DNA of 64,000 nucleotides. It comes from Candidatus Gastranaerophilales bacterium (GTDB lineage: Bacteria > Cyanobacteriota > Vampirovibrionia > Gastranaerophilales > Gastranaerophilaceae). Below the pieces are notes generated by a model. The model did not search any database. It saw nothing but the letters and a program-made list of their open reading frames with translations, and was not told the origin of the DNA. Location: the NCBI GenBank assembly GCA_944325865.1, contig CALVBS010000005.1:124001-188000 (forward strand), given 5' to 3'. Both the position numbers and the translations under genes were made by a program. Of the stretch, positions 1-64,000 are shown in pieces; within the stretch, counting starts at the first letter, position 1; every line of letters begins with the position of its first letter.

Positions 1-1074
1 TACAGGAACTGCAAGGAAGTTGAACTTGCCCTTGATTCAAATAAAGTTTTGATAATAGGGAAGAACGCACAGGGAAAAACCAACATCCTCGAAAGTATTT
101 ATGTACTATCCGTTCTAAAAAGTCCCAGGACTTCAAACAATCTTGAACTTATTAATTTTAATGCGGATAAATTTTCGGTTGAATCTGATCTGGTAAAAGC
201 AGATACTGAAATTTCACTGCAATACGTTTATACAAAAGAAAAAACAAAAGAGTACAAAATTAACGGAGTCAAAAGCAGACCTAAAGATTTCAAAGCGGTA
301 TTAAAAACTGTATTATTTTCAACCTCGGATTTGCTTCTGTTGAGAGGTAATCCGTCAGATAGAAGGGATTGGCTGGATAGAGCTATTTCTCAGGTTTACC
401 CTGCATATGACGACAGACTTTCCAAATACGACAAAATTCGTGTACAGAAAAACAATTTTTTGAAAGAACTTGTAAAAGGGATTCAGTTAGATGAAACATT
501 ACTGGAAGTTTACAACGAGCAGCTTGCAATTACCGGAAGCAACATTATTTTCTTACGAAAAAAATTCTTAAAAGAAATTGAAAGAATTGCAAAAGAAAAA
601 CACAGAATTATAAGTGAAACAGAGGAGCTTAAAATATCCTACGATTGTTCATTTTTGGAAGACGAAACCGAACTTGAGGATATTCTTACAAAATTCAAAG
701 CCTCGCTTGAAGAAAGGAAAATCGAAGAAATCCGCCGATGTCAGGCCTGTGTCGGTCCTCACAGAGATGATATCCTTTTTTACATAAATGACAACGAAGC
801 CACAAAGTTTGCCTCGCAGGGACAGCAAAGAACCGTTGTACTTGCCCTGAAACTTTCCGAACTTGATATAATAACGGAAAAAACAGGCGATGAACCAATT
901 CTTCTGCTTGATGACGTACTGGCCGAACTCGATGACATAAGACAAAATTATCTGCTAAAATCCATTAATGCTCAGACTCAAACAATTATAACTTCTGTTG
1001 ATACGGTTTTATTTGAAGAAGAATTTTTAAAAGACGTAAAGATTTTCAAAATTGAAAACGGGGCGATTAAATAA
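1..1074 (+). CDS. recF: DNA replication/repair protein RecF (5' end cut by window edge)
   Basis: The reading frame is open from base 1, so the start codon lies upstream of the window; about ten N-terminal residues appear to be missing. The visible sequence begins YRNCKEVEL and reaches the Walker A motif GKNAQGKTN around visible residue 20, which is the RecF form of the GxNGxGKTN motif. The ABC-type signature region (FASQGQQRTVVLALKLSE) and Walker B (PILLLDDVLAELD) follow near the C-terminus, in the order expected for an SMC-like ATPase. RecF loads RecA at single-strand gaps in the cytosol. Length (357 visible residues) fits the family (about 360-370). The 3' end overlaps a convergent small gene by 8 bases. 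Confidence 0.96.
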   Translation, partial: YRNCKEVELALDSNKVLIIGKNAQGKTNILESIYVLSVLKSPRTSNNLELINFNADKFSVESDLVKADTEISLQYVYTKEKTKEYKINGVKSRPKDFKAVLKTVLFSTSDLLLLRGNPSDRRDWLDRAISQVYPAYDDRLSKYDKIRVQKNNFLKELVKGIQLDETLLEVYNEQLAITGSNIIFLRKKFLKEIERIAKEKHRIISETEELKISYDCSFLEDETELEDILTKFKASLEERKIEEIRRCQACVGPHRDDILFYINDNEATKFASQGQQRTVVLALKLSELDIITEKTGDEPILLLDDVLAELDDIRQNYLLKSINAQTQTIITSVDTVLFEEEFLKDVKIFKIENGAIK

Positions 1075-1291
1075 GCTGTTTTTCATGAAATTCACACAGT
1101 AAATCATGAGAATCACAGCGGAGTTTTTCCATTTTTTCAGCGAGAATTTCCGCAACCGGAAAGCAATCAGTTTTCTGTTTGCGTCCGTCGTTATCCCTCA
1201 ACACAGCCATAATGATATCAAAAAATCCGGAAACCTCCGCAATTTCACCATAAACTTTTAAAAATCTTTCTTTTAAATCTTTAGATAACAT
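1067..1291 (-). CDS. Small hypothetical protein, 74 aa
   Basis: I do not recognise this protein. It is a short, mostly helical, soluble sequence with no signal peptide or membrane segment and a C-terminal half rich in Cys, His and Glu (LRCDSHDLLCEFHEKQ). The start is supported by a GGAG ribosome binding site nine bases before the ATG. It is divergent from the XRE regulator at 1409 and shares with it a 117-base intergenic region that holds palindromes, so it may be that regulator's target. It overlaps the end of recF by 8 bases, tail to tail. Confidence 0.6.
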   Translation of the reverse strand: MLSKDLKERFLKVYGEIAEVSGFFDIIMAVLRDNDGRKQKTDCFPVAEILAEKMEKLRCDSHDLLCEFHEKQLI

Positions 1292-1342
1292 TTTATAATC
1301 TCCAGATTAATTTATCTATACTATATATTGTCTGTTATATAC

Positions 1343-1387
1343 TACAATGCATTTAATTTACATTATAATGTATAGAATTTACATTGT
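1343..1387. promoter_or_regulatory. Cluster of ACAATGTA/TACATTGT-type half-sites, candidate XRE operator
   Basis: The divergent intergenic region holds a perfect 14-base palindrome TACATTATAATGTA at 1359-1372, flanked by TACAAT at 1343-1348 and TACATTGT at 1380-1387. The same words recur upstream of the second, related XRE gene near 31547-31585. Operator function is an inference from symmetry, position and recurrence. Confidence 0.5.
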
Positions 1388-1408
1388 CAATGGACTATTA
1401 TACAACAA

Positions 1409-1624
1409 ATGGAAAAAAAGAAAATATTAAAAACACTTGGAAATAATTTAAGAGCAGAAAGAAACAGACTTAATCTTTCTCAAGAAGCACTTGCAGAAAA
1501 GGTTGGAATTCTGATGCATCATTTAAGCAGAATTGAAAATGGAAATTCTGATATAAAATTTACAACACTTATTGCAATCCTAAAGGCTCTTGATATTCCG
1601 TTTGAAAAATTGTACGAATTGTAA
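1409..1624 (+). CDS. XRE-family helix-turn-helix transcriptional regulator, 71 aa
   Basis: The whole protein is one HTH_3 (Cro/C1) domain: LGNNLRAERNRLNLSQEALA, then the recognition helix region GILMHHLSRIENG, then a last helix pair. It is clearly a paralogue of the 76-residue protein at 31619; both begin M-(E/D)-K-K-x-I-L-K and end in LD-(I/L)-x-FEKL(Y/F). No ribosome binding site is visible; a -10-like TATACA ends 4 bases before the ATG. It probably represses itself and the divergent small gene through the palindromes between them. Confidence 0.85.
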   Translation: MEKKKILKTLGNNLRAERNRLNLSQEALAEKVGILMHHLSRIENGNSDIKFTTLIAILKALDIPFEKLYEL

Positions 1625-1653
1625 TAATGTAGATTGGGCTTTCAACCCAATTA

Positions 1654-2129
1654 CACCTCTCTTTTAAGGAAAGTGACACATAGTGACGGTGGGTTTTCGA
1701 TATTACTATAAAATCCCCCTAAACCCATTTAAAAAAGGGGGCAAATAATTAGCCTCCCTTTTTAAGGGAGGTGGCACGAAGTGACGGAAGGTTTTAATTA
1801 TTGCAGAAAAATCCCCCTAAACCCATTTAAAAAAGGGGGCTTATAATTAGCCTCCCTTTTAAGGAAAGTGACACATAGTGACGGAAGGTTTTCATTATTA
1901 CTATAAAATCCCCCTAAACCCCTTTAAAAAAGGGGGCTTATAATGCCTCCCTTTTAAGGGAGGTGGCACGAAGTGACGGTGGGTTTTCATTATTACTATA
2001 AAATTCCCCCTACCCCCCTTTAAAAAAGGGGGCCGATAATGCCTCCCTTTTTAAGGGAGGTGACACATAGTGACGGAAAGTTTTCTTTATTGCAGAAAAA
2101 TCCCCCCTACCCCCTTTAAAAAAGGGGGC
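1654..2129. repeat. Tandem array of five ~88-base double-hairpin repeats
   Basis: Five imperfect copies lie at about 1654-1742, 1752-1840, 1850-1937, 1945-2033 and 2041-2129, separated by short AT-rich spacers of 7-12 bases (period about 96). Each copy has a left part GCCTCCCTTTTTAAGGGAGG that can fold on itself, a conserved middle (GTGACACATAGTGACGG or GTGGCACGAAGTGACGG), and a right part with CCCCCTAAACCC...AAAAAAGGGGGC that also folds. The 'ACACATA' and 'GCACGAA' middle variants alternate copy by copy, and the tail reads either TATTACTATAAA or TTATTGCAGAAA. This fills the otherwise gene-free stretch 1625-2209. There is no ORF of note inside. Confidence 0.92.
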
Positions 2130-2209
2130 AAATTAAAAATGAACAATTTTTTGTTTAATCTCGTTAGTCTGATATACGGTATTTATTTTTAACAAAAAGG
2201 AGACATTAT

Positions 2210-2656
2210 ATGGCTGATGAAGAAAAGAAAATTGAAAAACCAGTTTGTAAAAAATGCTTCGGTTTGAATGAACGTAAAGTTTTACGATTTGTTATACCTT
2301 GTGCAGCATCTTTTGTAGGATGTCTGCTGGCACTGGCGGTTTATGCATCTCTCACATCCAAACCTCCTATTCCAAGACATTGCCCCCCGCCGCCGCCATT
2401 TCATCAAATGTATGATTCAGGGCATAACAGACCTCATTATGCAAAACACCACAAAGGTGAATTTCGGCCTGACAGACCTGACAGACCAAGATTCACAAAA
2501 GATTACGACGGAGAATTTAACTCTGACAGACCGGCTCGTCCTCACTTGAAAAAAGACAGACAGGGTCGCGATATTGACAGAAAAAGAGGTCCTGATCCGC
2601 GGATATTGGAAAAAGCCAAAAACGCTCCGCAGCCGAAAGACTCTGACAAGAAATAA
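2210..2656 (+). CDS. Hypothetical membrane-anchored Pro/Arg-rich protein, 148 aa
   Basis: Family not recognised. The first ~25 residues are charged with a CKKC pair, followed by one hydrophobic segment (about residues 27-47, FVIPCAASFVGCLLALAVYA) and then a long hydrophilic tail rich in Pro, Arg, Asp and His. The tail holds a degenerate repeat around GEFRPDRPDRPRFTKDYD and GEFNSDRPARPHLKKDRQ. The CPPPPPFH stretch follows the membrane segment. The start is supported by AAGGAG eight bases upstream. It lies directly downstream of the repeat array and ends in a strong hairpin. It looks like a single-pass envelope protein of restricted distribution; AT-rich codon use is like the neighbours. Confidence 0.7.
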   Translation: MADEEKKIEKPVCKKCFGLNERKVLRFVIPCAASFVGCLLALAVYASLTSKPPIPRHCPPPPPFHQMYDSGHNRPHYAKHHKGEFRPDRPDRPRFTKDYDGEFNSDRPARPHLKKDRQGRDIDRKRGPDPRILEKAKNAPQPKDSDKK

Positions 2657-2700
2657 TCACCCCTAAGCACTATATTATTAAAAATGACTATCTTCCTTCA

Positions 2701-2731
2701 TATCGTTGGCTTACATATTAAGCCAACGATA
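2701..2731 (+). terminator. Rho-independent terminator overlapping the yraN 3' end
   Basis: A perfect 13-base stem (TATCGTTGGCTTA / TAAGCCAACGATA) with a 5-base loop is followed by CATTTTTTAG on the + strand. It ends the 2210-2656 transcript. The yraN stop codon (2718-2720) lies at the loop and its last codons form the 3' arm. Confidence 0.85.
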
Positions 2732-3068
2732 CATTTTTTAGATGCTCAATTTTTATCTCAGGCTTAAGAGTAATACCTACTACATCTATTCTGTAATCCT
2801 TAATTTTATGCTCTGCCAGATAATATTGAACCCCCTTTTTTATGTTTTCATATTTTGTATGGGTAATAGCTTCCATAGGGGTTCCGTAAGCATTAGTTTT
2901 ACGAGTCTTTACTTCAACGAAAATAACTTTATTTTTGTATTGAGCAATGATATCAATTTCGCAAAAACGAGAATAGTGCTTGTTTCTCTCAAGAATTTTA
3001 TAACCGTTCTTTTCCAGATATCTGCAGGCTAAATCTTCTCCGGCATTTCCAAGTTTGCGATTATCCAT
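2718..3068 (-). CDS. yraN: YraN family (UPF0102) putative endonuclease, 116 aa
   Basis: The sequence has the family's ordered motifs: LGNAGEDLACRYLEKNGY at the N-terminus, then EIDIIAQYKNKVIFVEVKTR, the PD-(D/E)xK-like core shared with Holliday-junction resolvase-like folds, with D and EVK in the right spacing. Length matches the family (about 115-125). Its exact role is not established in bacteria. It is 11 bases downstream of queF and probably co-transcribed with it. Confidence 0.93.
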   Translation of the reverse strand: MDNRKLGNAGEDLACRYLEKNGYKILERNKHYSRFCEIDIIAQYKNKVIFVEVKTRKTNAYGTPMEAITHTKYENIKKGVQYYLAEHKIKDYRIDVVGITLKPEIKIEHLKNVSLA

Positions 3069-3079
3069 AATAAAATCTC

Positions 3080-3991
3080 CTACTGCTTAATCCCGCATCT
3101 TGCAAATTTTGTAATATCAAGAAGATTTTCAGCAGGATTTATAGTGCAATTCTTACTCAGCCGAACAGGACAAATATCAATTCCGCCGCGTCTTGTGTAC
3201 ATTGCACATACAAAAATTTCATCTTCCTTATCCAGAATATCTGATAACCTTTTAAAAATCATCTCGCAGCATTCCTCATGAAAATGAAATTCCGAACGAA
3301 AAGAAACTAAATATCTGATAAGAGAATCCTCTTTTATATGCTTTTTCGATTTGTAATAAATATAAGCGTCCCCGAAATCAGGCTGATGCGTAACCCTGCA
3401 ATTTGAACGCAAAGAATCAAACATCAGAAAATATTCGGACAAAAAATCGCTTTCTTCAGTTTCAAGAAGTTCAGGAGCCTCTTTAAACTTTTCAACTTTT
3501 AAATCATCTTCATTAACAAAATCCATAATATTTTTAAAATTTTCAAAAATATTTATTCTTGAAGAATTCTTGTTCAGAAAATTTACGGACACAGAAGTCT
3601 GCAATTTTTCACTCAAATCACGTTCAATAATGTTCTTACAAATTTCAAGACACTCTTCAATATTTTTGCCGAAACGGGACATATTGAAAGAATTCAAATA
3701 CAACTTCAAAGATTTAGATTCCACAAGAAAATCATTTTCACAGCTATATTTCATTTTCATCAATCTGGTTACGGGGAGCCCGTTTTCCGTCATAGCAGAA
3801 AATTCGTAAGCGTGCCATATATCAAAACCATCAAATGGAAGATTCTCATTTTTTATACCGTACAGCCTGCGATTTTCTATACGCGGAACAGCAACAAGAA
3901 GAGAGGCGTCATAACATTCGCTTCCGCTTACTTTCTTCCCCAAAAATTTAGAGGCAATCTCGTTTGTTTTATCTGATTTTATATTCGTCAT
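3080..3991 (-). CDS. queF: NADPH-dependent 7-cyano-7-deazaguanine reductase QueF (long, YqcD/E. coli-type)
   Basis: QueF reduces preQ0 to preQ1 in the queuosine tRNA-modification pathway. The C-terminal half carries the family signature: SNCRVTHQPDFGDAYIYY with the nucleophilic Cys, then RYLVSFRSEFHFHEECCE with the substrate-binding Glu/His pair, then YTRRGGIDICPVR. The 303-residue length and degenerate N-terminal T-fold half identify the long unimodular form. There is no ribosome binding site; a TAACAT element sits seven bases before the ATG, so the message may be leaderless. No other queuosine genes are in this window. Confidence 0.95.
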   Translation of the reverse strand: MTNIKSDKTNEIASKFLGKKVSGSECYDASLLVAVPRIENRRLYGIKNENLPFDGFDIWHAYEFSAMTENGLPVTRLMKMKYSCENDFLVESKSLKLYLNSFNMSRFGKNIEECLEICKNIIERDLSEKLQTSVSVNFLNKNSSRINIFENFKNIMDFVNEDDLKVEKFKEAPELLETEESDFLSEYFLMFDSLRSNCRVTHQPDFGDAYIYYKSKKHIKEDSLIRYLVSFRSEFHFHEECCEMIFKRLSDILDKEDEIFVCAMYTRRGGIDICPVRLSKNCTINPAENLLDITKFARCGIKQ

Positions 3992-4011
3992 ATCAATTAT
4001 GTTAGCACAAA

Positions 4012-4041
4012 AAATCCCGCCTATTTAAAGCGGGATTTTTA
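4012..4041 (-). terminator. Terminator after the DAACS symporter gene
   Basis: Stem ATCCCGC / GCGGGAT with loop CTATTTAAA, flanked by A runs on one side and T runs on the other, 18 bases past the stop codon at 4059. Confidence 0.85.
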
Positions 4042-4058
4042 TAAATATTTTTAACTAA

Positions 4059-5381
4059 TTACGCAATATCTTCATATGCCTGCGGATTGTTCAACAGGTC
4101 GTAATTAATTTCATTTTCATTATCAGCGATTGCCGCAACAACGACAGCATCTGAAGCGACATTCACCAACGTTCTCATCATATCCGTAATTCTTTCGATA
4201 GTAAACAGGAATGCAAACCCTGCAACGAGCTGTTCAGGGCTTAATCCCATACCGTCAAGAATCAAAGCAATCGTAATCAATCCAGCACCAGGAATTCCGG
4301 CACAGGTGCTCGATGCAATAATTGCAAGAATTGCAATCTGGATGATTAAGAACGGAGTAAGTGCAACACCGTAAGCCTGAGCAAGGAAAATTACGGCAAC
4401 AGTCTGCAATAATGCAGTCCCGTCCATATTCAAAGTTGCTCCCAGCGGAAGCACAAAGCTGGAAATTTTATGTGAAATACCTCTCTTCTCACAACAAGCA
4501 ATAGTTAAAGGCAAAGTCGCAGAAGAACTGGCCGTTCCGAAGGCAACCATCAAAGCCTCTGCCACTGCAGAATATAACATCCATATATTTACTTTTGAGA
4601 AAAATTTCAAAAACAACGGATATACAACAAAAAGCTGTAACAAAAATCCGACAGCGAGCACTCCGAGATATTTTGAAATACTCATAAATATATCAACACC
4701 GAAACTGGAAACAGCACTTGCAGTAAGTGCAAACACACCAGGAGCGGCAAGGAACATAATCCAATCAGTAATTTTCATCGTTGCTGCAAAAATTGATTCA
4801 AAAAACGAAACAACAGGGCGGTTAACATCGCCAACCTTTGCAAGAGCAACAGCAAACATAAGTACAAAAACAATAATTGCAACCATATTGCCATTAGCCA
4901 GAGCATTAAGAGGATTACTAGGAATAAAACCAAGGAATATATTTAAAATATTACCCTGCTGCTGTGCCATAGCGTTTGCAACCGTTGCCTGAACTTCACT
5001 TGCTGTATTGGCCGCAATATAATTAGCTGCACCGAGGCCAGGTTTACATATCAATGCGAGAATTGTACCGATGACAACCGCTGCAACAGTAATTATTCCG
5101 TAATAAAGAACCATTTTTGACCCGAATTTACCAAGCTGTTTATTGTCACCGATACTGGTAATCCCGATTACAATAGCCGAAACGACAAGCGGTATAACAA
5201 CCATTTGAATTAATCTGATAAATACCTGCCCGATAAATGTCAATATCGTATTTACAATAGGAATAGTATGTGCATGTAGGAAAATTCCCACAATAATACC
5301 GGCAATAATACCGAAGAAAATATGCCAGTTCCTTTTAATGCCTAATCCTAATGCAATCAAAATCTGCATGTGTAACTTCAT
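4059..5381 (-). CDS. Dicarboxylate/amino acid:cation symporter (DAACS family)
   Basis: A secondary transporter of the GltP/DctA/GltT family in the inner membrane, importing glutamate/aspartate or C4-dicarboxylates with Na+ or H+. Eight membrane segments and two re-entrant hairpins are readable: HP1 with AFGTASSSATLPLT, TM7 with GATLNMDGTAL (the NMDGT motif), HP2 with ASSTCAGIPGAG, and TM8 with ERITDMMRTLVNV, where the Asp and Arg contact substrate carboxylates. The ATG at 5381 has AGAGG eight bases upstream, better than the TTG codon just before it. Substrate cannot be fixed from sequence alone. A strong promoter and terminator make it a single-gene unit. Confidence 0.95.
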   Translation of the reverse strand: MKLHMQILIALGLGIKRNWHIFFGIIAGIIVGIFLHAHTIPIVNTILTFIGQVFIRLIQMVVIPLVVSAIVIGITSIGDNKQLGKFGSKMVLYYGIITVAAVVIGTILALICKPGLGAANYIAANTASEVQATVANAMAQQQGNILNIFLGFIPSNPLNALANGNMVAIIVFVLMFAVALAKVGDVNRPVVSFFESIFAATMKITDWIMFLAAPGVFALTASAVSSFGVDIFMSISKYLGVLAVGFLLQLFVVYPLFLKFFSKVNIWMLYSAVAEALMVAFGTASSSATLPLTIACCEKRGISHKISSFVLPLGATLNMDGTALLQTVAVIFLAQAYGVALTPFLIIQIAILAIIASSTCAGIPGAGLITIALILDGMGLSPEQLVAGFAFLFTIERITDMMRTLVNVASDAVVVAAIADNENEINYDLLNNPQAYEDIA

Positions 5382-5422
5382 CAATTTATCCTCTTAATAT
5401 ATTTAAACACTGTAACTCAAAT

Positions 5423-5451
5423 ATTATATACCATGATATTTCAAATTTCAA
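5423..5451 (-). promoter_or_regulatory. Sigma-70-type promoter of the DAACS symporter
   Basis: On the minus strand TTGAAA is followed by exactly 17 bases and TATAAT, about 40 bases upstream of the start codon. This is a near-consensus housekeeping promoter. Confidence 0.75.
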
Positions 5452-5495
5452 ACACTACATATCCAAATCGGCAAAAAATCAACCAAGCACATTAG

Positions 5496-5537
5496 AAAAA
5501 ATAAAACGACGATGTTTTTACCGTCGTTTTATTTTTT
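5496..5537 (-). terminator. Terminator of the matrixin-like gene
   Basis: A-rich arm, stem AAAACGACG / CGTCGTTTT and T-run; symmetric, so it can work in both directions. It lies 10 bases beyond the stop codon at 5548. Confidence 0.85.
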
Positions 5538-5547
5538 TCTAAAATTA

Positions 5548-6135
5548 TTATTTTCGTTTGCTTTTTACGCTTTTATATTTATACTTATAAACCTGTCGCA
5601 AAGCCTCAATATCTTTAGATGTCAAAGTTGTTTTAGAAAAATCAGAATTGCAGTTCATAACGCTGTTTTCATCAGAAATACATCTGACTCCGACAGCACG
5701 TCCTACAGCCTGCATTGCAATAGCCTGAAGTTTCTTTTTGGAAATTTTTGAGCCGTCAGCTTCTTTTGTGCGGATAATAATATCCACATACATATAAAAA
5801 CCTCTGACATACTGATTGCGAAAACTTTTGCTCATTGTCATATCATTTATGTAATAATAACCGCCTTCAGGAATGTTATCCGCAAACTTGACTCTGATTT
5901 GAGCATTTTTTGCATATCCGGAGCTGTTTTTGTACAAAAATTTCAGAATATAATTTGAATTTGACTGCCATGTTTTAAATGCATTCTGAACAATCTGAGC
6001 ATTAGCAGCATTCTTGCCGTCATGCTGAATATACACGTTCACCGGAAAGAATGACCAACGCGGAGTGGATAATGCCATTGCATTTCCAGCACAAATAAAT
6101 AATAAACCTACTACTAACAATAATTTCTTCATCAT
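5548..6135 (-). CDS. Secreted matrixin-like protein with a destroyed zinc site (pseudo-metalloprotease)
   Basis: A signal peptide (MKKLLLVVGLLFICAGNAMA) precedes a domain laid out like the M10 matrixins: PRWSFFPVNVYIQ, an AFKTWQS helix, IRVKFAD, then a helix LQAIAMQAVGRAVGV where matrixins have HExxHxxGxxH, then SDENSVMNC and TLTSKDIEALRQVYK at the end, as in the usual HS-D...VM and LTxxD..xLxxLY. The three zinc His and the catalytic Glu are replaced (M, Q, R, R). I infer a non-catalytic, exported binding protein. The second ATG (6132) is seven bases past a TAATAT -10 element with no Shine-Dalgarno, so it may be the leaderless start. Confidence 0.7.
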   Translation of the reverse strand: MMKKLLLVVGLLFICAGNAMALSTPRWSFFPVNVYIQHDGKNAANAQIVQNAFKTWQSNSNYILKFLYKNSSGYAKNAQIRVKFADNIPEGGYYYINDMTMSKSFRNQYVRGFYMYVDIIIRTKEADGSKISKKKLQAIAMQAVGRAVGVRCISDENSVMNCNSDFSKTTLTSKDIEALRQVYKYKYKSVKSKRK

Positions 6136-6139
6136 ATTT

Positions 6140-6170
6140 ATATTAAAACATGTACCGAAAAAAAATTGCC
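6140..6170 (-). promoter_or_regulatory. GCAA/T-tract promoter pattern (instance a)
   Basis: On the minus strand GGCAATTTTTTTTC (6170-6157) is followed at 20 bases by TAATAT (6145-6140). The same arrangement precedes seven other genes in the window. No TTGACA-like -35 stands at 17 bases. Confidence 0.55.
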
Positions 6171-6296
6171 ATTTATTAAAAAATATTAAGAAATGGAAAA
6201 AAGCATCGCCCTTTTTATATTATTAATCCTGTAAGGTATTGAGTTTTTGTTTTATTTAAAGTAATCTTTTATATAAAAAAGAGGAGAGAATTATAT

Positions 6297-7595
6297 ATGC
6301 CTGTTGCAGAAAATTTGAAAGAAATTAATGACGTTATAAAAAAATTAGCCGAATTTATTCAGACAGATGAAGCCGTAAAACCTGACTTTGATGAATATAT
6401 TAAAACATTAGGAACCAAAGCTCATTCTACGGATTTTCAGGCTGCATGCTTTAATTACATTTTTGAAAGAAGATTAACAGAAGACAGAAAACATATAATA
6501 GACATATATTTAGAAAACACAAAAAAAATTCCGGCTGATACAAAAAAAATATTGAAAGCTTTAAAAAATTCTCTATCTTCCGTTTTTGAAATCAGAAGAA
6601 TTACCAAAACAGGATTTCAGTTATACAACATCATCAATGAAAAAGATTATGAAGTAACTTCTCTTGTGAAAATGACTACATTTAGAGGAATGGGGCCGGG
6701 ACAATATGTTGTAGCAAGAGTATTCTCTTTTGAAAAAACATATTTCCTTCTTGAAATTTCGGGAGTTCTTTCAACCACAAGAAGAGACGATGTTTATAGA
6801 TTTGCAGTTGCAAAAATAATCCAAAATCCGGAACTCGTTTATCTGGATAATCCGAAAAAAATGAAGGAAATAGAAAAAGATATTAAAGGTTTATATGCTA
6901 AATTCACAGACTTTTTTGGCTCTGATGAAGTTATTACAACAAACAAATTTGCTGATGATATTATAGGGTTATTTAATGACTATGCAGAGGGCGGAGAAAA
7001 AGTCGATTTTCAGGATAAAATCCAACTGCCTGAAGAATATAAATTCTTCAATGTTAGGGAATTTAATAACTCTTATGATAACTTTATAGAAAATTCGCTC
7101 GGAGGATTTTCTTCTCACAAAGAAACCTATGATGTAGGTATTGTGTTTGATGAAGAACTCGGGATGTATGCGGTTCCTTTTTATGGAACATTCAATAAAA
7201 TATTTGAGACAAAAAATCCTTCTGAAATTTTAAACTATGATAAATGTATTGAATATTTTCTCAGAAACGACAAATTTTCAGCAAATCTTATCAGACGTGT
7301 TGCAGAAAGACATGATAATTTTATGCCTATAATAAACGGTATCTATAAAACGAACTATACACTGGATGAATTGTTGGAAAAATATAAATCACACTATCTT
7401 GAACAGAAAATATATTCATCCACAACGGTTCTGTATCGCTCAAAAGCATTTTCAAGCACTCTCGGAATAATTGAAGAACAGGAAGAAAAACCGACACTGC
7501 CTCAGGGGATAGATTTATCAAAAATCGGAAGAAATGATCCTTGCCCTTGCGGAAGCGGTAAAAAGTTCAAAAAATGCTGCGGTGCTAATTTGTAA
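6297..7595 (+). CDS. SEC-C zinc-motif protein, 432 aa
   Basis: The last 25 residues are a SEC-C motif ([19 protein letters not shown]), a small zinc-binding module named from the SecA C-terminus. The remaining ~400 residues are a soluble, mixed alpha/beta region I do not recognise; there is no signal peptide or membrane segment. SecA in this genome (16539-19175) lacks its own SEC-C tail, so this protein could in principle supply that SecB/ribosome-contact function, but the motif is common on unrelated proteins. The start has GAGGAGAG upstream. It is a single-gene unit with a terminator after it. Confidence 0.75.
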
Positions 7596-7633
7596 TCTTA
7601 TTTTGATTTCAGTCATATAATTTTCACTACAGT

Positions 7634-7665
7634 AATAAAGCCATAAAATATTTTATGGCTTTATT
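7634..7665. terminator. Bidirectional terminator between the SEC-C and methyltransferase genes
   Basis: A perfect 15-base stem (AATAAAGCCATAAAA / TTTTATGGCTTTATT) with a 2-base loop between two convergent genes. Confidence 0.85.
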
Positions 7666-7687
7666 ATTATACAATTTCTTAAAAACT

Positions 7688-8560
7688 TTAAGATTTTTGG
7701 AAAATCATAATATATTCATGTTTAAAAATATAAAAACCGCCTGCCAGAGCTCTATACCTCCAGAGATTTGCGGTTCTGCCCTTTGCTCTTTCATTGCCCT
7801 GTATGTCTTTTACAATAATGCCTTTAAGTTTGAACCCGAGTTTCATCATTCTTGCCATACATTCAAACCCGAGCGGCTGCACTTCGGAATTTTTATAGCT
7901 ATCACCGATAATTAATGCCGCAAAACGACCTTTTTCCAATAAATCATATCCGTTTTTGGCAACCTGTTCAAATAAATCATAAAATTGTTCAGTTGATTCA
8001 CAGTTAGAGAGGTCTTCTTTTTTATCAGAAAACTTAATTATATCATCATAAGGCGGATGAAGAATAAGTAATTGAGCTTTTTCCTCACGCATAATATCAA
8101 GACTTGCCTGAACTTTTTCTCTGACTTCTACAGATGCAGAATCTCCACATATAATTCTGACATCTGTTACAAGCTGTTTCGGGGTAAATTTTTCCGAAAC
8201 TTTTTCTGCCAAATCATCCTTAAGTTCAACGCCAATGCAGCGTCTTCCCATATTTACAGCTTCAATTCCCGAAGTTCCCGAACCAAAGAAAAGATCCAGA
8301 ACAATATCGTTTTTCTTTGTAAATCTTTCATACAACTGCTGTGCAATTTGCGGAATATAATTTCCGTGGTATTCATTTGAATGCCCGCCATCTTTCAATC
8401 TGGAAGGGAATTCCCAGAGAGTATCCGTCTTTACATGGTCATAAGCTTTCCAGTTATTTAAATCAATATCACTGTATTTTGTCGTTTTGACAGGTTTTAC
8501 AACCTGTAAATCAGCTTTTTTGACAGGTTTTAATTTTGTATTGGCTTTTAATCTTGCCAT
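7688..8560 (-). CDS. Orphan DNA methyltransferase (N4-cytosine/N6-adenine type)
   Basis: The SAM-binding motif I is LDLFFGSGTSGIEA (about residues 89-102), preceded by a motif X-like HGNYIPQIAQQL, and the catalytic motif IV is LILHPPYDDI (about 167-176), an HPPY version of the D/S/N-PP-Y motif. The order X-I-IV is that of gamma-type amino-methyltransferases. The 40-residue basic N-terminus (LKANTKLKPVKKADLQVVKP) may contact DNA. No restriction enzyme or specificity subunit is adjacent, so this looks like a solitary methyltransferase with a regulatory or mismatch-strand role; mutL starts just upstream on the other strand. Confidence 0.85.
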   Translation of the reverse strand: MARLKANTKLKPVKKADLQVVKPVKTTKYSDIDLNNWKAYDHVKTDTLWEFPSRLKDGGHSNEYHGNYIPQIAQQLYERFTKKNDIVLDLFFGSGTSGIEAVNMGRRCIGVELKDDLAEKVSEKFTPKQLVTDVRIICGDSASVEVREKVQASLDIMREEKAQLLILHPPYDDIIKFSDKKEDLSNCESTEQFYDLFEQVAKNGYDLLEKGRFAALIIGDSYKNSEVQPLGFECMARMMKLGFKLKGIIVKDIQGNERAKGRTANLWRYRALAGGFYIFKHEYIMIFQKS

Positions 8561-8698
8561 ATCCCCTCCCGATTAGTCTTTTACAGTACCCATCTTACAA
8601 AAATGTTTCAAATTTGTAATCAAACATTTAGATGAGATTATTTTTGAAGTACATTGATGTGTAAGCGGGATGATTGATTTATTTGAGGAGTGTTAGGC

Positions 8699-10486
8699 AT
8701 GGCAAGAATTAAACAGTTATCAAAGCATTTAATAAACCAGATTGCAGCGGGTGAGGTTATCGAACGACCAGCCTCCGTTGTGAAAGAACTTGTGGAAAAT
8801 TCCGTTGATGCCGGTGCAACAAAAATAAGTGTCGAAATTTCTAATGAATGCCGCGATATAAGAGTTGCCGACAACGGTTCCGGGATTCATCCGGATGATA
8901 TAATGCTTGCTTTTTCAAAACATGCAACCAGCAAAATCGCTACTGATGAAGATTTGTTTGCTATTCACACTCTAGGTTTCAGGGGAGAGGCTCTATCCAG
9001 CATAATTTCAATCGCAAAAGTTACCTGTACGACAAGAACTAAAGAATTTGAAACCGGAACCAAGGTCAAATGTGAAAATTCAGAAGTTAAACAGGTGGAA
9101 ACAGGTTGTGCTATCGGAACTATTATGGAAATCAGGGATTTATTTTATAATATTCCGGCACGTTTGAAGTTCCTTAAAAATTCAAATACAGAATTTTCTT
9201 ATATTCAGGAACTTGTTCAGTCTATTGCAATAGTAAACCCGAATATTGCATTTGAATTAAAAAAGAATGGGAAAACAGTTTTAAAAACTTCCGGTAATAA
9301 TGAATTAAAATATGCTTTGAAAGAAATCTTTTCGTCAAATGTTACAGATAATCTGAAAGAAGTTTTGAAAACGGATAATTTGTCGGGTATGAAAATTTCC
9401 GGTTATGTCAGCACTCCGGACTTTACCCGCTCCAGTAAGAAAGATTATCATATTTATATAAATTCAAGAACGGTTAAGTGTCCGGTTTTTCAAAAAGCTA
9501 TAGATACCGCATATAAAAGTCTCATTGCCGGCGGGAAATATCCGTTTATTGTGCTGAATCTGGAAATTCCGCCTGCAGATGTGGATGTAAATGTTCACCC
9601 TACAAAAAAAGAAGTTCGTTATAAAAATACAAACATGGTTTTTAATTTTATAATGACAGCTATTCAGGGCGGCCTGTCAAATTATGTTGAACGGCAAAAT
9701 AATTTTAACATGTCTTTGCCTTCGGCATCTCAAGAACCTATTAATATATCTGAAATAAACAATGCTCAAAATGTTGTAGAATTTATACAAAAAACTCCTG
9801 ATATTATTTATAACAAATCCGAAGATGAAGTTTATGTGAGTGATGCAATTTTCGAAAAAATTCAGGACGATCTAGAAAACTCAACAGAACAAAAACAGAT
9901 ATTCAGTCCGCCAAAAGAAAACGAACCTGAACCGGAAGAGAATATTGTAGGTCAGTATAAAAATACTTATATACTTGTTGAAAAAGAAGACGGACTTGAG
10001 ATTATTGATCAACATATTGCTGAAGAAAGATATATATATGAAAAATTAAAATCCGAAAAAAATATCGTTTCTCAGCTTCTGTTTGTTTCAGATGTTTTGA
10101 CAGTTACGCCCAGTGAAGCAGAATTAATAAAAGAAAATACGGATAAGTTTGAAAAATTTGGCTACGGTATTGAATTTACAGGTGATACAGAGTTAATTTT
10201 CAGAAAAGTTCCGCAGTTGATAGCAAAAGTAAATCCAAAAGAAATTCTTGCTGATATTCTTGAAAATATAGACGGTGATATAGACAGACTTGAAGAAAAA
10301 ATTCTTATTACAACATCTTGCAAAGCTTCTGTTAAAGCCGGACAAAAATTATCTGTCTGGCAAATGCAGGAAATTATAAAAAAATGGCGTACTACGAAAA
10401 TGCCATATACCTGTCCGCATGGCCGCCCGATTTGTAAGTTTTTCCCGCATAAAGAAATTGCAGCATTTTTCCAGAGAAGTAAATAA
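8699..10486 (+). CDS. mutL: DNA mismatch repair protein MutL with endonuclease motif
   Basis: The N-terminal GHKL ATPase shows NQIAAGEVIERPASVVKELV, NSVDAGA and FRGEALSSI, followed by VDVNVHPTKKEVR of the transducer domain. The C-terminal dimer domain holds DQHIAEERYIYE near residue 436, the DQHA(x)2E(x)4E endonuclease motif with Ala changed to Ile, plus SCKASVKAG and CPHGRPI of the regulatory zinc site. This is the nicking type of MutL, found where Dam-directed MutH is absent. The ATG at 8699 is chosen over an in-frame GTG at 8690 because GAGGAG sits eight bases before the ATG and overlaps the GTG. MutS is not in the window. Confidence 0.97.
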   Translation: MARIKQLSKHLINQIAAGEVIERPASVVKELVENSVDAGATKISVEISNECRDIRVADNGSGIHPDDIMLAFSKHATSKIATDEDLFAIHTLGFRGEALSSIISIAKVTCTTRTKEFETGTKVKCENSEVKQVETGCAIGTIMEIRDLFYNIPARLKFLKNSNTEFSYIQELVQSIAIVNPNIAFELKKNGKTVLKTSGNNELKYALKEIFSSNVTDNLKEVLKTDNLSGMKISGYVSTPDFTRSSKKDYHIYINSRTVKCPVFQKAIDTAYKSLIAGGKYPFIVLNLEIPPADVDVNVHPTKKEVRYKNTNMVFNFIMTAIQGGLSNYVERQNNFNMSLPSASQEPINISEINNAQNVVEFIQKTPDIIYNKSEDEVYVSDAIFEKIQDDLENSTEQKQIFSPPKENEPEPEENIVGQYKNTYILVEKEDGLEIIDQHIAEERYIYEKLKSEKNIVSQLLFVSDVLTVTPSEAELIKENTDKFEKFGYGIEFTGDTELIFRKVPQLIAKVNPKEILADILENIDGDIDRLEEKILITTSCKASVKAGQKLSVWQMQEIIKKWRTTKMPYTCPHGRPICKFFPHKEIAAFFQRSK

Positions 10487-10506
10487 TATAAAAAATTTAT
10501 AATAAT

Positions 10507-10537
10507 AAAAAACTCCCGTACTGTTACGGGAGTTTTT
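10507..10537. terminator. Bidirectional terminator between mutL and ahcY
   Basis: Stem AAAAACTCCCGTA / TACGGGAGTTTTT between convergent genes. Confidence 0.88.
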
Positions 10538-10555
10538 GTGTGAATTACAGTATAA

Positions 10556-11821
<1,266 letters not shown>

Positions 11822-11870
11822 TTAAATTCTCCTGTTTTGTACACTGAATAAGTGTAATTAGTACGATAAT

Positions 11871-11898
11871 ATTATAGAATTTAAAATAAAAATGGCAA
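11871..11898 (-). promoter_or_regulatory. Sigma-70-type promoter of ahcY
   Basis: On the minus strand TTGCCA, 16 bases, TATAAT, about 50 bases before the ahcY start. Confidence 0.7.
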
Positions 11899-11905
11899 TA
11901 ATTTG

Positions 11906-11940
11906 TTACATTTATGTAAACGGAGTTATATTTATGTAAA
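11906..11940. promoter_or_regulatory. Palindrome TTACATTTATGTAA plus a direct repeat, divergent ahcY/GH13 region
   Basis: TTACATTTATGTAA (11906-11919) is a symmetric site, and ATTTATGTAAA occurs twice exactly 20 bases apart (ending 11920 and 11940), two helical turns. It lies between the divergent ahcY and GH13 promoters and resembles the TACAT/ATGTA palindrome at 1359. Regulator unknown. Confidence 0.4.
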
Positions 11941-11964
11941 AATTTCTTAATATAAGATGTCGTT

Positions 11965-11999
11965 TTGGCAAAAATTGTTCTTCACAGGAGTTATAAAAT
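11965..11999 (+). promoter_or_regulatory. GCAA/T-tract promoter pattern (instance c)
   Basis: TTGGCAAAAATTGTTC is followed by TATAAAATC with 20 bases between GGCAA and TATAAA. The start of the message then reads ATCAGAAGTA, nearly the same as at 22263 (ATCGGAAGTA). Confidence 0.55.
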
Positions 12000-12017
12000 C
12001 AGAAGTAAGGAGTGCAT

Positions 12018-15000
12018 GTGAAAGTAAGTATTGACAACCAACAAAGCGTAAAATCACCGTCACAGGTAAATTTTAAAGGTTATGAAACCGAGAAATCAAA
12101 AATCGGGGATTTGTTATATACATTTAACTTCCCGTATGATACAAAAAAGTATAACGGTTATGTTGACATTTGCCTTGTAAAAAAAGATGAGAATGGCAAT
12201 TATCATATTGTCGAAGGCTTAACCAATAAAAACCTTGATGTAGGCGATATTAAAGACAATAGACAGAAAAAAATTGCCGCAATGTCTTTACCTCTAAATT
12301 CAGGAAAAACTGTTGTAAACTTGAGTAAAGATTACGGAATTCCGGTCAATACAGCTTTTGGCTATCACTTCAAACTTGTCCCGAAAAACGGAGGCGTACC
12401 GATTTATCAGGTAGATTCCGGAGATATAGTTGATTTTACTCCTTACGGACAGGCACATGATATATATAATATTATTGTTCCAAACGGAACCAAAGGCCTT
12501 GAAGTAGGCTCACAAATTCTGCTGATACCTGATACTTATAATGCAATGTATGCTTATGACAAAGACGGGAAAATAGTTCCGAATCTTAAGTATCTGGATG
12601 CTATTAAAGCAACTAAACACTTTTCAAACAAAATGGGCGGTTCTCTTGCCGGTGTTGAACATGAGCTTGAAGCCGGCAGATTTGATAATTATACAAAAAT
12701 CATTTCAACACCACTATTCACTGACGACAGTTTAACTCCTCATTCTTATTGGAATAAAAACTGTATGCAAATGGCTCATTCACTTGGAAATATTAAAAAT
12801 TACCAGTCTTTACAGAAAAAATTGTTTGCAAAAGGTATAAACTGGGTGTCTGACGGGGCATTTGTTAACGAAGGACTGGAAGGTGTTCACTTTAGACATG
12901 TTTTAAAATATGGGGAAAAATCACCTTACTTTAACTGGTTCAGAGCATCAAGTTTAAAAGATAAACCGCTGACACTCGGAGTTTTCCCTAAAAACACGGA
13001 TTTTATAGGATTCAAAGTTATTAATGCACCGGAAGTTGTTGTTACTGACCAAAACGGAATAGCAACAGGTGTTCGTTCGAATAAAAATTATGACAGTAAG
13101 AAACCTACTTATATACAGGTATTTGATAAACGTTTGGTAACTGAAAAAGAAGCTCAGGATAATACTCCGCTGATTAAAAGTTATTCAAAACTTGATACCG
13201 GTAATACTTTTGATATTGTTACCCATCAGGATACATTGCCGCCATATTCTTTTGAGGTTAATCCTGATACTTTGACAAAGAATATGAAAGATCTTATCAG
13301 TTATAATAAAGACCTTAAAGGTGATAAAAAACTTACTAAAGACTCTTATCAGGCAATAAGATTATTATCAAGATTTGAAAACTTCATTCTTGATGAGAAA
13401 ATTGAGAGCGGTTTTGATACCTGGGATGCAAATGTTGATATTGCAAAAATAAATTATGTTTATTCAAAAGAAAATATCAAAGAACTGCATAATATAATGG
13501 ATACTGATGACAGAGTGGATTATAACCGCCTGATAACAAAAAATAATTTTATGACTCAGGATTATGCACTTACATCTGCTAATTACTGGACAAAAGTTAC
13601 TAACGATTTCCTGAATTTGCATGTTGCACAGAACCTGAAAAATGTTGATACTAAAGATGCCGCTAAAATAATGGCACAAATCAAAGATAATATCGTTAAT
13701 AAACAGGTATTTCCACAGAAACTTAATGAATTAATTGACGAAGATGTAATTCAACAAGTTATTAACGGTAAATACGAATTAAAAAAGAAAACATCTGAAG
13801 ACTATAAAAATGTTTTAATATCCGGAATGATGGATTTACCGCTTGATTCAATAGAACTCGGTGACAATATTGTATCAGTTCTGGCATCTCCATATATGAC
13901 AAAACGTGCGACAACACAGGATGATCTTGGTAAATCTCGTTCTGAACTTCATTATAAGGAAGAAGATGCTAATCTTGATGACAAATTTAAGAAAACATAT
14001 CAGGCAACAAATGAATTATATGAAAAAGAAATGTATGATTTCGCAAGTGATATACTTGCAGCGTTGAATAAAAAACTGCCTGCTCAAAATCAGTTGAATG
14101 ACGGAGTAAACACTTCCGAATACGGTAAATATGTAATGCCTCTTTTAACCGCTGAAATTGCAAAATTTGCAGTTATTAAGGGCTTGTTCCCTAATGCTGA
14201 AGTTAAAGTGGACAATATAAACGGCGGTGTAATCTATGACTACGATAAATTGAAACAAACGTCACTTCAGGAACTCGGGATAAATGCAAATTCACCTGTT
14301 CAGGAAGCTGAATTACTGCTCAGACGATTAAAAGGTTCCAAATTTATTAAAAGCGGTATTCCTGCAATAAGCGACAAAGATAGAAATGTTCTGGTAGAAG
14401 CTCTTTACAAAATGCTTGAAGGAACAAATGCTATGAGTTTCAAACTTGCTGAAGTTATTGTTGACAGAAGCAAATCAGGTTTGGACTGGAGAATTGATGC
14501 GACAAAAGATATTGCAGATGTCGAATCTTTGAGAAATGAACAGACCGATTTTGAAGATACCTGGGGAAATATTATCAATTTCTGGTCAAAATTTGCAAAG
14601 TCGGTATATAAAGAAAATCCGAATTCATATCTTGTTGCGGAAGTAACGGATGAAATGACGATGTATGGTAAAGCCGGAAATAAATCGCCGAAATACTCAT
14701 ACCCTAAGGACGTTGTTATGAAATTTCTAAGGGAAACAGGTATTACATCTACGGCAAATTACAATTTTTTCTTTACCGATATCCCTGCATTATTCGGAAA
14801 AAATATTGAAAAAGGCGAAGACTGGGGTGTAAGTCATACAAAAATATATGATCTTCTTGGTACCGGACATAATGGCAGTGAGGAAAGAAAAGACTTTTTA
14901 CATTCAGGACCATTACCGTCATTAATTAGCTCTTATACATTCGGGGATAACCATGATAAGCCAAGACTTTTACACGGGCTTGCTATGGACATGGGTTTAT

Positions 15001-16421
15001 TCTATGCCGATTTGAATAAAACACTAAAAACAGATCAGTTTAATACTCCGGATTATAAACATAAAGAAACAGCCTATAAAGTAACACATGGTATTTTTTA
15101 TCCGGGAGATACAGTAGAGTCTTACAAGGTTGTAAATTATGATTATACAAGAATAAGTCCTAAAGCAATCGCAATGGGTGATGCAATGGGTAATGCATTC
15201 GGTAAGGCTCTTGAAACGCTTTCCGGCGGACCTGAAAAGAAATGGACACAATATATTTCCAATGAACAGCAAAATATGGCTTATAAAGCTCTTGCTGCAG
15301 CAGTTGCAGATTTATCAAAAGGGATTTACAACGGGAAAGTTTTTCAGGCTGAAGCTTTCGGGGTTCGACCGTTTGATATTGCAATAGAAATGGTTGTTAA
15401 TCAGGCTGTAAAACAGCATGGATTAAAATTTTCGGATGATGAAACCCAAAATGCCGAATTAATAAAACGTCTTAAAAACACAATGTTCTGGGCTGCACTT
15501 GATCCTGCTTTGACAAAACTTGAAGGTATTATGAAAACTTATGTAGCATTACCTGGAGCACCTACTCTGTTTGCAGGTGATGATATGGGTTCTACTGGTT
15601 ATGAACAGTTGACAAAAAATATGTATCTTCAAAACCGCTCGACTCTCCATTATGAATGGCTTGATGAGAATTCGCCTGAATATTTGGAATTTATAAAAGA
15701 ACATAAAAAAATAATTGACGATATTATGGCTACCCGTAAACGTCCGGAACTTCATCCGTTGAATGACGGTGCTCCGTATCTTTTAAATCCTATTAACGTT
15801 AACGGCTCAAATCAGAAAGTTAATGCCATATTACGTCAAAGTACGGACGGCTCTATGACTATATCATTATTCAATATGTCCGGAGCAAATCACGATTTCA
15901 GATACAAAAATGAACCTGATAAATACCCTGTTCATATAGATGCAATCGAATTGAACAAAATAAATCCTGATGACAAATACGGTGCAGGTTTAAGATGCGG
16001 CTTGCCTCTCGGAATGGAGTTTATTGACGCAAATAACCCTAACGACAGATTTGAGGTAGTCAACGGAAATGACTCCGAGCACTACAAAATTGTAAAAAAA
16101 GGCGGCGGAACAATTTATCTGGATGATAATACCAAAATTCTTTATTATGTTTCACCTGAATCTAATGAGAAAATCCAGCGTATAAATAAATTACGTGAAG
16201 CTATTGCCGCACAAAATGAAGGCAAGCAGAAAGTGCTTGACGTAACATATAATCAGCTGCTTGATTTACGGAAAAAGGCAGAGACAAAACAACCTTCATT
16301 CAAAGGAAACGACAGACGCAGAGAATTATATAACCCTCAATATAATTTCAGAACACATAATGCCTATGTTCAAAAAAGGGATGATGAAAAAGGTTCTAAA
16401 CTCTCTCTTGTTTCAAGATAA
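12018..16421 (+). CDS. Giant GH13-type alpha-glucan enzyme with N-terminal FKG tag
   Basis: All four GH13 regions are present in order in a 1467-residue protein: region I INWVSDGAFVNEGLEGVHF (about residue 275-293), region II SGLDWRIDATKD with the nucleophile Asp (about 826), region III YLVAEVTDE with the acid/base Glu (about 874), and region IV YTFGDNHDKPR (about 975), then a typical PGAPTLFAGDDMG near 1180. The gaps between regions I-II (~540 residues) and IV-end are far larger than in ordinary amylases. There is no signal peptide. GTG 12018 is chosen because AAGGAG sits five bases before it and overlaps the GTG at 12012. SFKG recurs near the C-terminus. Likely substrate is glycogen or malto-oligosaccharide; exact activity unknown. 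Confidence 0.82.
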   Translation: MKVSIDNQQSVKSPSQVNFKGYETEKSKIGDLLYTFNFPYDTKKYNGYVDICLVKKDENGNYHIVEGLTNKNLDVGDIKDNRQKKIAAMSLPLNSGKTVVNLSKDYGIPVNTAFGYHFKLVPKNGGVPIYQVDSGDIVDFTPYGQAHDIYNIIVPNGTKGLEVGSQILLIPDTYNAMYAYDKDGKIVPNLKYLDAIKATKHFSNKMGGSLAGVEHELEAGRFDNYTKIISTPLFTDDSLTPHSYWNKNCMQMAHSLGNIKNYQSLQKKLFAKGINWVSDGAFVNEGLEGVHFRHVLKYGEKSPYFNWFRASSLKDKPLTLGVFPKNTDFIGFKVINAPEVVVTDQNGIATGVRSNKNYDSKKPTYIQVFDKRLVTEKEAQDNTPLIKSYSKLDTGNTFDIVTHQDTLPPYSFEVNPDTLTKNMKDLISYNKDLKGDKKLTKDSYQAIRLLSRFENFILDEKIESGFDTWDANVDIAKINYVYSKENIKELHNIMDTDDRVDYNRLITKNNFMTQDYALTSANYWTKVTNDFLNLHVAQNLKNVDTKDAAKIMAQIKDNIVNKQVFPQKLNELIDEDVIQQVINGKYELKKKTSEDYKNVLISGMMDLPLDSIELGDNIVSVLASPYMTKRATTQDDLGKSRSELHYKEEDANLDDKFKKTYQATNELYEKEMYDFASDILAALNKKLPAQNQLNDGVNTSEYGKYVMPLLTAEIAKFAVIKGLFPNAEVKVDNINGGVIYDYDKLKQTSLQELGINANSPVQEAELLLRRLKGSKFIKSGIPAISDKDRNVLVEALYKMLEGTNAMSFKLAEVIVDRSKSGLDWRIDATKDIADVESLRNEQTDFEDTWGNIINFWSKFAKSVYKENPNSYLVAEVTDEMTMYGKAGNKSPKYSYPKDVVMKFLRETGITSTANYNFFFTDIPALFGKNIEKGEDWGVSHTKIYDLLGTGHNGSEERKDFLHSGPLPSLISSYTFGDNHDKPRLLHGLAMDMGLFYADLNKTLKTDQFNTPDYKHKETAYKVTHGIFYPGDTVESYKVVNYDYTRISPKAIAMGDAMGNAFGKALETLSGGPEKKWTQYISNEQQNMAYKALAAAVADLSKGIYNGKVFQAEAFGVRPFDIAIEMVVNQAVKQHGLKFSDDETQNAELIKRLKNTMFWAALDPALTKLEGIMKTYVALPGAPTLFAGDDMGSTGYEQLTKNMYLQNRSTLHYEWLDENSPEYLEFIKEHKKIIDDIMATRKRPELHPLNDGAPYLLNPINVNGSNQKVNAILRQSTDGSMTISLFNMSGANHDFRYKNEPDKYPVHIDAIELNKINPDDKYGAGLRCGLPLGMEFIDANNPNDRFEVVNGNDSEHYKIVKKGGGTIYLDDNTKILYYVSPESNEKIQRINKLREAIAAQNEGKQKVLDVTYNQLLDLRKKAETKQPSFKGNDRRRELYNPQYNFRTHNAYVQKRDDEKGSKLSLVSR

Positions 16422-16445
16422 ATCTAAATCAAAATAAATTTATAT

Positions 16446-16479
16446 AAAAAAAGACGGTTTTATAAAACCGTCTTTTTTT
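16446..16479. terminator. Bidirectional terminator between GH13 gene and secA
   Basis: Stem AAAAAAGACGGTTTTA / TAAAACCGTCTTTTTT between convergent genes. Confidence 0.88.
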
Positions 16480-16538
16480 ATACTCAGAAATAAACAATGT
16501 GATTTCTTATTTTTAAACCGCATTATTCAAATTTGGTC

Positions 16539-19175
16539 TTAGACTAAACCTTCATCAGGACCATTCATTATCTGAATACCGAATTTAGTTCTGAACAGGT
16601 GTTTTACGGTATCTTCCTGAATTTCAAACATCATTTTATTGAATAAGTCATAAGCTTCACGTTTGTATTCAATAAGCGGATCTTTCTGGCCGTAGGCTCT
16701 CAACCCGATTCCTTCACGCAACATATCAATATTATGAAGATGATCTATCCATTTGTTATCAATCACTCTTAAAAGAATATCTTTTTCAAGATTTCTTATT
16801 ACGTTATTACCCGAAAATGCTTCCTGAGGAACAAATTGCGGATCATATTTTGAAACAACATCGTTGTAAAAATTGATAACTTCTTCTTCATGAGTTCTAT
16901 ATGCCTGAATTGCGAAGTCTTTAAGTTTATTATAAATTGCATCATATCTTAATCCCTGAATATCATTCACCGTAAAATGATTGAGCTGCGGTATAATTGA
17001 GTGCAGTTCCTTTATCATACGTTGAAGGTCTTCAAATACATATTCTTCAGGATTTTGATCTGAGGCTATATAGCTTCCGACAAGTCTGTCAATTTCTTTT
17101 TCTATCATGTAGTAAATATCCTCGCTCAAATCCTGACCGAAAAGAACTTTTCTACGCTGGGCATAGAATTTTTCACGCTGAATATTCATAACATCATCGT
17201 ATTCAAGTACACTTTTTCTTATATCAAAGTGATAAGTTTCGACTTTTTTCTGAGCTGATTGAATTTGCCTTGTAATAAGCGGGTGTTCTATAGCCATTGT
17301 CTCCTCAACATTTAAGGCATTCATCAATGAAGTAATCTTGTCTCCGCCGAAAATTCTCATAAGATTATCTTCCAGAGAAAGGAAAAATCTTGTAGAACCA
17401 GGGTCTCCCTGTCGTGCTGCACGACCTCTCAACTGATTGTCTATACGTCTTGATTCATGGCGTTCTGTACCTATTACATGAAGCCCGCCGGCTTCTACAA
17501 CCTTTGCATGCTCAGCTTCTGTAATCTTTTTAGCTGCAGCCATTGCCTCATTCTTCTTTTCTTCATAATCCGGAGAATCCGGAGTAATTCCATGTTTTTC
17601 CAAATCTTCTTTAGCAAGGAATTCAGCGTTACCGCCTAAAAGGATATCGGTACCGCGGCCTGCCATATTGGTTGCAATGGTAACAGCCCCTACACGACCG
17701 GCCTGTGCAATAATATATGCCTCTTTTTCGTGGTGTTTAGCGTTAAGAACGTTATGCTTAATACCACGTTGAGTTAAAAGATGCGATACATATTCCGATT
17801 TTTCAATACTGATTGTCCCGACAAGAACCGGTCTGCCAATGTTGTGCTGTGCGATAATATCTTCCACAACAGCATTGAATTTTGCACGTTCATTTTTGTA
17901 TATTACATCAGGATAATTAATTCTTATATCGGGTTTATTTGTTGGAATTGTCGTAACTTCAAGATTATAAATTTTTCCAAACTCTGCTTCTTCCGTCATT
18001 GCTGTACCGGTCATACCGGATAATTTTGGATAAAGCCTAAACAGGTTCTGGAAAGTAATGCTTGCCAGAGTCTGCGTTTCATCCTGAATTTCAACTCCTT
18101 CTTTTGCTTCAATAGCCTGATGAAGACCATCTGACCAGCGTCGGCCTTCCATAATTCTTCCCGTAAACTCATCAACAATCATAACCTCATTGTTTCTTAC
18201 AACATAATCAGTATCTTTGATGAATAATTCTTTTGCCTTTAAGGCCTGCAAAAGGTGATGGGCATATTGTGTATTAATATCAAACAAATCTTTAATTTGC
18301 AAAAGCTCTTGAGCTTTATCAATACCGTCTTCTGTCAGAATTACGTTTTTATTTTTCTCATCAACTTCGTAATCTTTATCTTTAGTTAATTTAGGGGCAA
18401 TCGTTGCCATAACCCTGTAAAGTTCGGCTGATTTTTCCAGTCTTCCGCTGATGATTAAAGGAGTTCTTGCCTCATCAATCAAAATACTGTCAACTTCATC
18501 AATAATTGCATAATTATAAGGTCTTTGAACAAGGGCATCCGGACTTTGTGCCATATTATCGCGAAGATAATCAAACCCGAACTCATTGTTTGTACCGTAT
18601 GTAATATCACAGTCATATGCGTGTTTTTTGGCGGCATAATCATCCATTGTACGCCCGCCCGAAAGAATCACTCCGACTGAAAGCCCGAGAAATTTATAAA
18701 TCTTGCCCATCCACTCACTGTCACGTTTTGCAAGATAATCGTTCACCGTAATTACGTGGACACCTTTACCTGTCAAGGCATTAAGATATGCCGGAAGAGT
18801 AGCTACAAGAGTTTTACCTTCACCGGTTCTCATTTCTGCAATATGACCGTTATGCAGGAAATAACCTCCTATTAACTGGACATCAAAGTGTCTCATATTC
18901 AAAACCCTTTTACCTGCTTCTCTGACTGTAGCAAAAGCTTCAGGAAGAATTTTATCCAGAGCCTCTTTTTCCAGTTTTCTGTCCGTTTTAAAATCTTTAG
19001 AAGTCGGACGTTTTGCAAGAATCGCCTTAAATTCGTCCGTTTTTGCTCTCAATTCCTCATCACTGAGCATTGAAAACTGAGGTTCCAGAGCATTTATATG
19101 TTCAACAATCCCCATCATATGTTTAATCTTTTTTTCGTTAGGATCGCCGAATATTTTTAATAAAAAATCTAGCAT
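16539..19175 (-). CDS. secA: Preprotein translocase ATPase SecA
   Basis: The motor of Sec export at the inner membrane. Walker A is [19 protein letters not shown], the DEAD-like box is [19 protein letters not shown], and motifs [41 protein letters not shown] and [17 protein letters not shown] follow in order. The 878-residue length lacks the C-terminal SEC-C zinc tail that many SecA proteins have; the protein ends [17 protein letters not shown] ribosome binding site precedes the ATG. It is divergent from ychF and convergent with the GH13 gene. Confidence 0.97.
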
Positions 19176-19330
19176 TATTAAATTATCCTCTCCAAATTTA
19201 GTCTGTAATTATGTTTAAATGGTAGCATGGACATGAAAAAAATGATAGTCCGTGATTATTAAGTTATTCACTTTTTCACGTTTTTCTGTTAAAATAAGTA
19301 TAAGATGTAGCTTAATAAGGAAAAAGATTA

Positions 19331-20425
19331 ATGTTAAGAACCGGAATTGTAGGGCTTCCGAATGTCGGAAAATCAACTTTATTCAATGCACTTACAAGTG
19401 CAAAAAATGCACAGAGTGCCAACTATCCGTTTTGTACAATAGAACCTAATGTCGGAGTCGTAAATGTTCCGGACGAAAGACTGGAAGTTCTTGCTAAACT
19501 GTGTAATTCAAAAGAAATTATTCCTACCGCGATTGAGTTTGTAGATATTGCGGGACTGGTAAAAGGTGCCAGTAAGGGCGAAGGACTTGGAAACCAGTTT
19601 CTTCACAATATCCGTGAAGTTGACGCAATAATTCAGGTTGTAAGATGTTTTGACGATCCTAATACTATTCACGTTTCAGGTAAGGTAGATCCGCTTGAGG
19701 ATATTGAAACCATTAACACAGAGCTTGCACTTGCGGATATTACCTCTGTTGAAAAGAGAATGGCCAGAATTGCCAAAACCGTTAAATCGGGAGACAAAGA
19801 TGCCGTTCTTGAACAAAAAGTTCTTGATAAATTGATGGAATTACTTTTTAAAGGAACATTTATCAATGCAAAAGAAATTTTTAATGAAGATGAAATGCCG
19901 TTTGTAAAACAGTTGAATTTAATGTCAACAAAGCCGGTAATTTATGCGGCAAATGTTTCTGAATTTGATTTGAAAAACGGAAACGACTATACAAAACTTG
20001 TTGATGAGTACGCAAAGGCTCACTGTGCCGAAATGGTTATAATTTCCGCTAAAATTGAACAGGAACTTTCCGAACTCGGACCTGAATCTTTAGAATATTT
20101 AAAAGAACTCGGTATTGATGACAGTGGAATTAACAGAATGATTAAGCACGTATATCACCTTTTAGATTTACGTACATTCCTGACGGCCGGAGAAAAAGAA
20201 GTTCGTGCCTGGACTATACCGGCAGGAGCAAAAGCTCCACAGGCTGCCGGCGTAATCCACTCTGATTTCGAAAAAGGATTTATCAGAGCGGAAATTACTC
20301 CATACGAAGATTTTGTAAAACTCGGCTCTTACACAGCCTGCAAAGAAAAAGGTGTTACCCGTCTTGAAGGTAAAGATTATGAAGTTCAGGACGGAGATAT
20401 TGTTCATTTTAGATTTGCTGTATAG
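19331..20425 (+). CDS. ychF: Redox-regulated ATPase YchF (Ola1 family)
   Basis: An Obg-family P-loop protein that binds ribosomes and prefers ATP. G1 is GLPNVGKSTLFNAL, G3 DIAGLVKGASKGEGLGNQFL, and the base-specifying loop is NVSEFD, where the NxxE rather than NKxD explains ATP preference. The C-terminal TGS domain (DLRTFLTAGEKEVRAWTIP ... LEGKDYEVQDGDIVHFRF) is complete. 364 residues is the family norm. Start supported by AAGGA upstream; terminator follows. Confidence 0.97.
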   Translation: MLRTGIVGLPNVGKSTLFNALTSAKNAQSANYPFCTIEPNVGVVNVPDERLEVLAKLCNSKEIIPTAIEFVDIAGLVKGASKGEGLGNQFLHNIREVDAIIQVVRCFDDPNTIHVSGKVDPLEDIETINTELALADITSVEKRMARIAKTVKSGDKDAVLEQKVLDKLMELLFKGTFINAKEIFNEDEMPFVKQLNLMSTKPVIYAANVSEFDLKNGNDYTKLVDEYAKAHCAEMVIISAKIEQELSELGPESLEYLKELGIDDSGINRMIKHVYHLLDLRTFLTAGEKEVRAWTIPAGAKAPQAAGVIHSDFEKGFIRAEITPYEDFVKLGSYTACKEKGVTRLEGKDYEVQDGDIVHFRFAV

Positions 20426-20446
20426 AGATTATAAACTTATATTAAT

Positions 20447-20481
20447 AAATAGAGCCTCCCTGCAAAAGGGAGGCTCTATTT
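20447..20481. terminator. Strong terminator after ychF
   Basis: A perfect 14-base stem (AAATAGAGCCTCCC / GGGAGGCTCTATTT) with 7-base loop between convergent genes. Confidence 0.9.
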
Positions 20482-20515
20482 ATATATGTTAAACTAAAAT
20501 GCGAAATTCAATTAT

Positions 20516-22105
20516 CTATTTCTTTTCGTTACTATAATCGGCAGTTCCCGGGAACTCATTTGAACCTGTGACTTTTCTTGTAATCCAGTATTGGATTTTC
20601 GGAATAAATGTTGATAAGAAGGCTGCAGATATTGCAAATCCAAGTCCCCAGTTAAATGCATTTTTAATATAATTTTCACGGCAGACTCTATTCAAAAGAT
20701 CTGCAGTTATTTCTTTTCCTTTTGCCTTTTTGATTATAGTATTCACATACTCTTCCATATCTTTCTGGATTTTTATAAAGGTTTTCTGCGATACAAACCT
20801 TAAATCTTTATCAAAAGACGGTTCTTTTATTTTTCCGGTAAACAGGTTCTGGTCGGATGTTGAGCATCTGAATACATTCTTCAGGAATTCCGGCATTTTT
20901 AATGCTCCGCCGGTAAATACATCTTCAATCTGATGTTTGGAAATCACGGATTTTCCTGCAATTTTCGGCTGCAATTCCGACATACCCTGTGCATCTTTTG
21001 CAAGTTTTTCATATTTATCTTTCGGAGCAATATCTTTGAGGTATTCAAGGAATTTATCCAAATCAATAACATCGCTTCGGACAGCCAATTCTTCAGCGAG
21101 TTTTGGTGTAATCATATAGCGGTCTGCACTGTTGCCCAGTACAACTGACTTAAAGGCTTCCGGAGTCATTTTATTGTCATTAGCTTTCAATACATTCAAA
21201 AGATGGTCATTAACCTGTTTTGCAGCAACCGGATCTAAACGGCTGGATTTGCCATCCTGAATTTTATTCAACAGCATTGCAATAACAGGCATATTAAACA
21301 TATAGAAATAACTTGATGAAATATCTCTGAATAATACTTCCGTCCTTTCGTGGCTGTTTCTTGCACAAATTCCTCTGCCGAGCCATACGCCCATATCAGT
21401 CGATAAAAGCTGGTATTTAGGATTATTTTCAAAATTAAATGCAAGAGACATTAAAGTCTGCGGAGAAATAGCACCGAAACTTACGTCTTTTTTCTCATCT
21501 TTATCAAGAAAATCACTTATGTCATATTGTTTTAGAGCGGCATATTGATTATTTTTATCAGCATTAACCGGTTTTTGCTGCGGATTTTGTTCCTGATTTT
21601 TGTTTTTCTTCAGAATATATCTTGTGATAGCCTGATTAACTTTCGGCAAAGCTATACCGACAAGGCAGTTTGCAAGAATAATACTTGTAATAACTTTTCC
21701 AAACTTGTATTTTGCAATAATTTTTTCAGCTTTTTCAGGCTCAAATTTAAGCTGATCCGCAAATTTTTTCATATAATTCTTAAACGGATTACGCAAAGCA
21801 TCTTTTCCGGTATCAAAATCCGTTTCAGGCAGTTTATACAATTTTTCACCGACAAACTTATCAATTAATTTATCAAATAAAGGTACTCCGCTAAACCAGA
21901 ATGCAGCACCAATCATTTCTTCTGTCAGACGTTCGCGGGCTTCGGTAAAACCGCCTCTTTGATAGGCCTGATACGTTCTCCCGCCTTCTACAAATGCTTC
22001 CAAAAGCATAACCGGAACAATAGAGCGGCTGGCAAAACCCTTTACAAATTTTCGCCCGTAACTAAAGTCTTTCAGTGTCTGATTTGGAGTAACTTTTATG
22101 TCCAT
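20516..22105 (-). CDS. Unknown lineage-specific membrane-associated protein, 529 aa
   Basis: Family not recognised. Hydrophobic helices lie at about 65-80 (IGAAFWFSGVPLFDKLI), 135-155 (VITSIILANCLVGIALP) and 485-510 (NWGLGFAISAAFLSTFIPKI), with a mainly helical soluble part between (about 170-480). There is no cleavable signal peptide; the N-terminus MDIKVTPNQT resembles the short leaders of the tagged proteins, and VSFGA near residue 205 resembles the F-x-G tag. Its 5' region (GGTAGAAGG and a GCAA/A-tract promoter pattern) is like that of the divergent neighbour at 22287, with which it may be co-regulated and function. Confidence 0.6.
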   Translation of the reverse strand: MDIKVTPNQTLKDFSYGRKFVKGFASRSIVPVMLLEAFVEGGRTYQAYQRGGFTEARERLTEEMIGAAFWFSGVPLFDKLIDKFVGEKLYKLPETDFDTGKDALRNPFKNYMKKFADQLKFEPEKAEKIIAKYKFGKVITSIILANCLVGIALPKVNQAITRYILKKNKNQEQNPQQKPVNADKNNQYAALKQYDISDFLDKDEKKDVSFGAISPQTLMSLAFNFENNPKYQLLSTDMGVWLGRGICARNSHERTEVLFRDISSSYFYMFNMPVIAMLLNKIQDGKSSRLDPVAAKQVNDHLLNVLKANDNKMTPEAFKSVVLGNSADRYMITPKLAEELAVRSDVIDLDKFLEYLKDIAPKDKYEKLAKDAQGMSELQPKIAGKSVISKHQIEDVFTGGALKMPEFLKNVFRCSTSDQNLFTGKIKEPSFDKDLRFVSQKTFIKIQKDMEEYVNTIIKKAKGKEITADLLNRVCRENYIKNAFNWGLGFAISAAFLSTFIPKIQYWITRKVTGSNEFPGTADYSNEKK

Positions 22106-22130
22106 TATTAAAATTAACCTTCTACCTCTT

Positions 22131-22160
22131 ATTTAATTATCCTGAAAATTATTTTTTGCC
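22131..22160 (-). promoter_or_regulatory. GCAA/A-tract promoter pattern (instance h)
   Basis: On the minus strand GGCAAAAAAT (22160 downward) is followed about 20 bases on by an AT-rich -10 (TTAAAT/TAAATA), then the leader GAGGTAGAAGG before the ATG at 22105. Confidence 0.45.
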
Positions 22161-22228
22161 TAATATGAAATGAATATTAAAAAATCTTTACAGTATGATT
22201 TAAGTTTTGTAAAAGATATAATATAAAA

Positions 22229-22263
22229 TGGCAATGTTTTTTTTTCACGGTTTTTGATAAAAT
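22229..22263 (+). promoter_or_regulatory. GCAA/T-tract promoter pattern (instance d)
   Basis: TGGCAATGTTTTTTTTTC is followed, 20 bases after GGCAA, by TGATAAAAT. The leader ATCGGAAGTAGAAGG matches the leaders of the 12018 and 20516-22105 genes in part. Confidence 0.55.
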
Positions 22264-22286
22264 CGGAAGTAGAAGGATTTAATATT

Positions 22287-23084
22287 ATGCGTATTAATAA
22301 CATTTCTGGTAATAATCAACAATCATTTACTCACTTACATTTAGATAATGAAAATAAAACATCAAAGGAGAAAAAAGTACATTTAGCATCAATAGCCGGC
22401 AGTGCTTTAGGAGTCGGAGCAGCTTATGCATTTCATGCTAAAAAGCAAGGTTTTTCACTCAATCCAAAAAGAATTTTAAGAACACCGGTTAAAGATTGGT
22501 CACTGATAAAACTTTTTGATAAGAAAAATCCTGACAGAAAACTTATTAAATTGCATGAAAAAGAAATTTTAACAATGGCTGGAAGTTCTGTTGCAGGAGG
22601 ATTTATCGGAGGTTCAATCACTGATGATAAAAAGAATATAAAAGCAAAAGGCAGAGAGGCTCTTAACCAAATACTGGGAAATGTACTTATTCCGGTTGGT
22701 TTTGTTAGCGGAGCGTCCAAAATTTATACCAAATATAAACCACAGATTTTAAGCCATGTACCACAAATTAAATCTAATGGAAAATTTATAAAACATTTTA
22801 ATAAAGCACTAAAATATATACCGTCATCCATAATGACACTTGCTGCACTTGGTGCAGGAATAATTACGGGGAACAAAGTTTCAAACTTTATAAACGAAAA
22901 ACTTTATCATAAAGAAGTTGATCGAAAAATCAAAGGAACGGACTTTGCACCACATGTTGATGACTTGAGTATGGCAGTATCGCTTATGGCAAAGCAATCA
23001 AAGTTTTCATCTGCAATAGCTAATACAGTACCAGTTTTCTTATGTTTCCCTGGAATAGAAACAGGAACGGCAAAAGAAAAATAA
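22287..23084 (+). CDS. Unknown lineage-specific multi-pass membrane protein, 265 aa
   Basis: Family not recognised. From the ATG at 22287 (AGAAGGA nine bases upstream; the in-frame upstream codons lack a site) the protein begins MRINNISGNNQQSF, then has several Gly/Ala-rich hydrophobic segments: about 31-50, 88-108, 130-148, 178-198 and 245-262. The Gly-rich segments (SVAGGFIGGSI, LAALGAGIITG) look like tightly packed or amphipathic membrane helices. The gene is divergent from the other unknown membrane gene and convergent with malQ. It may represent a mild member of the tagged group (QQSFTH in place of F-x-G). Confidence 0.6.
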   Translation: MRINNISGNNQQSFTHLHLDNENKTSKEKKVHLASIAGSALGVGAAYAFHAKKQGFSLNPKRILRTPVKDWSLIKLFDKKNPDRKLIKLHEKEILTMAGSSVAGGFIGGSITDDKKNIKAKGREALNQILGNVLIPVGFVSGASKIYTKYKPQILSHVPQIKSNGKFIKHFNKALKYIPSSIMTLAALGAGIITGNKVSNFINEKLYHKEVDRKIKGTDFAPHVDDLSMAVSLMAKQSKFSSAIANTVPVFLCFPGIETGTAKEK

Positions 23085-23108
23085 ATAATTTAATTGTAAA
23101 TAATTAGT

Positions 23109-23139
23109 AAAACAGCAGTCTTTTATCGACTGCTGTTTT
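23109..23139. terminator. Bidirectional terminator between 22287 gene and malQ-like gene
   Basis: A perfect 12-base stem (AAAACAGCAGTC / GACTGCTGTTTT) with a 7-base loop. Confidence 0.88.
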
Positions 23140-23166
23140 ATCAATAATTAATTTACTTCTGATTTA

Positions 23167-25131
23167 TTATTCTTTTTCTTTTAGAATATTTGCGTATTTT
23201 TCCAGTCTGTCCAAAAGCGGCTGCATTCTCGCATTAATTGTATTTCTAAAATGGTCAACCTCTTTTGGATTTGTATTTAGCTGGTTTACAATCATTCTAT
23301 CCATTTTAGCTCTGACTGCAATCTTCAAAATTTCAGGAAGATTCATTGCAGTAGGTTCATCTGATGATAAATTCTTATAATATGCATCTTCAAAATTTTC
23401 ATTAAGTCGAAGTTTCCAATTAGTACTACACTTCTGCCCACCGTAATTATAAACCTGATTAATTCCAAAAAAGTCCGCAAACGAAATTTGTATCTTATTG
23501 GAACTCATAAATACATCCGCAAATTTTGCTTTCAATCTTTCCATTGGATTACTGATAATTTTTGATTCAAAAGCCTTTCTTTCATTTGTTCTTGCCGGAT
23601 CAGAATTAAGATAGCCGCTAAGATAGTCAAAACTCCAAGTAGGGTCATGCATTTTGCCATCCTCTTTCACATATTTGATACCCGGCAAAGAATCATGGGA
23701 ACCCAAATATGACCAGTTATTACCCTTGTTATCTTGTTCTCTTGCAACTTCTGCTCGTGTATAAGACAATTCTGTTATACCCGAGAGTTTTAGTTTTCCA
23801 TAGAAAAGTTCATCAAATCCCGGAGGATGAGCTCCTAAATCTTCCCAAATAGCATTATCCGGTTCCAGCTCATATTGTTTCATTATCGGAATAATTATTT
23901 TTTCAAGAATTTTCCAATAGTTCCCCTTAGGGTCTAACCCCATATCAGACAAGAATCCGGCATCCAGTTTATTAAGCTCAAGTTTGCCATTTGAATTATA
24001 TGAAACTGTATTTTTGTTATAAACATATGGATTTACCAAACCGAAGACATGATCAATTCTTACATTTTCGCAATCTTGAAGTGCTGATTCCAGTTTTGCA
24101 CGAATAAAGTCACCAGCAGGCCCAAGAGTTCCGTTAGGCTTAAATAGTTTATTCGGATCCGGAACTGGAAAATCCCATAATTGTGGACCATTTGGTCCAG
24201 AAGGACATCCCATCCTCATATCTTTCATAAATGCATCTTTATAAATATATTCTTCAACCTTTGATGTTCCGACAAGCTGATCTGCATTATACTTAAAGCC
24301 GGCTCGTTTACGGAAATCCTTATGTTCTTTCATTTGTTTATTTATTAAAAACTGGGTGAAACAATATAGCCCGATATCTTTTCCGTTACGATTAATTAAG
24401 TACTTATAACGATCAAGGGCTTTAAGATTTCTCTGATCAAGAAGTTCTGGTAAATTTTTATCAATCTCGCTCTCCCACTGTTCAAATTTATCAGTTCCGT
24501 AAATCTGACTCAACGCATTAAACAAACCTTCTTTCATAACCCTCTGCCCATTCTGATTTTTGAATGCACTGTATTCTTTGTTAAGAGCCAGAGCTTTCGG
24601 GTCGTGGGTTCTTACTTTAAGAACAAAATTTTCATAAGCTTCCTCTAGAACTTTGTCATAGTTTTCAAATGCTTCATAAAACTGTGAATAAGTATAATTT
24701 CTGTCCCTATCATTATACTGAACTGCATACTGAGCAAGTTTTTCATCGGAAATCAAATTAGCATATTCATCTGTAGAAAGAGCGTTCAAGTCTATAAATA
24801 ATTTATTTTTTGCCCATACTGTTGAAGCATACGGGGAAATATCCCGTCTTTTAATCTCACCTAACGGTCCGAGTTGAGTAGAGGTAAAACCATGAAGTTT
24901 TTCAAATTCAATTACGTCTTTTGATAAAGCATTGAATGGTGAACCGACTCCCATATCGTTCTTTGATACAGGAAAACAGGTTCCATGCATTATCAAAGAA
25001 ACATCTTTAATCCCCAGAAAATCATATGCCTGACGAATTGTGTCATGCTTATATTCTAATTTTTCATTGTCTCTTAGTTTTCTCTGAAACACCGGAGAAG
25101 TATTGAGAGCTGGTATTTTCATAATCTGCAT
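23167..25131 (-). CDS. malQ: Divergent 4-alpha-glucanotransferase (GH77, MalQ-like)
   Basis: GH77 catalytic motifs are all recognisable in diverged form: VRIDHVFGL with the nucleophile Asp (about 359; MalQ VRIDHFRGF), IWEDLGAHPP with the acid/base Glu (about 429; MalQ AEDLG), and LGSHDSLPG with the third carboxylate (about 478; MalQ GTHDN). An N-terminal GVGSPFNALS and a C-terminal NWKLRL also fit amylomaltases. It transfers maltosyl units between alpha-glucans, probably in glycogen turnover with the GH13 enzyme. The N-terminus holds SPVFQRKL, close to the F-Q-G tag. It is the last gene of the run that starts at bamA, 31 bases after the FlhA-like gene. Confidence 0.85.
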   Translation of the reverse strand: MQIMKIPALNTSPVFQRKLRDNEKLEYKHDTIRQAYDFLGIKDVSLIMHGTCFPVSKNDMGVGSPFNALSKDVIEFEKLHGFTSTQLGPLGEIKRRDISPYASTVWAKNKLFIDLNALSTDEYANLISDEKLAQYAVQYNDRDRNYTYSQFYEAFENYDKVLEEAYENFVLKVRTHDPKALALNKEYSAFKNQNGQRVMKEGLFNALSQIYGTDKFEQWESEIDKNLPELLDQRNLKALDRYKYLINRNGKDIGLYCFTQFLINKQMKEHKDFRKRAGFKYNADQLVGTSKVEEYIYKDAFMKDMRMGCPSGPNGPQLWDFPVPDPNKLFKPNGTLGPAGDFIRAKLESALQDCENVRIDHVFGLVNPYVYNKNTVSYNSNGKLELNKLDAGFLSDMGLDPKGNYWKILEKIIIPIMKQYELEPDNAIWEDLGAHPPGFDELFYGKLKLSGITELSYTRAEVAREQDNKGNNWSYLGSHDSLPGIKYVKEDGKMHDPTWSFDYLSGYLNSDPARTNERKAFESKIISNPMERLKAKFADVFMSSNKIQISFADFFGINQVYNYGGQKCSTNWKLRLNENFEDAYYKNLSSDEPTAMNLPEILKIAVRAKMDRMIVNQLNTNPKEVDHFRNTINARMQPLLDRLEKYANILKEKE

Positions 25132-25162
25132 ATTATATTAAAACCCCTAAATATTTTTTTTG

Positions 25163-26641
25163 CTATATTTCCGAAATTATTTCTATCGGATAATGACAGC
25201 CTATTTCTTCTCTTGATAAGACTGTTATATCACTCAAATAATTCGAAAGCAAGGTAAAAAATAAATGTCTGTATTCCAGAGGTACAATTAATTTAGGAGA
25301 TTTTATATCATACTGTTTTGATTTTTTAAGAATTTTTGATGCAAGTTTTTCCGCAAAAGCACTGTCTATTCTTACGATGTAATCATCTTCTTCATCTGCA
25401 TCAGGCCCAAATGTATCAAGAGTTTTTTCACTTATTTCAAATGCCGAAATAACACCTTCTGAATTTATATATTTTTTACAAATCTGTCTGCCAAGAGCAA
25501 GTCTTATTCTTTTGATTAAATCTGCTTTTGGAGAGTCAGCCGCATAATCGTTTAATTTTTCAAATATATAGACAATATTTTTAATTGACACATGTTCTCT
25601 GATAAGACTTGTCAAAATATATCGTAAATCTGCAACGGAAATAATATCAGGAATAAGATTTTCCACAAGGAAACTATTTACACTCTCAACAACATCAATA
25701 TATTTTTCAACATCATTGTAATCAAGCAGTTCATCAACATATTTTACAACGGCATGCTCAAGAACAGCCGCAATATATTCAGCTCCTGAAAGACCTTTTT
25801 CCCAGAAATCTTTTGTATCTTTTTTATTCAGCCATATAATCTTTTCACCTGTCACAGCATCTATATCATAAACTGAATCTTTAGGCTTTTTATCAAGATG
25901 AATTTCATCAGCTAAAAATGCAGAATGCTGCGGATATACCATACCTCTAAAAACTTCAAATCCTCTTATTTTAATACTAAATTCATAAGGATTTAATGTT
26001 TCGTCATCTTTAAAAAGAATTTTAGGTATAACATAACCGAGTTCATCAGTAAGTTTCAATCTTGTTTTTACTGTTGCAGCAAGAAGAGACTCTTCTTCAC
26101 TGTCGCTTTCGGAATCAACATATTCAATAAGTTCTTCGCTCAAATTTACTGACAATTTTTCTTCATGTAGTCTTGCAAACATTATATCCGGGGACGTAGC
26201 TCTGGCCAGACTGGATTTTAATTCATCCAGTTCTTTTAATCCCGCGGAAATCTTATCATTTAGTTTCTTTCTCATAACGGAAGCTGGAGCTTCACCTTCA
26301 AGTTCTTTTTTTATTTTTGCAATTTTTTGCTGCTGCATTTTTATTTTAGATTGGATATCCACACAGGTTTCATAAGGTGAAAGTTTTGGAGAAAGCATTT
26401 TTTCCATCTGGCTTTTAAATGTAGAGATATTTATTTCATCACCTTCATCCGAATTTCCCTCAGATTTTGCTTCCGACATAAAAATACAGTTAAAAGTATA
26501 ACCGTCTTCCCCTTCAACTTCATTCATACTGTAAAGTTCCCAGCCGTTCATTGACATTTCATTTAAGAGGTTTTGCAGTTCCTGCACATTTTCGCTGGAA
26601 CAGGTTCTGATAATATACTGCATTTTGTTGTTTCTAAACAT
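25163..26641 (-). CDS. Soluble FlhA/FHIPEP C-terminal-domain protein with DUF4177-like head
   Basis: Residues ~185-492 line up with the cytoplasmic domain of FlhA (flagellar/type III export gate): YVIPKILFKDDETLNPYEFS with IKIRGFEVFRGMVYPQH matches FlhA's x-LQPxxYxIxxKGVEVxxGxxxP; NLIPDIISVADLRYILTSLI and VSIKNIVYIFEKLNDYA match LVPxxVTLxxLxxVLQxLLxExVPIRDMxTILExLA; LIKRIRLALGRQI matches VRxALGRxI; and KLIVPLEYRHLFFTLLSNYL with ITVLSREEI matches the C-terminal LRPxLxRxxxxxxPxLxVLSxxEI. The eight-helix membrane half of FlhA is absent. Residues ~7-56 (LNEMSMNGWELYSMN) resemble DUF4177, and ~92-145 is a charged coiled coil. Start has AAGGGG seven bases upstream. Confidence 0.8.
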   Translation of the reverse strand: MFRNNKMQYIIRTCSSENVQELQNLLNEMSMNGWELYSMNEVEGEDGYTFNCIFMSEAKSEGNSDEGDEINISTFKSQMEKMLSPKLSPYETCVDIQSKIKMQQQKIAKIKKELEGEAPASVMRKKLNDKISAGLKELDELKSSLARATSPDIMFARLHEEKLSVNLSEELIEYVDSESDSEEESLLAATVKTRLKLTDELGYVIPKILFKDDETLNPYEFSIKIRGFEVFRGMVYPQHSAFLADEIHLDKKPKDSVYDIDAVTGEKIIWLNKKDTKDFWEKGLSGAEYIAAVLEHAVVKYVDELLDYNDVEKYIDVVESVNSFLVENLIPDIISVADLRYILTSLIREHVSIKNIVYIFEKLNDYAADSPKADLIKRIRLALGRQICKKYINSEGVISAFEISEKTLDTFGPDADEEDDYIVRIDSAFAEKLASKILKKSKQYDIKSPKLIVPLEYRHLFFTLLSNYLSDITVLSREEIGCHYPIEIISEI

Positions 26642-26652
26642 AATTCCACCCC

Positions 26653-27423
26653 TTATTTTTTGTCATTTTCTATTAATATTTTTAAAGCCTCTATAGCGGT
26701 TTTTATAGCCTTATCAGTATCGTGGACTACCGGATTTTCCAAATTTTGCTTTTCCCTTTCCTGATTGGCAACAGTAAGCAATACAGTACCGGTTCTTGCT
26801 CTCAAGTAAGAAGACACAATAAACAAAGCTGCTGATTCCATTTCAGAAGCCAAACAGCCCATTCTTTTCCACGCTTCCCATTTATTTAAAAGTTCAGTCG
26901 AAACAGGCATTCTTTCCGGACAATGCTGGCCGTAGAAAGAATCTTTACACTGAACAACTCCTGTATGGTATTCATAATGAAGATTTTCAGCGGCAGCAAC
27001 CAGAGCATTCGTAACAGTAAAATCAGCAACTGCCGGATATTCAATCGGAGCGTATTCTTTGGAAGTTCCCTCCATTCTGACGGCACCGGTTGCAATAACA
27101 ACATCACCGCCTTTTACATTGAGTTCCATTCCGCCGCAAGTTCCAACCCTAATAAAAGTATCCGCACCTATATTTTTCAATTCTTCCATTGCAATAGAAG
27201 CAGAAGGCCCGCCGATACCGGTTGAGGTTACACTTACCTTTTCCCCGTTAAGGTATCCGGTGTAAGTAGTAAATTCTCGTCTGTCAGCAACCATAACCGG
27301 ATTTTCAAAATATTCAGCAATTTTTTTACAGCGTTTTGGATCCCCGGGAAGAATAACATATCTCCCGACATCACCTTCAGACAGTCCTATATGATACTGT
27401 TCGCCATGCTCTGAATAATTCAT
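26653..27423 (-). CDS. udp: Uridine phosphorylase (nucleoside phosphorylase family)
   Basis: Splits uridine with phosphate to uracil and ribose-1-phosphate. The phosphate-binding [38 protein letters not shown]-type loop, and the nucleoside-binding [11 protein letters not shown] (Glu-Met-Glu motif) are in place, and the overall order matches E. coli Udp more than MTA/SAH nucleosidase. 256 residues is normal. It lies 13 bases after ompH and 11 before the FlhA-like gene, an unusual place for a salvage enzyme. Confidence 0.93.
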
Positions 27424-27436
27424 TATTTAAATACCT

Positions 27437-27892
27437 CTATTGTCCGCTTTTCAACTTTTGTATAACCAAATCGGAAATATCCACACCGCCGACAAATACA
27501 ACTCTAAAATCAAGAATAGCATCTAACTTTTGTTCAACAAGAACCTGTTTTGCTGCAGCCTGAATTTTATTAAACACAAGTTCTTCTTTCTCTGATTTTA
27601 ATCTTAAATAAGCTTCTTGTTTAGCATTAAATTCACGTGCCGTAGCATCTTCAAAGTTTTGCTTTTTCAACGGAGTATCAAGAGCTTTGTATTGTTTTTC
27701 CTTGTCAACCATATACTGTTGCAGTTCAAGAGCCTTTGCATCCACCTCTTTAACAGCTTGTTGAGCTAACGGATATGCAGCCTGAACTTTTTGATAGTCA
27801 ATATATCCGACACCACCGGCAAAAGCCTGACTTGTGAGAGATAATACTGTTGCACAGAACAATGTCATTGCAGCAATTTTAAATTTTTTCAT
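27437..27892 (-). CDS. OmpH/Skp-like periplasmic chaperone
   Basis: A signal peptide (MKKFKIAAMTLFCATVLSLT, cleaved near AFA-GG) precedes GVGYIDYQKVQAAYPLAQQ, the usual start of the OmpH domain, then a long coiled-coil hairpin and a short C-terminal strand region. Skp holds unfolded outer membrane proteins in the periplasm and hands them to BamA, whose gene is 19 bases upstream. 151 residues fits the family. Confidence 0.9.
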   Translation of the reverse strand: MKKFKIAAMTLFCATVLSLTSQAFAGGVGYIDYQKVQAAYPLAQQAVKEVDAKALELQQYMVDKEKQYKALDTPLKKQNFEDATAREFNAKQEAYLRLKSEKEELVFNKIQAAAKQVLVEQKLDAILDFRVVFVGGVDISDLVIQKLKSGQ

Positions 27893-27911
27893 AAGAAATC
27901 CTCCATTATTA

Positions 27912-29831
27912 CTAATATACTAAATCACCTACACCAAAAGTAAAGTAACCGTGGTCAGGACCGTTATCACCCGCATTTGTAAGAGGGAAACCGTAATCGA
28001 TAGACAGAGGTCCCATTCCAGGAATATAAAGTTTCAAACCGATACCCATTGATACTGCATATCCAGGTCTGTCATACAGAGTATCTGCAATAGTCGGATT
28101 GAAAATTTTACCGGCATCAGCCCATACGGTAAACCTGATGTTATTCAGGAAGTTAACCTTTTTAGCAAGTTTTGTTCTGTCAAGGAACGGTATAGGCGTT
28201 GCGAATTCGGCAGAACCCATGATAAAGGCATCACCGGTACCGACACCGCTCATCTTGAACCCTCTGATTGTATAAGGACCGCCTAAACGATAAGCCATGA
28301 CATCAGGCATATTGTCCCCGTGGATTTTTCCGCCACCACGTGCCATAAATGACAGAGATGATTTTTTACCAATCGGAATGTAATGTTTGATTGTACCCGA
28401 TAATTTACCATGAGTTTTATCAAAGTCAATTAAACCGAGTTCTTCAGAAAATCTAACACTTGCAATGGTACCTTTTCGGGTTACAATTCCTGAATCTCTT
28501 GAGTCATAAATCAACGCAGGACTCAAAGACATAAACAAACCGCCGTCTAACTGTTTTGCACGTTCCGATATAGGCACCCCGTATCTTTCAAACATAGATG
28601 CAATTTTATTAAAGTCACCCTCTCTAACATCAATATGTTCAACACCAAGCGAGAAGGTCGAAGTAAGGTGTTTGTTTTTTTTCATCCTGTGTGCAACGGT
28701 AGCTTCACCGCCGAATCGTCTTTCAATAGCCAGAGGAACCTGATAACTTCCAAAATCTCTAAAGAATAACTTAGCCATCAATGACGTATCCGCATTAAGG
28801 AAATGAGGTTCAAAGAAACTCAGTTCAGCCTGCATATTCACGCGTCGTTTAATTGAAGCATCATTAAGAATAACACCTGAACCGACCAAACCGTTCAATG
28901 AAACTCTCTGATTTCTTCCGCGGAAGTTATTATCTGCAATACCGACCGAGCCGAACACACCGGTTACAGAATCCAAACCACCACCGACAGAAATATTGGC
29001 GGTTCGCTGTTCTTGAACATTGATTGTTACATCATACAAATCAGGGTCTTCCGCTGTCGGTTCAATTTCTCTGGTAACATCTTTAAATGCCTGTGTAGCA
29101 TAAAGTCTTACCAAATCTTCTTTAATCTGGTTTTCATTATATACACTGCCCGGTTCTGTCATGATATTTCGTGCAATAATAAAATCTTTCGTTTTTTCAT
29201 TACCGGAAATAGCAATGGAATTAACAACACCCTCTTTAATTTTTATATTAATTGTCCCGTCAGGATCATCCGAAACAGATTCAACTCTGGAGAGAATATA
29301 GCCTTTTGAATTATAAATATCTTGAATCTGTGCTATAGCCTGATTAAGCTGGGCAATATTCTGAGGCTTACCTTTCATATCCATTAAGGTATTCAAAATT
29401 TCTTCGGTAGAAACCACAGTGTTACCTTCAATAGTAAAGTCTGTAACCGGAGAATTTTCTTCAAGAATAAGTTTTAAGGTAACGGTTCCGTCAGGATTAT
29501 TAACAGGCAACGCTCTCATTTTTTCCGTAAAATAACCCATTTGATAAATTGTTCTCAAATCGTTTTGAACTATATTTCTGTCAAACTTATCTCCTTTTTT
29601 CAGAGACAACTTTTCTAGAACCGTTTCGGGGCTTATAACATTAAGCCCATGAACTTCAATATCTTTAATAACACGTTCTGCTTTTTCCGGAGTTTCTTCT
29701 CCTGCCGCCTGCATCATTTTTTCTGCCGCAGAATCGTCCGAATAGAAGTCATCTGCACAGAACCCTCTCAACGGAAATATTACAGCTATCAGTAAAGGCA
29801 GTATTAATTTATAAAGATTATTGTTTTTCAA
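27912..29831 (-). CDS. bamA: Outer membrane assembly factor BamA/Omp85 with three POTRA domains
   Basis: After a signal peptide, three POTRA repeats are readable: VIKDIEVHGLNVISPETV (about 55-130), VTDFTIEGNTVVSTEEIL (about 132-205) and VNSIAISGNEKTKDFII (about 206-280). Three is the cyanobacterial number; E. coli BamA has five. The beta-barrel follows from about residue 285, with the GIADNNFRGRNQRVS strand and the loop-6 motif GPYTIRGF (IRGF for VRGF/Y). The C-terminal strand ends FTFGVGDLVY, an aromatic end as expected. It inserts barrel proteins into the outer membrane and is followed by skp. Confidence 0.95.
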   Translation of the reverse strand: MKNNNLYKLILPLLIAVIFPLRGFCADDFYSDDSAAEKMMQAAGEETPEKAERVIKDIEVHGLNVISPETVLEKLSLKKGDKFDRNIVQNDLRTIYQMGYFTEKMRALPVNNPDGTVTLKLILEENSPVTDFTIEGNTVVSTEEILNTLMDMKGKPQNIAQLNQAIAQIQDIYNSKGYILSRVESVSDDPDGTINIKIKEGVVNSIAISGNEKTKDFIIARNIMTEPGSVYNENQIKEDLVRLYATQAFKDVTREIEPTAEDPDLYDVTINVQEQRTANISVGGGLDSVTGVFGSVGIADNNFRGRNQRVSLNGLVGSGVILNDASIKRRVNMQAELSFFEPHFLNADTSLMAKLFFRDFGSYQVPLAIERRFGGEATVAHRMKKNKHLTSTFSLGVEHIDVREGDFNKIASMFERYGVPISERAKQLDGGLFMSLSPALIYDSRDSGIVTRKGTIASVRFSEELGLIDFDKTHGKLSGTIKHYIPIGKKSSLSFMARGGGKIHGDNMPDVMAYRLGGPYTIRGFKMSGVGTGDAFIMGSAEFATPIPFLDRTKLAKKVNFLNNIRFTVWADAGKIFNPTIADTLYDRPGYAVSMGIGLKLYIPGMGPLSIDYGFPLTNAGDNGPDHGYFTFGVGDLVY

Positions 29832-29866
29832 AAGAACCGGTCCTTACTATTCCCTCTTTAAACTAC

Positions 29867-29894
29867 ATTATAGCATAAACTAATGAAAGTAAAA
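29867..29894 (-). promoter_or_regulatory. Promoter of the bamA run
   Basis: On the minus strand TTTTAC, 16 bases, TATAAT, with an extended TGC before the -10 element. It probably drives bamA-ompH-udp-FlhA_C-malQ, whose gaps are 19, 13, 11 and 31 bases. Confidence 0.65.
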
Positions 29895-29914
29895 AAATTA
29901 ATATTTATATACAT

Positions 29915-30727
29915 TTACATATCCAGAATTTTTTTATAAACGGAATTTTTATTAAGATTATACAGTGAAGATAGTATAATCGAAATTTCTTTTGCCTTAA
30001 AGCCTTTTGAAATAAGAAGTTTAATTTTATCTTCAATATCAGCAGTATCTTCTTTTTCAATCTGTTTAAATACAAGAACAACGAGTTCTCCTTTTACACC
30101 TTTTTCTTTAAAATAAGAAATTACATTACCAACGGAATCCGTAATAATTTCTTCAAAAACTTTTGTTAATTCTCTGCCAACTGCGACTTTAGCTTCAGGG
30201 TTATAATTTTTTATAATTTCAAGTGTACTAATTAAACGGTTTGGAGATTCATAAAAAACAGTATCCGAAAACTTATTTTTTTTCAAAATTTCAACAATCT
30301 GCGACTCAGTTTTCGGTAAAAAGCCAATAAAGGTAAAGTATTCATCCGTCCGCGGGATTTGCGAAAGAAAAGTCACAACTGCATTAGCACCGGGCAAAGA
30401 TGTTACACTGAAACCATGCTTTCTTAATTCCTCGACTATTACAGCCCCCGGATCGCAAAATAAAGGAGTGCCGGCATCAGACACAAGAGCCATTCTTTTA
30501 CCTTCACCAAGAATTTCCAAAATTTTATTTATACGTTCTTTTTCATTAAATTTATGATAAGAAATACACTTGGTTTTTATATTGAAATGATTAAGAAGTT
30601 TTTGTGTAACACGTATATCTTCACATGCTATAATGTCAACTGATTTCAAAACTTCTAACGCTCTTAAAGTTATGTCACCGAGATTCCCTATAGGTGTCGG
30701 AACTATATAAAAATCATATTCTTTCAT
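29915..30727 (-). CDS. rsmI: 16S rRNA (cytidine(1402)-2'-O)-methyltransferase RsmI
   Basis: A tetrapyrrole-methylase-fold enzyme that methylates C1402 of 16S rRNA in the decoding centre. It shows YIVPTPIGNLGDITLRALE, CEDIRVTQKLLNHFNI, LVSDAGTPLFCDPGA and SLPGANAVVTFLSQ in the family order, and a basic C-terminal domain. 270 residues is typical. It has the pilin-like gene upstream on the same strand. Confidence 0.95.
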   Translation of the reverse strand: MKEYDFYIVPTPIGNLGDITLRALEVLKSVDIIACEDIRVTQKLLNHFNIKTKCISYHKFNEKERINKILEILGEGKRMALVSDAGTPLFCDPGAVIVEELRKHGFSVTSLPGANAVVTFLSQIPRTDEYFTFIGFLPKTESQIVEILKKNKFSDTVFYESPNRLISTLEIIKNYNPEAKVAVGRELTKVFEEIITDSVGNVISYFKEKGVKGELVVLVFKQIEKEDTADIEDKIKLLISKGFKAKEISIILSSLYNLNKNSVYKKILDM

Positions 30728-30734
30728 AGGTAAA

Positions 30735-30756
30735 TTTTAACACAGATGTGTTGAAA
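30735..30756 (-). terminator. Weak terminator of the prepilin gene
   Basis: Short stem AACACA / TGTGTT with T/A-rich flanks just past the prepilin stop codon. Stem is short, so read-through into rsmI is likely. Confidence 0.4.
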
Positions 30757-30762
30757 AAAATA

Positions 30763-31509
30763 CTACGGCAGACATTCCCAGTACCCCTTTGTGCCGTCCC
30801 ACGGGCAGGTATCGGATATTGCATAACTTGCACAGGTTGCTCCGTTGATATCAGAGTTACTTGTTTTAGAACATTTGTTTGCGGTTTCCGCTGTATTATT
30901 GTAATTACAGTTACCCTCTTCGTCACATGAAACTTCTGATTCTCTGTTTGCCGGAACAAGTTTTTCTGTGTCTTTCCATGCAACAAAAATAAAAATATCG
31001 TGCCCCAAAGCATTCGGACCTTTTTTTATCCCGTTAGTATCTATCGTAAACCACAAGCCGTTGCAGTTTTGAAAAATTGATAATGCACTGCCGTCAGGTG
31101 TAATGAATGCTCCATCACCTGCCATATATTGAGAACATTGTGGTATTCCCATAGGGCTTTTTTTGGTAAAATTTTTAGCTGAATTTTTATATTCATTCCG
31201 TTCTTTATCTGAAATTTGTTTTAATTTTTTATACTTTGAGTAAATTTGTTGTGCAAATTCTGAATTTGTATCGACACCGCCGTCAGGTCTGTCTTCTGTA
31301 GGATTTAATACATAGACAGGATAACCCTCTGCTATTACCTGATTAAAAGCATTATACAGGTTTGAATACGCTTTTTTGAACGCAACTTCAAGTGACTTTG
31401 CATTATTCTTTTGAATTAATGCAGGCAAAGTCATTGCCGCGACCACACCGATTATTCCTAATGTTATTAGCACTTCAGCAAGAGTAAATGCTTTGGAAAT
31501 TTTATCCAT
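30763..31509 (-). CDS. Type IV pilin-like protein (prepilin N-terminal methylation site)
   Basis: The N-terminus MDKISKAFTLAEVLITLGII is a class III signal: a short basic leader, then the F/E-containing hydrophobic helix cleaved by prepilin peptidase before Phe. The remaining ~215 residues form a soluble head with several Cys pairs (GIPQCSQYM, FQNCNGLWF, SCDEEGNCNYN) and a Cys-rich tail ending GATCASYAISDTCPW...YWECLP. A GGAGG site precedes the ATG. It is divergent from an XRE regulator whose putative operator lies between them. Its tail is duplicated at 39374-39553. Likely an exported pseudopilin or minor pilin; no pilus assembly genes are in the window. Confidence 0.85.
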   Translation of the reverse strand: MDKISKAFTLAEVLITLGIIGVVAAMTLPALIQKNNAKSLEVAFKKAYSNLYNAFNQVIAEGYPVYVLNPTEDRPDGGVDTNSEFAQQIYSKYKKLKQISDKERNEYKNSAKNFTKKSPMGIPQCSQYMAGDGAFITPDGSALSIFQNCNGLWFTIDTNGIKKGPNALGHDIFIFVAWKDTEKLVPANRESEVSCDEEGNCNYNNTAETANKCSKTSNSDINGATCASYAISDTCPWDGTKGYWECLP

Positions 31510-31546
31510 AAAAATACCTCCAAAATATAATCTTTTTATTTTATTT

Positions 31547-31585
31547 TACAATGTATAAATTGTATATAGCAAATAATACATTGTA
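31547..31585. promoter_or_regulatory. TACAAT...ATTGTA inverted repeats between prepilin and XRE genes
   Basis: TACAAT-6-ATTGTA (31547-31564) and TACATTGTA (31577-31585) share words with the region before the XRE paralogue at 1409. A further palindrome, ATGAAT-AAA-ATTCAT (31602-31616), abuts the XRE start codon. Operator function is inferred. Confidence 0.5.
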
Positions 31586-31618
31586 GTAATAAATTTGTCA
31601 AATGAATAAAATTCATAT

Positions 31619-31849
31619 ATGGATAAAAAGGACATTCTAAAAGAATTCGGCAGAAATCTAAAAGCTGAAAGAAATCGGGCTGGATTATCACAGGAACAGC
31701 TTGCGGAAAAAATCGGATTATCATACGGACAGGTAATCGGAACAATCGAGCGGGGGGAAACAAATACATCATTATCTGTTATCGTATCGATTATGAATGC
31801 TCTTGATTTGGATTTTGAAAAATTATTCGACAGAAAATTAATTAAATAA
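31619..31849 (+). CDS. XRE-family transcriptional regulator, 76 aa
   Basis: A single HTH_3 domain: FGRNLKAERNRAGLSQEQLA, recognition helix region GLSYGQVIGTIERGETN, then two closing helices. It is the paralogue of the 71-residue regulator at 1409. No ribosome binding site is visible before the ATG. Its last 12 bases overlap the 3' end of the convergent binding-protein gene. From position it likely controls the divergent prepilin gene and itself. Confidence 0.85.
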   Translation: MDKKDILKEFGRNLKAERNRAGLSQEQLAEKIGLSYGQVIGTIERGETNTSLSVIVSIMNALDLDFEKLFDRKLIK

Positions 31850-33016
31850 CTTTTCTGTATATGTTTTCATTTTATCAGTAACTTCGTTATAGTTTACAGA
31901 AACAGGTGTCGGTTTTGAAGTTTCTATTACATCAAGAAAAACTCTCGCATTCTCAGGCTTTTTGCCGTCAAGAAAATAATTCGAATTTGCGGCATCCATT
32001 CTTGCCGGAACTATCAGACCGCTTGCAGTCATTTTTTCTATATTTTCTTTTGAAGAAAGGTATTTTATCAACAAAACAGCTTCTGTCTTATGTTTTGATG
32101 CTTTTGCAACAGCCCAGCCGGATGAATCAAGCGGGACTATACTTCCTGCATTACCTTTCGGAAAAGGTGCAATATCCCAGTTAAAATCCGCTTCTTCTCT
32201 GTATTTAGGCACCAGCCATCGTCCGGATATCTGCATAGCAAGCCGTCCTTGCAAAAACATCTGAGCCATTGTTGCACTCGCACTTTCGGATTTTAAAGGT
32301 GCAACATGGTATTTTTTTCTTAAATCCGCATAAAATTTCAATCCATTTTGCGATTGTTCACCTGTAATAATACTTGCGGACAAATCATCCGATAAAACAC
32401 CTCCACCTTCACTCATAAGATAAGGCAGATAAAATAATAAATCCTCCTCAAAACTCACTCCAAATATGTCAGGTCTTTTCGTCAGCAGCCGTGCTGTTTC
32501 TAAAAACTCATCAAAAGTCCAGTCTTTATGAGGATAGCTAACCTTCGTATCATCAAAAATATTTTTATTATAAAAAACCACAAGATTTGAAACATCACGT
32601 GGAATTGCATACAAAACTCCGTTCCACGTTAGAGAATCCAGAGACTGAGGAAAAAACTCTTTCGTATCAAATCCATATCCGGATAAATTCTCAAGGACTC
32701 CGGCATTTGCATAAACCGGCAGATTTAAATTATTCATAAAAATCACATCGGGAGGTGTATTTGAAGCAAAAAGCAAATGAATTTTTTGAAAATAATTCTG
32801 CGGAATATGCATAAATTCAATTTTTATATCAGGGTGAAGTTTTTCAAAGTCGTCGAGAATAGGTTTTAAAATATCAATCTCCGACTTTGAACCCCAGCTT
32901 GCATACTGCAAAACTACAGTGCCATTATCAGACTTGCTGCATCCGCATAAAGTACAGACACAGCAAGTCAATAAGAAAAATTTTACTATTCTTTTGAAGA
33001 TATTTTTTCTCTTCAC
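31838..33016 (-). CDS. ABC transporter sugar-binding lipoprotein (extracellular family 1)
   Basis: A lipoprotein signal ending CTLCGC (lipobox L-C-G-C) precedes a family 1 solute-binding fold: VVLQYASWGSKSEIDILKP, TPPDVIFMNNLNLP, VLYAIPRDVSNLVVFYNKNIF, LQGRLAMQISGRW and the C-terminal VLLIKYLSSKENIEK. Such proteins bind malto-oligosaccharides, glycerol phosphate or similar ligands for ABC import. No permease or ATPase gene is adjacent, so the partner transporter is elsewhere. The start is a GTG with AAAGAG upstream. It is 17 bases downstream of the 828-residue protein and probably co-transcribed. Confidence 0.9.
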   Translation of the reverse strand: MKRKNIFKRIVKFFLLTCCVCTLCGCSKSDNGTVVLQYASWGSKSEIDILKPILDDFEKLHPDIKIEFMHIPQNYFQKIHLLFASNTPPDVIFMNNLNLPVYANAGVLENLSGYGFDTKEFFPQSLDSLTWNGVLYAIPRDVSNLVVFYNKNIFDDTKVSYPHKDWTFDEFLETARLLTKRPDIFGVSFEEDLLFYLPYLMSEGGGVLSDDLSASIITGEQSQNGLKFYADLRKKYHVAPLKSESASATMAQMFLQGRLAMQISGRWLVPKYREEADFNWDIAPFPKGNAGSIVPLDSSGWAVAKASKHKTEAVLLIKYLSSKENIEKMTASGLIVPARMDAANSNYFLDGKKPENARVFLDVIETSKPTPVSVNYNEVTDKMKTYTEKLFN

Positions 33017-33033
33017 AATTCACTCTTTACTGA

Positions 33034-35520
33034 TTACAGTTCAATCAATACACCCATTTTATCTTGACTAACTTCAACCAGAGATCTGAATCCGTCAGCT
33101 TTTACCATGTAAACATTCGGATTATCCTGCCTTACCTGCAAAGGTTTTTCGATATTTGTATCAAATTTTTTCAAAACAAAAATTTCTTCCTTAATTCTTC
33201 CGATAAGAGCTGTTTCACCATCAAGATTTACTATATAAAAACCTCTGTCTTTATCAATATTAAATCCTGATTTTACAATTAATCCGTTCAAATATTTATC
33301 TTTTTCAGCCTTTGACTGAGAAATCGGGTTGGTAACATTCTTAATTGCAGGTTCAGACTTTTGAATTTTAATTGAAGGTTTTACATTAGCCAGACTTTCT
33401 GCAACCTTATTTGAAAGAGATTCTGAAGCCGTTGCCCTGTTTGAAGGTTCATCCAGAGCTAAAAATTCCTCTATCGTAGCCATTGAATAATCCATTGAAG
33501 CCGAATTAACCGCAGGAATTTCTTCTTTTGGTTTTGTATTTGTAATTTCAACAGGCTTATTCAAAAACTTACCGCTTTTTGCCATTAAGTCACCAACATT
33601 AAGATTTCCTCCGTCAAGAAGCCTTGCCGTTGAATGAAGTTTAGAATAGCCGAGATTAACATGCTGACCTTCAGGGAAAACAGAACCCGTAACTTCTGAA
33701 CGTTTCTTAGGCAGAGGTTTATTTCTGAAAGACTCTTCAAGAGCAACTTTATCTTCAAAAGCTTTAAATTTCTTAGCCTTAGGGATTGATGCAACACTGT
33801 TAATCATGTTATTTGCAATGGTATCTTCTTCTTTATGAACAGTGATATCCTTAAAGTTTTGTTCCAGTTCTCTGAGGATAATATCTTCATTAAGATTAGT
33901 TTTTTCCGAATCAGGAGAATTCAGTAATAACTCTTCTAAGCTTACGAGATCAGTGTTTTCATACGATTTATTGTTTTCCATAATTTTCTGTTCCTGCTTT
34001 TTCTTTGCTGCATGTTTTTCAAAATCATTTTGAGCGGCACGCAATTCCTTCATTTCATTTTCTTTTTGTTCGTTCTCTGCTTCAAGCTTATTAATTCTTT
34101 CTTCAAGTGCCTGAACAGCCTTATTGACCTCAGCATCCACAACTTTTTTTACCGAGACTTTTTTAGCCTTTTTAACAGGCGGTTTTACTTGTTTTGTATT
34201 TTTACCTTTTGCAATTTTTTCTTTTCTCGACCGCGGTGCTGGGTTTGGTACAGGCGGTTCAACAATTTCGATAGGCTCAACAATTTCGATAGGCTGTGCG
34301 GATGAAGTTACCGGCATTTGTACCACATTATCATTTACGACATTTTTATTAACAGGTTTTGCAGTATTTTTCATACGTGCAACAGTTTGTTGAATATTTT
34401 GAGCTGTTTCACTTACAAAAGCATAATTATTTGTCTCTGCATTAAGAACAGCTTTTTGCTGCATAGGAACTTCATTATTTGCAGAAGACACATACTGCTG
34501 GTATTTTTGCTGCCAACCTATATTATCATCAGTTATAATTTCATTGTAATTTTGCGGTTCTGATGGTTTTTCCGCCAGATTATTAATAAAAGATTTTCTC
34601 AATGCATTTGAAGCTGTTATTGAACCTTTTATAAACTTAAACAGTAACAAAAGGCCGACAACAGGAACCAGCATCATTGCAATATTAAACGGTATATTTG
34701 TATGCTTTTTATCTGACGTTACCGGAGGTACCGACTCAACTGGAGTTGTAACTTTTTGCGGTTCTGATGCAGAACCCGCAGCAGTATCAACTTGTGTAGA
34801 GATAGGTGCCGATTTCTGCTGCGGAACAGTTTTTACATCTTTTTGAATACTTTGTTTCGGTTGTTCTTTTTTCATAGCTACCGCAATCTGGGCGGTTTTA
34901 CCAGTTTCAGTCTTTTTATCAACTGCTTTTTTCTCAGCTTTTTTTTGAGCTGTTTCTACTGATTTCTTAACTTCTGCAGTTTTAATTTTATCCGAAGATG
35001 CACTCTGAGATTTATCTGTAACTTTAGACTGTACCGGTTTAGGCTGTTCATCCTGCACGTAAGTAGGGGTGAACGTTCTGGTACGTGATTTTGCTATCAA
35101 ATCTCTATAAGCCTGTTGTTCCGGAGTTACAGGCATACTTTTTTCAAGACGGGTTTTAACACTTATAGGTCTGGTTGTGGTTAAAGTAACTTTTGTATAA
35201 CCATGCCCCCCGTCATTAACAGATTTAACATCAACATCAGAAACTACATCTTTAATACCTGAGATATCAGGAGCTGCCCCTGAACTTCCAGAAAGATTCG
35301 GCATTAATATAACATATGTATTATCAGCCTTTTTAGTAACAGCGACATTATCACCGTAAGGATCAGTTGTATATAACGTAACCTCAACAGACGAATCACT
35401 CTGCCCTTTCCTGATGTCAAGCTGAGTAAGACTGTTAGCCTCCGCCTGAATAGGAGAGAGCTGCATTAACCCTAATATTAATAATAAACCTAACACTGCT
35501 TTAGTGTTTTTTGTATTCAT
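33034..35520 (-). CDS. Large bitopic envelope protein with AMIN-like N-terminal domain, 828 aa
   Basis: Family not recognised. A signal peptide (about 1-28) is followed by a beta-rich region, VEVTLYTTDPYGDNVAVTKK...TYVILMPNL (about 43-130), that looks like an AMIN-type cell-wall-binding domain, then a Lys/Gln/Ser-rich linker (about 160-270), one membrane segment (NIAMMLVPVVGLLLLFKFI, about 280-298), a coiled coil (about 460-515), disordered acidic stretches, and a compact C-terminal domain (about 745-828). The implied layout is periplasmic head and cytoplasmic tail, like FimV/TspA-type pilus-associated proteins; that comparison is by topology only. It leads the sugar-binding lipoprotein gene. 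Confidence 0.65.
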   Translation of the reverse strand: MNTKNTKAVLGLLLILGLMQLSPIQAEANSLTQLDIRKGQSDSSVEVTLYTTDPYGDNVAVTKKADNTYVILMPNLSGSSGAAPDISGIKDVVSDVDVKSVNDGGHGYTKVTLTTTRPISVKTRLEKSMPVTPEQQAYRDLIAKSRTRTFTPTYVQDEQPKPVQSKVTDKSQSASSDKIKTAEVKKSVETAQKKAEKKAVDKKTETGKTAQIAVAMKKEQPKQSIQKDVKTVPQQKSAPISTQVDTAAGSASEPQKVTTPVESVPPVTSDKKHTNIPFNIAMMLVPVVGLLLLFKFIKGSITASNALRKSFINNLAEKPSEPQNYNEIITDDNIGWQQKYQQYVSSANNEVPMQQKAVLNAETNNYAFVSETAQNIQQTVARMKNTAKPVNKNVVNDNVVQMPVTSSAQPIEIVEPIEIVEPPVPNPAPRSRKEKIAKGKNTKQVKPPVKKAKKVSVKKVVDAEVNKAVQALEERINKLEAENEQKENEMKELRAAQNDFEKHAAKKKQEQKIMENNKSYENTDLVSLEELLLNSPDSEKTNLNEDIILRELEQNFKDITVHKEEDTIANNMINSVASIPKAKKFKAFEDKVALEESFRNKPLPKKRSEVTGSVFPEGQHVNLGYSKLHSTARLLDGGNLNVGDLMAKSGKFLNKPVEITNTKPKEEIPAVNSASMDYSMATIEEFLALDEPSNRATASESLSNKVAESLANVKPSIKIQKSEPAIKNVTNPISQSKAEKDKYLNGLIVKSGFNIDKDRGFYIVNLDGETALIGRIKEEIFVLKKFDTNIEKPLQVRQDNPNVYMVKADGFRSLVEVSQDKMGVLIEL

Positions 35521-35550
35521 ATTAAATCCGTTTAAAAATTTCCCTACACA

Positions 35551-35584
35551 TATATATAATACATTGAGATGAAAAAAATTGCTA
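35551..35584 (-). promoter_or_regulatory. GCAA/T-tract promoter pattern (instance e)
   Basis: On the minus strand TAGCAATTTTTTTC (35584-35571) is followed 20 bases after GCAA by TATATATATG. It serves the 828-residue protein gene and lies back to back with the era promoter. Confidence 0.5.
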
Positions 35585-35612
35585 GTTTGTTATTTTATGT
35601 TAAGATATGTAT

Positions 35613-36503
35613 ATGAAAAGCGGTTTCACAGCAATAATAGGACGTCCAAACGTAGGAAAATCAACTCTTTTAAACCAAATTTTGGGTCAAAAGATTGTCA
35701 TAGCAACAGATAAAGCACAAACTACCCGAAAAAGAATTAAAGGAATTTATACAACCGGAGAAGGTCAAATCGTCTTTATAGACACGCCCGGTGTACATAA
35801 ACCTCTTAATAAACTGGGGGATTTTCTTCTTGATGAAGCTAAATTTGCAGTTCCTGATGCAGATTTAATCATATTCCTTGTTGACGGTTCTGAACCGGCA
35901 GGGAAAGGTGATAAATGGATTGCTCAAAATCTTCTTCAAATTGACATTCCGATAATCATTGCAATGAATAAAGTTGATAAAACTAAAAAAATGGAAAAAA
36001 TTGAAGAAAATCTTTTGACATACAAAACTTTGTTTGAGAAGAACTATCCTGTTGTAAAAATTTCAGCTAAAACAGGAAGAAACATAGACACTCTTATAAA
36101 AAACATCTATAAATACCTTCCTGAAGGCGGCCTGCTTTATCCGGAAGATGTCGTAACCGAAGAAACAATGCGTGATGTAACGGAAGAAGTTATACGTGAA
36201 AAAATTCTGCTTAATTCTTCTGATGAAATTCCGCACTCCGTTGCGGTAAAAGTTGACAGATATCAGGAAAATGATGACATAGACAGAATCTATGCAACTA
36301 TATATTGTGAAACAAAAAGCCAAAAAGGAATTTTAATAGGTAAAGGCGGCAATTTTCTCAAAAAAATAGGTACTGAAGCCCATATAGAACTGGAAAAAAT
36401 TACAGAAAAAAAAGTTTTTCTTGCTCTTGAAGTCAAAGTTGAAAAAGATTGGCGTAAAAAACAGAATTCTTTAAAAAACTTTGGTTATGAATCTGAAAAA
36501 TAA
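35613..36503 (+). CDS. era: GTPase Era
   Basis: Essential GTPase that binds 16S rRNA and helps 30S maturation. G1 is IGRPNVGKSTLLNQ, G2 TTRKRIKG, G3 DTPGVHKP, G4 NKVD, G5 SAKTG; the KH domain follows (GILIGKGGNFLKKIGTEAHI). TAAGAT (35601-35606) with TTGCTA 16 bases before it forms a promoter whose start point falls on the ATG at 35613; there is no ribosome binding site, so I prefer this as a leaderless start over the ATG at 35607. Confidence 0.95.
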   Translation: MKSGFTAIIGRPNVGKSTLLNQILGQKIVIATDKAQTTRKRIKGIYTTGEGQIVFIDTPGVHKPLNKLGDFLLDEAKFAVPDADLIIFLVDGSEPAGKGDKWIAQNLLQIDIPIIIAMNKVDKTKKMEKIEENLLTYKTLFEKNYPVVKISAKTGRNIDTLIKNIYKYLPEGGLLYPEDVVTEETMRDVTEEVIREKILLNSSDEIPHSVAVKVDRYQENDDIDRIYATIYCETKSQKGILIGKGGNFLKKIGTEAHIELEKITEKKVFLALEVKVEKDWRKKQNSLKNFGYESEK

Positions 36504-36640
36504 AATTTCATGCCCAAAATTCCAGTCATTACATTTTGAATATATACCGGAATATACTTATACCATAAAATGGTGATAAGTTTAGATTATATTGTTTTTT
36601 AATGCTGTTCTTAATTCCAAAATATTTTCTATTATAAAGG

Positions 36641-36853
36641 CTATCCGCGTCTTCTTACAAATTTAATATCATAGCCGAGAACATCTAAAATATCACGAAC
36701 CTCTTCGAATTTAATAGTTTTTGTTCTCAATTTTCTTGATAAATTATTCATTGTAAGATTACGATTCTTTTTCAACTTAAGAAGTTCGGCAACCCTTGTC
36801 ATTGTAGTTGCCTCGTAAGCCAATGTAGATTTTAGTTCCTCGTATATGCTCAT
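36641..36853 (-). CDS. Small helix-turn-helix-like protein, 70 aa
   Basis: A short basic, all-helical sequence: VAELLKLKKNRNLTMNNLSR, then RTKTIKFEEVRDILDVLGY, then DIKFVRRRG. It resembles small XRE-like proteins in which the scaffold is kept but the turn is degenerate. A perfect TATAAT (36860-36865 on the minus strand) lies exactly six bases before the ATG and there is no ribosome binding site, suggesting a leaderless message. Target unknown; it stands alone between era and the response regulator. Confidence 0.65.
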   Translation of the reverse strand: MSIYEELKSTLAYEATTMTRVAELLKLKKNRNLTMNNLSRKLRTKTIKFEEVRDILDVLGYDIKFVRRRG

Positions 36854-36935
36854 ACCGACATTATATGCAGATTTTCTATGTACGTCTTACCGAAAATATT
36901 TATAATGTTTATAGTTCATTAATCAACTATATTAC

Positions 36936-36976
36936 TTATTTAGTTAAAGAAATATTTAGCAATCTTAACTAAATAA
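36936..36976. promoter_or_regulatory. 12-base inverted repeat TTATTTAGTTAA...TTAACTAAATAA
   Basis: A perfect inverted repeat with a 17-base loop between the small HTH gene and the response regulator gene. No T-run follows it, so it looks more like a protein-binding site or RNA hairpin than a terminator. Confidence 0.4.
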
Positions 36977-37091
36977 TATTTCAACAAGATTCATTTTACA
37001 TTCCCGAATATGGCATGACCAAATTGTCGCAAGTTTGCGACTATAATTGCATATAAATTAATAGCAGAGAGAATAATAAATTTAAATAAAC

Positions 37092-37787
37092 CTATATATT
37101 AAGCTTATATCCGCCGCCATAAATAGTTTCTATATATTTTTTACCGTTAGAAATTTTTTCTAACTTGGAACGCAGATGTCTTATATGCACCCTGATAGTC
37201 TCAATATCATCATCAGGAGCATACCCCCATATATCTTTTAAAAGTCTTGCAGACGAAATCATAGTACCATGATTTTGAAACAGAAGATTAAAAATATCAA
37301 ACTCAATAGGAGTAAGCTTAGCAGTTTTTTCCCCTATTTTTACACTGTATATTTCAGGCAGAAGTGTAATTTCACCAAGAGTCTGAAGTTCTCTTGTCGT
37401 AGCAGACTCCGGAATCTGTTGTGTTCGTTTTAACAAAGCTCTGACCCTAACCTGCAGCTCTTCCATTTCAAAAGGTTTTACAAGGTAATCGTCAACCCCT
37501 ATATTAAAACCGTTAACCTTGTCATTTAACTGAGAAAGTGCCGTTAGCATCAATATCGGAATATCTTTAGTATTTTCATTTTTTCGTATTCTTTGTGCTA
37601 CCGTAAATCCGTCAATTTCCGGCATCATAACATCAAGAATCACAAGAGCAGGCAATTCCTGTTTACACAAAGCGAATCCCGTTGTTCCGTCAAATGCCTG
37701 TATAACACTATGTCCTGCCAGCTCAAGGTTAACCTTTATAAGTTCGTTTATTGCCGAATCGTCATCAACTACCAAAATCTTGCTCAT
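37092..37787 (-). CDS. OmpR-family response regulator
   Basis: A receiver domain (ILVVDDDSAINELI, phospho-acceptor Asp in LVILDVMMPEIDGF, MLTALS, DDYLVKPFEMEEL) is followed by a winged-helix DNA-binding domain (LTPIEFDIFNLLFQNHGTMI, RVHIRHLRSKLE, ETIYGGGYKL). No histidine kinase gene is adjacent, as for RpaA/RpaB-type regulators in cyanobacteria, though I cannot assign orthology. There is no Shine-Dalgarno; the leader is a poly-T stretch after TATAAA. Confidence 0.93.
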   Translation of the reverse strand: MSKILVVDDDSAINELIKVNLELAGHSVIQAFDGTTGFALCKQELPALVILDVMMPEIDGFTVAQRIRKNENTKDIPILMLTALSQLNDKVNGFNIGVDDYLVKPFEMEELQVRVRALLKRTQQIPESATTRELQTLGEITLLPEIYSVKIGEKTAKLTPIEFDIFNLLFQNHGTMISSARLLKDIWGYAPDDDIETIRVHIRHLRSKLEKISNGKKYIETIYGGGYKLNI

Positions 37788-38038
37788 AAAAAAATTTTAT
37801 ATTTAAAATACATTTTTTTAAAGTATGATTTTATCTCGGGTTAATAATTCTTAATAAAGATAATCCGTCTGTATAATACACAATATCTGTATTTCGGACA
37901 TATTAATACTTAAGATTTTATAAAAAAAAAATTTTTAAGTGTAAATTTTACAAAATTTTTGTTTTTTATTGTAATATGTTATAGCGTAAGCAAATTTTTA
38001 GTAGGTAAATATACATAGTATAAAAGGAGGCACATGAA

Positions 38039-38491
38039 TTGGCAATAACATCACCATTTACAGCATTTGAGAACGGAAAAAAAGAAATCCATCTTGGTCA
38101 ACACGTACTAGCTGAATTTTTTGATTGCGACCCCAACACATTGAATAGTTTAGATAAAGTAGAAAAATACATGGTGGATGCCGCCCTTGAGTGTGGTGCG
38201 ACTATTGTCCAAAAATGTTTCCATGTGTTTAATCCATACGGTGTTTCCGGTGTTGTTATTATATCGGAAAGCCACCTTGCGATTCATACATGGCCTGAAT
38301 TGGGTTATGCTGCAGTTGATTTATTTACATGCGGCGATAAATGCGACCCGAAAGTTTCTTATGAATTTTTGAAAAGAAAATTCAATTCTAAAAAAGCAAC
38401 ATTTACAGAATTAAAAAGAGGCATAATTGATGAAGAAACTATGAAAGTTATGGAAAAACCTTTTGAAATTATGCAGCAATCTATAGACTAG
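38039..38491 (+). CDS. speH: S-adenosylmethionine decarboxylase proenzyme (SpeH/SpeD)
   Basis: Makes decarboxylated SAM for spermidine synthesis. The self-cleaving Glu-Ser in IISESHLAIHTWPELGY gives the pyruvoyl group; the catalytic Cys is in DLFTCGDKCDP and the family GxxxG-like HVFNPYGVSGVV precedes. 150 residues fits the prokaryotic two-chain class. The start appears to be TTG at 38039, eight bases after GGAGG; an ATG at 38034 is too close to GGAGG and in another frame, giving only Met-Asn-Trp-Gln-stop. A terminator follows and panD lies downstream. Confidence 0.95.
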   Translation: MAITSPFTAFENGKKEIHLGQHVLAEFFDCDPNTLNSLDKVEKYMVDAALECGATIVQKCFHVFNPYGVSGVVIISESHLAIHTWPELGYAAVDLFTCGDKCDPKVSYEFLKRKFNSKKATFTELKRGIIDEETMKVMEKPFEIMQQSID

Positions 38492-38503
38492 TATAATTAT
38501 TTA

Positions 38504-38539
38504 TAAAAAAAGACCGAAAATTTCTCGGTCTTTTTTTTT
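38504..38539 (+). terminator. Terminator between speH and panD
   Basis: AAAAAAAGACCGA / TCGGTCTTTTTTTTT hairpin 12 bases after the speH stop. Confidence 0.88.
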
Positions 38540-38577
38540 GCTTATGTTTAATATAAAATATCGCTGAGGAAAAAAAT

Positions 38578-38931
38578 ATGTTACAGGAATTTTTATTTTC
38601 TAAGATACACAGAGCAACCGTTACTGATGCAAATCTTAACTACGTTGGTTCAATTACCATAGATGAAACATTGATGAATGCCGCAAAAATTAAAGAGTGG
38701 CAAAAAGTTGATATCCTTGATATTAATAACGGTGAAAGATTTCAGACATATGTAATCAAAGGAACACCTGATTCCGGCTGCATTTGCTTAAACGGTGCAG
38801 CAGCCAGAAAAGTTCAACCTGGCGACAAAGTTATAATCGTATCTTATGCCAGCATTGACCCCGACAAAATGGACGGTTATAGACCTACAATAGTTATGGT
38901 TGACGAAAACAACAAAATTATTAAACATTAA
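38578..38931 (+). CDS. panD: Aspartate 1-decarboxylase proenzyme
   Basis: Makes beta-alanine for pantothenate and CoA. The Gly-Ser self-cleavage site is in [10 protein letters not shown], and [17 protein letters not shown] and [16 protein letters not shown] are standard. 117 residues is complete. GAGG precedes the ATG. It is the second pyruvoyl-dependent decarboxylase in a row. It overlaps the convergent XRE gene by 4 bases. Confidence 0.96.
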
Positions 38932-39239
38932 AATTCCATTGATTTTAAAATATTATAAAAGAACTTTACAAGTTTCGGATTTTCATTAAGGGCCTGTGTC
39001 AATTCTTTGTGCATTTGTTCGCAGGAAATATCCTCTACGTAATAAAATTCCCAGACTTTAACCCCGAGAACCATGGAAAGCTTCTGGAGTGTTTCTGTTG
39101 ACGGGGAATATTTTCCCGTCTCAAGGTTACTAAGACTTGGAACCTCTATACCTATCATTTCGGCAAGTTTTTCCTGTGTTATACCTTTATGTTTTCTAAT
39201 TTGTTGGATTTTTTTCCCGACTAATTTCTTTAGTTCCAA
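38928..39239 (-). CDS. XRE-family regulator with C-terminal extension, 103 aa
   Basis: An HTH_3 domain ([20 protein letters not shown], then [18 protein letters not shown]) occupies the first ~65 residues; the rest, beginning [19 protein letters not shown], is a helical tail that may dimerise or sense a signal. It is not a close paralogue of the two 71-76-residue XRE proteins. It is divergent from the 59-residue pilin-tail ORF. Confidence 0.85.
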
Positions 39240-39373
39240 TCTCTTTACCTCTTTTTTATTATGAATTATTTTAAATTTAATTTAATTATGTTTAGCATTA
39301 TTTTTTAGTTTGACAATTAACGTTAAGCAATATAAAATATAAACCGTTACTATAAATTTAAGAGGAATATATA

Positions 39374-39553
39374 ATGTTTAAAATTAAGTCTCTGTTTTTT
39401 ACTAATATCAAGTTTTTTTCATTAGGTTTTGAAGCCAAGCGGCAATCTGCAACAAGTAACTCTGATATCAACGGAGCAACCTGTGCTTCTTACGCCATAT
39501 CCGATACATGTCCGTGGGACGGCACAAAATCATACTGGGAATGCTTGCCTTAA
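39374..39553 (+). CDS. 59-aa ORF carrying a duplicated prepilin tail
   Basis: The last 33 residues (TSNSDINGATCASYAISD...YWECLP) match the end of the prepilin at 30763-31509 with a single substitution (Ser for Gly). At DNA level about ten codons differ, almost all silently, including a Ser codon switched from AGT to TCT. The first ~26 residues (MFKIKSLFFTNIKFFSLGFE) are unrelated to a prepilin signal. An AGAGGA site nine bases before the ATG and a terminator at 39619 suggest a transcribed gene, but a truncated pseudogene or silent cassette is also possible. Confidence 0.6.
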   Translation: MFKIKSLFFTNIKFFSLGFEAKRQSATSNSDINGATCASYAISDTCPWDGTKSYWECLP

Positions 39554-39618
39554 TCTGTCAGAATCTATTACTTCCGTCAGGATTACAACTAATTATGAGC
39601 TTAGTTATATCCTCATAT

Positions 39619-39645
39619 AAAAAAGACCGCTCAGGCGGTCTTTTT
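39619..39645. terminator. Bidirectional terminator between pilin-tail ORF and yajQ
   Basis: Stem AAAAGACCGC / GCGGTCTTTT with a 4-base loop. Confidence 0.85.
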
Positions 39646-39646
39646 G

Positions 39647-40147
39647 CTACCTGTAATTGTTAAATTGCAAAGGATAATCGTATTTTTCTTCGTTTCCCCT
39701 AAGCATTTTTATAACAGCCTGCAAATCATCTTTATCCTTGCCGGATACACGCAGCTTGTCACCCTGTATAGAAGTCTGAACTTTAATTTTAGAATCCTTT
39801 ATATCTGCAGCAATTTTTTTAGCAAGCTCCTGAGTCAAACCTTTTTTAAGATTATAAACCTGTCGTACTCTGCCGCCAAGTGCATTTTCAATTCCTTGAG
39901 CATCAAGTATTCTTATACTCAAACCTCTTTTTACAAGTTTAGTCTGCAAAATATCATATATATTTCTCAATTTCATTTCATCTGCAGTCGTTATGGTTAT
40001 TGACTTATCCGCCTCCAAATCAATTTCGGAGTTGGAATCTTTCAAATCAAAGCGGGAAGCTACATCCCTTTTAACCTGATCGACTGCATTAACGAGCTCT
40101 TGCCTGTCAAATTCTGATACAACATCAAAACTGCATTCTTTTGCCAT
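39647..40147 (-). CDS. yajQ: YajQ family cyclic-di-GMP-binding / nucleic-acid-binding protein
   Basis: UPF0234 protein with the signature start CSFDVVSEFDRQELVNAVDQ, then RFDLKDSNSEIDLEADKSIT, GGRVRQVYNLKKGLTQELAK and the C-terminal YDYPLQFNNYR. Some members bind cyclic di-GMP and act as transcription co-regulators; whether this one does is unknown. Length 166 is normal and GGAGAGG precedes the ATG. Confidence 0.94.
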   Translation of the reverse strand: MAKECSFDVVSEFDRQELVNAVDQVKRDVASRFDLKDSNSEIDLEADKSITITTADEMKLRNIYDILQTKLVKRGLSIRILDAQGIENALGGRVRQVYNLKKGLTQELAKKIAADIKDSKIKVQTSIQGDKLRVSGKDKDDLQAVIKMLRGNEEKYDYPLQFNNYR

Positions 40148-40188
40148 ATTAACCCTCTCCTTTCTGCTTTGATTAATATACTAACATA

Positions 40189-40222
40189 GAAAATGCAGGA
40201 AATAAATATTCCCTGCATTTTC
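40189..40222 (-). terminator. Terminator of the 40.2-40.8 kb small-gene pair
   Basis: Stem GAAAATGCAGG / CCTGCATTTTC 11 bases beyond the stop codon at 40233; poor T-run, so moderate strength. Confidence 0.65.
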
Positions 40223-40232
40223 TTCAAAACAC

Positions 40233-40652
40233 TTAAGGAGTAACTGCCGTTGACGGAGTTGAAACCGCAGGCGGCGGTGTTGGCGGTGTTGGCGGCGTTG
40301 GCGGCGTTGGCGGCTTTTTCTTGAATAAATTTTTAACCCAATCTGCAGCTTTTGAATATTTTGACGATACCCACTTCGCTATAGGAGCGAATTTAATCAT
40401 AGCAATACCGCCCATAACAAGAATAGCAATACCGACCTTTTTCAAAAGACTCATATCTTTTGCTTCTTTTTCCTGCATATTCCGATATATGTCCTTATCC
40501 GGCGAGGTATGCATTTTTACACCTCCCAGAAGATTTGTATTATACATTCCAAGAGGCATTCCAAATCCGACTAGAGGCATCGGCTGCATGCTGACACTTG
40601 CCAAATCCTGATTTGTTATAGGTGTTATAAAATCGTCACCGTACATTCCCAT
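40233..40652 (-). CDS. Hypothetical single-pass protein with (PPT)n tail, 139 aa
   Basis: Family not recognised. A Met/Gly/Pro-rich N-terminus (PLVGFGMPLGMYNTNLLGG) is followed by a hydrophobic helix (VGIAILVMGGIAMIKFAPIA, about 72-92), a basic amphipathic stretch (WVKNLFKKK) and a repetitive Pro-Pro-Thr tail. The tail is coded by 9-base DNA repeats at 40273-40314, which could change in number. It is 15 bases downstream of the 51-residue gene, with AGGAG before the ATG. Confidence 0.6.
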   Translation of the reverse strand: MGMYGDDFITPITNQDLASVSMQPMPLVGFGMPLGMYNTNLLGGVKMHTSPDKDIYRNMQEKEAKDMSLLKKVGIAILVMGGIAMIKFAPIAKWVSSKYSKAADWVKNLFKKKPPTPPTPPTPPTPPPAVSTPSTAVTP

Positions 40653-40667
40653 AAATTCTCCTATTAA

Positions 40668-40823
40668 TTAAGCTGCCTTGCTTTCTCTTTCAATTTTGTC
40701 AGCCATGTCAGAATTTTGCATATGTATATCAAGTTCAGGCACGACAGGCATACAACATAATGAACAGTCACCCAAATCCTGATACAGCAAATCTCCGGCA
40801 AATAAATTTTCCCATAACTTCAT
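40668..40823 (-). CDS. 51-aa Cys-containing small protein
   Basis: The ATG at 40823 has AAGGGG upstream; an in-frame extension to 40919 would run back through the promoter and is rejected. The product (MKLWENLFAGDLLYQDLGDC... SLCCMPVVPELD) has three Cys close together, a hydrophobic start, and an acidic/polar end. No family is recognised. It may be a small secreted, metal-binding or regulatory peptide, made together with the PPT protein. Confidence 0.55.
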   Translation of the reverse strand: MKLWENLFAGDLLYQDLGDCSLCCMPVVPELDIHMQNSDMADKIERESKAA

Positions 40824-40850
40824 AATATATATCCCCTTTAATTTCCCGAC

Positions 40851-40885
40851 TATATATATAAAGTTTAAATATTCAAAAAAATTGA
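40851..40885 (-). promoter_or_regulatory. GCAA-like/T-tract promoter pattern (instance i)
   Basis: On the minus strand TCAATTTTTTTG (40885-40874) is followed 21 bases after CAA by TATATATATA. It lacks the G of GCAA, so it is the weakest match of the set. Confidence 0.4.
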
Positions 40886-40922
40886 TTAAATTTTTATTTT
40901 TATTAAGAAAAATTAACAAAAA

Positions 40923-40950
40923 AAAGAACCGTCATTAAAAACGGTTCTTT
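40923..40950 (-). terminator. Terminator of ftsZ
   Basis: Stem AAAGAACCGT / ACGGTTCTTT followed on the minus strand by a T-run, 28 bases after the ftsZ stop. Confidence 0.88.
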
Positions 40951-40978
40951 CAATTTCTTAATTCCAATCTCCGACTTA

Positions 40979-42148
40979 TTACTTTTTCAAAAAGTCAGGA
41001 ATTTCAATGTTAGTGAAGTTAGAAGAAACTTCAGGCATTGAACTTCTTCTTGTTTGGTTGTTTGATGAGAATGAGCTTGCGAAGAAATCGGAAGCACTCA
41101 TCTGTTTAATTTCAGGTTTTTTCGCTACTTCAACAGGTTCATTTTTCAATTCAAAACCTGTAGCAATGACAGTAACCTGAATTTCATTTGAAATATTTTC
41201 ATTAACGGCAGTACCGATAATAACAGTTGCATCATCAAGAACAGCATCATGAATAATATTTGCAGCATCTGTAATTTCGTGAAGTGTCATATCAGGACCA
41301 CCCGTGATATTAACAATTACACCGGAAGCACCATTGATAGAAGTTTCAAGCAACTGTGAATTGATAGCAATTTCAGCAGCCTTGATAGCTCGACCTTCGC
41401 CTGTTGCACGACCAATACCCATAAGTGCTGATCCTGAAGCCTGCATAACATTTTTGACATCTGCAAAGTCAACGTTAATTGTACCCGGAACAGTAATGAT
41501 ATCGGATATACCCTGAACACCTCTTAAGAGGACTTCATCAACGATAATAAATGATTCTGTCAATGAAACCTGTCTGTCAACGACCTGCAACAATTTATCG
41601 TTAGGAATAACAATAACCGCATCAACAGCTTCTCTTAATTTTTCCAAGCCTTGAACAGCTTGATTTTGTCTTTTACGACCTTCCCAGGAGAACGGTTTTG
41701 TAACTACAGCAATAGTTAAAATTCCGAGTTCTTTGGCAATCTTAGCAACAACAGGAGCTGCACCGGTACCGGTACCGCCGCCCATACCTGCAGTGATAAA
41801 CACCATATCTGCACCGTCAAGTGCTTCTGTAATTTCCTGCTGGGCTTCTTCAGCAGCTCTTTCGCCGACAGAAGGATCTCCGCCTGCACCTAAACCTGCT
41901 GTAGATTTAGCACCCAACTGGATTTTATTCTTGGTCTGGGCAAATTCCAAAACCTGTAAATCTGTATTCATAAGCCAGAATTCAACACCGGACAAACCGG
42001 ATTTAATCATTCGGTTAACAGCGTTTCCACCGCCGCCGCCTACACCTACGACTTTAATTTTTGTAGGATTAACGGCAGAATGAGGTGTTTGATCCTGAAC
42101 CGGTGTTTCATCTTTTTTTGCGAAGATATCTGATACGAAATTTTCCAC
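40979..42148 (-). CDS. ftsZ: Cell division protein FtsZ
   Basis: The tubulin-like GTPase that forms the division ring. The nucleotide-binding [16 protein letters not shown] and the tubulin signature [19 protein letters not shown] are intact, as is the T7-loop region ([20 protein letters not shown]-type). A short disordered linker leads to the conserved C-terminal peptide [10 protein letters not shown], the docking site for partners such as SepF, which is coded at 44260. 389 residues is typical. A palindrome lies 50 bases upstream of the start. Confidence 0.98.
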
Positions 42149-42197
42149 TATTTTTACCTCTTTTATTGAATATTACTTATATTTTGTTTCATTTATT

Positions 42198-42220
42198 GTA
42201 CCCGTTAGTGTAACAGGTAC
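42198..42220. promoter_or_regulatory. 23-base imperfect palindrome upstream of ftsZ
   Basis: GTACCCGTTA, GTG, TAACAGGTAC: arms match with one mismatch. It is 50 bases before the ftsZ start and could be an operator; no known factor assigned. Confidence 0.4.
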
Positions 42221-42367
42221 CCCCAATAGTATAATAACATACTATTTTAAATAGGAAAAAAGTACAAGAATTTAAGCGGAATTATGAACAAAAATTAATA
42301 TATTTTTTTATAAAGCACATTGGAGAGTAAATACCGTGTCAAACACCAAAAGATTTATTTTACAAAA

Positions 42368-43165
42368 TTATATTCTGGCAGGAGAAGTTCCCCAGTGAAG
42401 TTTGTCATTTAATAAAGAATAGAATCCACCTCTTTCCAAAAGAGCCAGTTTTGCTTTATATTGTGATTTTTGAATCTGAATTTCGTTGCTAAACTCCGAA
42501 AATTCCTGTCCGTCAGCATAAAGACAGTACGCAGTTCCGTCATTTATGCAAATTGAGATTTTCTCGGATTCCGGAATAACAAGAGGTCTTGCAGTTAATG
42601 TATGCGGGCAGATAGGGACTATAACTATAGCCTGCAACCCCGGAACCAGAACCGGACCGCCGGCAGAAAGCCCGTATGCGGTAGAACCCGTAGGAGTTGC
42701 AACTATAATACCGTCAGCAAGATAATCACATACCGTTTTTTCATTAATTTTTAATGAAAAACGAGAGGTTCTTCCGCTAACAGAACTCTTTACAACAAAG
42801 TCATTCAATGCAGAATACTCACCGCTTGCAAGCATTAACCTGTCTTCCACAATATATTCACCGTTAAGAATTTTTGACACTGCACATTCCAAATCATCAA
42901 CTCCTGACTGCGAAAGAAACCCGAGACGACCGAGATTAACACCGAAAACAGGCGTCTGATATTTTGCATAAAACCTTGCGGATTTCAAAATTGTTCCATC
43001 TCCGCCAATAACAAAAACAAAATCATAACCTGATTTTAAATTATCTATATCAAGAACATCCGCAGATATCCCGTATTCCATAAGCATAGAACATAAAGCC
43101 GTACGTGCCTCCCTGGAATGCTCAATATTCGGATTGTAAGCAACTGCATAACGAAAGTTTCTCAT
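42368..43165 (-). CDS. nadK: NAD kinase
   Basis: Phosphorylates NAD to NADP. The GGDGT motif is in VFVIGGDGTILKSARFY, followed by GVNLGRLGFLSQ, the LNDFVVKSS region and the family's ADGIIVATPTGSTAYGLSAG and PICPHTLTARPLVIP. 265 residues is short but complete. It stands between ftsZ and the divergent yggS-sepF genes. Confidence 0.96.
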   Translation of the reverse strand: MRNFRYAVAYNPNIEHSREARTALCSMLMEYGISADVLDIDNLKSGYDFVFVIGGDGTILKSARFYAKYQTPVFGVNLGRLGFLSQSGVDDLECAVSKILNGEYIVEDRLMLASGEYSALNDFVVKSSVSGRTSRFSLKINEKTVCDYLADGIIVATPTGSTAYGLSAGGPVLVPGLQAIVIVPICPHTLTARPLVIPESEKISICINDGTAYCLYADGQEFSEFSNEIQIQKSQYKAKLALLERGGFYSLLNDKLHWGTSPARI

Positions 43166-43564
43166 AACACGTAAAGAATATCATGTTTTCAATATTTTAA
43201 CAAGGCAGACAATAATGCCCAAAAATATTATCAATAATCATAAATCTCATCTTTTTAGAGGAGTAAGTTTTATATTAAATAGTTTATTTTAATTATAGGA
43301 AAACTGTTTTGTACATTAAAACTCTAATATTTCGTTCCACAAATCATGCCATAGGCATGCCATTTTTAGCCAATATTAAAATTTGTAAACTAAATTTTAA
43401 GTTATGTAAATCGGGCTGAAATCATGTCACTGTCATGGTTTCGGAAAATATTAAGGGGGAGGAATTACACTTAAAATAAAATAGTTGTCCACACTCGGTA
43501 TAAAGAGTAGAATTAAAATATACTCAATCTAAAGAGTGATTTTCTTGTAGAGGTAAGATTATTT
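43166..43564. promoter_or_regulatory. 400-base divergent nadK/yggS intergenic region with inverted and direct repeats
   Basis: No gene is visible. It holds CATGCC-ATA-GGCATG (43345-43359), an imperfect GAAATCATG...CATGGTTTC hairpin (43418-43442), and two copies of ACTCNNNNTAAAGAGT (43493-43508 and 43522-43537), each itself an ACTC...GAGT inverted repeat, 29 bases apart, just before the yggS start. The paired sites look like binding sites for a dimeric regulator of yggS-sepF. Confidence 0.5.
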
Positions 43565-44227
43565 ATGTTTGAGACAATAAAGGCAAATCTTTTACGGATA
43601 CAGGAAGAAATTGCACCTTATAGACCTAATATTATTGCAGTCACAAAATACTTTGACGTAAATGCCATTATTGCGGCTTACGAGGCAGGGTTGAGAGATT
43701 TTGGAGAATCAAGAGCTGTTGAGGCTGTTGAAAAAATTAATCAGCTTCCTGATTATGTAAGGGAAAATTCAAAATTTCACTTTATCGGACATCTTCAGGG
43801 AAATAAAGTCAAAAAGGTAGTTAAAACATTTGATTATATCCATTCGGTAGATTCTCTAAAACTTGCAGCACACATATCCGTCGAAGCCAAGGCGGAAGGT
43901 AAAGTTCAGAAAATCCTTTTACAGCTCAATAATGCACATGAGATTCAAAAATTCGGCTATTCAAAAGAGACATTAATCAAAGAATTTCCGGAAATCTTAA
44001 AACTTGAAAATATCAAAGTTGAAGGGTTAATGAATATGGCTCCTCTGGGTGCCGGTGATGATTATATAGAAAGTCTTTTTCTGGATGTTGTTAAAACAAA
44101 AGAATTTCTTGAAAAAACATTTAACTGCAGTATGAACGAGTTATCTATGGGGATGAGTCAGGATTATCAAATCGCGGCAAGATGCGGTGCGACAATGCTG
44201 AGAATAGGAAGAAAATTATTCAGTTAA
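43565..44227 (+). CDS. yggS: YggS family pyridoxal-5'-phosphate homeostasis protein
   Basis: A PLP-binding TIM-barrel protein. The PLP Lys is in IIAVTKYFDVNAIIAAYEAG, followed by DFGESRAVEAVEKI, FHFIGHLQGNKVKKVV, SVDSLKLA and the C-terminal LSMGMSQDYQIAARCGATML with RIG. 220 residues is standard. AGAGG precedes the ATG. It leads sepF by 32 bases, the order common in cyanobacteria and Firmicutes. Confidence 0.96.
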   Translation: MFETIKANLLRIQEEIAPYRPNIIAVTKYFDVNAIIAAYEAGLRDFGESRAVEAVEKINQLPDYVRENSKFHFIGHLQGNKVKKVVKTFDYIHSVDSLKLAAHISVEAKAEGKVQKILLQLNNAHEIQKFGYSKETLIKEFPEILKLENIKVEGLMNMAPLGAGDDYIESLFLDVVKTKEFLEKTFNCSMNELSMGMSQDYQIAARCGATMLRIGRKLFS

Positions 44228-44259
44228 GTAACATAAATTAAAAATACGGAGGAAAAACG

Positions 44260-44760
44260 GTGGCAGTTGTAGCAGATAAGATTAAATCAGTTGTTGATTT
44301 TTTGGTTAAAGGTTTTGAACCTAGAGAATCTTTTGATGATTTGGCAGAAGAGATGAATGAAGAAGTTTATGAAGTTCAGGATAACCTTGCGGTTGACCCT
44401 GCATATTCTTACCAGCCGAAACAGGATAAATCAAATGATTTGAAAGTTATTAATCATCCTAATTTCAGAGGTTATGAAGTTATGGTTATGGAACCTCGTT
44501 CTTTTGATGACGCCGCTCAAATCGTACAACACTTAAAAGACAGAAAAACACTCGTTTTAAACCTTCATTTATTGGATAAAGAACAATCACAAAGAACTAT
44601 TGATTTTATCTGTGGTGCAGCTCATGCATTGAACGGTAAACCGCAAAAAGTAGGAGATCTGGTTTTCGTATTTACACCGAGCAATGTTACTTTATCGGTT
44701 GATATGAGACCTAATCAGAACAAATTTAACGACTCATTGTGGGGGGCTCCTCTGCAATAG
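44260..44760 (+). CDS. sepF: Cell division protein SepF
   Basis: An FtsZ-binding, membrane-associated division protein. The N-terminus is an amphipathic helix, followed by an acidic linker and the SepF core: VMEPRSFDDAAQIVQHLKDR, KTLVLNLHLLDKEQSQRTID, FICGAAHALNGKPQKVGDLV and VFTPSNVTL. The start is a GTG, eight bases after GGAGG. SepF replaces FtsA-type anchors in cyanobacteria and Gram-positives, which supports the lineage call. Confidence 0.96.
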   Translation: MAVVADKIKSVVDFLVKGFEPRESFDDLAEEMNEEVYEVQDNLAVDPAYSYQPKQDKSNDLKVINHPNFRGYEVMVMEPRSFDDAAQIVQHLKDRKTLVLNLHLLDKEQSQRTIDFICGAAHALNGKPQKVGDLVFVFTPSNVTLSVDMRPNQNKFNDSLWGAPLQ

Positions 44761-44803
44761 GTCTATTCGGGAGAGAAGAAGAGAGATAGTTAATATATTT
44801 ATA

Positions 44804-44829
44804 AAGACGGCATTGCCGTCTTTTTTTTA
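44804..44829 (+). terminator. Terminator after sepF; the 250 bases beyond hold no gene
   Basis: Stem AAGACGGCA / TGCCGTCTT with a T8 run. The stretch from here to 45040 has only a short ACTTTGGCAAAGT palindrome (44979-44991) and a CTACCTTCTCCCGCAAAAGG segment that loosely resembles the repeat units at 1654-2129. Confidence 0.88.
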
Positions 44830-45039
44830 ACTACCCCGCACACTACCTTCTCCCGCAAAAGGAAAGGTGGGTTTATTCTTTATCATTCTATACGATTGCA
44901 AGAAAGACGGTCATCATATAAAAACTCTCCGGCTCATTGTACCACCTGCGTTATAAAGGAAGGCACATATATTAGTCCACTTTGGCAAAGTAGAAGAGGG
45001 ATTTCATTTCTAAAGCCGGTACTAGCATTACAATATAAC

Positions 45040-45069
45040 AAAAGTGCCGCTTTATAAAGCGGCACTTTT
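45040..45069 (-). terminator. Terminator of the dfx-ferritin pair
   Basis: Perfect stem AAAAGTGCCGC / GCGGCACTTTT with an 8-base loop just past the ferritin stop. Confidence 0.87.
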
Positions 45070-45080
45070 GCATTATACAC

Positions 45081-45593
45081 TTAATTTTCGTACTTATGCG
45101 GAGAATACTCACGTCCGCCAAGTTCTTTATCAAGATGATAAAGAATTGATTTGTCCGAACCGAACATTTTAAGTTTCTTTATAACTTCATAAACAGTAGC
45201 TTCTTCTTCAACCTGCTCTGCAATGTACCAGTCAATAAAATTTCTGGTTGCAAGATCACATTCGTCTTCACTCATTGATGCTACAGAGTCTATACTTGAT
45301 GTAACAGACTTTTCATGCTCATATATTTTCTCAAAAATTTGTAACGGTTCATGGAAATCCGCATCAGGAATATCAATCTGTTTAAAATCTACATTACCGT
45401 TTCTTGCAATAATATAATCAAACAAAATCATTCCGTGATCTACCTCTTCGCGAGCTTGAACCTTTGTCCAATGAGAAAATCCTTTAAGACCAATTTCGTC
45501 AAAATAAGCAGACATAGCAAGATACAAATAAGCGGAATAGAATTCTTTATTAATTTGTGCATTCAATATGTCCTCTACTTTTTTATTAATCAC
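45081..45593 (-). CDS. ftnA: Non-haem ferritin
   Basis: A four-helix iron store. Ferroxidase-site residues are in NAQINKEFYSAYLYLAMSAY, HWTKVQAREEVDHGMILFDYI and FIDWYIAEQVEEEATVYEV, and the C-terminus ends at HLDKELGGREY. The start is GTG at 45593, seven bases after GGGAGG; a longer frame from a TTG at 45632 has no site. The GTG overlaps the stop of the superoxide reductase gene by 8 bases (GTGATTAA), so the two are translationally coupled. Confidence 0.95.
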   Translation of the reverse strand: MINKKVEDILNAQINKEFYSAYLYLAMSAYFDEIGLKGFSHWTKVQAREEVDHGMILFDYIIARNGNVDFKQIDIPDADFHEPLQIFEKIYEHEKSVTSSIDSVASMSEDECDLATRNFIDWYIAEQVEEEATVYEVIKKLKMFGSDKSILYHLDKELGGREYSPHKYEN

Positions 45594-45978
45594 TTTCGCC
45601 CTCCCATAAACCGTGAATATTGCAATACTCAAGTGCTTTTGCTTTATCTATAACCTCTTTAATAAACATTTTCGGTTTCTGTTGAGGGTATAAATAATGC
45701 AATTTCATATCATTTTTGTCTTTTGAAATTGTCTCAATAAACATTATGTAATGTTCATTTTCCATAGGATGCGGAGTTGATCCGACCCTGATTTCGGCAC
45801 CATCTTCCGTTTTAACAAAAATAGGAACATGTTTTTCGTTTGCGTTTTCATCATTTTTTTTAGGGTTCATAAGGTTCATAGGCTGCCCGCAGCAAACCAG
45901 CTCCCCTTCACCCTCCAAAATAACCTGAACAATATTTCCGCAAACTTCACATTTATACAGTTGTAATCGTTCTGTCAT
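45586..45978 (-). CDS. dfx: Desulfoferrodoxin (two-iron superoxide reductase)
   Basis: Reduces superoxide to peroxide. The N-terminal desulforedoxin centre is YKCEVCGNIVQVI...ELVCCGQPM (four Cys); the catalytic iron site is built from HVPIF, TPHPMENEHYIMFIE and YCNIHGLW (four His and one Cys). 130 residues is typical. It is directly followed, with overlap, by ferritin, linking superoxide removal with iron storage in an oxygen-sensitive organism. GGAG precedes the ATG. Confidence 0.96.
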   Translation of the reverse strand: MTERLQLYKCEVCGNIVQVILEGEGELVCCGQPMNLMNPKKNDENANEKHVPIFVKTEDGAEIRVGSTPHPMENEHYIMFIETISKDKNDMKLHYLYPQQKPKMFIKEVIDKAKALEYCNIHGLWEGESD

Positions 45979-46111
45979 ACGGTTTCTCCTTTACAAGTCC
46001 AGAATATAAACAAAACATAATGAAAACATTGTGCAGTCAGGCTAATATTATAGAGTAACATTTCTTAACAAACGGGTTAAAAAAACAAATAACATGCGTT
46101 ACAATATGCTT

Positions 46112-46354
46112 ATGAGGGTCAGTAGTGTTTTAGGATTAAACGGTGCTATTCATGCACCGAAACCGGGTAATGAACATGTTTTGAGTGAATTTGCATATTT
46201 GCCGAAACAAACTCATCAGCATGCAATATTTACGCCGAATAATTTCAAAAAATTACTAGTTGGACTTGGTGCTATCGCAGTTGCAATTACACTATCCAGA
46301 ATTAAGGCTCCAATCAGCAAGCAACCGTTGGACTTAATAAATATTTTATGTTAG
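46112..46354 (+). CDS. Small membrane protein before the SRP RNA, 80 aa
   Basis: Family not recognised. The product starts MRVSSVLGLNGAIHAPKPGN, has one hydrophobic segment (KKLLVGLGAIAVAITLS) at about residues 48-64 and a short polar tail. The upstream ATG at 46094 is less likely: TACAAT (46100-46105) sits exactly six bases before the ATG at 46112 and there is no ribosome binding site, as at era. It lies 11 bases before the SRP RNA, and its promoter may also feed that RNA. Confidence 0.5.
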   Translation: MRVSSVLGLNGAIHAPKPGNEHVLSEFAYLPKQTHQHAIFTPNNFKKLLVGLGAIAVAITLSRIKAPISKQPLDLINILC

Positions 46355-46365
46355 TATAAATTTAA

Positions 46366-46625
46366 GCCGTGTTCCACGGGGAATTGCAATCCCTTGACCC
46401 GAAGTTAATGCGGGGTGCAGAGCCTGTTGTGAGGGTTCTTCGGGGGATATTGATAATTGTATTGCCGTTGACGTTTAAATTTATGGCGGCGTAAGCTGTC
46501 GAACCGTGTCAGGATGGAAACATAGCAGCACTAAGACAATCCTTGCGGGTGTCATACTTTTAAAAAGAGACAATGCCGTTAAAGATATTATCCGAAAAAT
46601 TCGATAGACAGAGACACGGCCTTTT
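46366..46625 (+). ncRNA. ffs: Signal recognition particle RNA, large bacterial type
   Basis: The ends pair as GCCGTGT / ACACGGC. The conserved S-domain element is CCGTGTCAGGATGGAAACAT followed by AGCAGCACTAAG (compare the universal GTCAGGTCCGGAAGGAAGCAGCA). At about 260 bases with a 5' region able to form Alu-type helices, it is the long form known from Bacillus, not the 114-base 4.5S RNA. TATAAA ends about 7 bases before the first base; CCTTTTATA follows the last helix as terminator. It is convergent with the M16 gene, touching its stop codon. Confidence 0.9.
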
Positions 46626-49428
46626 ATACAGCCAGAGATTTCAGATATTCTGCATTATTTTTAAGTGTATTATCCGTAGCAACTATTGAATATACAGGCT
46701 TTGTTGAAAATATATAATTTGCAGCATTATAAATATCATCAACGGTTATGGAATCTATCATATCAATAATCTGATTTTCTCTTGTTAAGCCGTAAGGAGT
46801 ATCAAGAGAGTATGCAAGGGTATGACATTTTCCTGCTCCGCTTGAATTTTGTGACAGAAGTGCCGATTTTAATGATAATTTTGCACTTTCAAGTTCTTGC
46901 TGTGATATTTTTTCTGTTTTTAGCTTTTCTACATGCTTTTTAAAGCCTTCTATGGATTTTTGAACATTATCATAACTTATTTCGCCGGTATCTTTGTTTT
47001 CCGTTGTGGTTCCGATTGAAAGAATAAGAGCTTTAGAGTTATGAGAGTTATCAAGATAAGAATGAACCGAATATGCAAGGTGCTGTTTTTCACGTAAGTC
47101 ACTAAACAGTCTTGAAGAAGGCCCGCCGCCGAGTATAGTATTCAATAACTCCATAGCCACAGTATCTTTAATATTACCGTTTACTTTAAATTTATAAGCC
47201 ATTAAGATATCTGCCTGATTTTTGTTATGCGTATCCGTCAAAACTTTTGCAGCTTCTACGGGTTTGTAATCATCATAAAGTTTTGAATTAAAATCTTTCA
47301 CCTGCGGACATCTGCCTATTTCGGACATAACAGTATTCATAAGTGCAGGATTTTGTCTCAATGGTGCTGAGATTACAAATGAACCTTTTGCCTGCGACAT
47401 AATTTGAGTGTATAAATCTTTGACATCGTCAAGAGTTACACTATCAATATTATCAAGAATCTCTTTATTTGAAATTCCTGCAAGGTGTCCTTTATAGATT
47501 TCTGCATCAAGTTTATCAGACGGCCTTTTTTCAGCACGAATAATATCATCTTTTATGTAGGTTTTAACTTCCTCAAGCACATCATTATCAAATCTCGGGT
47601 TATACAAAACTTCTTTTGCACTCGTCAAGGCATTAGGGATATCGTTACAATCTGAGGAGGCCGCACAGTCAATAAAATTTTCGCCTACACTAAAAGTTAT
47701 ACCAATATCGTTTTTATTCATATCATCCGTAAATTGTTCTTCCTGACGGAATTTTGAACCCTGATTTAAAAGCTCGTTCAAAACAAAAGCTGTTGCCGGA
47801 TTTTGAGGAGTAACCGGTTTTTCAGTTTTAAAAGACATTATAAATGAGGAATTTCTTGTACGGGTATTGTTGGTTACGAGTTTAAAATTATTAGGCATTT
47901 TAAACTCGCCGACCTCATTCATATTTATTGCTGTCTTGTGTTTTGAACCTGTGAAAGCCACCGACTTATGGTTGGCTGAAATAGTTTCTGCAGTTGCAGT
48001 ATCAGGGTGAACAACCGTAATTGCGGTTTTATTAAGATTAAAATATTTTCTTGCTGTATTAACAATATCTTGCGGGGTGATTTGTGCAATAATTTTTTCG
48101 AAGTCTGTGATTGAGGCTAAATTATCTTCAAGTATTGCTTTGCCGACCATTTCATTAACAGCACCGGAATATTCAAAACTTCCGGAAAAATAGTTGAGAA
48201 GTTTTTTCTTAACCATATTCATCTCATCCGGTGTCGGAAGATAGTTTGAACGTCTTGCTATTTCTTTATAGACCGCTTTTAAGAATTTTTCGCTGTTTTC
48301 TTCATGCATATCGGCATTAATAATAATAGCCCGTTTGGCAGAAGGTTTTGTGCCCATTTTTTCACAACTTGTAAAAAGTGACGTGTTAAGTGGTTTCAAA
48401 TCTTTGTTCAATTCTGTGGAGTTGTCCATAAGAACAAACAGAGCATCTGTCAAAATTCTATCTCTAGTATTATTGTTTTCAGGCCCTGTAAATCCCATTG
48501 CAACAATAGCAGATGTTGCTTTGTCGGAAATCAAATCCTTTCTGACTGTTTGTTTAAGTTCCTTAACCGGTTCATTATATTGGGCCTGTGACGGAGTTTT
48601 TGTCGAAGTAAAATATCTTGAAATAAGATTTATTGTCTCATCCGGATTAACTTCACCTGTCACAACAGTTACCATATTGGCAGGATAATAATTTCTGTTA
48701 AAATAATCTTCAACATCTTTTTTAGTCAGATTTGTAATATTATTTGTAGAACCGGCAATTAAATCAGGCGACGCCGATTGATAACCGAATAAATCACGCA
48801 GAGTTTGATTTAAAGCTATATTTTCCGGATAAGAAGTAATCATGTTGATTTCGGAATTTACAATTCCTTTTTCTTTTTCCAGCATATCAACAGCAAAACG
48901 CGGAGTTTGAATCATTGAAGCATGGATTTTTATCTTCTTTTCTAAATCTCCATCGTTCAACAGATGAGAACCAATAAAATAATTTGTTTCAGCAAATGCT
49001 GTTGAAGCATTGGTCACTGCACCCATCTTATCAGTAGTTGCAAAAAATTCACCTGCCTCAAGCCCTTCAGATCCGTTAAAAAGATTATGCTCAATATAGT
49101 GACTGATACCCCGGATATTATCAAATTCATTCAATGAACCTGTGTTAACATAGGTTTCCACATAAGTTTTGACGCCATCTTTCGGTATAATAACAACTCT
49201 CTGGCCGTTTGCAAGTTTATACATATGTGCTCTGGTATCATAAGGCAGGTTCAATTCCCCGATCTTTGTATAAGCCATCGGCACTTTTACGGAATAATCC
49301 TTTGTGACATCAGGTAATGAGGAGACGGAATTAGATTGAGTATTTCCTTGAAATACCGCTGTTTTTTCGTTGTTTCTGTTATTATCACTTTTTATTGTCT
49401 GAATCTGAATCGGATTTACTTTCAGCAT
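46624..49428 (-). CDS. M16 family zinc peptidase (two-unit) with N-terminal FQG tag, 934 aa
   Basis: The inverted zinc motif HxxEH is GISHYIEHNLFNG (His110, Glu113, His114), with the distal Glu in EKGIVNSEINM about 75 residues later. The protein has two M16 units, the second (from about 500) lacking the zinc motif but keeping GGGPSSRLFSDLREKQHLAY, the usual R/Y substrate-binding strand. The first 40 residues are not part of the fold and carry VFQG at 25-28; VAFTG recurs between the two units near 490. There is no Sec signal peptide. It likely degrades peptides; location uncertain. A GCAA/T-tract promoter pattern lies upstream. Confidence 0.9.
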   Translation of the reverse strand: MLKVNPIQIQTIKSDNNRNNEKTAVFQGNTQSNSVSSLPDVTKDYSVKVPMAYTKIGELNLPYDTRAHMYKLANGQRVVIIPKDGVKTYVETYVNTGSLNEFDNIRGISHYIEHNLFNGSEGLEAGEFFATTDKMGAVTNASTAFAETNYFIGSHLLNDGDLEKKIKIHASMIQTPRFAVDMLEKEKGIVNSEINMITSYPENIALNQTLRDLFGYQSASPDLIAGSTNNITNLTKKDVEDYFNRNYYPANMVTVVTGEVNPDETINLISRYFTSTKTPSQAQYNEPVKELKQTVRKDLISDKATSAIVAMGFTGPENNNTRDRILTDALFVLMDNSTELNKDLKPLNTSLFTSCEKMGTKPSAKRAIIINADMHEENSEKFLKAVYKEIARRSNYLPTPDEMNMVKKKLLNYFSGSFEYSGAVNEMVGKAILEDNLASITDFEKIIAQITPQDIVNTARKYFNLNKTAITVVHPDTATAETISANHKSVAFTGSKHKTAINMNEVGEFKMPNNFKLVTNNTRTRNSSFIMSFKTEKPVTPQNPATAFVLNELLNQGSKFRQEEQFTDDMNKNDIGITFSVGENFIDCAASSDCNDIPNALTSAKEVLYNPRFDNDVLEEVKTYIKDDIIRAEKRPSDKLDAEIYKGHLAGISNKEILDNIDSVTLDDVKDLYTQIMSQAKGSFVISAPLRQNPALMNTVMSEIGRCPQVKDFNSKLYDDYKPVEAAKVLTDTHNKNQADILMAYKFKVNGNIKDTVAMELLNTILGGGPSSRLFSDLREKQHLAYSVHSYLDNSHNSKALILSIGTTTENKDTGEISYDNVQKSIEGFKKHVEKLKTEKISQQELESAKLSLKSALLSQNSSGAGKCHTLAYSLDTPYGLTRENQIIDMIDSITVDDIYNAANYIFSTKPVYSIVATDNTLKNNAEYLKSLAV

Positions 49429-49455
49429 GAACTTTCTACCTGTTTTCCCTATGTT

Positions 49456-49487
49456 AATATAAAAACAAAAAACAGGAAAAAATTGCC
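49456..49487 (-). promoter_or_regulatory. GCAA/T-tract promoter pattern (instance b)
   Basis: On the minus strand GGCAATTTTTTCC (49487-49475) is followed 21 bases after GGCAA by TATATT (49461-49456), then the leader ACAGGTAGAAAG before the M16 start. Confidence 0.55.
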
Positions 49488-49584
49488 GAAATATTAAAAA
49501 CCACTTTACATTATAATGATATTTCCAACCCTATTCTTTACTATTAAAAAATAAAGGAATTAAATAAAATTATCAAACTCGTAC

Positions 49585-49621
49585 AAAAAAAAAGACCTCT
49601 TTTTTTGGATTATCAGAGGTC
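49585..49621 (-). terminator. Orphan minus-strand terminator in a 370-base intergenic region
   Basis: Stem GACCTCT / AGAGGTC with a T9 run on the minus strand. No minus-strand gene is seen just upstream; the nearest reading frame there is four codons (Met-Lys-Lys-Asp) after AGGGG. The rest of 49429-49797 is AT-rich with TTTTGGTTATG-like words and no gene. It may end a small RNA. Confidence 0.55.
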
Positions 49622-49797
49622 AAGGTTGGTTATTTTGGTTATGTTATAGTATTGTTATGGTATTTATATTTTGGTAGTGTTAGCTTAATCTTTTTTCATT
49701 TTTATTAATTCCCCTAAATATTTTGTTTTGCCATTTAAGGTTAAAACATTTACAAAACTTTACACATTTGTTCAATTCTCAAGCTATCATATTAATT

Positions 49798-50235
49798 ATG
49801 GAAGATATTCTTTTGAAAATCAGAAAGTTTGTTCTTTCAAAAATTCTCGGGAGGAAGTATTACAGAACAGGCAAGTGTAATGCCTGCGGCAAGTGCTGCA
49901 CAAAAATTTACGTCAAGCATTACAAACATGTTATTCAGGACGAAGAAGAATTTAAAAAATTACAATTTCTGCACAGATTTTATACATATTTGAAAGTTAT
50001 AGATAAAGATGAGACCGGCCTTGTCTTTGAATGTACAAATCTGGATCCTGAGACTCACAAATGTAAAATTCACAAAAAACGTCCTGGAATTTGCCGCCGA
50101 TATCCTCAGGAAGAACTTTTTTCAATGGGCGGGGCTTTGTCTGATGATTGCGGGTATAAAATGGTTCCGATAGAAAGTTTTGCTGAAGTATTTGCAAAAA
50201 CGAAAAAGAAAAGAAAAAATAGCCCGACTGTCTAA
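49798..50235 (+). CDS. YkgJ-type Cys-cluster (zinc/iron-chelating) protein
   Basis: The Cys pattern CNACGKCCTKIYV ... FECTNLDPETHKCKIHKKRP ... GICRRYP ... DDCGYKM is that of the PF03692 (YkgJ) metal-binding family, which has an unknown reaction. The ATG at 49798 is preferred to 49723 because the extra N-terminus is low-complexity and the promoter-like TATCAT lies seven bases before it; no ribosome binding site is visible for either. It is followed 60 bases later by a secreted small protein. Confidence 0.8.
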   Translation: MEDILLKIRKFVLSKILGRKYYRTGKCNACGKCCTKIYVKHYKHVIQDEEEFKKLQFLHRFYTYLKVIDKDETGLVFECTNLDPETHKCKIHKKRPGICRRYPQEELFSMGGALSDDCGYKMVPIESFAEVFAKTKKKRKNSPTV

Positions 50236-50295
50236 TGTATCCTGCCCGATTATCGTTTATTATCCATATAGTCGGATAATAGAAAAGGCGGTAGT

Positions 50296-50619
50296 ATGAA
50301 AAAGATTTTGATAATAATGATAATAATGCTGGGAGTAGGCACGGTTTCTCCGGGATTTGCAGTTTGCAGTCTAACCGGAGGGGCCTGCTCCGTACTTGAT
50401 CAACCAAGTTTAAAAGAAAGGTATATTCCGGATAACCTGCAGGAGATGCAAAGGCCTGATGCTTTTGCCAGAGAGTATCAAAAGCCATATTATGATATGC
50501 TTATAAATACAGAAACACCTGAAACAGCCGGAATAAATGAAAGTCCTAATTATAACTCAAACTGTCAATTCGGAGTATGTCTGCCTGAAGAAAACGGACC
50601 TGCAGCACCGGTTGAATAG
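50296..50619 (+). CDS. Small secreted Cys-containing protein, 107 aa
   Basis: A signal peptide (MKKILIIMIIMLGVGTVSPG, cleaved near GFA-V) is followed by CSLTGGACS and, near the end, CQFGVCLPEE, two CxnC pairs that could form disulphides or bind metal. The rest is polar with Tyr and Pro. Family not recognised. A hairpin (TATTATCC / GGATAATA, 50258-50281) sits just before the ribosome binding site AAGGCGG. It ends 3 bases from the convergent LptF/G gene. Confidence 0.65.
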   Translation: MKKILIIMIIMLGVGTVSPGFAVCSLTGGACSVLDQPSLKERYIPDNLQEMQRPDAFAREYQKPYYDMLINTETPETAGINESPNYNSNCQFGVCLPEENGPAAPVE

Positions 50620-50622
50620 CAA

Positions 50623-51759
50623 TTATTCTATAGTGTAAACCTTTTTGTAATAAAGAATAGCACCCATTGCAGTCAAGACGATATTCGGAGTCCAAGCCGC
50701 AAAGAATGCAGGAATGGCTCCGGCTTCGCCAAACGAAATTGACAGAGCTCTTATCAGGTAATATGCAAATATAATCAATATACTAAACAGAAAACCTCTG
50801 TTATATCTTACCCTCGGCGGAGTAATAGCAAGCGGAACACCGATAAGAACCAGAGCTATTGTAGTAAGAGGCAATGCAAGTTTATCATAAAGTTCAATAA
50901 CTACAACATTTCGCTGGCGTTCATCAACAGTATTAAGCTTAGTGGAAATAAACTTCAAAAGTTCCATAAAGTTCATCTCTTTTGCAATATTTTTATTAAG
51001 TTCTTTTGAAAGATCAAGTCCGAATTTAACATTAGAATCCTCAAAAAGAGTTGTATTTAACACTTTACCTTCTTGTCCAACAGTATAAACTGCACCTTTC
51101 CGGAAATCCCATCCGGAAGGTGAAGTTTTACCTTCTTCAGCTTGAAGAACCTGAATGGTCCCTTCTTTTGATGTATCTAAAACCGTGATATTATGCAGGG
51201 TTTTATCTTCACAATAGCCGACATAAAACAGTCGTTTAAGCATTCCGTCTTTTGAAAGTTCTTTAAATACAAAATTCTGCTTTCCGTCGGGAATGTTTTT
51301 CTGCCCCAGAGCCCACAAAGCCAAATCTTTTGACTGTCTGGACATAACCGGAACAACGCTCTCATTGATTACAAAACTAAATATTGACATTAATATTGCA
51401 AAAACAAAAATAGGTTTTGCAATTCTGTTCAAACCAATTCCGCAAGCTCTCATTACCGTAATCTCTGATTTCAGGCTCAAACCGTTAAGCGTCATTACAG
51501 TTGCAAGCAAGACACCCATAGGGATTGTCATAACAATTACCTGCGGTAGGTTAAGGATAATCATCATTAATGCGACTTTGAAAGGAATACCGAACAGTGA
51601 AATCTGTTTAATCAGAGTAATAAATGTATCTGACGCAAAAATAATTGACGAAAAGACACAAACCCCCATCAAAAACATTTCGCCTACCTGTTTTAAAATA
51701 TATTTATCAAGTAAGGTAATACTTTTTATCTTCTGTTTAATTTTTTTCCTTACAGCCAT
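50623..51759 (-). CDS. LptF/LptG family permease (YjgP/YjgQ)
   Basis: Part of the inner membrane ABC complex that extracts lipopolysaccharide and sends it to the outer membrane. Three N-terminal membrane helices (about 28-120), a periplasmic beta-jellyroll (about 150-290) and three C-terminal helices are visible. KYILKQVGEMFLMGVCVF, SEITVMRACGIGLNRIAKPI and YDKLALPLTTIALVLIGVPL are family marks. Whether it is F or G cannot be decided; a single copy is seen here, and cyanobacteria often have one. It supports a true outer membrane. Confidence 0.92.
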   Translation of the reverse strand: MAVRKKIKQKIKSITLLDKYILKQVGEMFLMGVCVFSSIIFASDTFITLIKQISLFGIPFKVALMMIILNLPQVIVMTIPMGVLLATVMTLNGLSLKSEITVMRACGIGLNRIAKPIFVFAILMSIFSFVINESVVPVMSRQSKDLALWALGQKNIPDGKQNFVFKELSKDGMLKRLFYVGYCEDKTLHNITVLDTSKEGTIQVLQAEEGKTSPSGWDFRKGAVYTVGQEGKVLNTTLFEDSNVKFGLDLSKELNKNIAKEMNFMELLKFISTKLNTVDERQRNVVVIELYDKLALPLTTIALVLIGVPLAITPPRVRYNRGFLFSILIIFAYYLIRALSISFGEAGAIPAFFAAWTPNIVLTAMGAILYYKKVYTIE

Positions 51760-51820
51760 GCCAACATGATAATTTAAACAAATATTTTACGCAAACGAAA
51801 AAGTTGAAAAATTAAATAGC

Positions 51821-51854
51821 TGAACAGTTGCTTAATCAATTAAACAACCGTTCA
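51821..51854 (-). terminator. Hairpin after the zinc dehydrogenase gene
   Basis: Stem TGAACAGTTG / CAACCGTTCA (one wobble pair) with a 14-base loop; the T-run is weak, so a weak terminator or attenuator. Confidence 0.5.
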
Positions 51855-51865
51855 ACCACTCATTT

Positions 51866-52837
51866 TTAGCCATTAAATTTTATTAACACTTTAAGAACGT
51901 CTTTTTCTTTATTCTTCTCAAAAGCTTCAATAGCATCATCAACAGAATAGATTTTTGAAATTAACGGAGAAAAATCAATTCTGTTCTTTTCGAGAAGTCT
52001 CAATGCAGCCCCGAACTGTCCGCAACGGGAACCGAGAACCGTAATTTCATCAATTACGATTGGTGCAAGATTAAGTTCTTTTCCTGTTGCAACAGTACTT
52101 TTTAAAACAAGCACTCCGCGTGGTCTGGTTAATGCGAGCGAAGTTTCAAATCCTGAAACTGAACCGGTTGCTTCGACAACAACATCATATTTCTTCTCTA
52201 TAGGGAAATTTTGAAGTAAAGATGTTTTTACCCCTTGAGCTTTTGCGATATCAAGTTTGTTTTGATGTTTGCCAACCAGAGTTACGTCAAAATTCTGAGC
52301 GTTAAGAGTTAATGCCGTAATCAATCCGAGTTTTCCATCACCGAGAACTACAACTTTTTCAAAAGGTTTTATATGAAGCTGTTCTGTAATTTCACAAGCA
52401 GCGGCCAGCGGTTCAACAAAAACCACCTGCTCATCTGTTACATTATCCGGAACCTCAAAAAGAACCTCAAGCGGCATTGTAAAATATTCTGCAAAAACAC
52501 CATCCTTTTGCCAGATACCTAAAGTGTGACGGTTCGGGCAGTGACGGTATAATTTTTCTGCACACCATGGACATTCCGGATCTTTACAACCATAACTGAT
52601 TTCTGAAACAACACGTTTGCCCAGCAAAGATTGGTCTTCATCATTAATTTCTTCAACAACTCCGACAGCTTCGTGGCCCAAAATCCCTTTATATCCCATA
52701 TAACCTTTTGTAATCTCATAATCAGTATTGCAAATACCTGCAAGAGTAACTCTAACAAGAGCTTCACCCTTCTTCGGAACAGGTTTTTCGTAATCGGTTA
52801 CAAGTTTAAGTTCATTATCAAATACAACAGCTTTCAT
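51866..52837 (-). CDS. Zinc-dependent alcohol dehydrogenase-like protein (MDR family)
   Basis: The GroES-like domain has the catalytic zinc Cys in LAGICNTDYEITKGYMGYKG and the GHEAVGVVEE motif; structural zinc Cys are in CKDPECPWCAEKLYRHCPN. The Rossmann motif is VVVLGDGKLGLITALTL. Substrate is unknown: threonine/sorbitol-type and plain alcohol members share these marks. The ATG at 52837 is chosen as AGAGG lies six bases before it. It is 42 bases after the pilin-tail-like gene and may be in the tyrS-cysE unit. Confidence 0.9.
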   Translation of the reverse strand: MKAVVFDNELKLVTDYEKPVPKKGEALVRVTLAGICNTDYEITKGYMGYKGILGHEAVGVVEEINDEDQSLLGKRVVSEISYGCKDPECPWCAEKLYRHCPNRHTLGIWQKDGVFAEYFTMPLEVLFEVPDNVTDEQVVFVEPLAAACEITEQLHIKPFEKVVVLGDGKLGLITALTLNAQNFDVTLVGKHQNKLDIAKAQGVKTSLLQNFPIEKKYDVVVEATGSVSGFETSLALTRPRGVLVLKSTVATGKELNLAPIVIDEITVLGSRCGQFGAALRLLEKNRIDFSPLISKIYSVDDAIEAFEKNKEKDVLKVLIKFNG

Positions 52838-52879
52838 CATAAACCTCTCTTTCAATGAGATAATTTTATCATGAAAAAA

Positions 52880-53347
52880 TCACCACGGATAATCATCCGG
52901 TATTTCCCAATTATTTAACTGAATTGCCTTTGTACAATATCCGCAGTTTGTACAATTCTTCTTGCAAGCCCAATAACCGCTGCCGAGATGATCTCTCACT
53001 CCGTCCCAGTTTTTAATATACGGCTCAATAAAGGCTGTACTTTTTCTATTACCATTTACACCGGCTTGAGCCTCTTTGACATACTGAAACTGAAACTTAT
53101 TTCTCGGATTAATTTCACGTTTACCGTTAGCATAGTATGCAATATCACCACCATCAGAATCAATATTTGTACAAACAAGCCCTCCGTTTGCAATTCTGAA
53201 ACAAATTACCTCCTGTACGGAAATCAACTCGCCCTCGTCAGAGTTATTAATACCTTCATATTCTACAATGTCAGAATGTTTTATATAAGGGAATAAATAT
53301 GTATTTAAAAACGCTTTCATTTTACTAAATAAAGCCTTAAATTTCAA
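52880..53347 (-). CDS. Orphan pilin-head-like protein with Cys-rich tail, 155 aa
   Basis: No prepilin signal is present, but the C-terminal two-thirds look like the soluble head of this lineage's pseudopilins: GLVCTNIDSDGGDIAYYANG, NPRNKFQFQYVKEAQ, and a tail YWACKKNCTNCGYCTKAIQL ending in IPDDYPW. The start is doubtful: TTG at 53347 overlaps the cysE stop (TTGA), while ATG at 53320 lacks a site. The basic, aromatic N-terminus (KALFSKMKAFLNTYLFPYIK) recalls that of the 59-residue pilin-tail ORF. Perhaps a truncated pilin, or a re-used head domain. Confidence 0.5.
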   Translation of the reverse strand: MKFKALFSKMKAFLNTYLFPYIKHSDIVEYEGINNSDEGELISVQEVICFRIANGGLVCTNIDSDGGDIAYYANGKREINPRNKFQFQYVKEAQAGVNGNRKSTAFIEPYIKNWDGVRDHLGSGYWACKKNCTNCGYCTKAIQLNNWEIPDDYPW

Positions 53348-54003
53348 CTTTGTTTCATTTTACTTAATTCTTCTTTTAAATCCTGAACTTCATATTTTAA
53401 TCTGTTAAGTTCGCATTTTATAGGATCAGGAATTCTGTTATGCATCAAAACTCCGTTTTCATCCCTTATTTTTCTGCGGACAACCCGTCCAGGAATTCCA
53501 ACAACAGTTGAATACTCCGGAACATCTTCCACTACAACAGAACCGGCACCGACTCTTACATAATCTCCGAGAGTAATATTCCCGAGCACCTTTGCACCAG
53601 CACCGACAATAACACCATGACCAAGCGTAGGATGGCGTTTCCCGTGTTCCTTACCGGTTCCGCCAAGCGTCACCTGCTGGTATATTAATACGTCATCTCC
53701 GATTACAGTTGTTGCACCGATAACAACACCCTCTCCATGGTCGATAAAAAATCTTCTGCCGATTTTTGCAGCAGGATGAATTTCTATACCCGTAATAATT
53801 CTTGTTATGTATGAAATAATCCGCGGAATCAACGGAATATGCCACTTGTACAATCTGTGGGCAAACCGGTATGCAATAAGTGCATGCAACCCCGGATAAC
53901 AAAGAAGAATCTCCAATATGTTTTCCGCAGCAGGGTCTTTGTCATAGATTACCTGAATATCCTCTTTTACTTTTGTTATTCCGCGTTTTAAAATTTTAAA
54001 CAT
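53344..54003 (-). CDS. cysE: Serine O-acetyltransferase
   Basis: First step of cysteine synthesis. The N-terminal helical domain includes DPAAENILEILLCYPGLHAL and AYRFAHRLYKW; the left-handed beta-helix shows HPAAKIGRRFFIDHGEGVVI, GDDVLIYQQVTLGGTG, HPTLGHGVIVGAGAKVLGNI and VVVEDVPEYSTVVGIPGR. The His/Asp catalytic pair is present. It follows tyrS with a 1-base gap. Confidence 0.95.
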   Translation of the reverse strand: MFKILKRGITKVKEDIQVIYDKDPAAENILEILLCYPGLHALIAYRFAHRLYKWHIPLIPRIISYITRIITGIEIHPAAKIGRRFFIDHGEGVVIGATTVIGDDVLIYQQVTLGGTGKEHGKRHPTLGHGVIVGAGAKVLGNITLGDYVRVGAGSVVVEDVPEYSTVVGIPGRVVRRKIRDENGVLMHNRIPDPIKCELNRLKYEVQDLKEELSKMKQS

Positions 54004-54004
54004 T

Positions 54005-55228
54005 CTATTTTACCAGTTTAGCAAACTTTCTTTTTCCTGCCTGCAATACTACATCTTCCGTAAAGTTAAGAGTATAAGCCATATCGGTAATTTTTTCGCC
54101 GTCAAGTTTTACTCCGCCGCCCTGAATAAGACGTTTAGCTTCACCTTTACTCTGAACAAATTTAAGTTCTACAAGCACATCAAGAATACCTTTTCCATTC
54201 ATGCCGGAAACTTCTTCAATATCATCAGGAATTCCCTTATTTGATACTATATTTATAAAAGCCTCCTGTCCTCTTTTTGCACCGTCTTCTCCATGGTATT
54301 CAGCAGTAATCGTGTACGCAAGTTTCATTTTGATGTCACGAGGATTAACAGAACCATCTGCAATCTGTTTATCTATAGCTTCAAGTTCTTCTTTTGTAGC
54401 ATCTGTCAGTAAACTGAAATAACGTGAAATCATATGATCAGGAATACTCATCAATTTACCGAACATATCAAATTCGGAATCAGTTAATGATATACAATGT
54501 TCAGGATAAGTTTTTGACATTTTAACAACGCCGTCTGTACCTTCCAGTAAAGGCAACAGCATTACAAGCTGCGGATATTTCTTACCGTAAGCAGCCTGAA
54601 TATCTCTTCCAAGAAGAGTGTTAAATCTCTGATCCGTTCCGCCGAGTTCTATGTCAGAATCAATTTCAACAGAATCATATGCCTGCATTAAAGGATAGAA
54701 AAATTCATGGATTGCAATAGGTTTACCTTCTGCGTATCTTTTGGCAAAATCATCACGTGTCATCATCTGAGCAACAGTAACCTGCGAGGCTAGTTTCAAT
54801 AAATCAATAAAGCTCATTTTATGAAGCCAATCAGCATTATTAGTAACCTCTGCTTTTGATACATCAAGAACTTTCGACATTTGTTCAAAATAAGACTTAG
54901 CGTTTTCTTCAACCTGTTCTTTGGTTAATGCAGGTCTTGTTTCTGATTTTCCGGAAGGATCGCCGACCATTGCAGTCGCACCTCCGACAATCAAGACTAT
55001 CTTATGCCCGAGATTTTGAAATTCTCTTAATTTCCTCATAACTACAGTGTGACCCAGATGTAAGTCCGGACGTGTAGGATCCATACCCAGTTTTACTCTT
55101 AACGGAGTATTTGTATCGTGTGAATGCTGCAATTTCACAGCTAGTTCGTCAATTCCGCCCGGTAATACTTCCGCATTTCGTGTTAAATGTTTTGCCTGTT
55201 CCAAAAATTCCTGTCTTATCTCAACCAT
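54005..55228 (-). CDS. tyrS: Tyrosyl-tRNA synthetase
   Basis: Class I synthetase: HIGH-like motif DLHLGHTVVMRKLREFQ, KMSKS-like VVKMSKTYPEHC, tyrosine-pocket IELGGTDQRFN, and a C-terminal S4 RNA-binding domain (SKGEAKRLIQGGGVKLDGEK). The signature and 407-residue length fit the TyrRZ-like second class rather than E. coli TyrS. I saw no T-box leader. AAAGGAG precedes the ATG. Confidence 0.96.
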   Translation of the reverse strand: MVEIRQEFLEQAKHLTRNAEVLPGGIDELAVKLQHSHDTNTPLRVKLGMDPTRPDLHLGHTVVMRKLREFQNLGHKIVLIVGGATAMVGDPSGKSETRPALTKEQVEENAKSYFEQMSKVLDVSKAEVTNNADWLHKMSFIDLLKLASQVTVAQMMTRDDFAKRYAEGKPIAIHEFFYPLMQAYDSVEIDSDIELGGTDQRFNTLLGRDIQAAYGKKYPQLVMLLPLLEGTDGVVKMSKTYPEHCISLTDSEFDMFGKLMSIPDHMISRYFSLLTDATKEELEAIDKQIADGSVNPRDIKMKLAYTITAEYHGEDGAKRGQEAFINIVSNKGIPDDIEEVSGMNGKGILDVLVELKFVQSKGEAKRLIQGGGVKLDGEKITDMAYTLNFTEDVVLQAGKRKFAKLVK

Positions 55229-55252
55229 TTTTCTCTCCTTTTAGTATTTTTA

Positions 55253-55281
55253 ATTGTAGCAAAAACAAAATTTCTTTACAA
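55253..55281 (-). promoter_or_regulatory. Promoter of tyrS
   Basis: On the minus strand TTGTAA, 17 bases, TACAAT with an extended TGC before the -10 element. Confidence 0.65.
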
Positions 55282-55283
55282 AA

Positions 55284-55315
55284 TAGCAAAAAAATCTTAT
55301 TTTATGTTTTGATAA
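55284..55315 (+). promoter_or_regulatory. GCAA/A-tract promoter pattern (instance f)
   Basis: TAGCAAAAAAATC is followed 20 bases after GCAA by TGATAA, back to back with the tyrS promoter. Confidence 0.5.
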
Positions 55316-55339
55316 CAAAAAGCAGCGGAGAAAAATATT

Positions 55340-55864
55340 ATGAAAATATCATTTACCGGTATAAGAAATGCAAGCTATATATACGATTCCGATAAACAAA
55401 AGGGTATAAAAGCCTCTTACCTGAATGCTCAACTTAAAGATGACAAATATGGCAATGACCTTACGGAATACAAAAAATTAATCAGTAAACACAGTGCATT
55501 TCAAAATCCTTACTACTCAAACTTTATTAATATAGCCAGCATAAATCACAAAGGAACTAATGTAACCGTACTTAACGGAATTATTATTCCTGAACATAAT
55601 AATTTTCTTCAGTTATTTGAATTTATAGCAAAACTTACAAAAAAAATTTCCGAAATGCCTGAAAAAGATATTATCCATGATGCAGGATATTTAAAAAATG
55701 ATTATTCCGACTTGGGATTGCTATTAAACAGAAGAGTTTCAACTTCATTACAGCCATATGATAAAGATTGGAAAGAAAAAATTCATAATCCGGCTAGCAT
55801 AAAAAAATGTGCAGGAAAAATTTTCAAAGGAATAGAAGCAGAAATGTTTGAATATTTTGCATAA
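55340..55864 (+). CDS. Unknown tagged protein (N-terminal FTG), 174 aa
   Basis: Family not recognised. It begins MKISFTGIRNASYIYD, a clean example of the F-x-G start shared with the GH13 and M16 proteins. The rest is a soluble alpha/beta sequence with many Lys, Asn and Tyr residues (VTVLNGIIIPEHNNFLQLFE) and no signal peptide or membrane segment. GGAG lies eleven bases before the ATG. It is a single-gene unit with its own promoter and terminator. Confidence 0.65.
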   Translation: MKISFTGIRNASYIYDSDKQKGIKASYLNAQLKDDKYGNDLTEYKKLISKHSAFQNPYYSNFINIASINHKGTNVTVLNGIIIPEHNNFLQLFEFIAKLTKKISEMPEKDIIHDAGYLKNDYSDLGLLLNRRVSTSLQPYDKDWKEKIHNPASIKKCAGKIFKGIEAEMFEYFA

Positions 55865-55876
55865 GTTATAAAATAT

Positions 55877-55909
55877 AAAAAGGCTGTTTATAAAATAAAA
55901 CAGCCTTTT
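55877..55909. terminator. Bidirectional terminator after the 55340 gene
   Basis: Stem AAAAGGCTGTTT / AAACAGCCTTTT between convergent genes. Confidence 0.87.
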
Positions 55910-55921
55910 CTTTAATCTGTG

Positions 55922-56293
55922 TTATTGAAGAGAACTTAATTCAGCTCTCAATTCCGAAATTTCAGCCTGAAATTTTTCAATATACGGAACTCCGTCTTCA
56001 TCATTTCCACCTTCCCGTAAAGCTCTGATGCATTTCAAATCTAAAGCATTGAGTTCTGTTTTTATTTCAGCAATTCTGTTTTCTTTAGCTTTTTGAGCAA
56101 CCGAGTTTAAATAAGTTTCCGTATTTGATATATCAACCAGAGAACCGTTAGAAATTGTATATTTATCTCTATTTTCTTCAAAGGTTATGACATCTACTCC
56201 GGCAAGTTCTTTTGCCTCAGAAGGATATTCCCATGCACGGCTTAAATTATCACCGTATTCATATAAACTGTTATTCTTAATTACATAAAACAT
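55922..56293 (-). CDS. Phage tail-fibre-assembly-like small protein, 123 aa
   Basis: The ATG at 56293 has AAAGGAG upstream and overlaps the previous stop codon by one base (TAATG). The N-terminal part (MFYVIKNNSLYEYGDNLSRA) reads like a short tail-fibre chaperone, and the C-terminal coiled region ELNALDLKCIRALREGGN is a pattern seen in small phage proteins coded after tail fibres. No other phage genes are nearby. Its likely job is folding or assembly of the product of 56293-57204. Confidence 0.5.
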   Translation of the reverse strand: MFYVIKNNSLYEYGDNLSRAWEYPSEAKELAGVDVITFEENRDKYTISNGSLVDISNTETYLNSVAQKAKENRIAEIKTELNALDLKCIRALREGGNDEDGVPYIEKFQAEISELRAELSSLQ

Positions 56294-57204
56294 TACTCTT
56301 CTCCTTTCACAGGTATAAATGACAATCTGCAGTTGCCGCTTGATACTTTGTACGTTGAACCCTTTGCAACAGGCATACACAAAGCGGACCAGCCTATATG
56401 CCCCTGTTGATGATAACCTATTGTATAAGATTTATTATCAATATACAGATATTTATACTGGTTCTGCTGAGTTTCAGCAAAAGCAAAGGCATAACCGTTT
56501 ACTGTTGCGGTGTAGTTTGTATTTACACCTTTTGATACCGTATTTGCATAATCAGGCATTCCCATATTTATTATTGAGAAAATATCATTCTGCTTTAACA
56601 GCCCTGTAGGATTTACGACTTTCACGTTTTTAACGGTTTCTTCAGTATTTTCGTAAGTTGCAATTACGATTCCGGCAAATTCCTGCCAGCTTGCTAAATC
56701 AGTATCGTAAATATAATTTTTATTTTCAGTAATGTTATACCATATACCGCCTGAATATACAGGAGTAATATTTGAACATTGGAATACCGGTTCAGTACCG
56801 ATTTCATCTTCGGATACGTAAACACAATTTACCGTAGAATTTTTTGAAGTAGTCAACAGTTCATCTTCTTCCACCGTATATTCAATACTTTTTAAGGTTC
56901 CGTCAGAATTTCTTCCGTTAGGAATGAGAACTTTTAAACCTGATTTTACAGTAATAGTATTTCCTGTATATGTGATGATACCATTAGGGGCTTCCACCAC
57001 ACAATTTGAGATAAGTGTAGTATTTTCAAGATTAATTCCGGCTCTATCTGAATTAACACCTGAAAGTGTCTCTTCGATTTTTGAATCCGTATATTCTTTA
57101 TTCTCTGTAATCTGGTTTGCAAGAGCTATAAAATTTGCATTGACTTCCTGAGCTTTTGCTTTTGTACCGGGAATAAACGAATACGGAATGATAGAATTTG
57201 TCAT
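56293..57204 (-). CDS. Phage tail-fibre-like protein, 303 aa
   Basis: From the ATG at 57204 (GGAAG upstream) the protein begins MTNSIIPYSFIPGTKAKAQE with VNANFIALANQI, a start often seen in phage tail fibre or baseplate-attached proteins. A beta-rich, Asn/Thr/Gly-rich body follows with repeated turns and a C-terminal region (GYHQQGHIGWSALCMPVAKG) that could be a receptor-binding tip. There is no signal peptide. A strong sigma-70 promoter at 57255-57284 drives it with the small downstream gene. Confidence 0.55.
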   Translation of the reverse strand: MTNSIIPYSFIPGTKAKAQEVNANFIALANQITENKEYTDSKIEETLSGVNSDRAGINLENTTLISNCVVEAPNGIITYTGNTITVKSGLKVLIPNGRNSDGTLKSIEYTVEEDELLTTSKNSTVNCVYVSEDEIGTEPVFQCSNITPVYSGGIWYNITENKNYIYDTDLASWQEFAGIVIATYENTEETVKNVKVVNPTGLLKQNDIFSIINMGMPDYANTVSKGVNTNYTATVNGYAFAFAETQQNQYKYLYIDNKSYTIGYHQQGHIGWSALCMPVAKGSTYKVSSGNCRLSFIPVKGEE

Positions 57205-57254
57205 ATGCTTCCTTCCTATATAAAGCAAACTATGACAAATAAGGCGTATAAAAT

Positions 57255-57284
57255 ATTATACAATGAGATTTCAAAAATCGTCAA
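57255..57284 (-). promoter_or_regulatory. Sigma-70-type promoter of the phage-tail-like pair
   Basis: On the minus strand TTGACG, 18 bases, TATAAT. Confidence 0.72.
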
Positions 57285-57330
57285 GTTAACAGAAATATAT
57301 CACCAAACATATTAATTTAATACAAATAAT

Positions 57331-57363
57331 AACGGGCAATAATCGTTATGATTTATGCCCGTT
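57331..57363 (-). terminator. Terminator of the 1294-aa protein gene
   Basis: Stem AACGGGCA / TGCCCGTT enclosing a further weak inverted repeat, 10 bases past the stop codon. Confidence 0.7.
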
Positions 57364-57372
57364 ATAAAATTA

Positions 57373-60300
57373 TTAACTGTTTTTCTTTTGACCGCGTTTC
57401 ATAACAACTTTTTTGCTGTCTTCTACTTTATCAGCAAGGGCTGCTCTGCGGTTTTTGTCTTCATATGAAATAAATCGTCTTGTTCTTCCGGTTTCGGATT
57501 TTCTATCTGCACTTTGCAATCTGTTACCCATTGAAACAGTTGCGGAACCAGATGCTTTAAATCCGCCCCGGTCAGTTGTTTCGTTTAATGCTGTTTTAGC
57601 GGCATCCTGAGCCTGTTTTTCCATTGCAAGTTTTGCATTATAACTATTCAGCATATTTTGATTTTCTTCGGATTCTGCATATATTTCATCAACCATTTCA
57701 GATTCTAAATCTTTCTCGGTTGCATTTTCGTCAACAAAGACCGGAATTGCTTCTTCGTCTATAGAATCATCTTCCGCAACTACTGCCGGAATTTTTTCTT
57801 CAGGTAGGGTATCATCGTTTTCAGACGCAGTTTCTGCTGCAAGCCCATCAACACCGGTTTTTGCTGTTTCATTTGAAATTTCTTCGGCACTATCAGCTGA
57901 ATTATTTTCAGGGGCAAGAATATTATTGGCATTTGTAACAACAGAACTCAATACTGTGGTTGCAAAATTATTGGAGTTATTATTTGCTGCTGCAGCCATA
58001 ACGGAAGCCACACTTGAAGCAAATCTGTTTTTAAGGAAAATGTTATTGAATCCGAAATCAGGGGGATTTTGACTGCTCTGTGCAACAAGGTCATCAACTG
58101 TATCACTGATTGAATCAATTAATGATGATGACGGCTGCAGTGTTTTCAGTATATCACTTATGCGGAATACCGAATCTCCGGATACTGCCTTGATTGTCTG
58201 ACTTACATTTTGAGCCAGTCTTAACTGTGACGGAGAAGTTTCTTCCGGTGAAATCTTGTCTGTATTTAATGTAATATTATTCAAACCGTTTTCTTCATTC
58301 TTTTCAATTTCATCAGATAGGGTCTCATAAGTATTTACATTATTTGTAAGAGTTGTTTGTGCAGAATCTGAAACTCCGTTCAAGTTTTCGATTGTTTCTG
58401 CATTTGCATTGTTCCGTGCAATTCTTACATTTATATCTGCAGTATTTTCAGATTCATTATCCGTATCAAATTTCTCTGCTGCTCCGGAAACTGCAGAATC
58501 CAATACCATTGCAGCTTCATTTGTTTCGTCAGGGGATTCCGGAACTGCAGAAGAATTAATATCCTCAGCCTGAGTATTTTTATTTTCATCAACCTGCACT
58601 GCTGTGTTTACTGCAGACTCTGTCAGTACAGTATTAGTATTTTCAGGTACGACATCAGGCTGATTAACAGGGGAGTCTTCTTGTCCGGACGCAGTTTCCG
58701 CAGCATTTTCAACAGTATTATTTTGAGCCTCTTGTGATTGTGCCTGAATTGCAGCAAGTATATCTGCCTGTAAAGGCTCAAGACTTTGTGAAGCATCCAC
58801 AAGTCTTGAATTCAGAGTTTGGGCGTACTCTTTTGCAAATTTTGAAATTATCATACTCTTTATGCTTGCTCCGCTTAATGGTTTTTTCTCAGCTGTACTC
58901 TGTAAAGCTTCTCCGCGGTCAATCAAATCCCTTCCGAGAGATTCACCGGCTTTACCGTATAATGCATCATAAGTTTTTTCTTTCTTAAAGTGCAATAAAA
59001 CTGACTCATGACGTAAAGCTTTAGTATCACCCATTTCTTCTCTTGCATAAGCTTTACCAGCTTCAATCGCCTGCGATGCATAAACTTGAGAAGACTCAGT
59101 GAGTTTGTTAAGGTTTTCCAGACCGGAATTATATGCGTTCAAGATATCGAGTCTGCCCTGTAAAGTGGTCATATATTCACCGCTTTCGACATTCGTAAAC
59201 GAATTCAGTTCGGAGAATTTAGCAATATCGGAAGATGACAATTCCTGTCCGCTGCGTGCTTTTTGTGCAATTCTTTCCAAATCTTTTGTCTTTTTCTTTA
59301 ATTCTAAGGTTAACTTTATATCTGTAGAGAATTTTGTATCTTTTATTTCTTTTATCTGTTGAGCAAGAGCATCAAGTTCGTTTTGGGAATTGTTTATTTC
59401 AGCCTGACGTGTATCACAGCCTGTAATATACTCGGAAATTAATGCACGTTGAGTATCTTCCTGTGACATAGTTTCTGTAGATTCTGTTCCTTCAGCAGTA
59501 TCGGAAACCTCTGAAGTTTCAGCGGCTGCTGTAGTATCAGAAACGCCTTCCGTTTCAGCAGACGGCTTGATTGTAACGACTTCACCCTTGCCCGCAGCCG
59601 GAACTGTTGTTCGGGTTTCAGAAGGTAGAACTGCACGGTTACCGTCTTCATCAACTGGTGTCGGCTCTGTTTCATCCTGAATCTGTTCGGAGGTTGTTTT
59701 ACGTAATGAAACACCATTTTCTGCCCTGTTATTTACCTCGTCAACTATAGGATTTGCAAATGTCATATTTGCAGCAGCGGAAGTATTTTCTGCATTGGCA
59801 GCGGTTTCATTTTCTTCTCCGGTTTCTGCAATTTCTTCTTCCTGATTAAGTTCTACATCCGTAAATTCTTCAATTTTTTCTTCGTTTTGTGTTTCGTCTG
59901 TTTCTTCTTCTTCGTTAAGAACAATTCTGCTTTCTGACGCAATGTTTTGAGTATCAGATTCATCAACAAGACGTTTTGCCTGCTGAACAGTATCAGTAAC
60001 CTGCTGAGCAATAAAATTATTCTCGGTAACATCAGTTTGAGCCAGAATATTATCACTGTTAAGATCAATACCCTTTAATGCTGCAGAAAAACCTATATTA
60101 CTACTCAAAGCCTGTGCATGAATAGTATCGGTTTCACCAAAATTACCAAAGTCTTTTTTATCTCCAAGGTATCCCCGTTTTTTGGAACCCTCAACATCAA
60201 CCATACGGACACTGGAGTCTAAAAGTTCAGTGTTAATTTGATCGTTTACATCAATCAACATTGTAATATTATCCATAGCTCCGACAAGTTCATTAATATC

Positions 60301-61257
60301 AGCATCTAACTTATCAATTTCATTTGTAAATTGATTATTGGAAGTATTGTTGAGTATGCCTGAAATCTCTTCAAATCTTCTTCTTTCCGTTTCGGAGAGA
60401 GTACCGGCTTTGGCTTTATCTTCTAAAATTTTCCACTCTTCCAGCAAGTCAGAAGTTTCTTGAAGTGTATCATTCTGTTCTTGAGTTAACTCTTCCTGTT
60501 TATCTACAACATTTTGAGTCAACGGTTCTACCTCATCCATTTTTTCGTCAATTAATTTCTGCTGGGATTCTGCTTGAGAACTATAAGCCTGCGAACGTTT
60601 TTGAACTGCAGCACCTGATTCTGTATTTGTCTTATTTTCAAGATTTGCTACAGCATTTTGATCATCATTACCTTCCGTTTCAATCTGGTATCCCGAAGTA
60701 TCAGCATCCTGTTCACCATGAGCCCATGCAAGTATGTCCTCCGGAATCTGAACACCGCCTGCTTCCATCTCAAGAATTTCTTCATAAGAATACTGCCCCC
60801 AGATAGGATCTTCAGGCTTACTTTTATCCGTGTATGAATGAATTGTATCCCTGTGAATTCGCATGCTATTATTGCCTCTTATACAATAGGCATAGGCATA
60901 AAGCTGATCATCCGTAAAGTTTGCGAATTTGGCAAGTTCTTTATAGCGGTCTCTGTCACCGGAAGTTAATGTATTATCATTATTTTGAATTCTTTGTTTA
61001 AGGCTTTCATACTCACTTCTTTCATCAGCAGTAAGCCTCAAATTTTCAACTATTGTCTCTGTCAAAGTGTCAGTTTCTTTTAGCCCCTTTTCAATAGCAT
61101 AATAAATGAGCTGATCATCCGGAAACTTATCATAAAAAGGATCCTGCCTTAATTCTTCCATCATTTCACTAATATCAAAGTCATAATAAGATTCTCTTAA
61201 ATATAATCCGTGGCTTACTTTATTCTTTATTATCTCGGTACTGCTGTACTCAAACAT
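57373..61257 (-). CDS. Giant acidic, low-complexity protein with internal repeats, 1294 aa
   Basis: Family not recognised. There is no signal peptide or membrane segment. It is very acidic with Glu/Asp/Thr/Ser/Asn/Ala-rich stretches (about 440-640 and 860-1060) broken by helical blocks. A short helical unit recurs: LTADERSEYESLKQ (about 72), LTSGDRDRYKELAKF (about 92), KAKAGTLSETERRRFEEI (about 277) and KARSGQELSSSDIAKFSEL (about 665). The C-terminus is basic (RRFISYEDKNRRAALADK, KRGQKKNS). ATG 61257, six bases after AAAGGG, is preferred to the TTG at 61263. It could be a scaffold or non-Sec secreted protein; nothing fixes this. Confidence 0.65.
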   Translation of the reverse strand: MFEYSSTEIIKNKVSHGLYLRESYYDFDISEMMEELRQDPFYDKFPDDQLIYYAIEKGLKETDTLTETIVENLRLTADERSEYESLKQRIQNNDNTLTSGDRDRYKELAKFANFTDDQLYAYAYCIRGNNSMRIHRDTIHSYTDKSKPEDPIWGQYSYEEILEMEAGGVQIPEDILAWAHGEQDADTSGYQIETEGNDDQNAVANLENKTNTESGAAVQKRSQAYSSQAESQQKLIDEKMDEVEPLTQNVVDKQEELTQEQNDTLQETSDLLEEWKILEDKAKAGTLSETERRRFEEISGILNNTSNNQFTNEIDKLDADINELVGAMDNITMLIDVNDQINTELLDSSVRMVDVEGSKKRGYLGDKKDFGNFGETDTIHAQALSSNIGFSAALKGIDLNSDNILAQTDVTENNFIAQQVTDTVQQAKRLVDESDTQNIASESRIVLNEEEETDETQNEEKIEEFTDVELNQEEEIAETGEENETAANAENTSAAANMTFANPIVDEVNNRAENGVSLRKTTSEQIQDETEPTPVDEDGNRAVLPSETRTTVPAAGKGEVVTIKPSAETEGVSDTTAAAETSEVSDTAEGTESTETMSQEDTQRALISEYITGCDTRQAEINNSQNELDALAQQIKEIKDTKFSTDIKLTLELKKKTKDLERIAQKARSGQELSSSDIAKFSELNSFTNVESGEYMTTLQGRLDILNAYNSGLENLNKLTESSQVYASQAIEAGKAYAREEMGDTKALRHESVLLHFKKEKTYDALYGKAGESLGRDLIDRGEALQSTAEKKPLSGASIKSMIISKFAKEYAQTLNSRLVDASQSLEPLQADILAAIQAQSQEAQNNTVENAAETASGQEDSPVNQPDVVPENTNTVLTESAVNTAVQVDENKNTQAEDINSSAVPESPDETNEAAMVLDSAVSGAAEKFDTDNESENTADINVRIARNNANAETIENLNGVSDSAQTTLTNNVNTYETLSDEIEKNEENGLNNITLNTDKISPEETSPSQLRLAQNVSQTIKAVSGDSVFRISDILKTLQPSSSLIDSISDTVDDLVAQSSQNPPDFGFNNIFLKNRFASSVASVMAAAANNNSNNFATTVLSSVVTNANNILAPENNSADSAEEISNETAKTGVDGLAAETASENDDTLPEEKIPAVVAEDDSIDEEAIPVFVDENATEKDLESEMVDEIYAESEENQNMLNSYNAKLAMEKQAQDAAKTALNETTDRGGFKASGSATVSMGNRLQSADRKSETGRTRRFISYEDKNRRAALADKVEDSKKVVMKRGQKKNS

Positions 61258-61363
61258 TTTCAACCCTTTCGATTATGCATACGAATACTATTCCGCATAG
61301 TATTTAACGGCATTTTAGGAGCAAAACTTTAGTAAATGTTTGTAAAGACTTATAATACAAAAC

Positions 61364-61408
61364 TAAAAAAGCTCTCACTGTAAGGATTTCCTGACAATGG
61401 GAGCTTTA
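61364..61408 (-). terminator. Terminator of trxA
   Basis: Stem AAAGCTC...GAGCTTT, extended by partly paired CACTGT/ACAATG, with a T-run on the minus strand. Confidence 0.75.
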
Positions 61409-61434
61409 ATGATTCTTTACAATAATTTATATAA

Positions 61435-61758
61435 TTACATATGTTTTTCAATATTAGAAATAATTGATGATTTAGGCATTAATCCTACCAGTCTTTCAAC
61501 GGCTTTTCCATCCTTGAATACCAGCAGGCTCGGCAAACCGCTTATTGCATAATCTTTTGCGGTTTTAAGGTTTTCATCTGTATTAAGTTTAACAAATTTA
61601 ACTTTGCCTGCAAATTCGTTTGCAATTTCATCCAATATTGGTCCGAGTTTTCTGCAAGGTCCACACCAAGGAGCCCAAAAATCAACAACTACAGGAGTTG
61701 AAGACTGCAGAACTTCCTGTTCAAAACTTGAATCATTAATATCCAATGAATTTGACAT
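61435..61758 (-). CDS. trxA: Thioredoxin
   Basis: The redox site is VDFWAPWCGPCRKLGP; the cis-Pro loop is ISGLPSLLVFKDG. 107 residues is the classic length, and the protein is cytosolic (no signal peptide). GGAG precedes the ATG. It is divergent from the exonuclease gene. Confidence 0.97.
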   Translation of the reverse strand: MSNSLDINDSSFEQEVLQSSTPVVVDFWAPWCGPCRKLGPILDEIANEFAGKVKFVKLNTDENLKTAKDYAISGLPSLLVFKDGKAVERLVGLMPKSSIISNIEKHM

Positions 61759-61849
61759 GTTTTCTCCTTTTTTCTTATTTACAAACGGTATTTTATCACA
61801 GAAAATTTTTTTATGCTATTATCTTAATAGAGATAAACAGGATAGGAAA

Positions 61850-62767
61850 ATGGCACGGAAAAAGATTATTGAAATTGTCCTTGATACAGAAACTACAGGA
61901 CTTGATTACACTAAAGAAAAAATGGTCGAATTTGCAGCAGTCAGGCTTGAAAACGGTAAAATTAAAGATGAATTTCAAACGCTCATAAATCCTGAACAGC
62001 ATATCAGAAAATCCAGTATGGCAATACATGGAATTACCGAAGAAATGGTTGCGGATGCTCCGACAGAAGCTGAAGCTATGCCAAAAATTCTTGAGTTTAT
62101 AGGGGATTATCCGATAGTTGCCCACAATGCCATTTTCGATTATTCATTTATTAATGAAGCATCAAAACGCACAACCGGTAAAGAAATTCAGAATGCAAGA
62201 ATTGATTCCCAGCAAATGTTTAAGGAAGTCTATCCTGACTTGGAATCCCATGGTCTTGAAGCTCTGACAAATAAATTTAATGTAGAATTAAACAACCATC
62301 ACAGGGCCATGGCAGACACAATGGGACTTGCACTTGCATATCCCAAATTAAAAAAATTATATCTTCAAAAATATGACTGGGAACAAAAACAGTTAGAAAA
62401 TGTTGAATACCTTTTTGAAAGATATTTGAGGATACAGCAAACAGTTACAACATTACAATCTGAATTGCAGGATTTAAAATCCGTATTTAAACTCTATTTT
62501 GAACAGGGCGGCACACCTATAGTTGCCCAGACAGGAGAAACGCTTGTTTATAATTCAAAACAGAGTTTCTGCTATGACTTACATCAAATTAAAGATGTTC
62601 TGGAAGAAGTCGGAGCATTTGACAAAGCAGTAAAACTGAATACCGGTTTTGTGGACAGACTGGTTTGCGGCTACAGACTTGATGAAGACAAACGGGAATT
62701 GATTAAGGATGCCCGTCAGGAAATTACCGAAACAAGAAATATTCAAATTATAAAAGCAGGAAAATAA
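61850..62767 (+). CDS. DEDDh 3'-5' exonuclease (DnaQ/PolC-epsilon-like), 305 aa
   Basis: Exo I is IVLDTETTGLDYTKEKMVEF, Exo II is VAHNAIFDYSFIN, Exo III is HHRAMADTMGLALAY (HxAxxD), so all acidic residues and the His are present. The C-terminal ~130 residues (about 175-305) are a helical region I do not recognise, unlike the short DnaQ tail, so it may be a stand-alone proofreading or RNA/DNA trimming enzyme. The ATG at 61850 is chosen because the longer in-frame stretch runs through the trxA gene. The next gene begins 3 bases after its stop. Confidence 0.9.
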   Translation: MARKKIIEIVLDTETTGLDYTKEKMVEFAAVRLENGKIKDEFQTLINPEQHIRKSSMAIHGITEEMVADAPTEAEAMPKILEFIGDYPIVAHNAIFDYSFINEASKRTTGKEIQNARIDSQQMFKEVYPDLESHGLEALTNKFNVELNNHHRAMADTMGLALAYPKLKKLYLQKYDWEQKQLENVEYLFERYLRIQQTVTTLQSELQDLKSVFKLYFEQGGTPIVAQTGETLVYNSKQSFCYDLHQIKDVLEEVGAFDKAVKLNTGFVDRLVCGYRLDEDKRELIKDARQEITETRNIQIIKAGK

Positions 62768-62770
62768 ATT

Positions 62771-64000
62771 ATGTTGAAAAGAATAGCAAGTTTTTTTAAA
62801 GAACCACCTGTAAAAGAGACAATTAAGGATGAAGAACAGGTAAAAGAAATGTATTCTCATTGGCGATTGAAAATATTTTATGCGTGTTTTATCGGTTATA
62901 CAGTATTTTATCTTTGTAAAAAAAATATAGCAGTAGCACTGCCCGGATTATCTGCCGAGTATGGATATTCAAATACCGAACTTGGACTTTTAGGAAGTTC
63001 TTTATACCTTACATACGGTATCGGGAAATTCGTAAACGGAGTTATAGCAGACGGCTCGGACGTAAGAAAATTTCTGCCTACGGCATTGATATTGACAGCT
63101 ATTGCTAATATATGTTTTGCTTTGTCGGCAGTATTTATTACACCGGGACATGTATCATTCTTTGGCTTACCATCAACAACAATTTTGCTATGGTTATTTG
63201 TATTTTTCTGGGGAGCAAGCGGGTGGTTTCAATCTGCAGGATTTCCGGCTGTTGCCAAAAGCTTAACTTACTGGTACTCAAATTCGGAAAGAGGTACGAA
63301 ATGGTCGCTATGGTCTTGTTCTCATCAGGTCGGGACATTCTTAAGCGTTCTCGTTTCCGGATTTCTTGTTGCTCAGTGGGGCTGGAAAATGGCATTCTTT
63401 GTGCCTGGAACGCTTGCTATACTGGTTGCCATATGGTTATTTAACAGATTAAGAGACAGACCGCAATCACTCGGTCTGCCGGATATTGAAACATATAATA
63501 ATGAACCTTCAGCTAAAAATTCTGAATGTGTTGAAGAAGATAATCGTTCTTATATAGAAATCTTCAAACAAAATATTCTTTATAACAAAACAATTTGGCT
63601 TCTTGCGATTGCTTATATATTTGTTTACATAATCAGATTTGGGGCAGAAGACTGGATGATAAAATATCTAAATGAGGCAAAAGCAAACTCTTTAGAACTT
63701 GCGGCAATAAAATTAAGTTCTTTTCCGCTTATCGGTATTGCAGGCACTATTTGTGCAGGAGTTATTTCAGATAAGATTTTCAAAGGACAAAGAGCCCCTG
63801 TTAACTTAATTTATCTTGCAGGTGTTGCTATTTGTATTATTCTATTGAAATTTAATACCATAAGTAAGATTGATTTTATTCTTATCGGACTTTTGGGTGC
63901 ATTTACTTACGGCCCTCAGATGATGATAGGCGGATTATGTGCGGTAGAAAGCAGCTCAAAAAAAGTTGCCTCGGCGGCAACCGGATTTACCGGGACTTTT
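62771..64000 (+). CDS. Organophosphate:phosphate antiporter family transporter (GlpT/UhpT-like), 3' end cut by window
   Basis: The frame is open from ATG 62771 to the window end (410 codons). After a 30-residue cytosolic lead, SHWRLKIFYACFIGYTVFYL, LGSSLYLTYGIGKFVNGVIA and GASGWFQSAGFPAVAKSLTY match the first six helices of OPA transporters, and TYGPQMMIGGLCAVESSSKK with VASAATGFTGTF matches GlpT/UhpT helix 10-11. It exchanges a sugar phosphate or glycerol-3-phosphate for phosphate across the inner membrane. Substrate unknown. The 3-base gap suggests co-transcription with the exonuclease gene. Confidence 0.9.
   Translation, partial: MLKRIASFFKEPPVKETIKDEEQVKEMYSHWRLKIFYACFIGYTVFYLCKKNIAVALPGLSAEYGYSNTELGLLGSSLYLTYGIGKFVNGVIADGSDVRKFLPTALILTAIANICFALSAVFITPGHVSFFGLPSTTILLWLFVFFWGASGWFQSAGFPAVAKSLTYWYSNSERGTKWSLWSCSHQVGTFLSVLVSGFLVAQWGWKMAFFVPGTLAILVAIWLFNRLRDRPQSLGLPDIETYNNEPSAKNSECVEEDNRSYIEIFKQNILYNKTIWLLAIAYIFVYIIRFGAEDWMIKYLNEAKANSLELAAIKLSSFPLIGIAGTICAGVISDKIFKGQRAPVNLIYLAGVAICIILLKFNTISKIDFILIGLLGAFTYGPQMMIGGLCAVESSSKKVASAATGFTGTF

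Follow-up and report, generated by a model that had tools for sequence, protein, structure and literature searches.

Introduction

FlhA and SctV are described in the literature as full membrane proteins whose cytoplasmic domains form a homo-nonameric ring. In Salmonella FlhA, residues D456, F459 and T490 make up the chaperone-binding dimple (PMC8166844), and the GYXLI motif acts as a switch for domain motion (PMC9431611). A report on non-flagellated Chlamydia describes orthologues of flagellar FliI, FlhA and FliF and interactions of the FlhA cytoplasmic domain with other parts (PMC2830194). In 2013, two flhA genes were listed among 13 flagellar genes common to four Melainabacteria genomes (PMC3787301). 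No paper naming both FHIPEP and DUF4177 was found in the open-access literature.

Here we describe a free-standing FlhA cytoplasmic domain protein of 492 amino acids, labelled SOL, which is encoded in a window of 64,000 nucleotides (the whole stretch analysed, positions 124,001 to 188,000 of contig CALVBS010000005.1) from a Candidatus Gastranaerophilales bacterium. When SOL is compared with the C-terminal half of FlhA (FlhA-C; PF00771, structures 3MIX and 3A5I), the four subdomains align end to end, whereas the membrane domain is absent from SOL, the linker differs, a new head and coiled coil are present, and F459, T490 and Gly368 are not kept. The cytoplasmic domain of the injectisome proteins SctV/YscV/CdsV belongs to the same family, but is more distant from SOL than FlhA is, and the export system of the source genome differs from an injectisome in having flagellum-type FliE, FliF with its C-terminal part, FliH, FliMN and FliO. 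Chlamydia resembles the present case in that flagellar export parts are retained without a flagellum, and differs in that the abstract of that report mentions a single FlhA orthologue with its cytoplasmic domain and no soluble second copy (PMC2830194). DUF4177 (PF13783) and Sp36 represent a small domain, and the SOL head aligns weakly to both, with a conserved GW(E/D)(L/I)Y motif, although these matches lie under the cut-offs and in SOL the domain is fused to FlhA-C. One of the two Melainabacteria flhA genes reported in 2013 may be SOL.

SOL is an intact FlhA cytoplasmic domain lacking the membrane half

The SOL gene (25163..26641, minus strand) was defined from its ORF translation, its profile matches and its full-length relatives in the order, and the translation yields 492 amino acids with no internal stop. 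In Pfam, positions 316-653 of the 657 positions of FHIPEP (PF00771) aligned to SOL residues 146-481 (E 6.6e-49; 167.4 bits, passing the cut-off of 29.1 bits), and as the match begins at profile position 316, the N-terminal membrane domain (profile ~1-315) is missing. SOL matched the FlhA model TIGR01398 with 154.5 bits (E 3.4e-45) and the SctV model TIGR01399 with 86.4 bits (E 1.5e-24), falling short of both equivalog thresholds (772 bits for a full FlhA, 692 bits for SctV). The B. subtilis FlhA-C structure 3mix aligned to residues 137-489 (E 9e-26). Together, Pfam, 3mix and the alignment of functional sites place the FlhA/FHIPEP cytoplasmic domain, D1-D4, at residues 147-492 (25166..26203, minus strand), and the D3 motif LIREHVSIKNIVYIFEKLND is retained at residues 346-365, as are R391, G399, D456 and W465 (numbered as in E. 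coli FlhA). The transmembrane scan found no transmembrane-like stretch in SOL, the best 19-residue window reaching 1.42, below the usual threshold, compared with up to 3.0 in the FlhA of the second flagellum-type export system (system 2; described below); 5 of 38 SOL relatives had a 19-residue window over the threshold. The whole-protein structure model was poor (mean pLDDT 53, built with seven close sequences) and was left out as fold evidence. It is well supported that SOL is an intact soluble paralogue of the FlhA cytoplasmic ring domain without the membrane half; a reading made earlier from the sequence alone had claimed a whole FlhA cytoplasmic domain of this kind, and the PF00771 match and the transmembrane scan bear it out.

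The head of SOL (residues 1-58; 26468..26641, minus strand) was delimited as a DUF4177/Sp36-like region from weak profile matches, structure prediction and conservation. Its predicted topology is beta-alpha-beta-beta (mean pLDDT 73), and all 37 relatives compared share L26, N27, M29, Y37, E41 and F54, with W34 and C52 conserved in 36 of the 37. The head is the least-changed part of SOL, and is unchanged with respect to the nearest relative (dN 0, dS 1.36). Against DUF4177 it scored 14.1 bits, under the Pfam cut-off of 25. Counting matches at E up to 1, DUF4177 was touched by 12 of 21 SOL family members (best E 0.002) and NCBIfam Sp36 by 18 of 21 (best E 5e-5), so that a link to either, below cut-off singly and recurrent across the family, is weakly suggested. 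The head had no sequence match in the PDB, and no significant hit came from a fold search with it (best E 0.24). For the head, a real part of SOL with strong conservation, no confident homologue of known function was found; the DUF4177-like head of the sequence-only reading stands as a domain, and its named similarity falls short of the cut-off (14 versus 25 bits).

Between the head and the FlhA-like domain lie an acidic linker and a predicted helical hairpin or coiled coil (residues 59-146; 26204..26467, minus strand), drawn from prediction and conservation. Helices are predicted at residues 89-114 and 122-148 (pLDDT 76-79), and C93, K111 and N128 are conserved. Fourteen of the 37 most conserved positions across 37 relatives are located in the head or the hairpin, namely L26, N27, M29, W34, L36, Y37, E41, C52, F54, Y90, C93, K111, L127 and N128.

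SOL is found across the order and derives from the system-2 FlhA lineage

A protein search found SOL relatives in 116 of 117 Gastranaerophilales genomes, nearly always at full length and with identities of 36-91% within the order; the remaining genome, G028, is a bin of 83% completeness in which the best match resembles FlhA. In a class-wide search, every genome of the order that was listed, except G134, gave a SOL match of E 1e-146 or better. The closest named relatives are from Candidatus Scatousia and Gastranaerophilales MAGs, and SOL is under purifying selection, with a dN/dS of 0.054 versus the closest relative. The class search gave no clear case of SOL outside the order, where the matches were full-length FlhA or headless free FHIPEP domains; beyond the phylum, the coverage was a single pattern-based scan that took in genome contigs, plasmids, phages and the PDB. 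A viral origin of SOL was set aside, as no relative was found in viral contigs. Separately, two unannotated "bacteriophage" records (MT835480.1 24296-25213 and MT835847.1 4770-5669) carry FlhA-like sequence at 24-27% identity, and may be bacterial contigs.

The near-complete genome G134 has system 2 and no SOL, and other orders have system-2-type FlhA without SOL, indicating that SOL is not essential to system 2. Conversely, G045 (rated 99% complete) has SOL and FliP, and full-length FHIPEP is missing from its assembly. Since the genomes are mostly metagenome assemblies, single absences such as those in G134, G045 and G121 carry little weight.

Phylogenies of the cytoplasmic domain recovered SOL as monophyletic (100/100) and grouped it with the system-2 FlhA both of its own order and of families f9, f14 and f15. 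A constraint joining SOL to motility FlhA was rejected (AU p 6.6e-6), ruling out motility FlhA as its source, while a constraint joining SOL to the order's own system-2 FlhA was not rejected (p 0.11); SOL has a long branch in these trees, and its placement among the system-2 sequences is approximate. The trees give good support to the reading that SOL descends from the system-2 FlhA lineage. SOL would have arisen once, before the order diversified, as a copy of the C-terminal domain of system-2 FlhA, and would have gained the DUF4177-like head and the coiled coil where the membrane half had been.

A second flagellum-type export system and other free FHIPEP domains

The full-length FHIPEP protein of the source genome (G000:C4:181501-183477, 731 bits) belongs to a system-2 cluster with the order fliE, fliF, X, fliH and flhA. 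FliE, FliF and FliH of this system were confirmed by Pfam, as were FliMN and FliO elsewhere in the genome; fliP adjoins the FliMN/FliO genes, and fliQ and fliR are placed there by sequence reading. The gene set (fliE-fliF-X-fliH-flhA; fliM/N, O, P, Q, R) is located at G000:C4:181501-183477, L040 1-4561 and L099 13082-16688. X is a protein of 358 amino acids with no Pfam matches that occupies the fliG position, and it cannot be called FliG from its sequence. Another 13 genomes of the order have X upstream of flhA, and BLAST did not find it in two genomes of other orders. The full-length system-2 FlhA, the descent of SOL from its lineage and the further free FHIPEP domains were seen only from the wider genome sequence.

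Flagellin was not found in the source genome nor in seven others tested, and six of those tested have it. The sequence-only reading had suggested scanning related genomes for flagellar or type III genes; SOL was also found in flagellin-less genomes, and FliP in 13 of 13 order genomes tested. Flagellated genera have an additional, higher-scoring FlhA and, where tested, mostly a second FliP; one genome, G094, has flagellin and a single FliP. Near the system-2 cluster, L040 6371-7897 encodes a 508-residue protein starting MGMAASQARYLGLTARKTNVEYEGQQ, which from its position alone is possibly an export substrate. Several prepilin-like proteins that start like FTLAEVLITLGIIGVVAA are scattered (window 30763-31509; L039 and L100).

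Besides SOL, the FHIPEP cytoplasmic domain has been set free several more times in the order and the phylum. In two genera, an X N-terminal domain and a transmembrane stretch are fused to FHIPEP-C (L251 5893-7977 and L252 5222-7306; L190 6042-7823 and L202 5707-7494); the X domain of the g13 fusion (694 amino acids) matched with E 1e-62 to 1e-64, and that of the g10 fusion (~595 amino acids) with E 3e-18 and 7e-17 (BLAST 1e-9 and 1e-10). In a sister order, system-2 flhA is immediately followed by a FHIPEP-C gene of 289 residues (L185 5998-6867). The order also has small FHIPEP-C proteins of ~210-340 amino acids without D2 and most of D4 (L186, L188, L189, L191-L196 and L199-L201), of which G096 has several copies, as well as larger free FHIPEP proteins with other N-termini, and other classes of the phylum have free FHIPEP domains of 323-369 amino acids without the head of SOL. 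The fusions to X and the gene adjacent to flhA tie free FHIPEP domains to the system-2 basal body, and such a link is probable, the fusions themselves not being SOL. Adjacent pairs of FHIPEP-derived genes also occur in another class of the phylum (L247 33-2140 and L248 6651-9577), and in one such pair one member has a membrane-like N-terminal half.

Candidate roles of SOL

We infer, with moderate confidence, that SOL, as a soluble protein, assists or regulates the system-2 export gate, and that its head and coiled coil bind an order-specific partner. SOL would dock beside, mix into or cap the cytoplasmic ring of system-2 FlhA, and access of substrate or of the ATPase stalk would be regulated at this gate; the FlhA-like domain would meet the ring or ring partners, leaving the head and coiled coil to take the order-specific partner. 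The origin of SOL in system 2, its co-occurrence with that system, its position ahead of fliJ-fliK-flgD-flgE in one genus, and the free domains fused to or located beside system-2 parts support a role at the gate. The neighbours of SOL, which are mostly non-export genes, count against it, as do G134, G045, the other orders with system-2-type FlhA and no SOL, and the lack of a confident homologue for the head.

It is unlikely, in our view, that SOL is instead a cytosolic chaperone or substrate adaptor or a decoy, binding chaperone-substrate complexes and ferrying or sequestering them, as had been raised from the sequence alone. Chaperone docking takes place on this part of FlhA (PMC8166844), SOL is without a membrane anchor, and D456 (E. 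coli FlhA numbering) is kept in 37 of 38 SOL relatives. However, in the 38 relatives position 459 is mostly T or S and position 490 mostly R, K or E, whereas system-2 FlhA retains Y or F at 459 and Thr at 490, and has equivalents of all three dimple residues. Gly368 of GYXLI, also retained in system-2 FlhA, is Ser in 36 of 38 relatives, and the Arg370 slot holds an invariant Glu in SOL. Judged from these residues, the chaperone dimple is mostly lost in SOL, and the loss of two of its three residues and of Gly368 makes an export-chaperone decoy less likely.

Somewhat more doubtful is the re-use of the ring domain in a process other than type III export, such as envelope biogenesis, which had been suggested by the gene order bamA-skp-udp-SOL-malQ. 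This order is as claimed, with gaps of 11 bases between udp and SOL and 31 bases between SOL and malQ: on the minus strand, bamA and skp (27437..29831) start the likely transcript, udp (26653..27423) is located upstream of SOL in the likely operon, and malQ (23167..25131) follows downstream. On this strand, the stretch from udp through SOL to malQ is free of terminator-like hairpins, and one comes after malQ (23140-23108); the sole terminator-like site between bamA and malQ (28247-28227, minus strand) lies within bamA. The order bamA-skp-(udp or another gene)-SOL favors envelope re-use and is restricted to part of one family. In other families, SOL is located elsewhere with varying neighbours that are mostly unrelated to export, which again fits a use outside it, but the architecture of SOL is unchanged there without bamA and skp. 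The descent of SOL from system 2, its co-occurrence with it, and the sister free domains fused to or beside system-2 parts also argue against re-use. The link to envelope biogenesis is weak, given the restriction of the bamA-skp-udp-malQ arrangement to a single family, and bamA-skp as a conserved operon with SOL is ruled out past that family.

A role of SOL as a factor of the motility flagellum is improbable: two species of a single genus carry SOL upstream of fliJ-fliK-flgD-flgE, but SOL is present in flagellin-less genomes, the source genome included, and does not group with motility FlhA in the tree. Finally, SOL aligns to no more than the C-terminal half of FlhA, but the readings that it is the remnant of a broken flhA, or arose from misassembly or misannotation, are ruled out by the intact full-length relatives with the same head order-wide, by another, full-length FlhA in the source genome, by a dN/dS of 0.05 and by the lack of an internal stop, in agreement with the earlier claim of an intact gene.

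Beyond the role of SOL as an accessory of the system-2 gate, we raise a wider proposal tentatively and with some doubt: in non-photosynthetic cyanobacteria, the ring of this gate may not be a plain FlhA homomer, and soluble or basal-body-anchored paralogues, SOL order-wide and others by lineage, may form mixed or stacked rings that set export cargo and timing. If this is true, more than one gene would be able to supply, or to control, an FlhA ring. SOL is a conserved soluble ring-domain protein found across a whole order, and it is accompanied by naturally occurring fusion proteins in which this domain is anchored to a component of the basal body. A flagellum-type export system appears to be widely kept in gut bacteria that lack flagellin, and SOL, X and the fusions may offer a handle on its cargo and purpose.

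Follow-up and report, generated by a model that had tools for sequence, protein, structure and literature searches.

The 59-residue open reading frame (ORF) at 39374-39553 (+ strand), whose frame and coordinates were verified, is very probably the leftover of a second full-length prepilin gene, which formed a module with a divergent XRE-type repressor gene between yajQ and panD and has lost its body by internal deletion. This reading is carried by the slot in which the ORF lies, the homology of its promoter and start, the register of its leader, the homology of its tail and the missing body between leader and tail. The ORF lies in a window of 64,000 nucleotides (the whole stretch of DNA that was analysed). 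A scan of genome contigs found one locus, in Candidatus Scatousia excrementipullorum. This organism has the NCBI lineage Bacteria incertae sedis, and we take it to belong to the Gastranaerophilales/Melainabacteria. A literature search found no paper on the ORF or on the prepilin families of this genus.

The slot is bordered on the left by panD (aspartate decarboxylase; 38578-38931, +) and on the right by a yajQ-type gene (DUF520; 39647-40147, -). Divergent to the ORF, and 135 nt from its start, lies the XRE-type repressor gene (38928-39239, -; Pfam HTH_3, 1.6e-16), which has orthologues in the genus. Across 13 genomes of the genus, a full prepilin lies between yajQ and panD in G012, G004 and G009 and the ORF in G000, and nothing lies there in six (G003, G005, G006, G007, G010 and G011); as for the remaining genomes in this survey, G001 ends at yajQ, G008 is rearranged and G002 has no yajQ match. 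In G012, yajQ, a convergent prepilin, the XRE gene and panD follow one another just as these loci do around the ORF. Both features of a remnant of an XRE-module prepilin, the divergent XRE gene and a slot that holds a full prepilin in relatives, are found here. The same module layout recurs at the full-length prepilin at 30763-31509 (-; hereafter prepilin 30763), which has its own divergent XRE-type gene (31619-31849, +), and a divergent XRE gene lies just 5′ of 32 of the 72 prepilin starts read in the genome.

Upstream of the ORF is a sigma-70-like promoter (TTGACA-17-TAAAAT; 39310-39338, +; 11/12 match), the spacer of which contains a TTAACGTTAA palindrome (39317-39326) that we infer to be a possible XRE operator. 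The ribosome binding site AGAGGA (39361-39366, +) is present, as the first-pass annotation had reported. Because promoter and ribosome binding site are both there, the ORF may be transcribed whenever the XRE repressor does not block it. The terminator that had been assigned to the ORF fares less well: a hairpin can be seen by eye 3′ of the ORF (39620-39645), but a terminator scanner reported none, and since the same hairpin lies 3′ of yajQ in G005, where the prepilin is absent, it is best called a yajQ terminator that the ORF shares.

The first eight residues of the ORF, MFKIKSLF (39374-39397, +), are homologous to the starts of prepilins adjoining the orthologous XRE gene. These begin MLQIKLKG (G012), MLGIKFRG (G006, G011), MLKIKSFG (G009) or MLRIKSYG (G004), in each case followed by FTLAEV. 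The DNA spanning the ORF start gives a pairwise score above all 300 shuffles against each of G012, G009 and G004, and a score that does not exceed all the shuffles against the counterparts in G006 and G011; these two pairs excepted, the 5′ end is homologous to a prepilin start and leader. Residues 9-26 form an 18-codon element (39398-39451, +) that is also present in other prepilin leaders, with FT at -18/-17, FS at -12/-11 and A at -1, numbered from the mature F+1 that has been lost. The ORF fits leaders of the same genome best when cut after A26 (24 against 16 for the next, with 11 of 2000 shuffles reaching 24); local, unanchored alignment of the leader was not significant (56/500 shuffles). 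The first residue after this cut, T27, is the exact onset of homology to the tail of prepilin 30763, so that the leader border and the tail border are each located by separate evidence. In an offset table of 156 prepilin starts, enriched by the partial use of the ORF leader as query, FS stands at -12 in 12/126 and FS and FT occur together in 4/93; among the 72 starts that body homology located in the genome, five were seen by eye to have FS at -12/-11, and two of these (L041 and L127) also have FT at -18/-17. A search of the ORF leader against its own genome matched the leader itself alone, and a 30-aa leader query against 383 family genomes gave scattered weak matches (best other E 0.008), with no prepilin-like leader at the 14 loci inspected. 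The first-pass annotation had seen no prepilin signal in the ORF; FTLAEV is indeed lacking, but an uncleaved prepilin leader does exist there. Neither the register of this leader nor the upstream homology depends on the tail, and both tell, together with the length of the contig (204 kb in a 14-contig genome), against an assembly mis-join or a random open frame, a reading that is suggested by nothing other than the small size of the ORF and is scarcely credible.

The 3′ part of the ORF consists of 33 prepilin tail codons (39452-39550, +). As had been noted previously, the 33 C-terminal residues encoded here are common to the ORF and prepilin 30763 (tail codons 30766-30864), with a single substitution, S53 for G. 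Eleven of the 33 codons differ, ten of them synonymously, including Ser TCT against AGT, while the synonymous share expected under neutrality is about 24% (P(>=10/11) = 5e-6). The repeat as a whole extends over 107 nt with 85% identity, and a search of the genome for further copies found this close tail just twice, in the ORF and in prepilin 30763. The silent bias upholds the claim that selection acted at the protein level while the two tails diverged, but this selection is best assigned to full-length parents, because the ORF is a prepilin leader and tail without a body. Silent-only differences between a fragment and a gene are no proof of selection on the fragment, since the changes may be older than the deletion and may have been brought together in one block by recombination. 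The pattern was probably handed down from the full-length stage and, taken alone, is no proof of a new function.

The tail is itself a widespread conserved prepilin end, a possibility that the first-pass annotation had raised against its own reading: matches to the ORF-type tail were found in 18 of 59 genomes searched, and 39 of the 41 matches listed lie in frames of at least 225 aa. A tail-profile search found matches in all 13 genomes of the genus, and an alignment of 29 prepilins has C206, C219, A223, P229, Y236 and W237 invariant in the tail. The ORF junction lies just past the C206 position; the ORF therefore has Q24 in place of Cys206, one of the two conserved tail cysteines. With prepilin 30763 as query, 82 matches were found in its own genome, and from these the 72 distinct N-termini were read. 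The sequence of prepilin 30763 matches solved pilins in the N-terminal helix only, and its model (pLDDT 81.9), used in a fold search with E up to 0.001, had no match in the PDB.

The differences between the two tails are unevenly spread. Over its first 35 nt (39452-39486) the ORF tail is identical to prepilin 30763, and all 14 base changes fall within the last 66 nt (permutation p 0.019 by base and 0.044 by codon); the earlier statement that the tail was not recently copied thus fails for its first third. A comparison with G001, a sister species, divides the tail into two blocks. In block 1 (33 nt) the ORF and prepilin 30763 have no differences, while prepilin 30763 and G001 have 6; in block 2 (66 nt) the corresponding counts are 14 and 2. 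Sorted by the pair that agrees, tail sites are 6:0 in block 1 against 1:13 in block 2 (Fisher p 1.8e-4), a test with small counts and a break point picked after viewing the data. Prepilin 30763 and G001 have a synonymous divergence of 0.53 in the body and of 0.14 in block 2; for the ORF and prepilin 30763 the values are 0 (block 1) and 0.71 (block 2). The G001 orthologue used here is split over two contigs with a 131-nt overlap and is likely to be a single gene. Since block 1 is shared with the ORF and block 2 with G001, the tail of prepilin 30763 looks recombinant: either its end came from a G001-like strain after the ORF tail had been copied, or a patch was transferred between prepilin 30763 and the parent of the ORF. 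Tails thus appear to recombine in this prepilin family. Beyond the prepilin stop codon, the sequences next to prepilin 30763 in the window and in G001 (C142) are unrelated, though the upstream regions are syntenic, which places a break of synteny at the 3′ end of the prepilin.

Recombination of this kind raises the question of whether the ORF serves as a reservoir of tails. Silent pilS cassettes in Neisseria lack a promoter and a start, and are found in several copies near the expressed gene. PMC4023411 defines these cassettes and covers this description in part. The ORF resembles them in being a partial pilin gene, the C-terminal part, and a possible recombination partner. The ORF differs in being single copy and unclustered, with its own promoter and start codon, at a distance of 8.6 kb from the intact gene and with flanks that the two loci do not share. 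The mosaic tail (6:0 against 1:13) favours donation of a tail by the ORF or its parent to the expressed prepilin 30763 through homologous recombination, and gives tail exchange, as first proposed, indirect support. Against this, the mosaic gives no direction of exchange, the last 66 nt of prepilin 30763 could derive from a G001-like strain, the homology between the loci ends at the deletion junction and the stop codon, and the ORF has a ribosome binding site and an ATG of its own; a pilS-like donor is therefore unlikely. Another case of a tail apart from its core gene is that of displaced rhs C-terminal tips, which sit just downstream of the intact gene (PMC2935791), whereas the ORF is a separate locus with its own leader.

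The product of the ORF is most likely idle, as it has neither a methylation motif nor a convincing signal peptide nor a confident fold. Type IV pilins that lack the hydrophobic N-terminal helix and processing site are neither cleaved by prepilin peptidase nor incorporated into a pilus. The ORF is not a type IV prepilin by these features, lacking both the methylation motif with its cleavage site and the hydrophobic helix, and the peptide would therefore probably be degraded if made. It matches no family in Pfam, NCBIfam or PHROGs, whereas prepilin 30763 matches N_methyl (PF07963) above the cut-off. The first-pass annotation had also entertained a separate peptide mimicking the end of the pilin. 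A small peptide under selection for such mimicry has in its favour the silent-biased divergence and the intact promoter and ribosome binding site. A secreted mimic would need an export signal and a stable fold; hydropathy reaches a maximum of 1.31 over 11 residues, with no convincing signal peptide, and the predicted model has a mean pLDDT of 57.5 and a pTM of 0.32. An invariant cysteine is lost, the 383 family genomes hold no credible relative of the leader, and the 35 nt identical to prepilin 30763 argue for a young copy. A mimic peptide is thus very improbable, and we set this proposal aside.

We return to the internally deleted prepilin, for which the following course of events is proposed. 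A single in-frame deletion, running from F+1 of the mature pilin to a point just beyond the first of the conserved tail cysteines, would have fused the leader of 26 residues with the 33 C-terminal ones. The silent-only differences would have been gathered beforehand by full-length tails under selection, and recombination of prepilin tails afterwards could account for the identity with prepilin 30763 over the first 35 nt and the differences from it over the last 66 nt. In its homologous leader, start and tail and its missing body, and in the presence of similar relics in the genus, the ORF is like the prepilin pseudogenes and internally deleted paralogues of large type IV pilin families; it is unlike them in its intact frame and control region, and in a tail that is mosaic with an intact paralogue. 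Some evidence counts against this origin. A strain that retains the undeleted parent prepilin in the ORF slot was not found, the species being represented by a single genome. In orthologous modules elsewhere the tail is of a different type (e.g. CTYKALTEKDYFKNLPK), so the parent of the ORF must also have swapped its body or tail. In addition, this deletion and a second one described below are both in frame, and the promoter and ribosome binding site of the ORF are intact, which is needless in a decaying gene.

The second deletion is found in another mini prepilin of the same genome (L220, 1482-1688; G000:C4 ~247481-247687), in which a 33-residue tail follows directly, and in frame, on a leader and N-terminal helix. 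This gene also belongs to an XRE module; its tail is of another type and, unlike the window ORF, it has kept the methylation motif (PF07963). Ten short-frame tails were read among the roughly 150 rows listed from a larger set: four are frameshifted or stopped (three and one, respectively), three lie at contig ends and three are C-terminal orphans (one in G007 and two in G001). A tail-only prepilin fragment adjoins another gene in G024. Prepilin decay is common in the genus, and these relics are ordinary decay in an unusually large family. It is doubtful that leader-plus-tail mini-prepilins are instead a recurrent product of a recombining family, stored tails from which prepilin 30763 took, or to which it gave, a 35-nt piece shared with the ORF or its parent.

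The genome contains about 70 prepilin genes, many of which are controlled by an XRE repressor or preceded by a poly-G tract. A tract of G10-12 is present 34-166 nt 5′ of 13 of the 72 prepilin starts (L033, L040, L045, L046, L051, L054, L125, L133, L139, L142, L151, L153 and L157, all outside the window), within the leader or a short way ahead of it; the frame between tract and FTLAEV is open, and the typical context is ttTCGGGGGGGGGGca. The G tract (13/72) and the divergent XRE gene (32/72) never occur together (Fisher p 3e-4). This distribution points to two alternative modes of prepilin control, of which phase variation may be one; it is a more interesting lead than the ORF. The findings also point to a reshuffling of starts, leaders and tails within a large prepilin family of gut bacteria of the Scatousia type. 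Leaders also differ in length. The orthologue of prepilin 30763 in G001 (L205/L219, G001:C100) has a leader 18 residues longer, MGNILKISTLSEFFSALSRGNGKSA against MDKISKA (31488-31509 in the window), and an 18-codon leader element appears to come and go among prepilins; in some leaders (L127, L196) the element begins with a second FTLAEV. The leaders of L177, L152, L079 and L084 contain translated repeats (PLPPFTKGG.., GKGGGT.VPEGFS..), which look like in-frame insertions of short palindromic repeats before FTLAEV.
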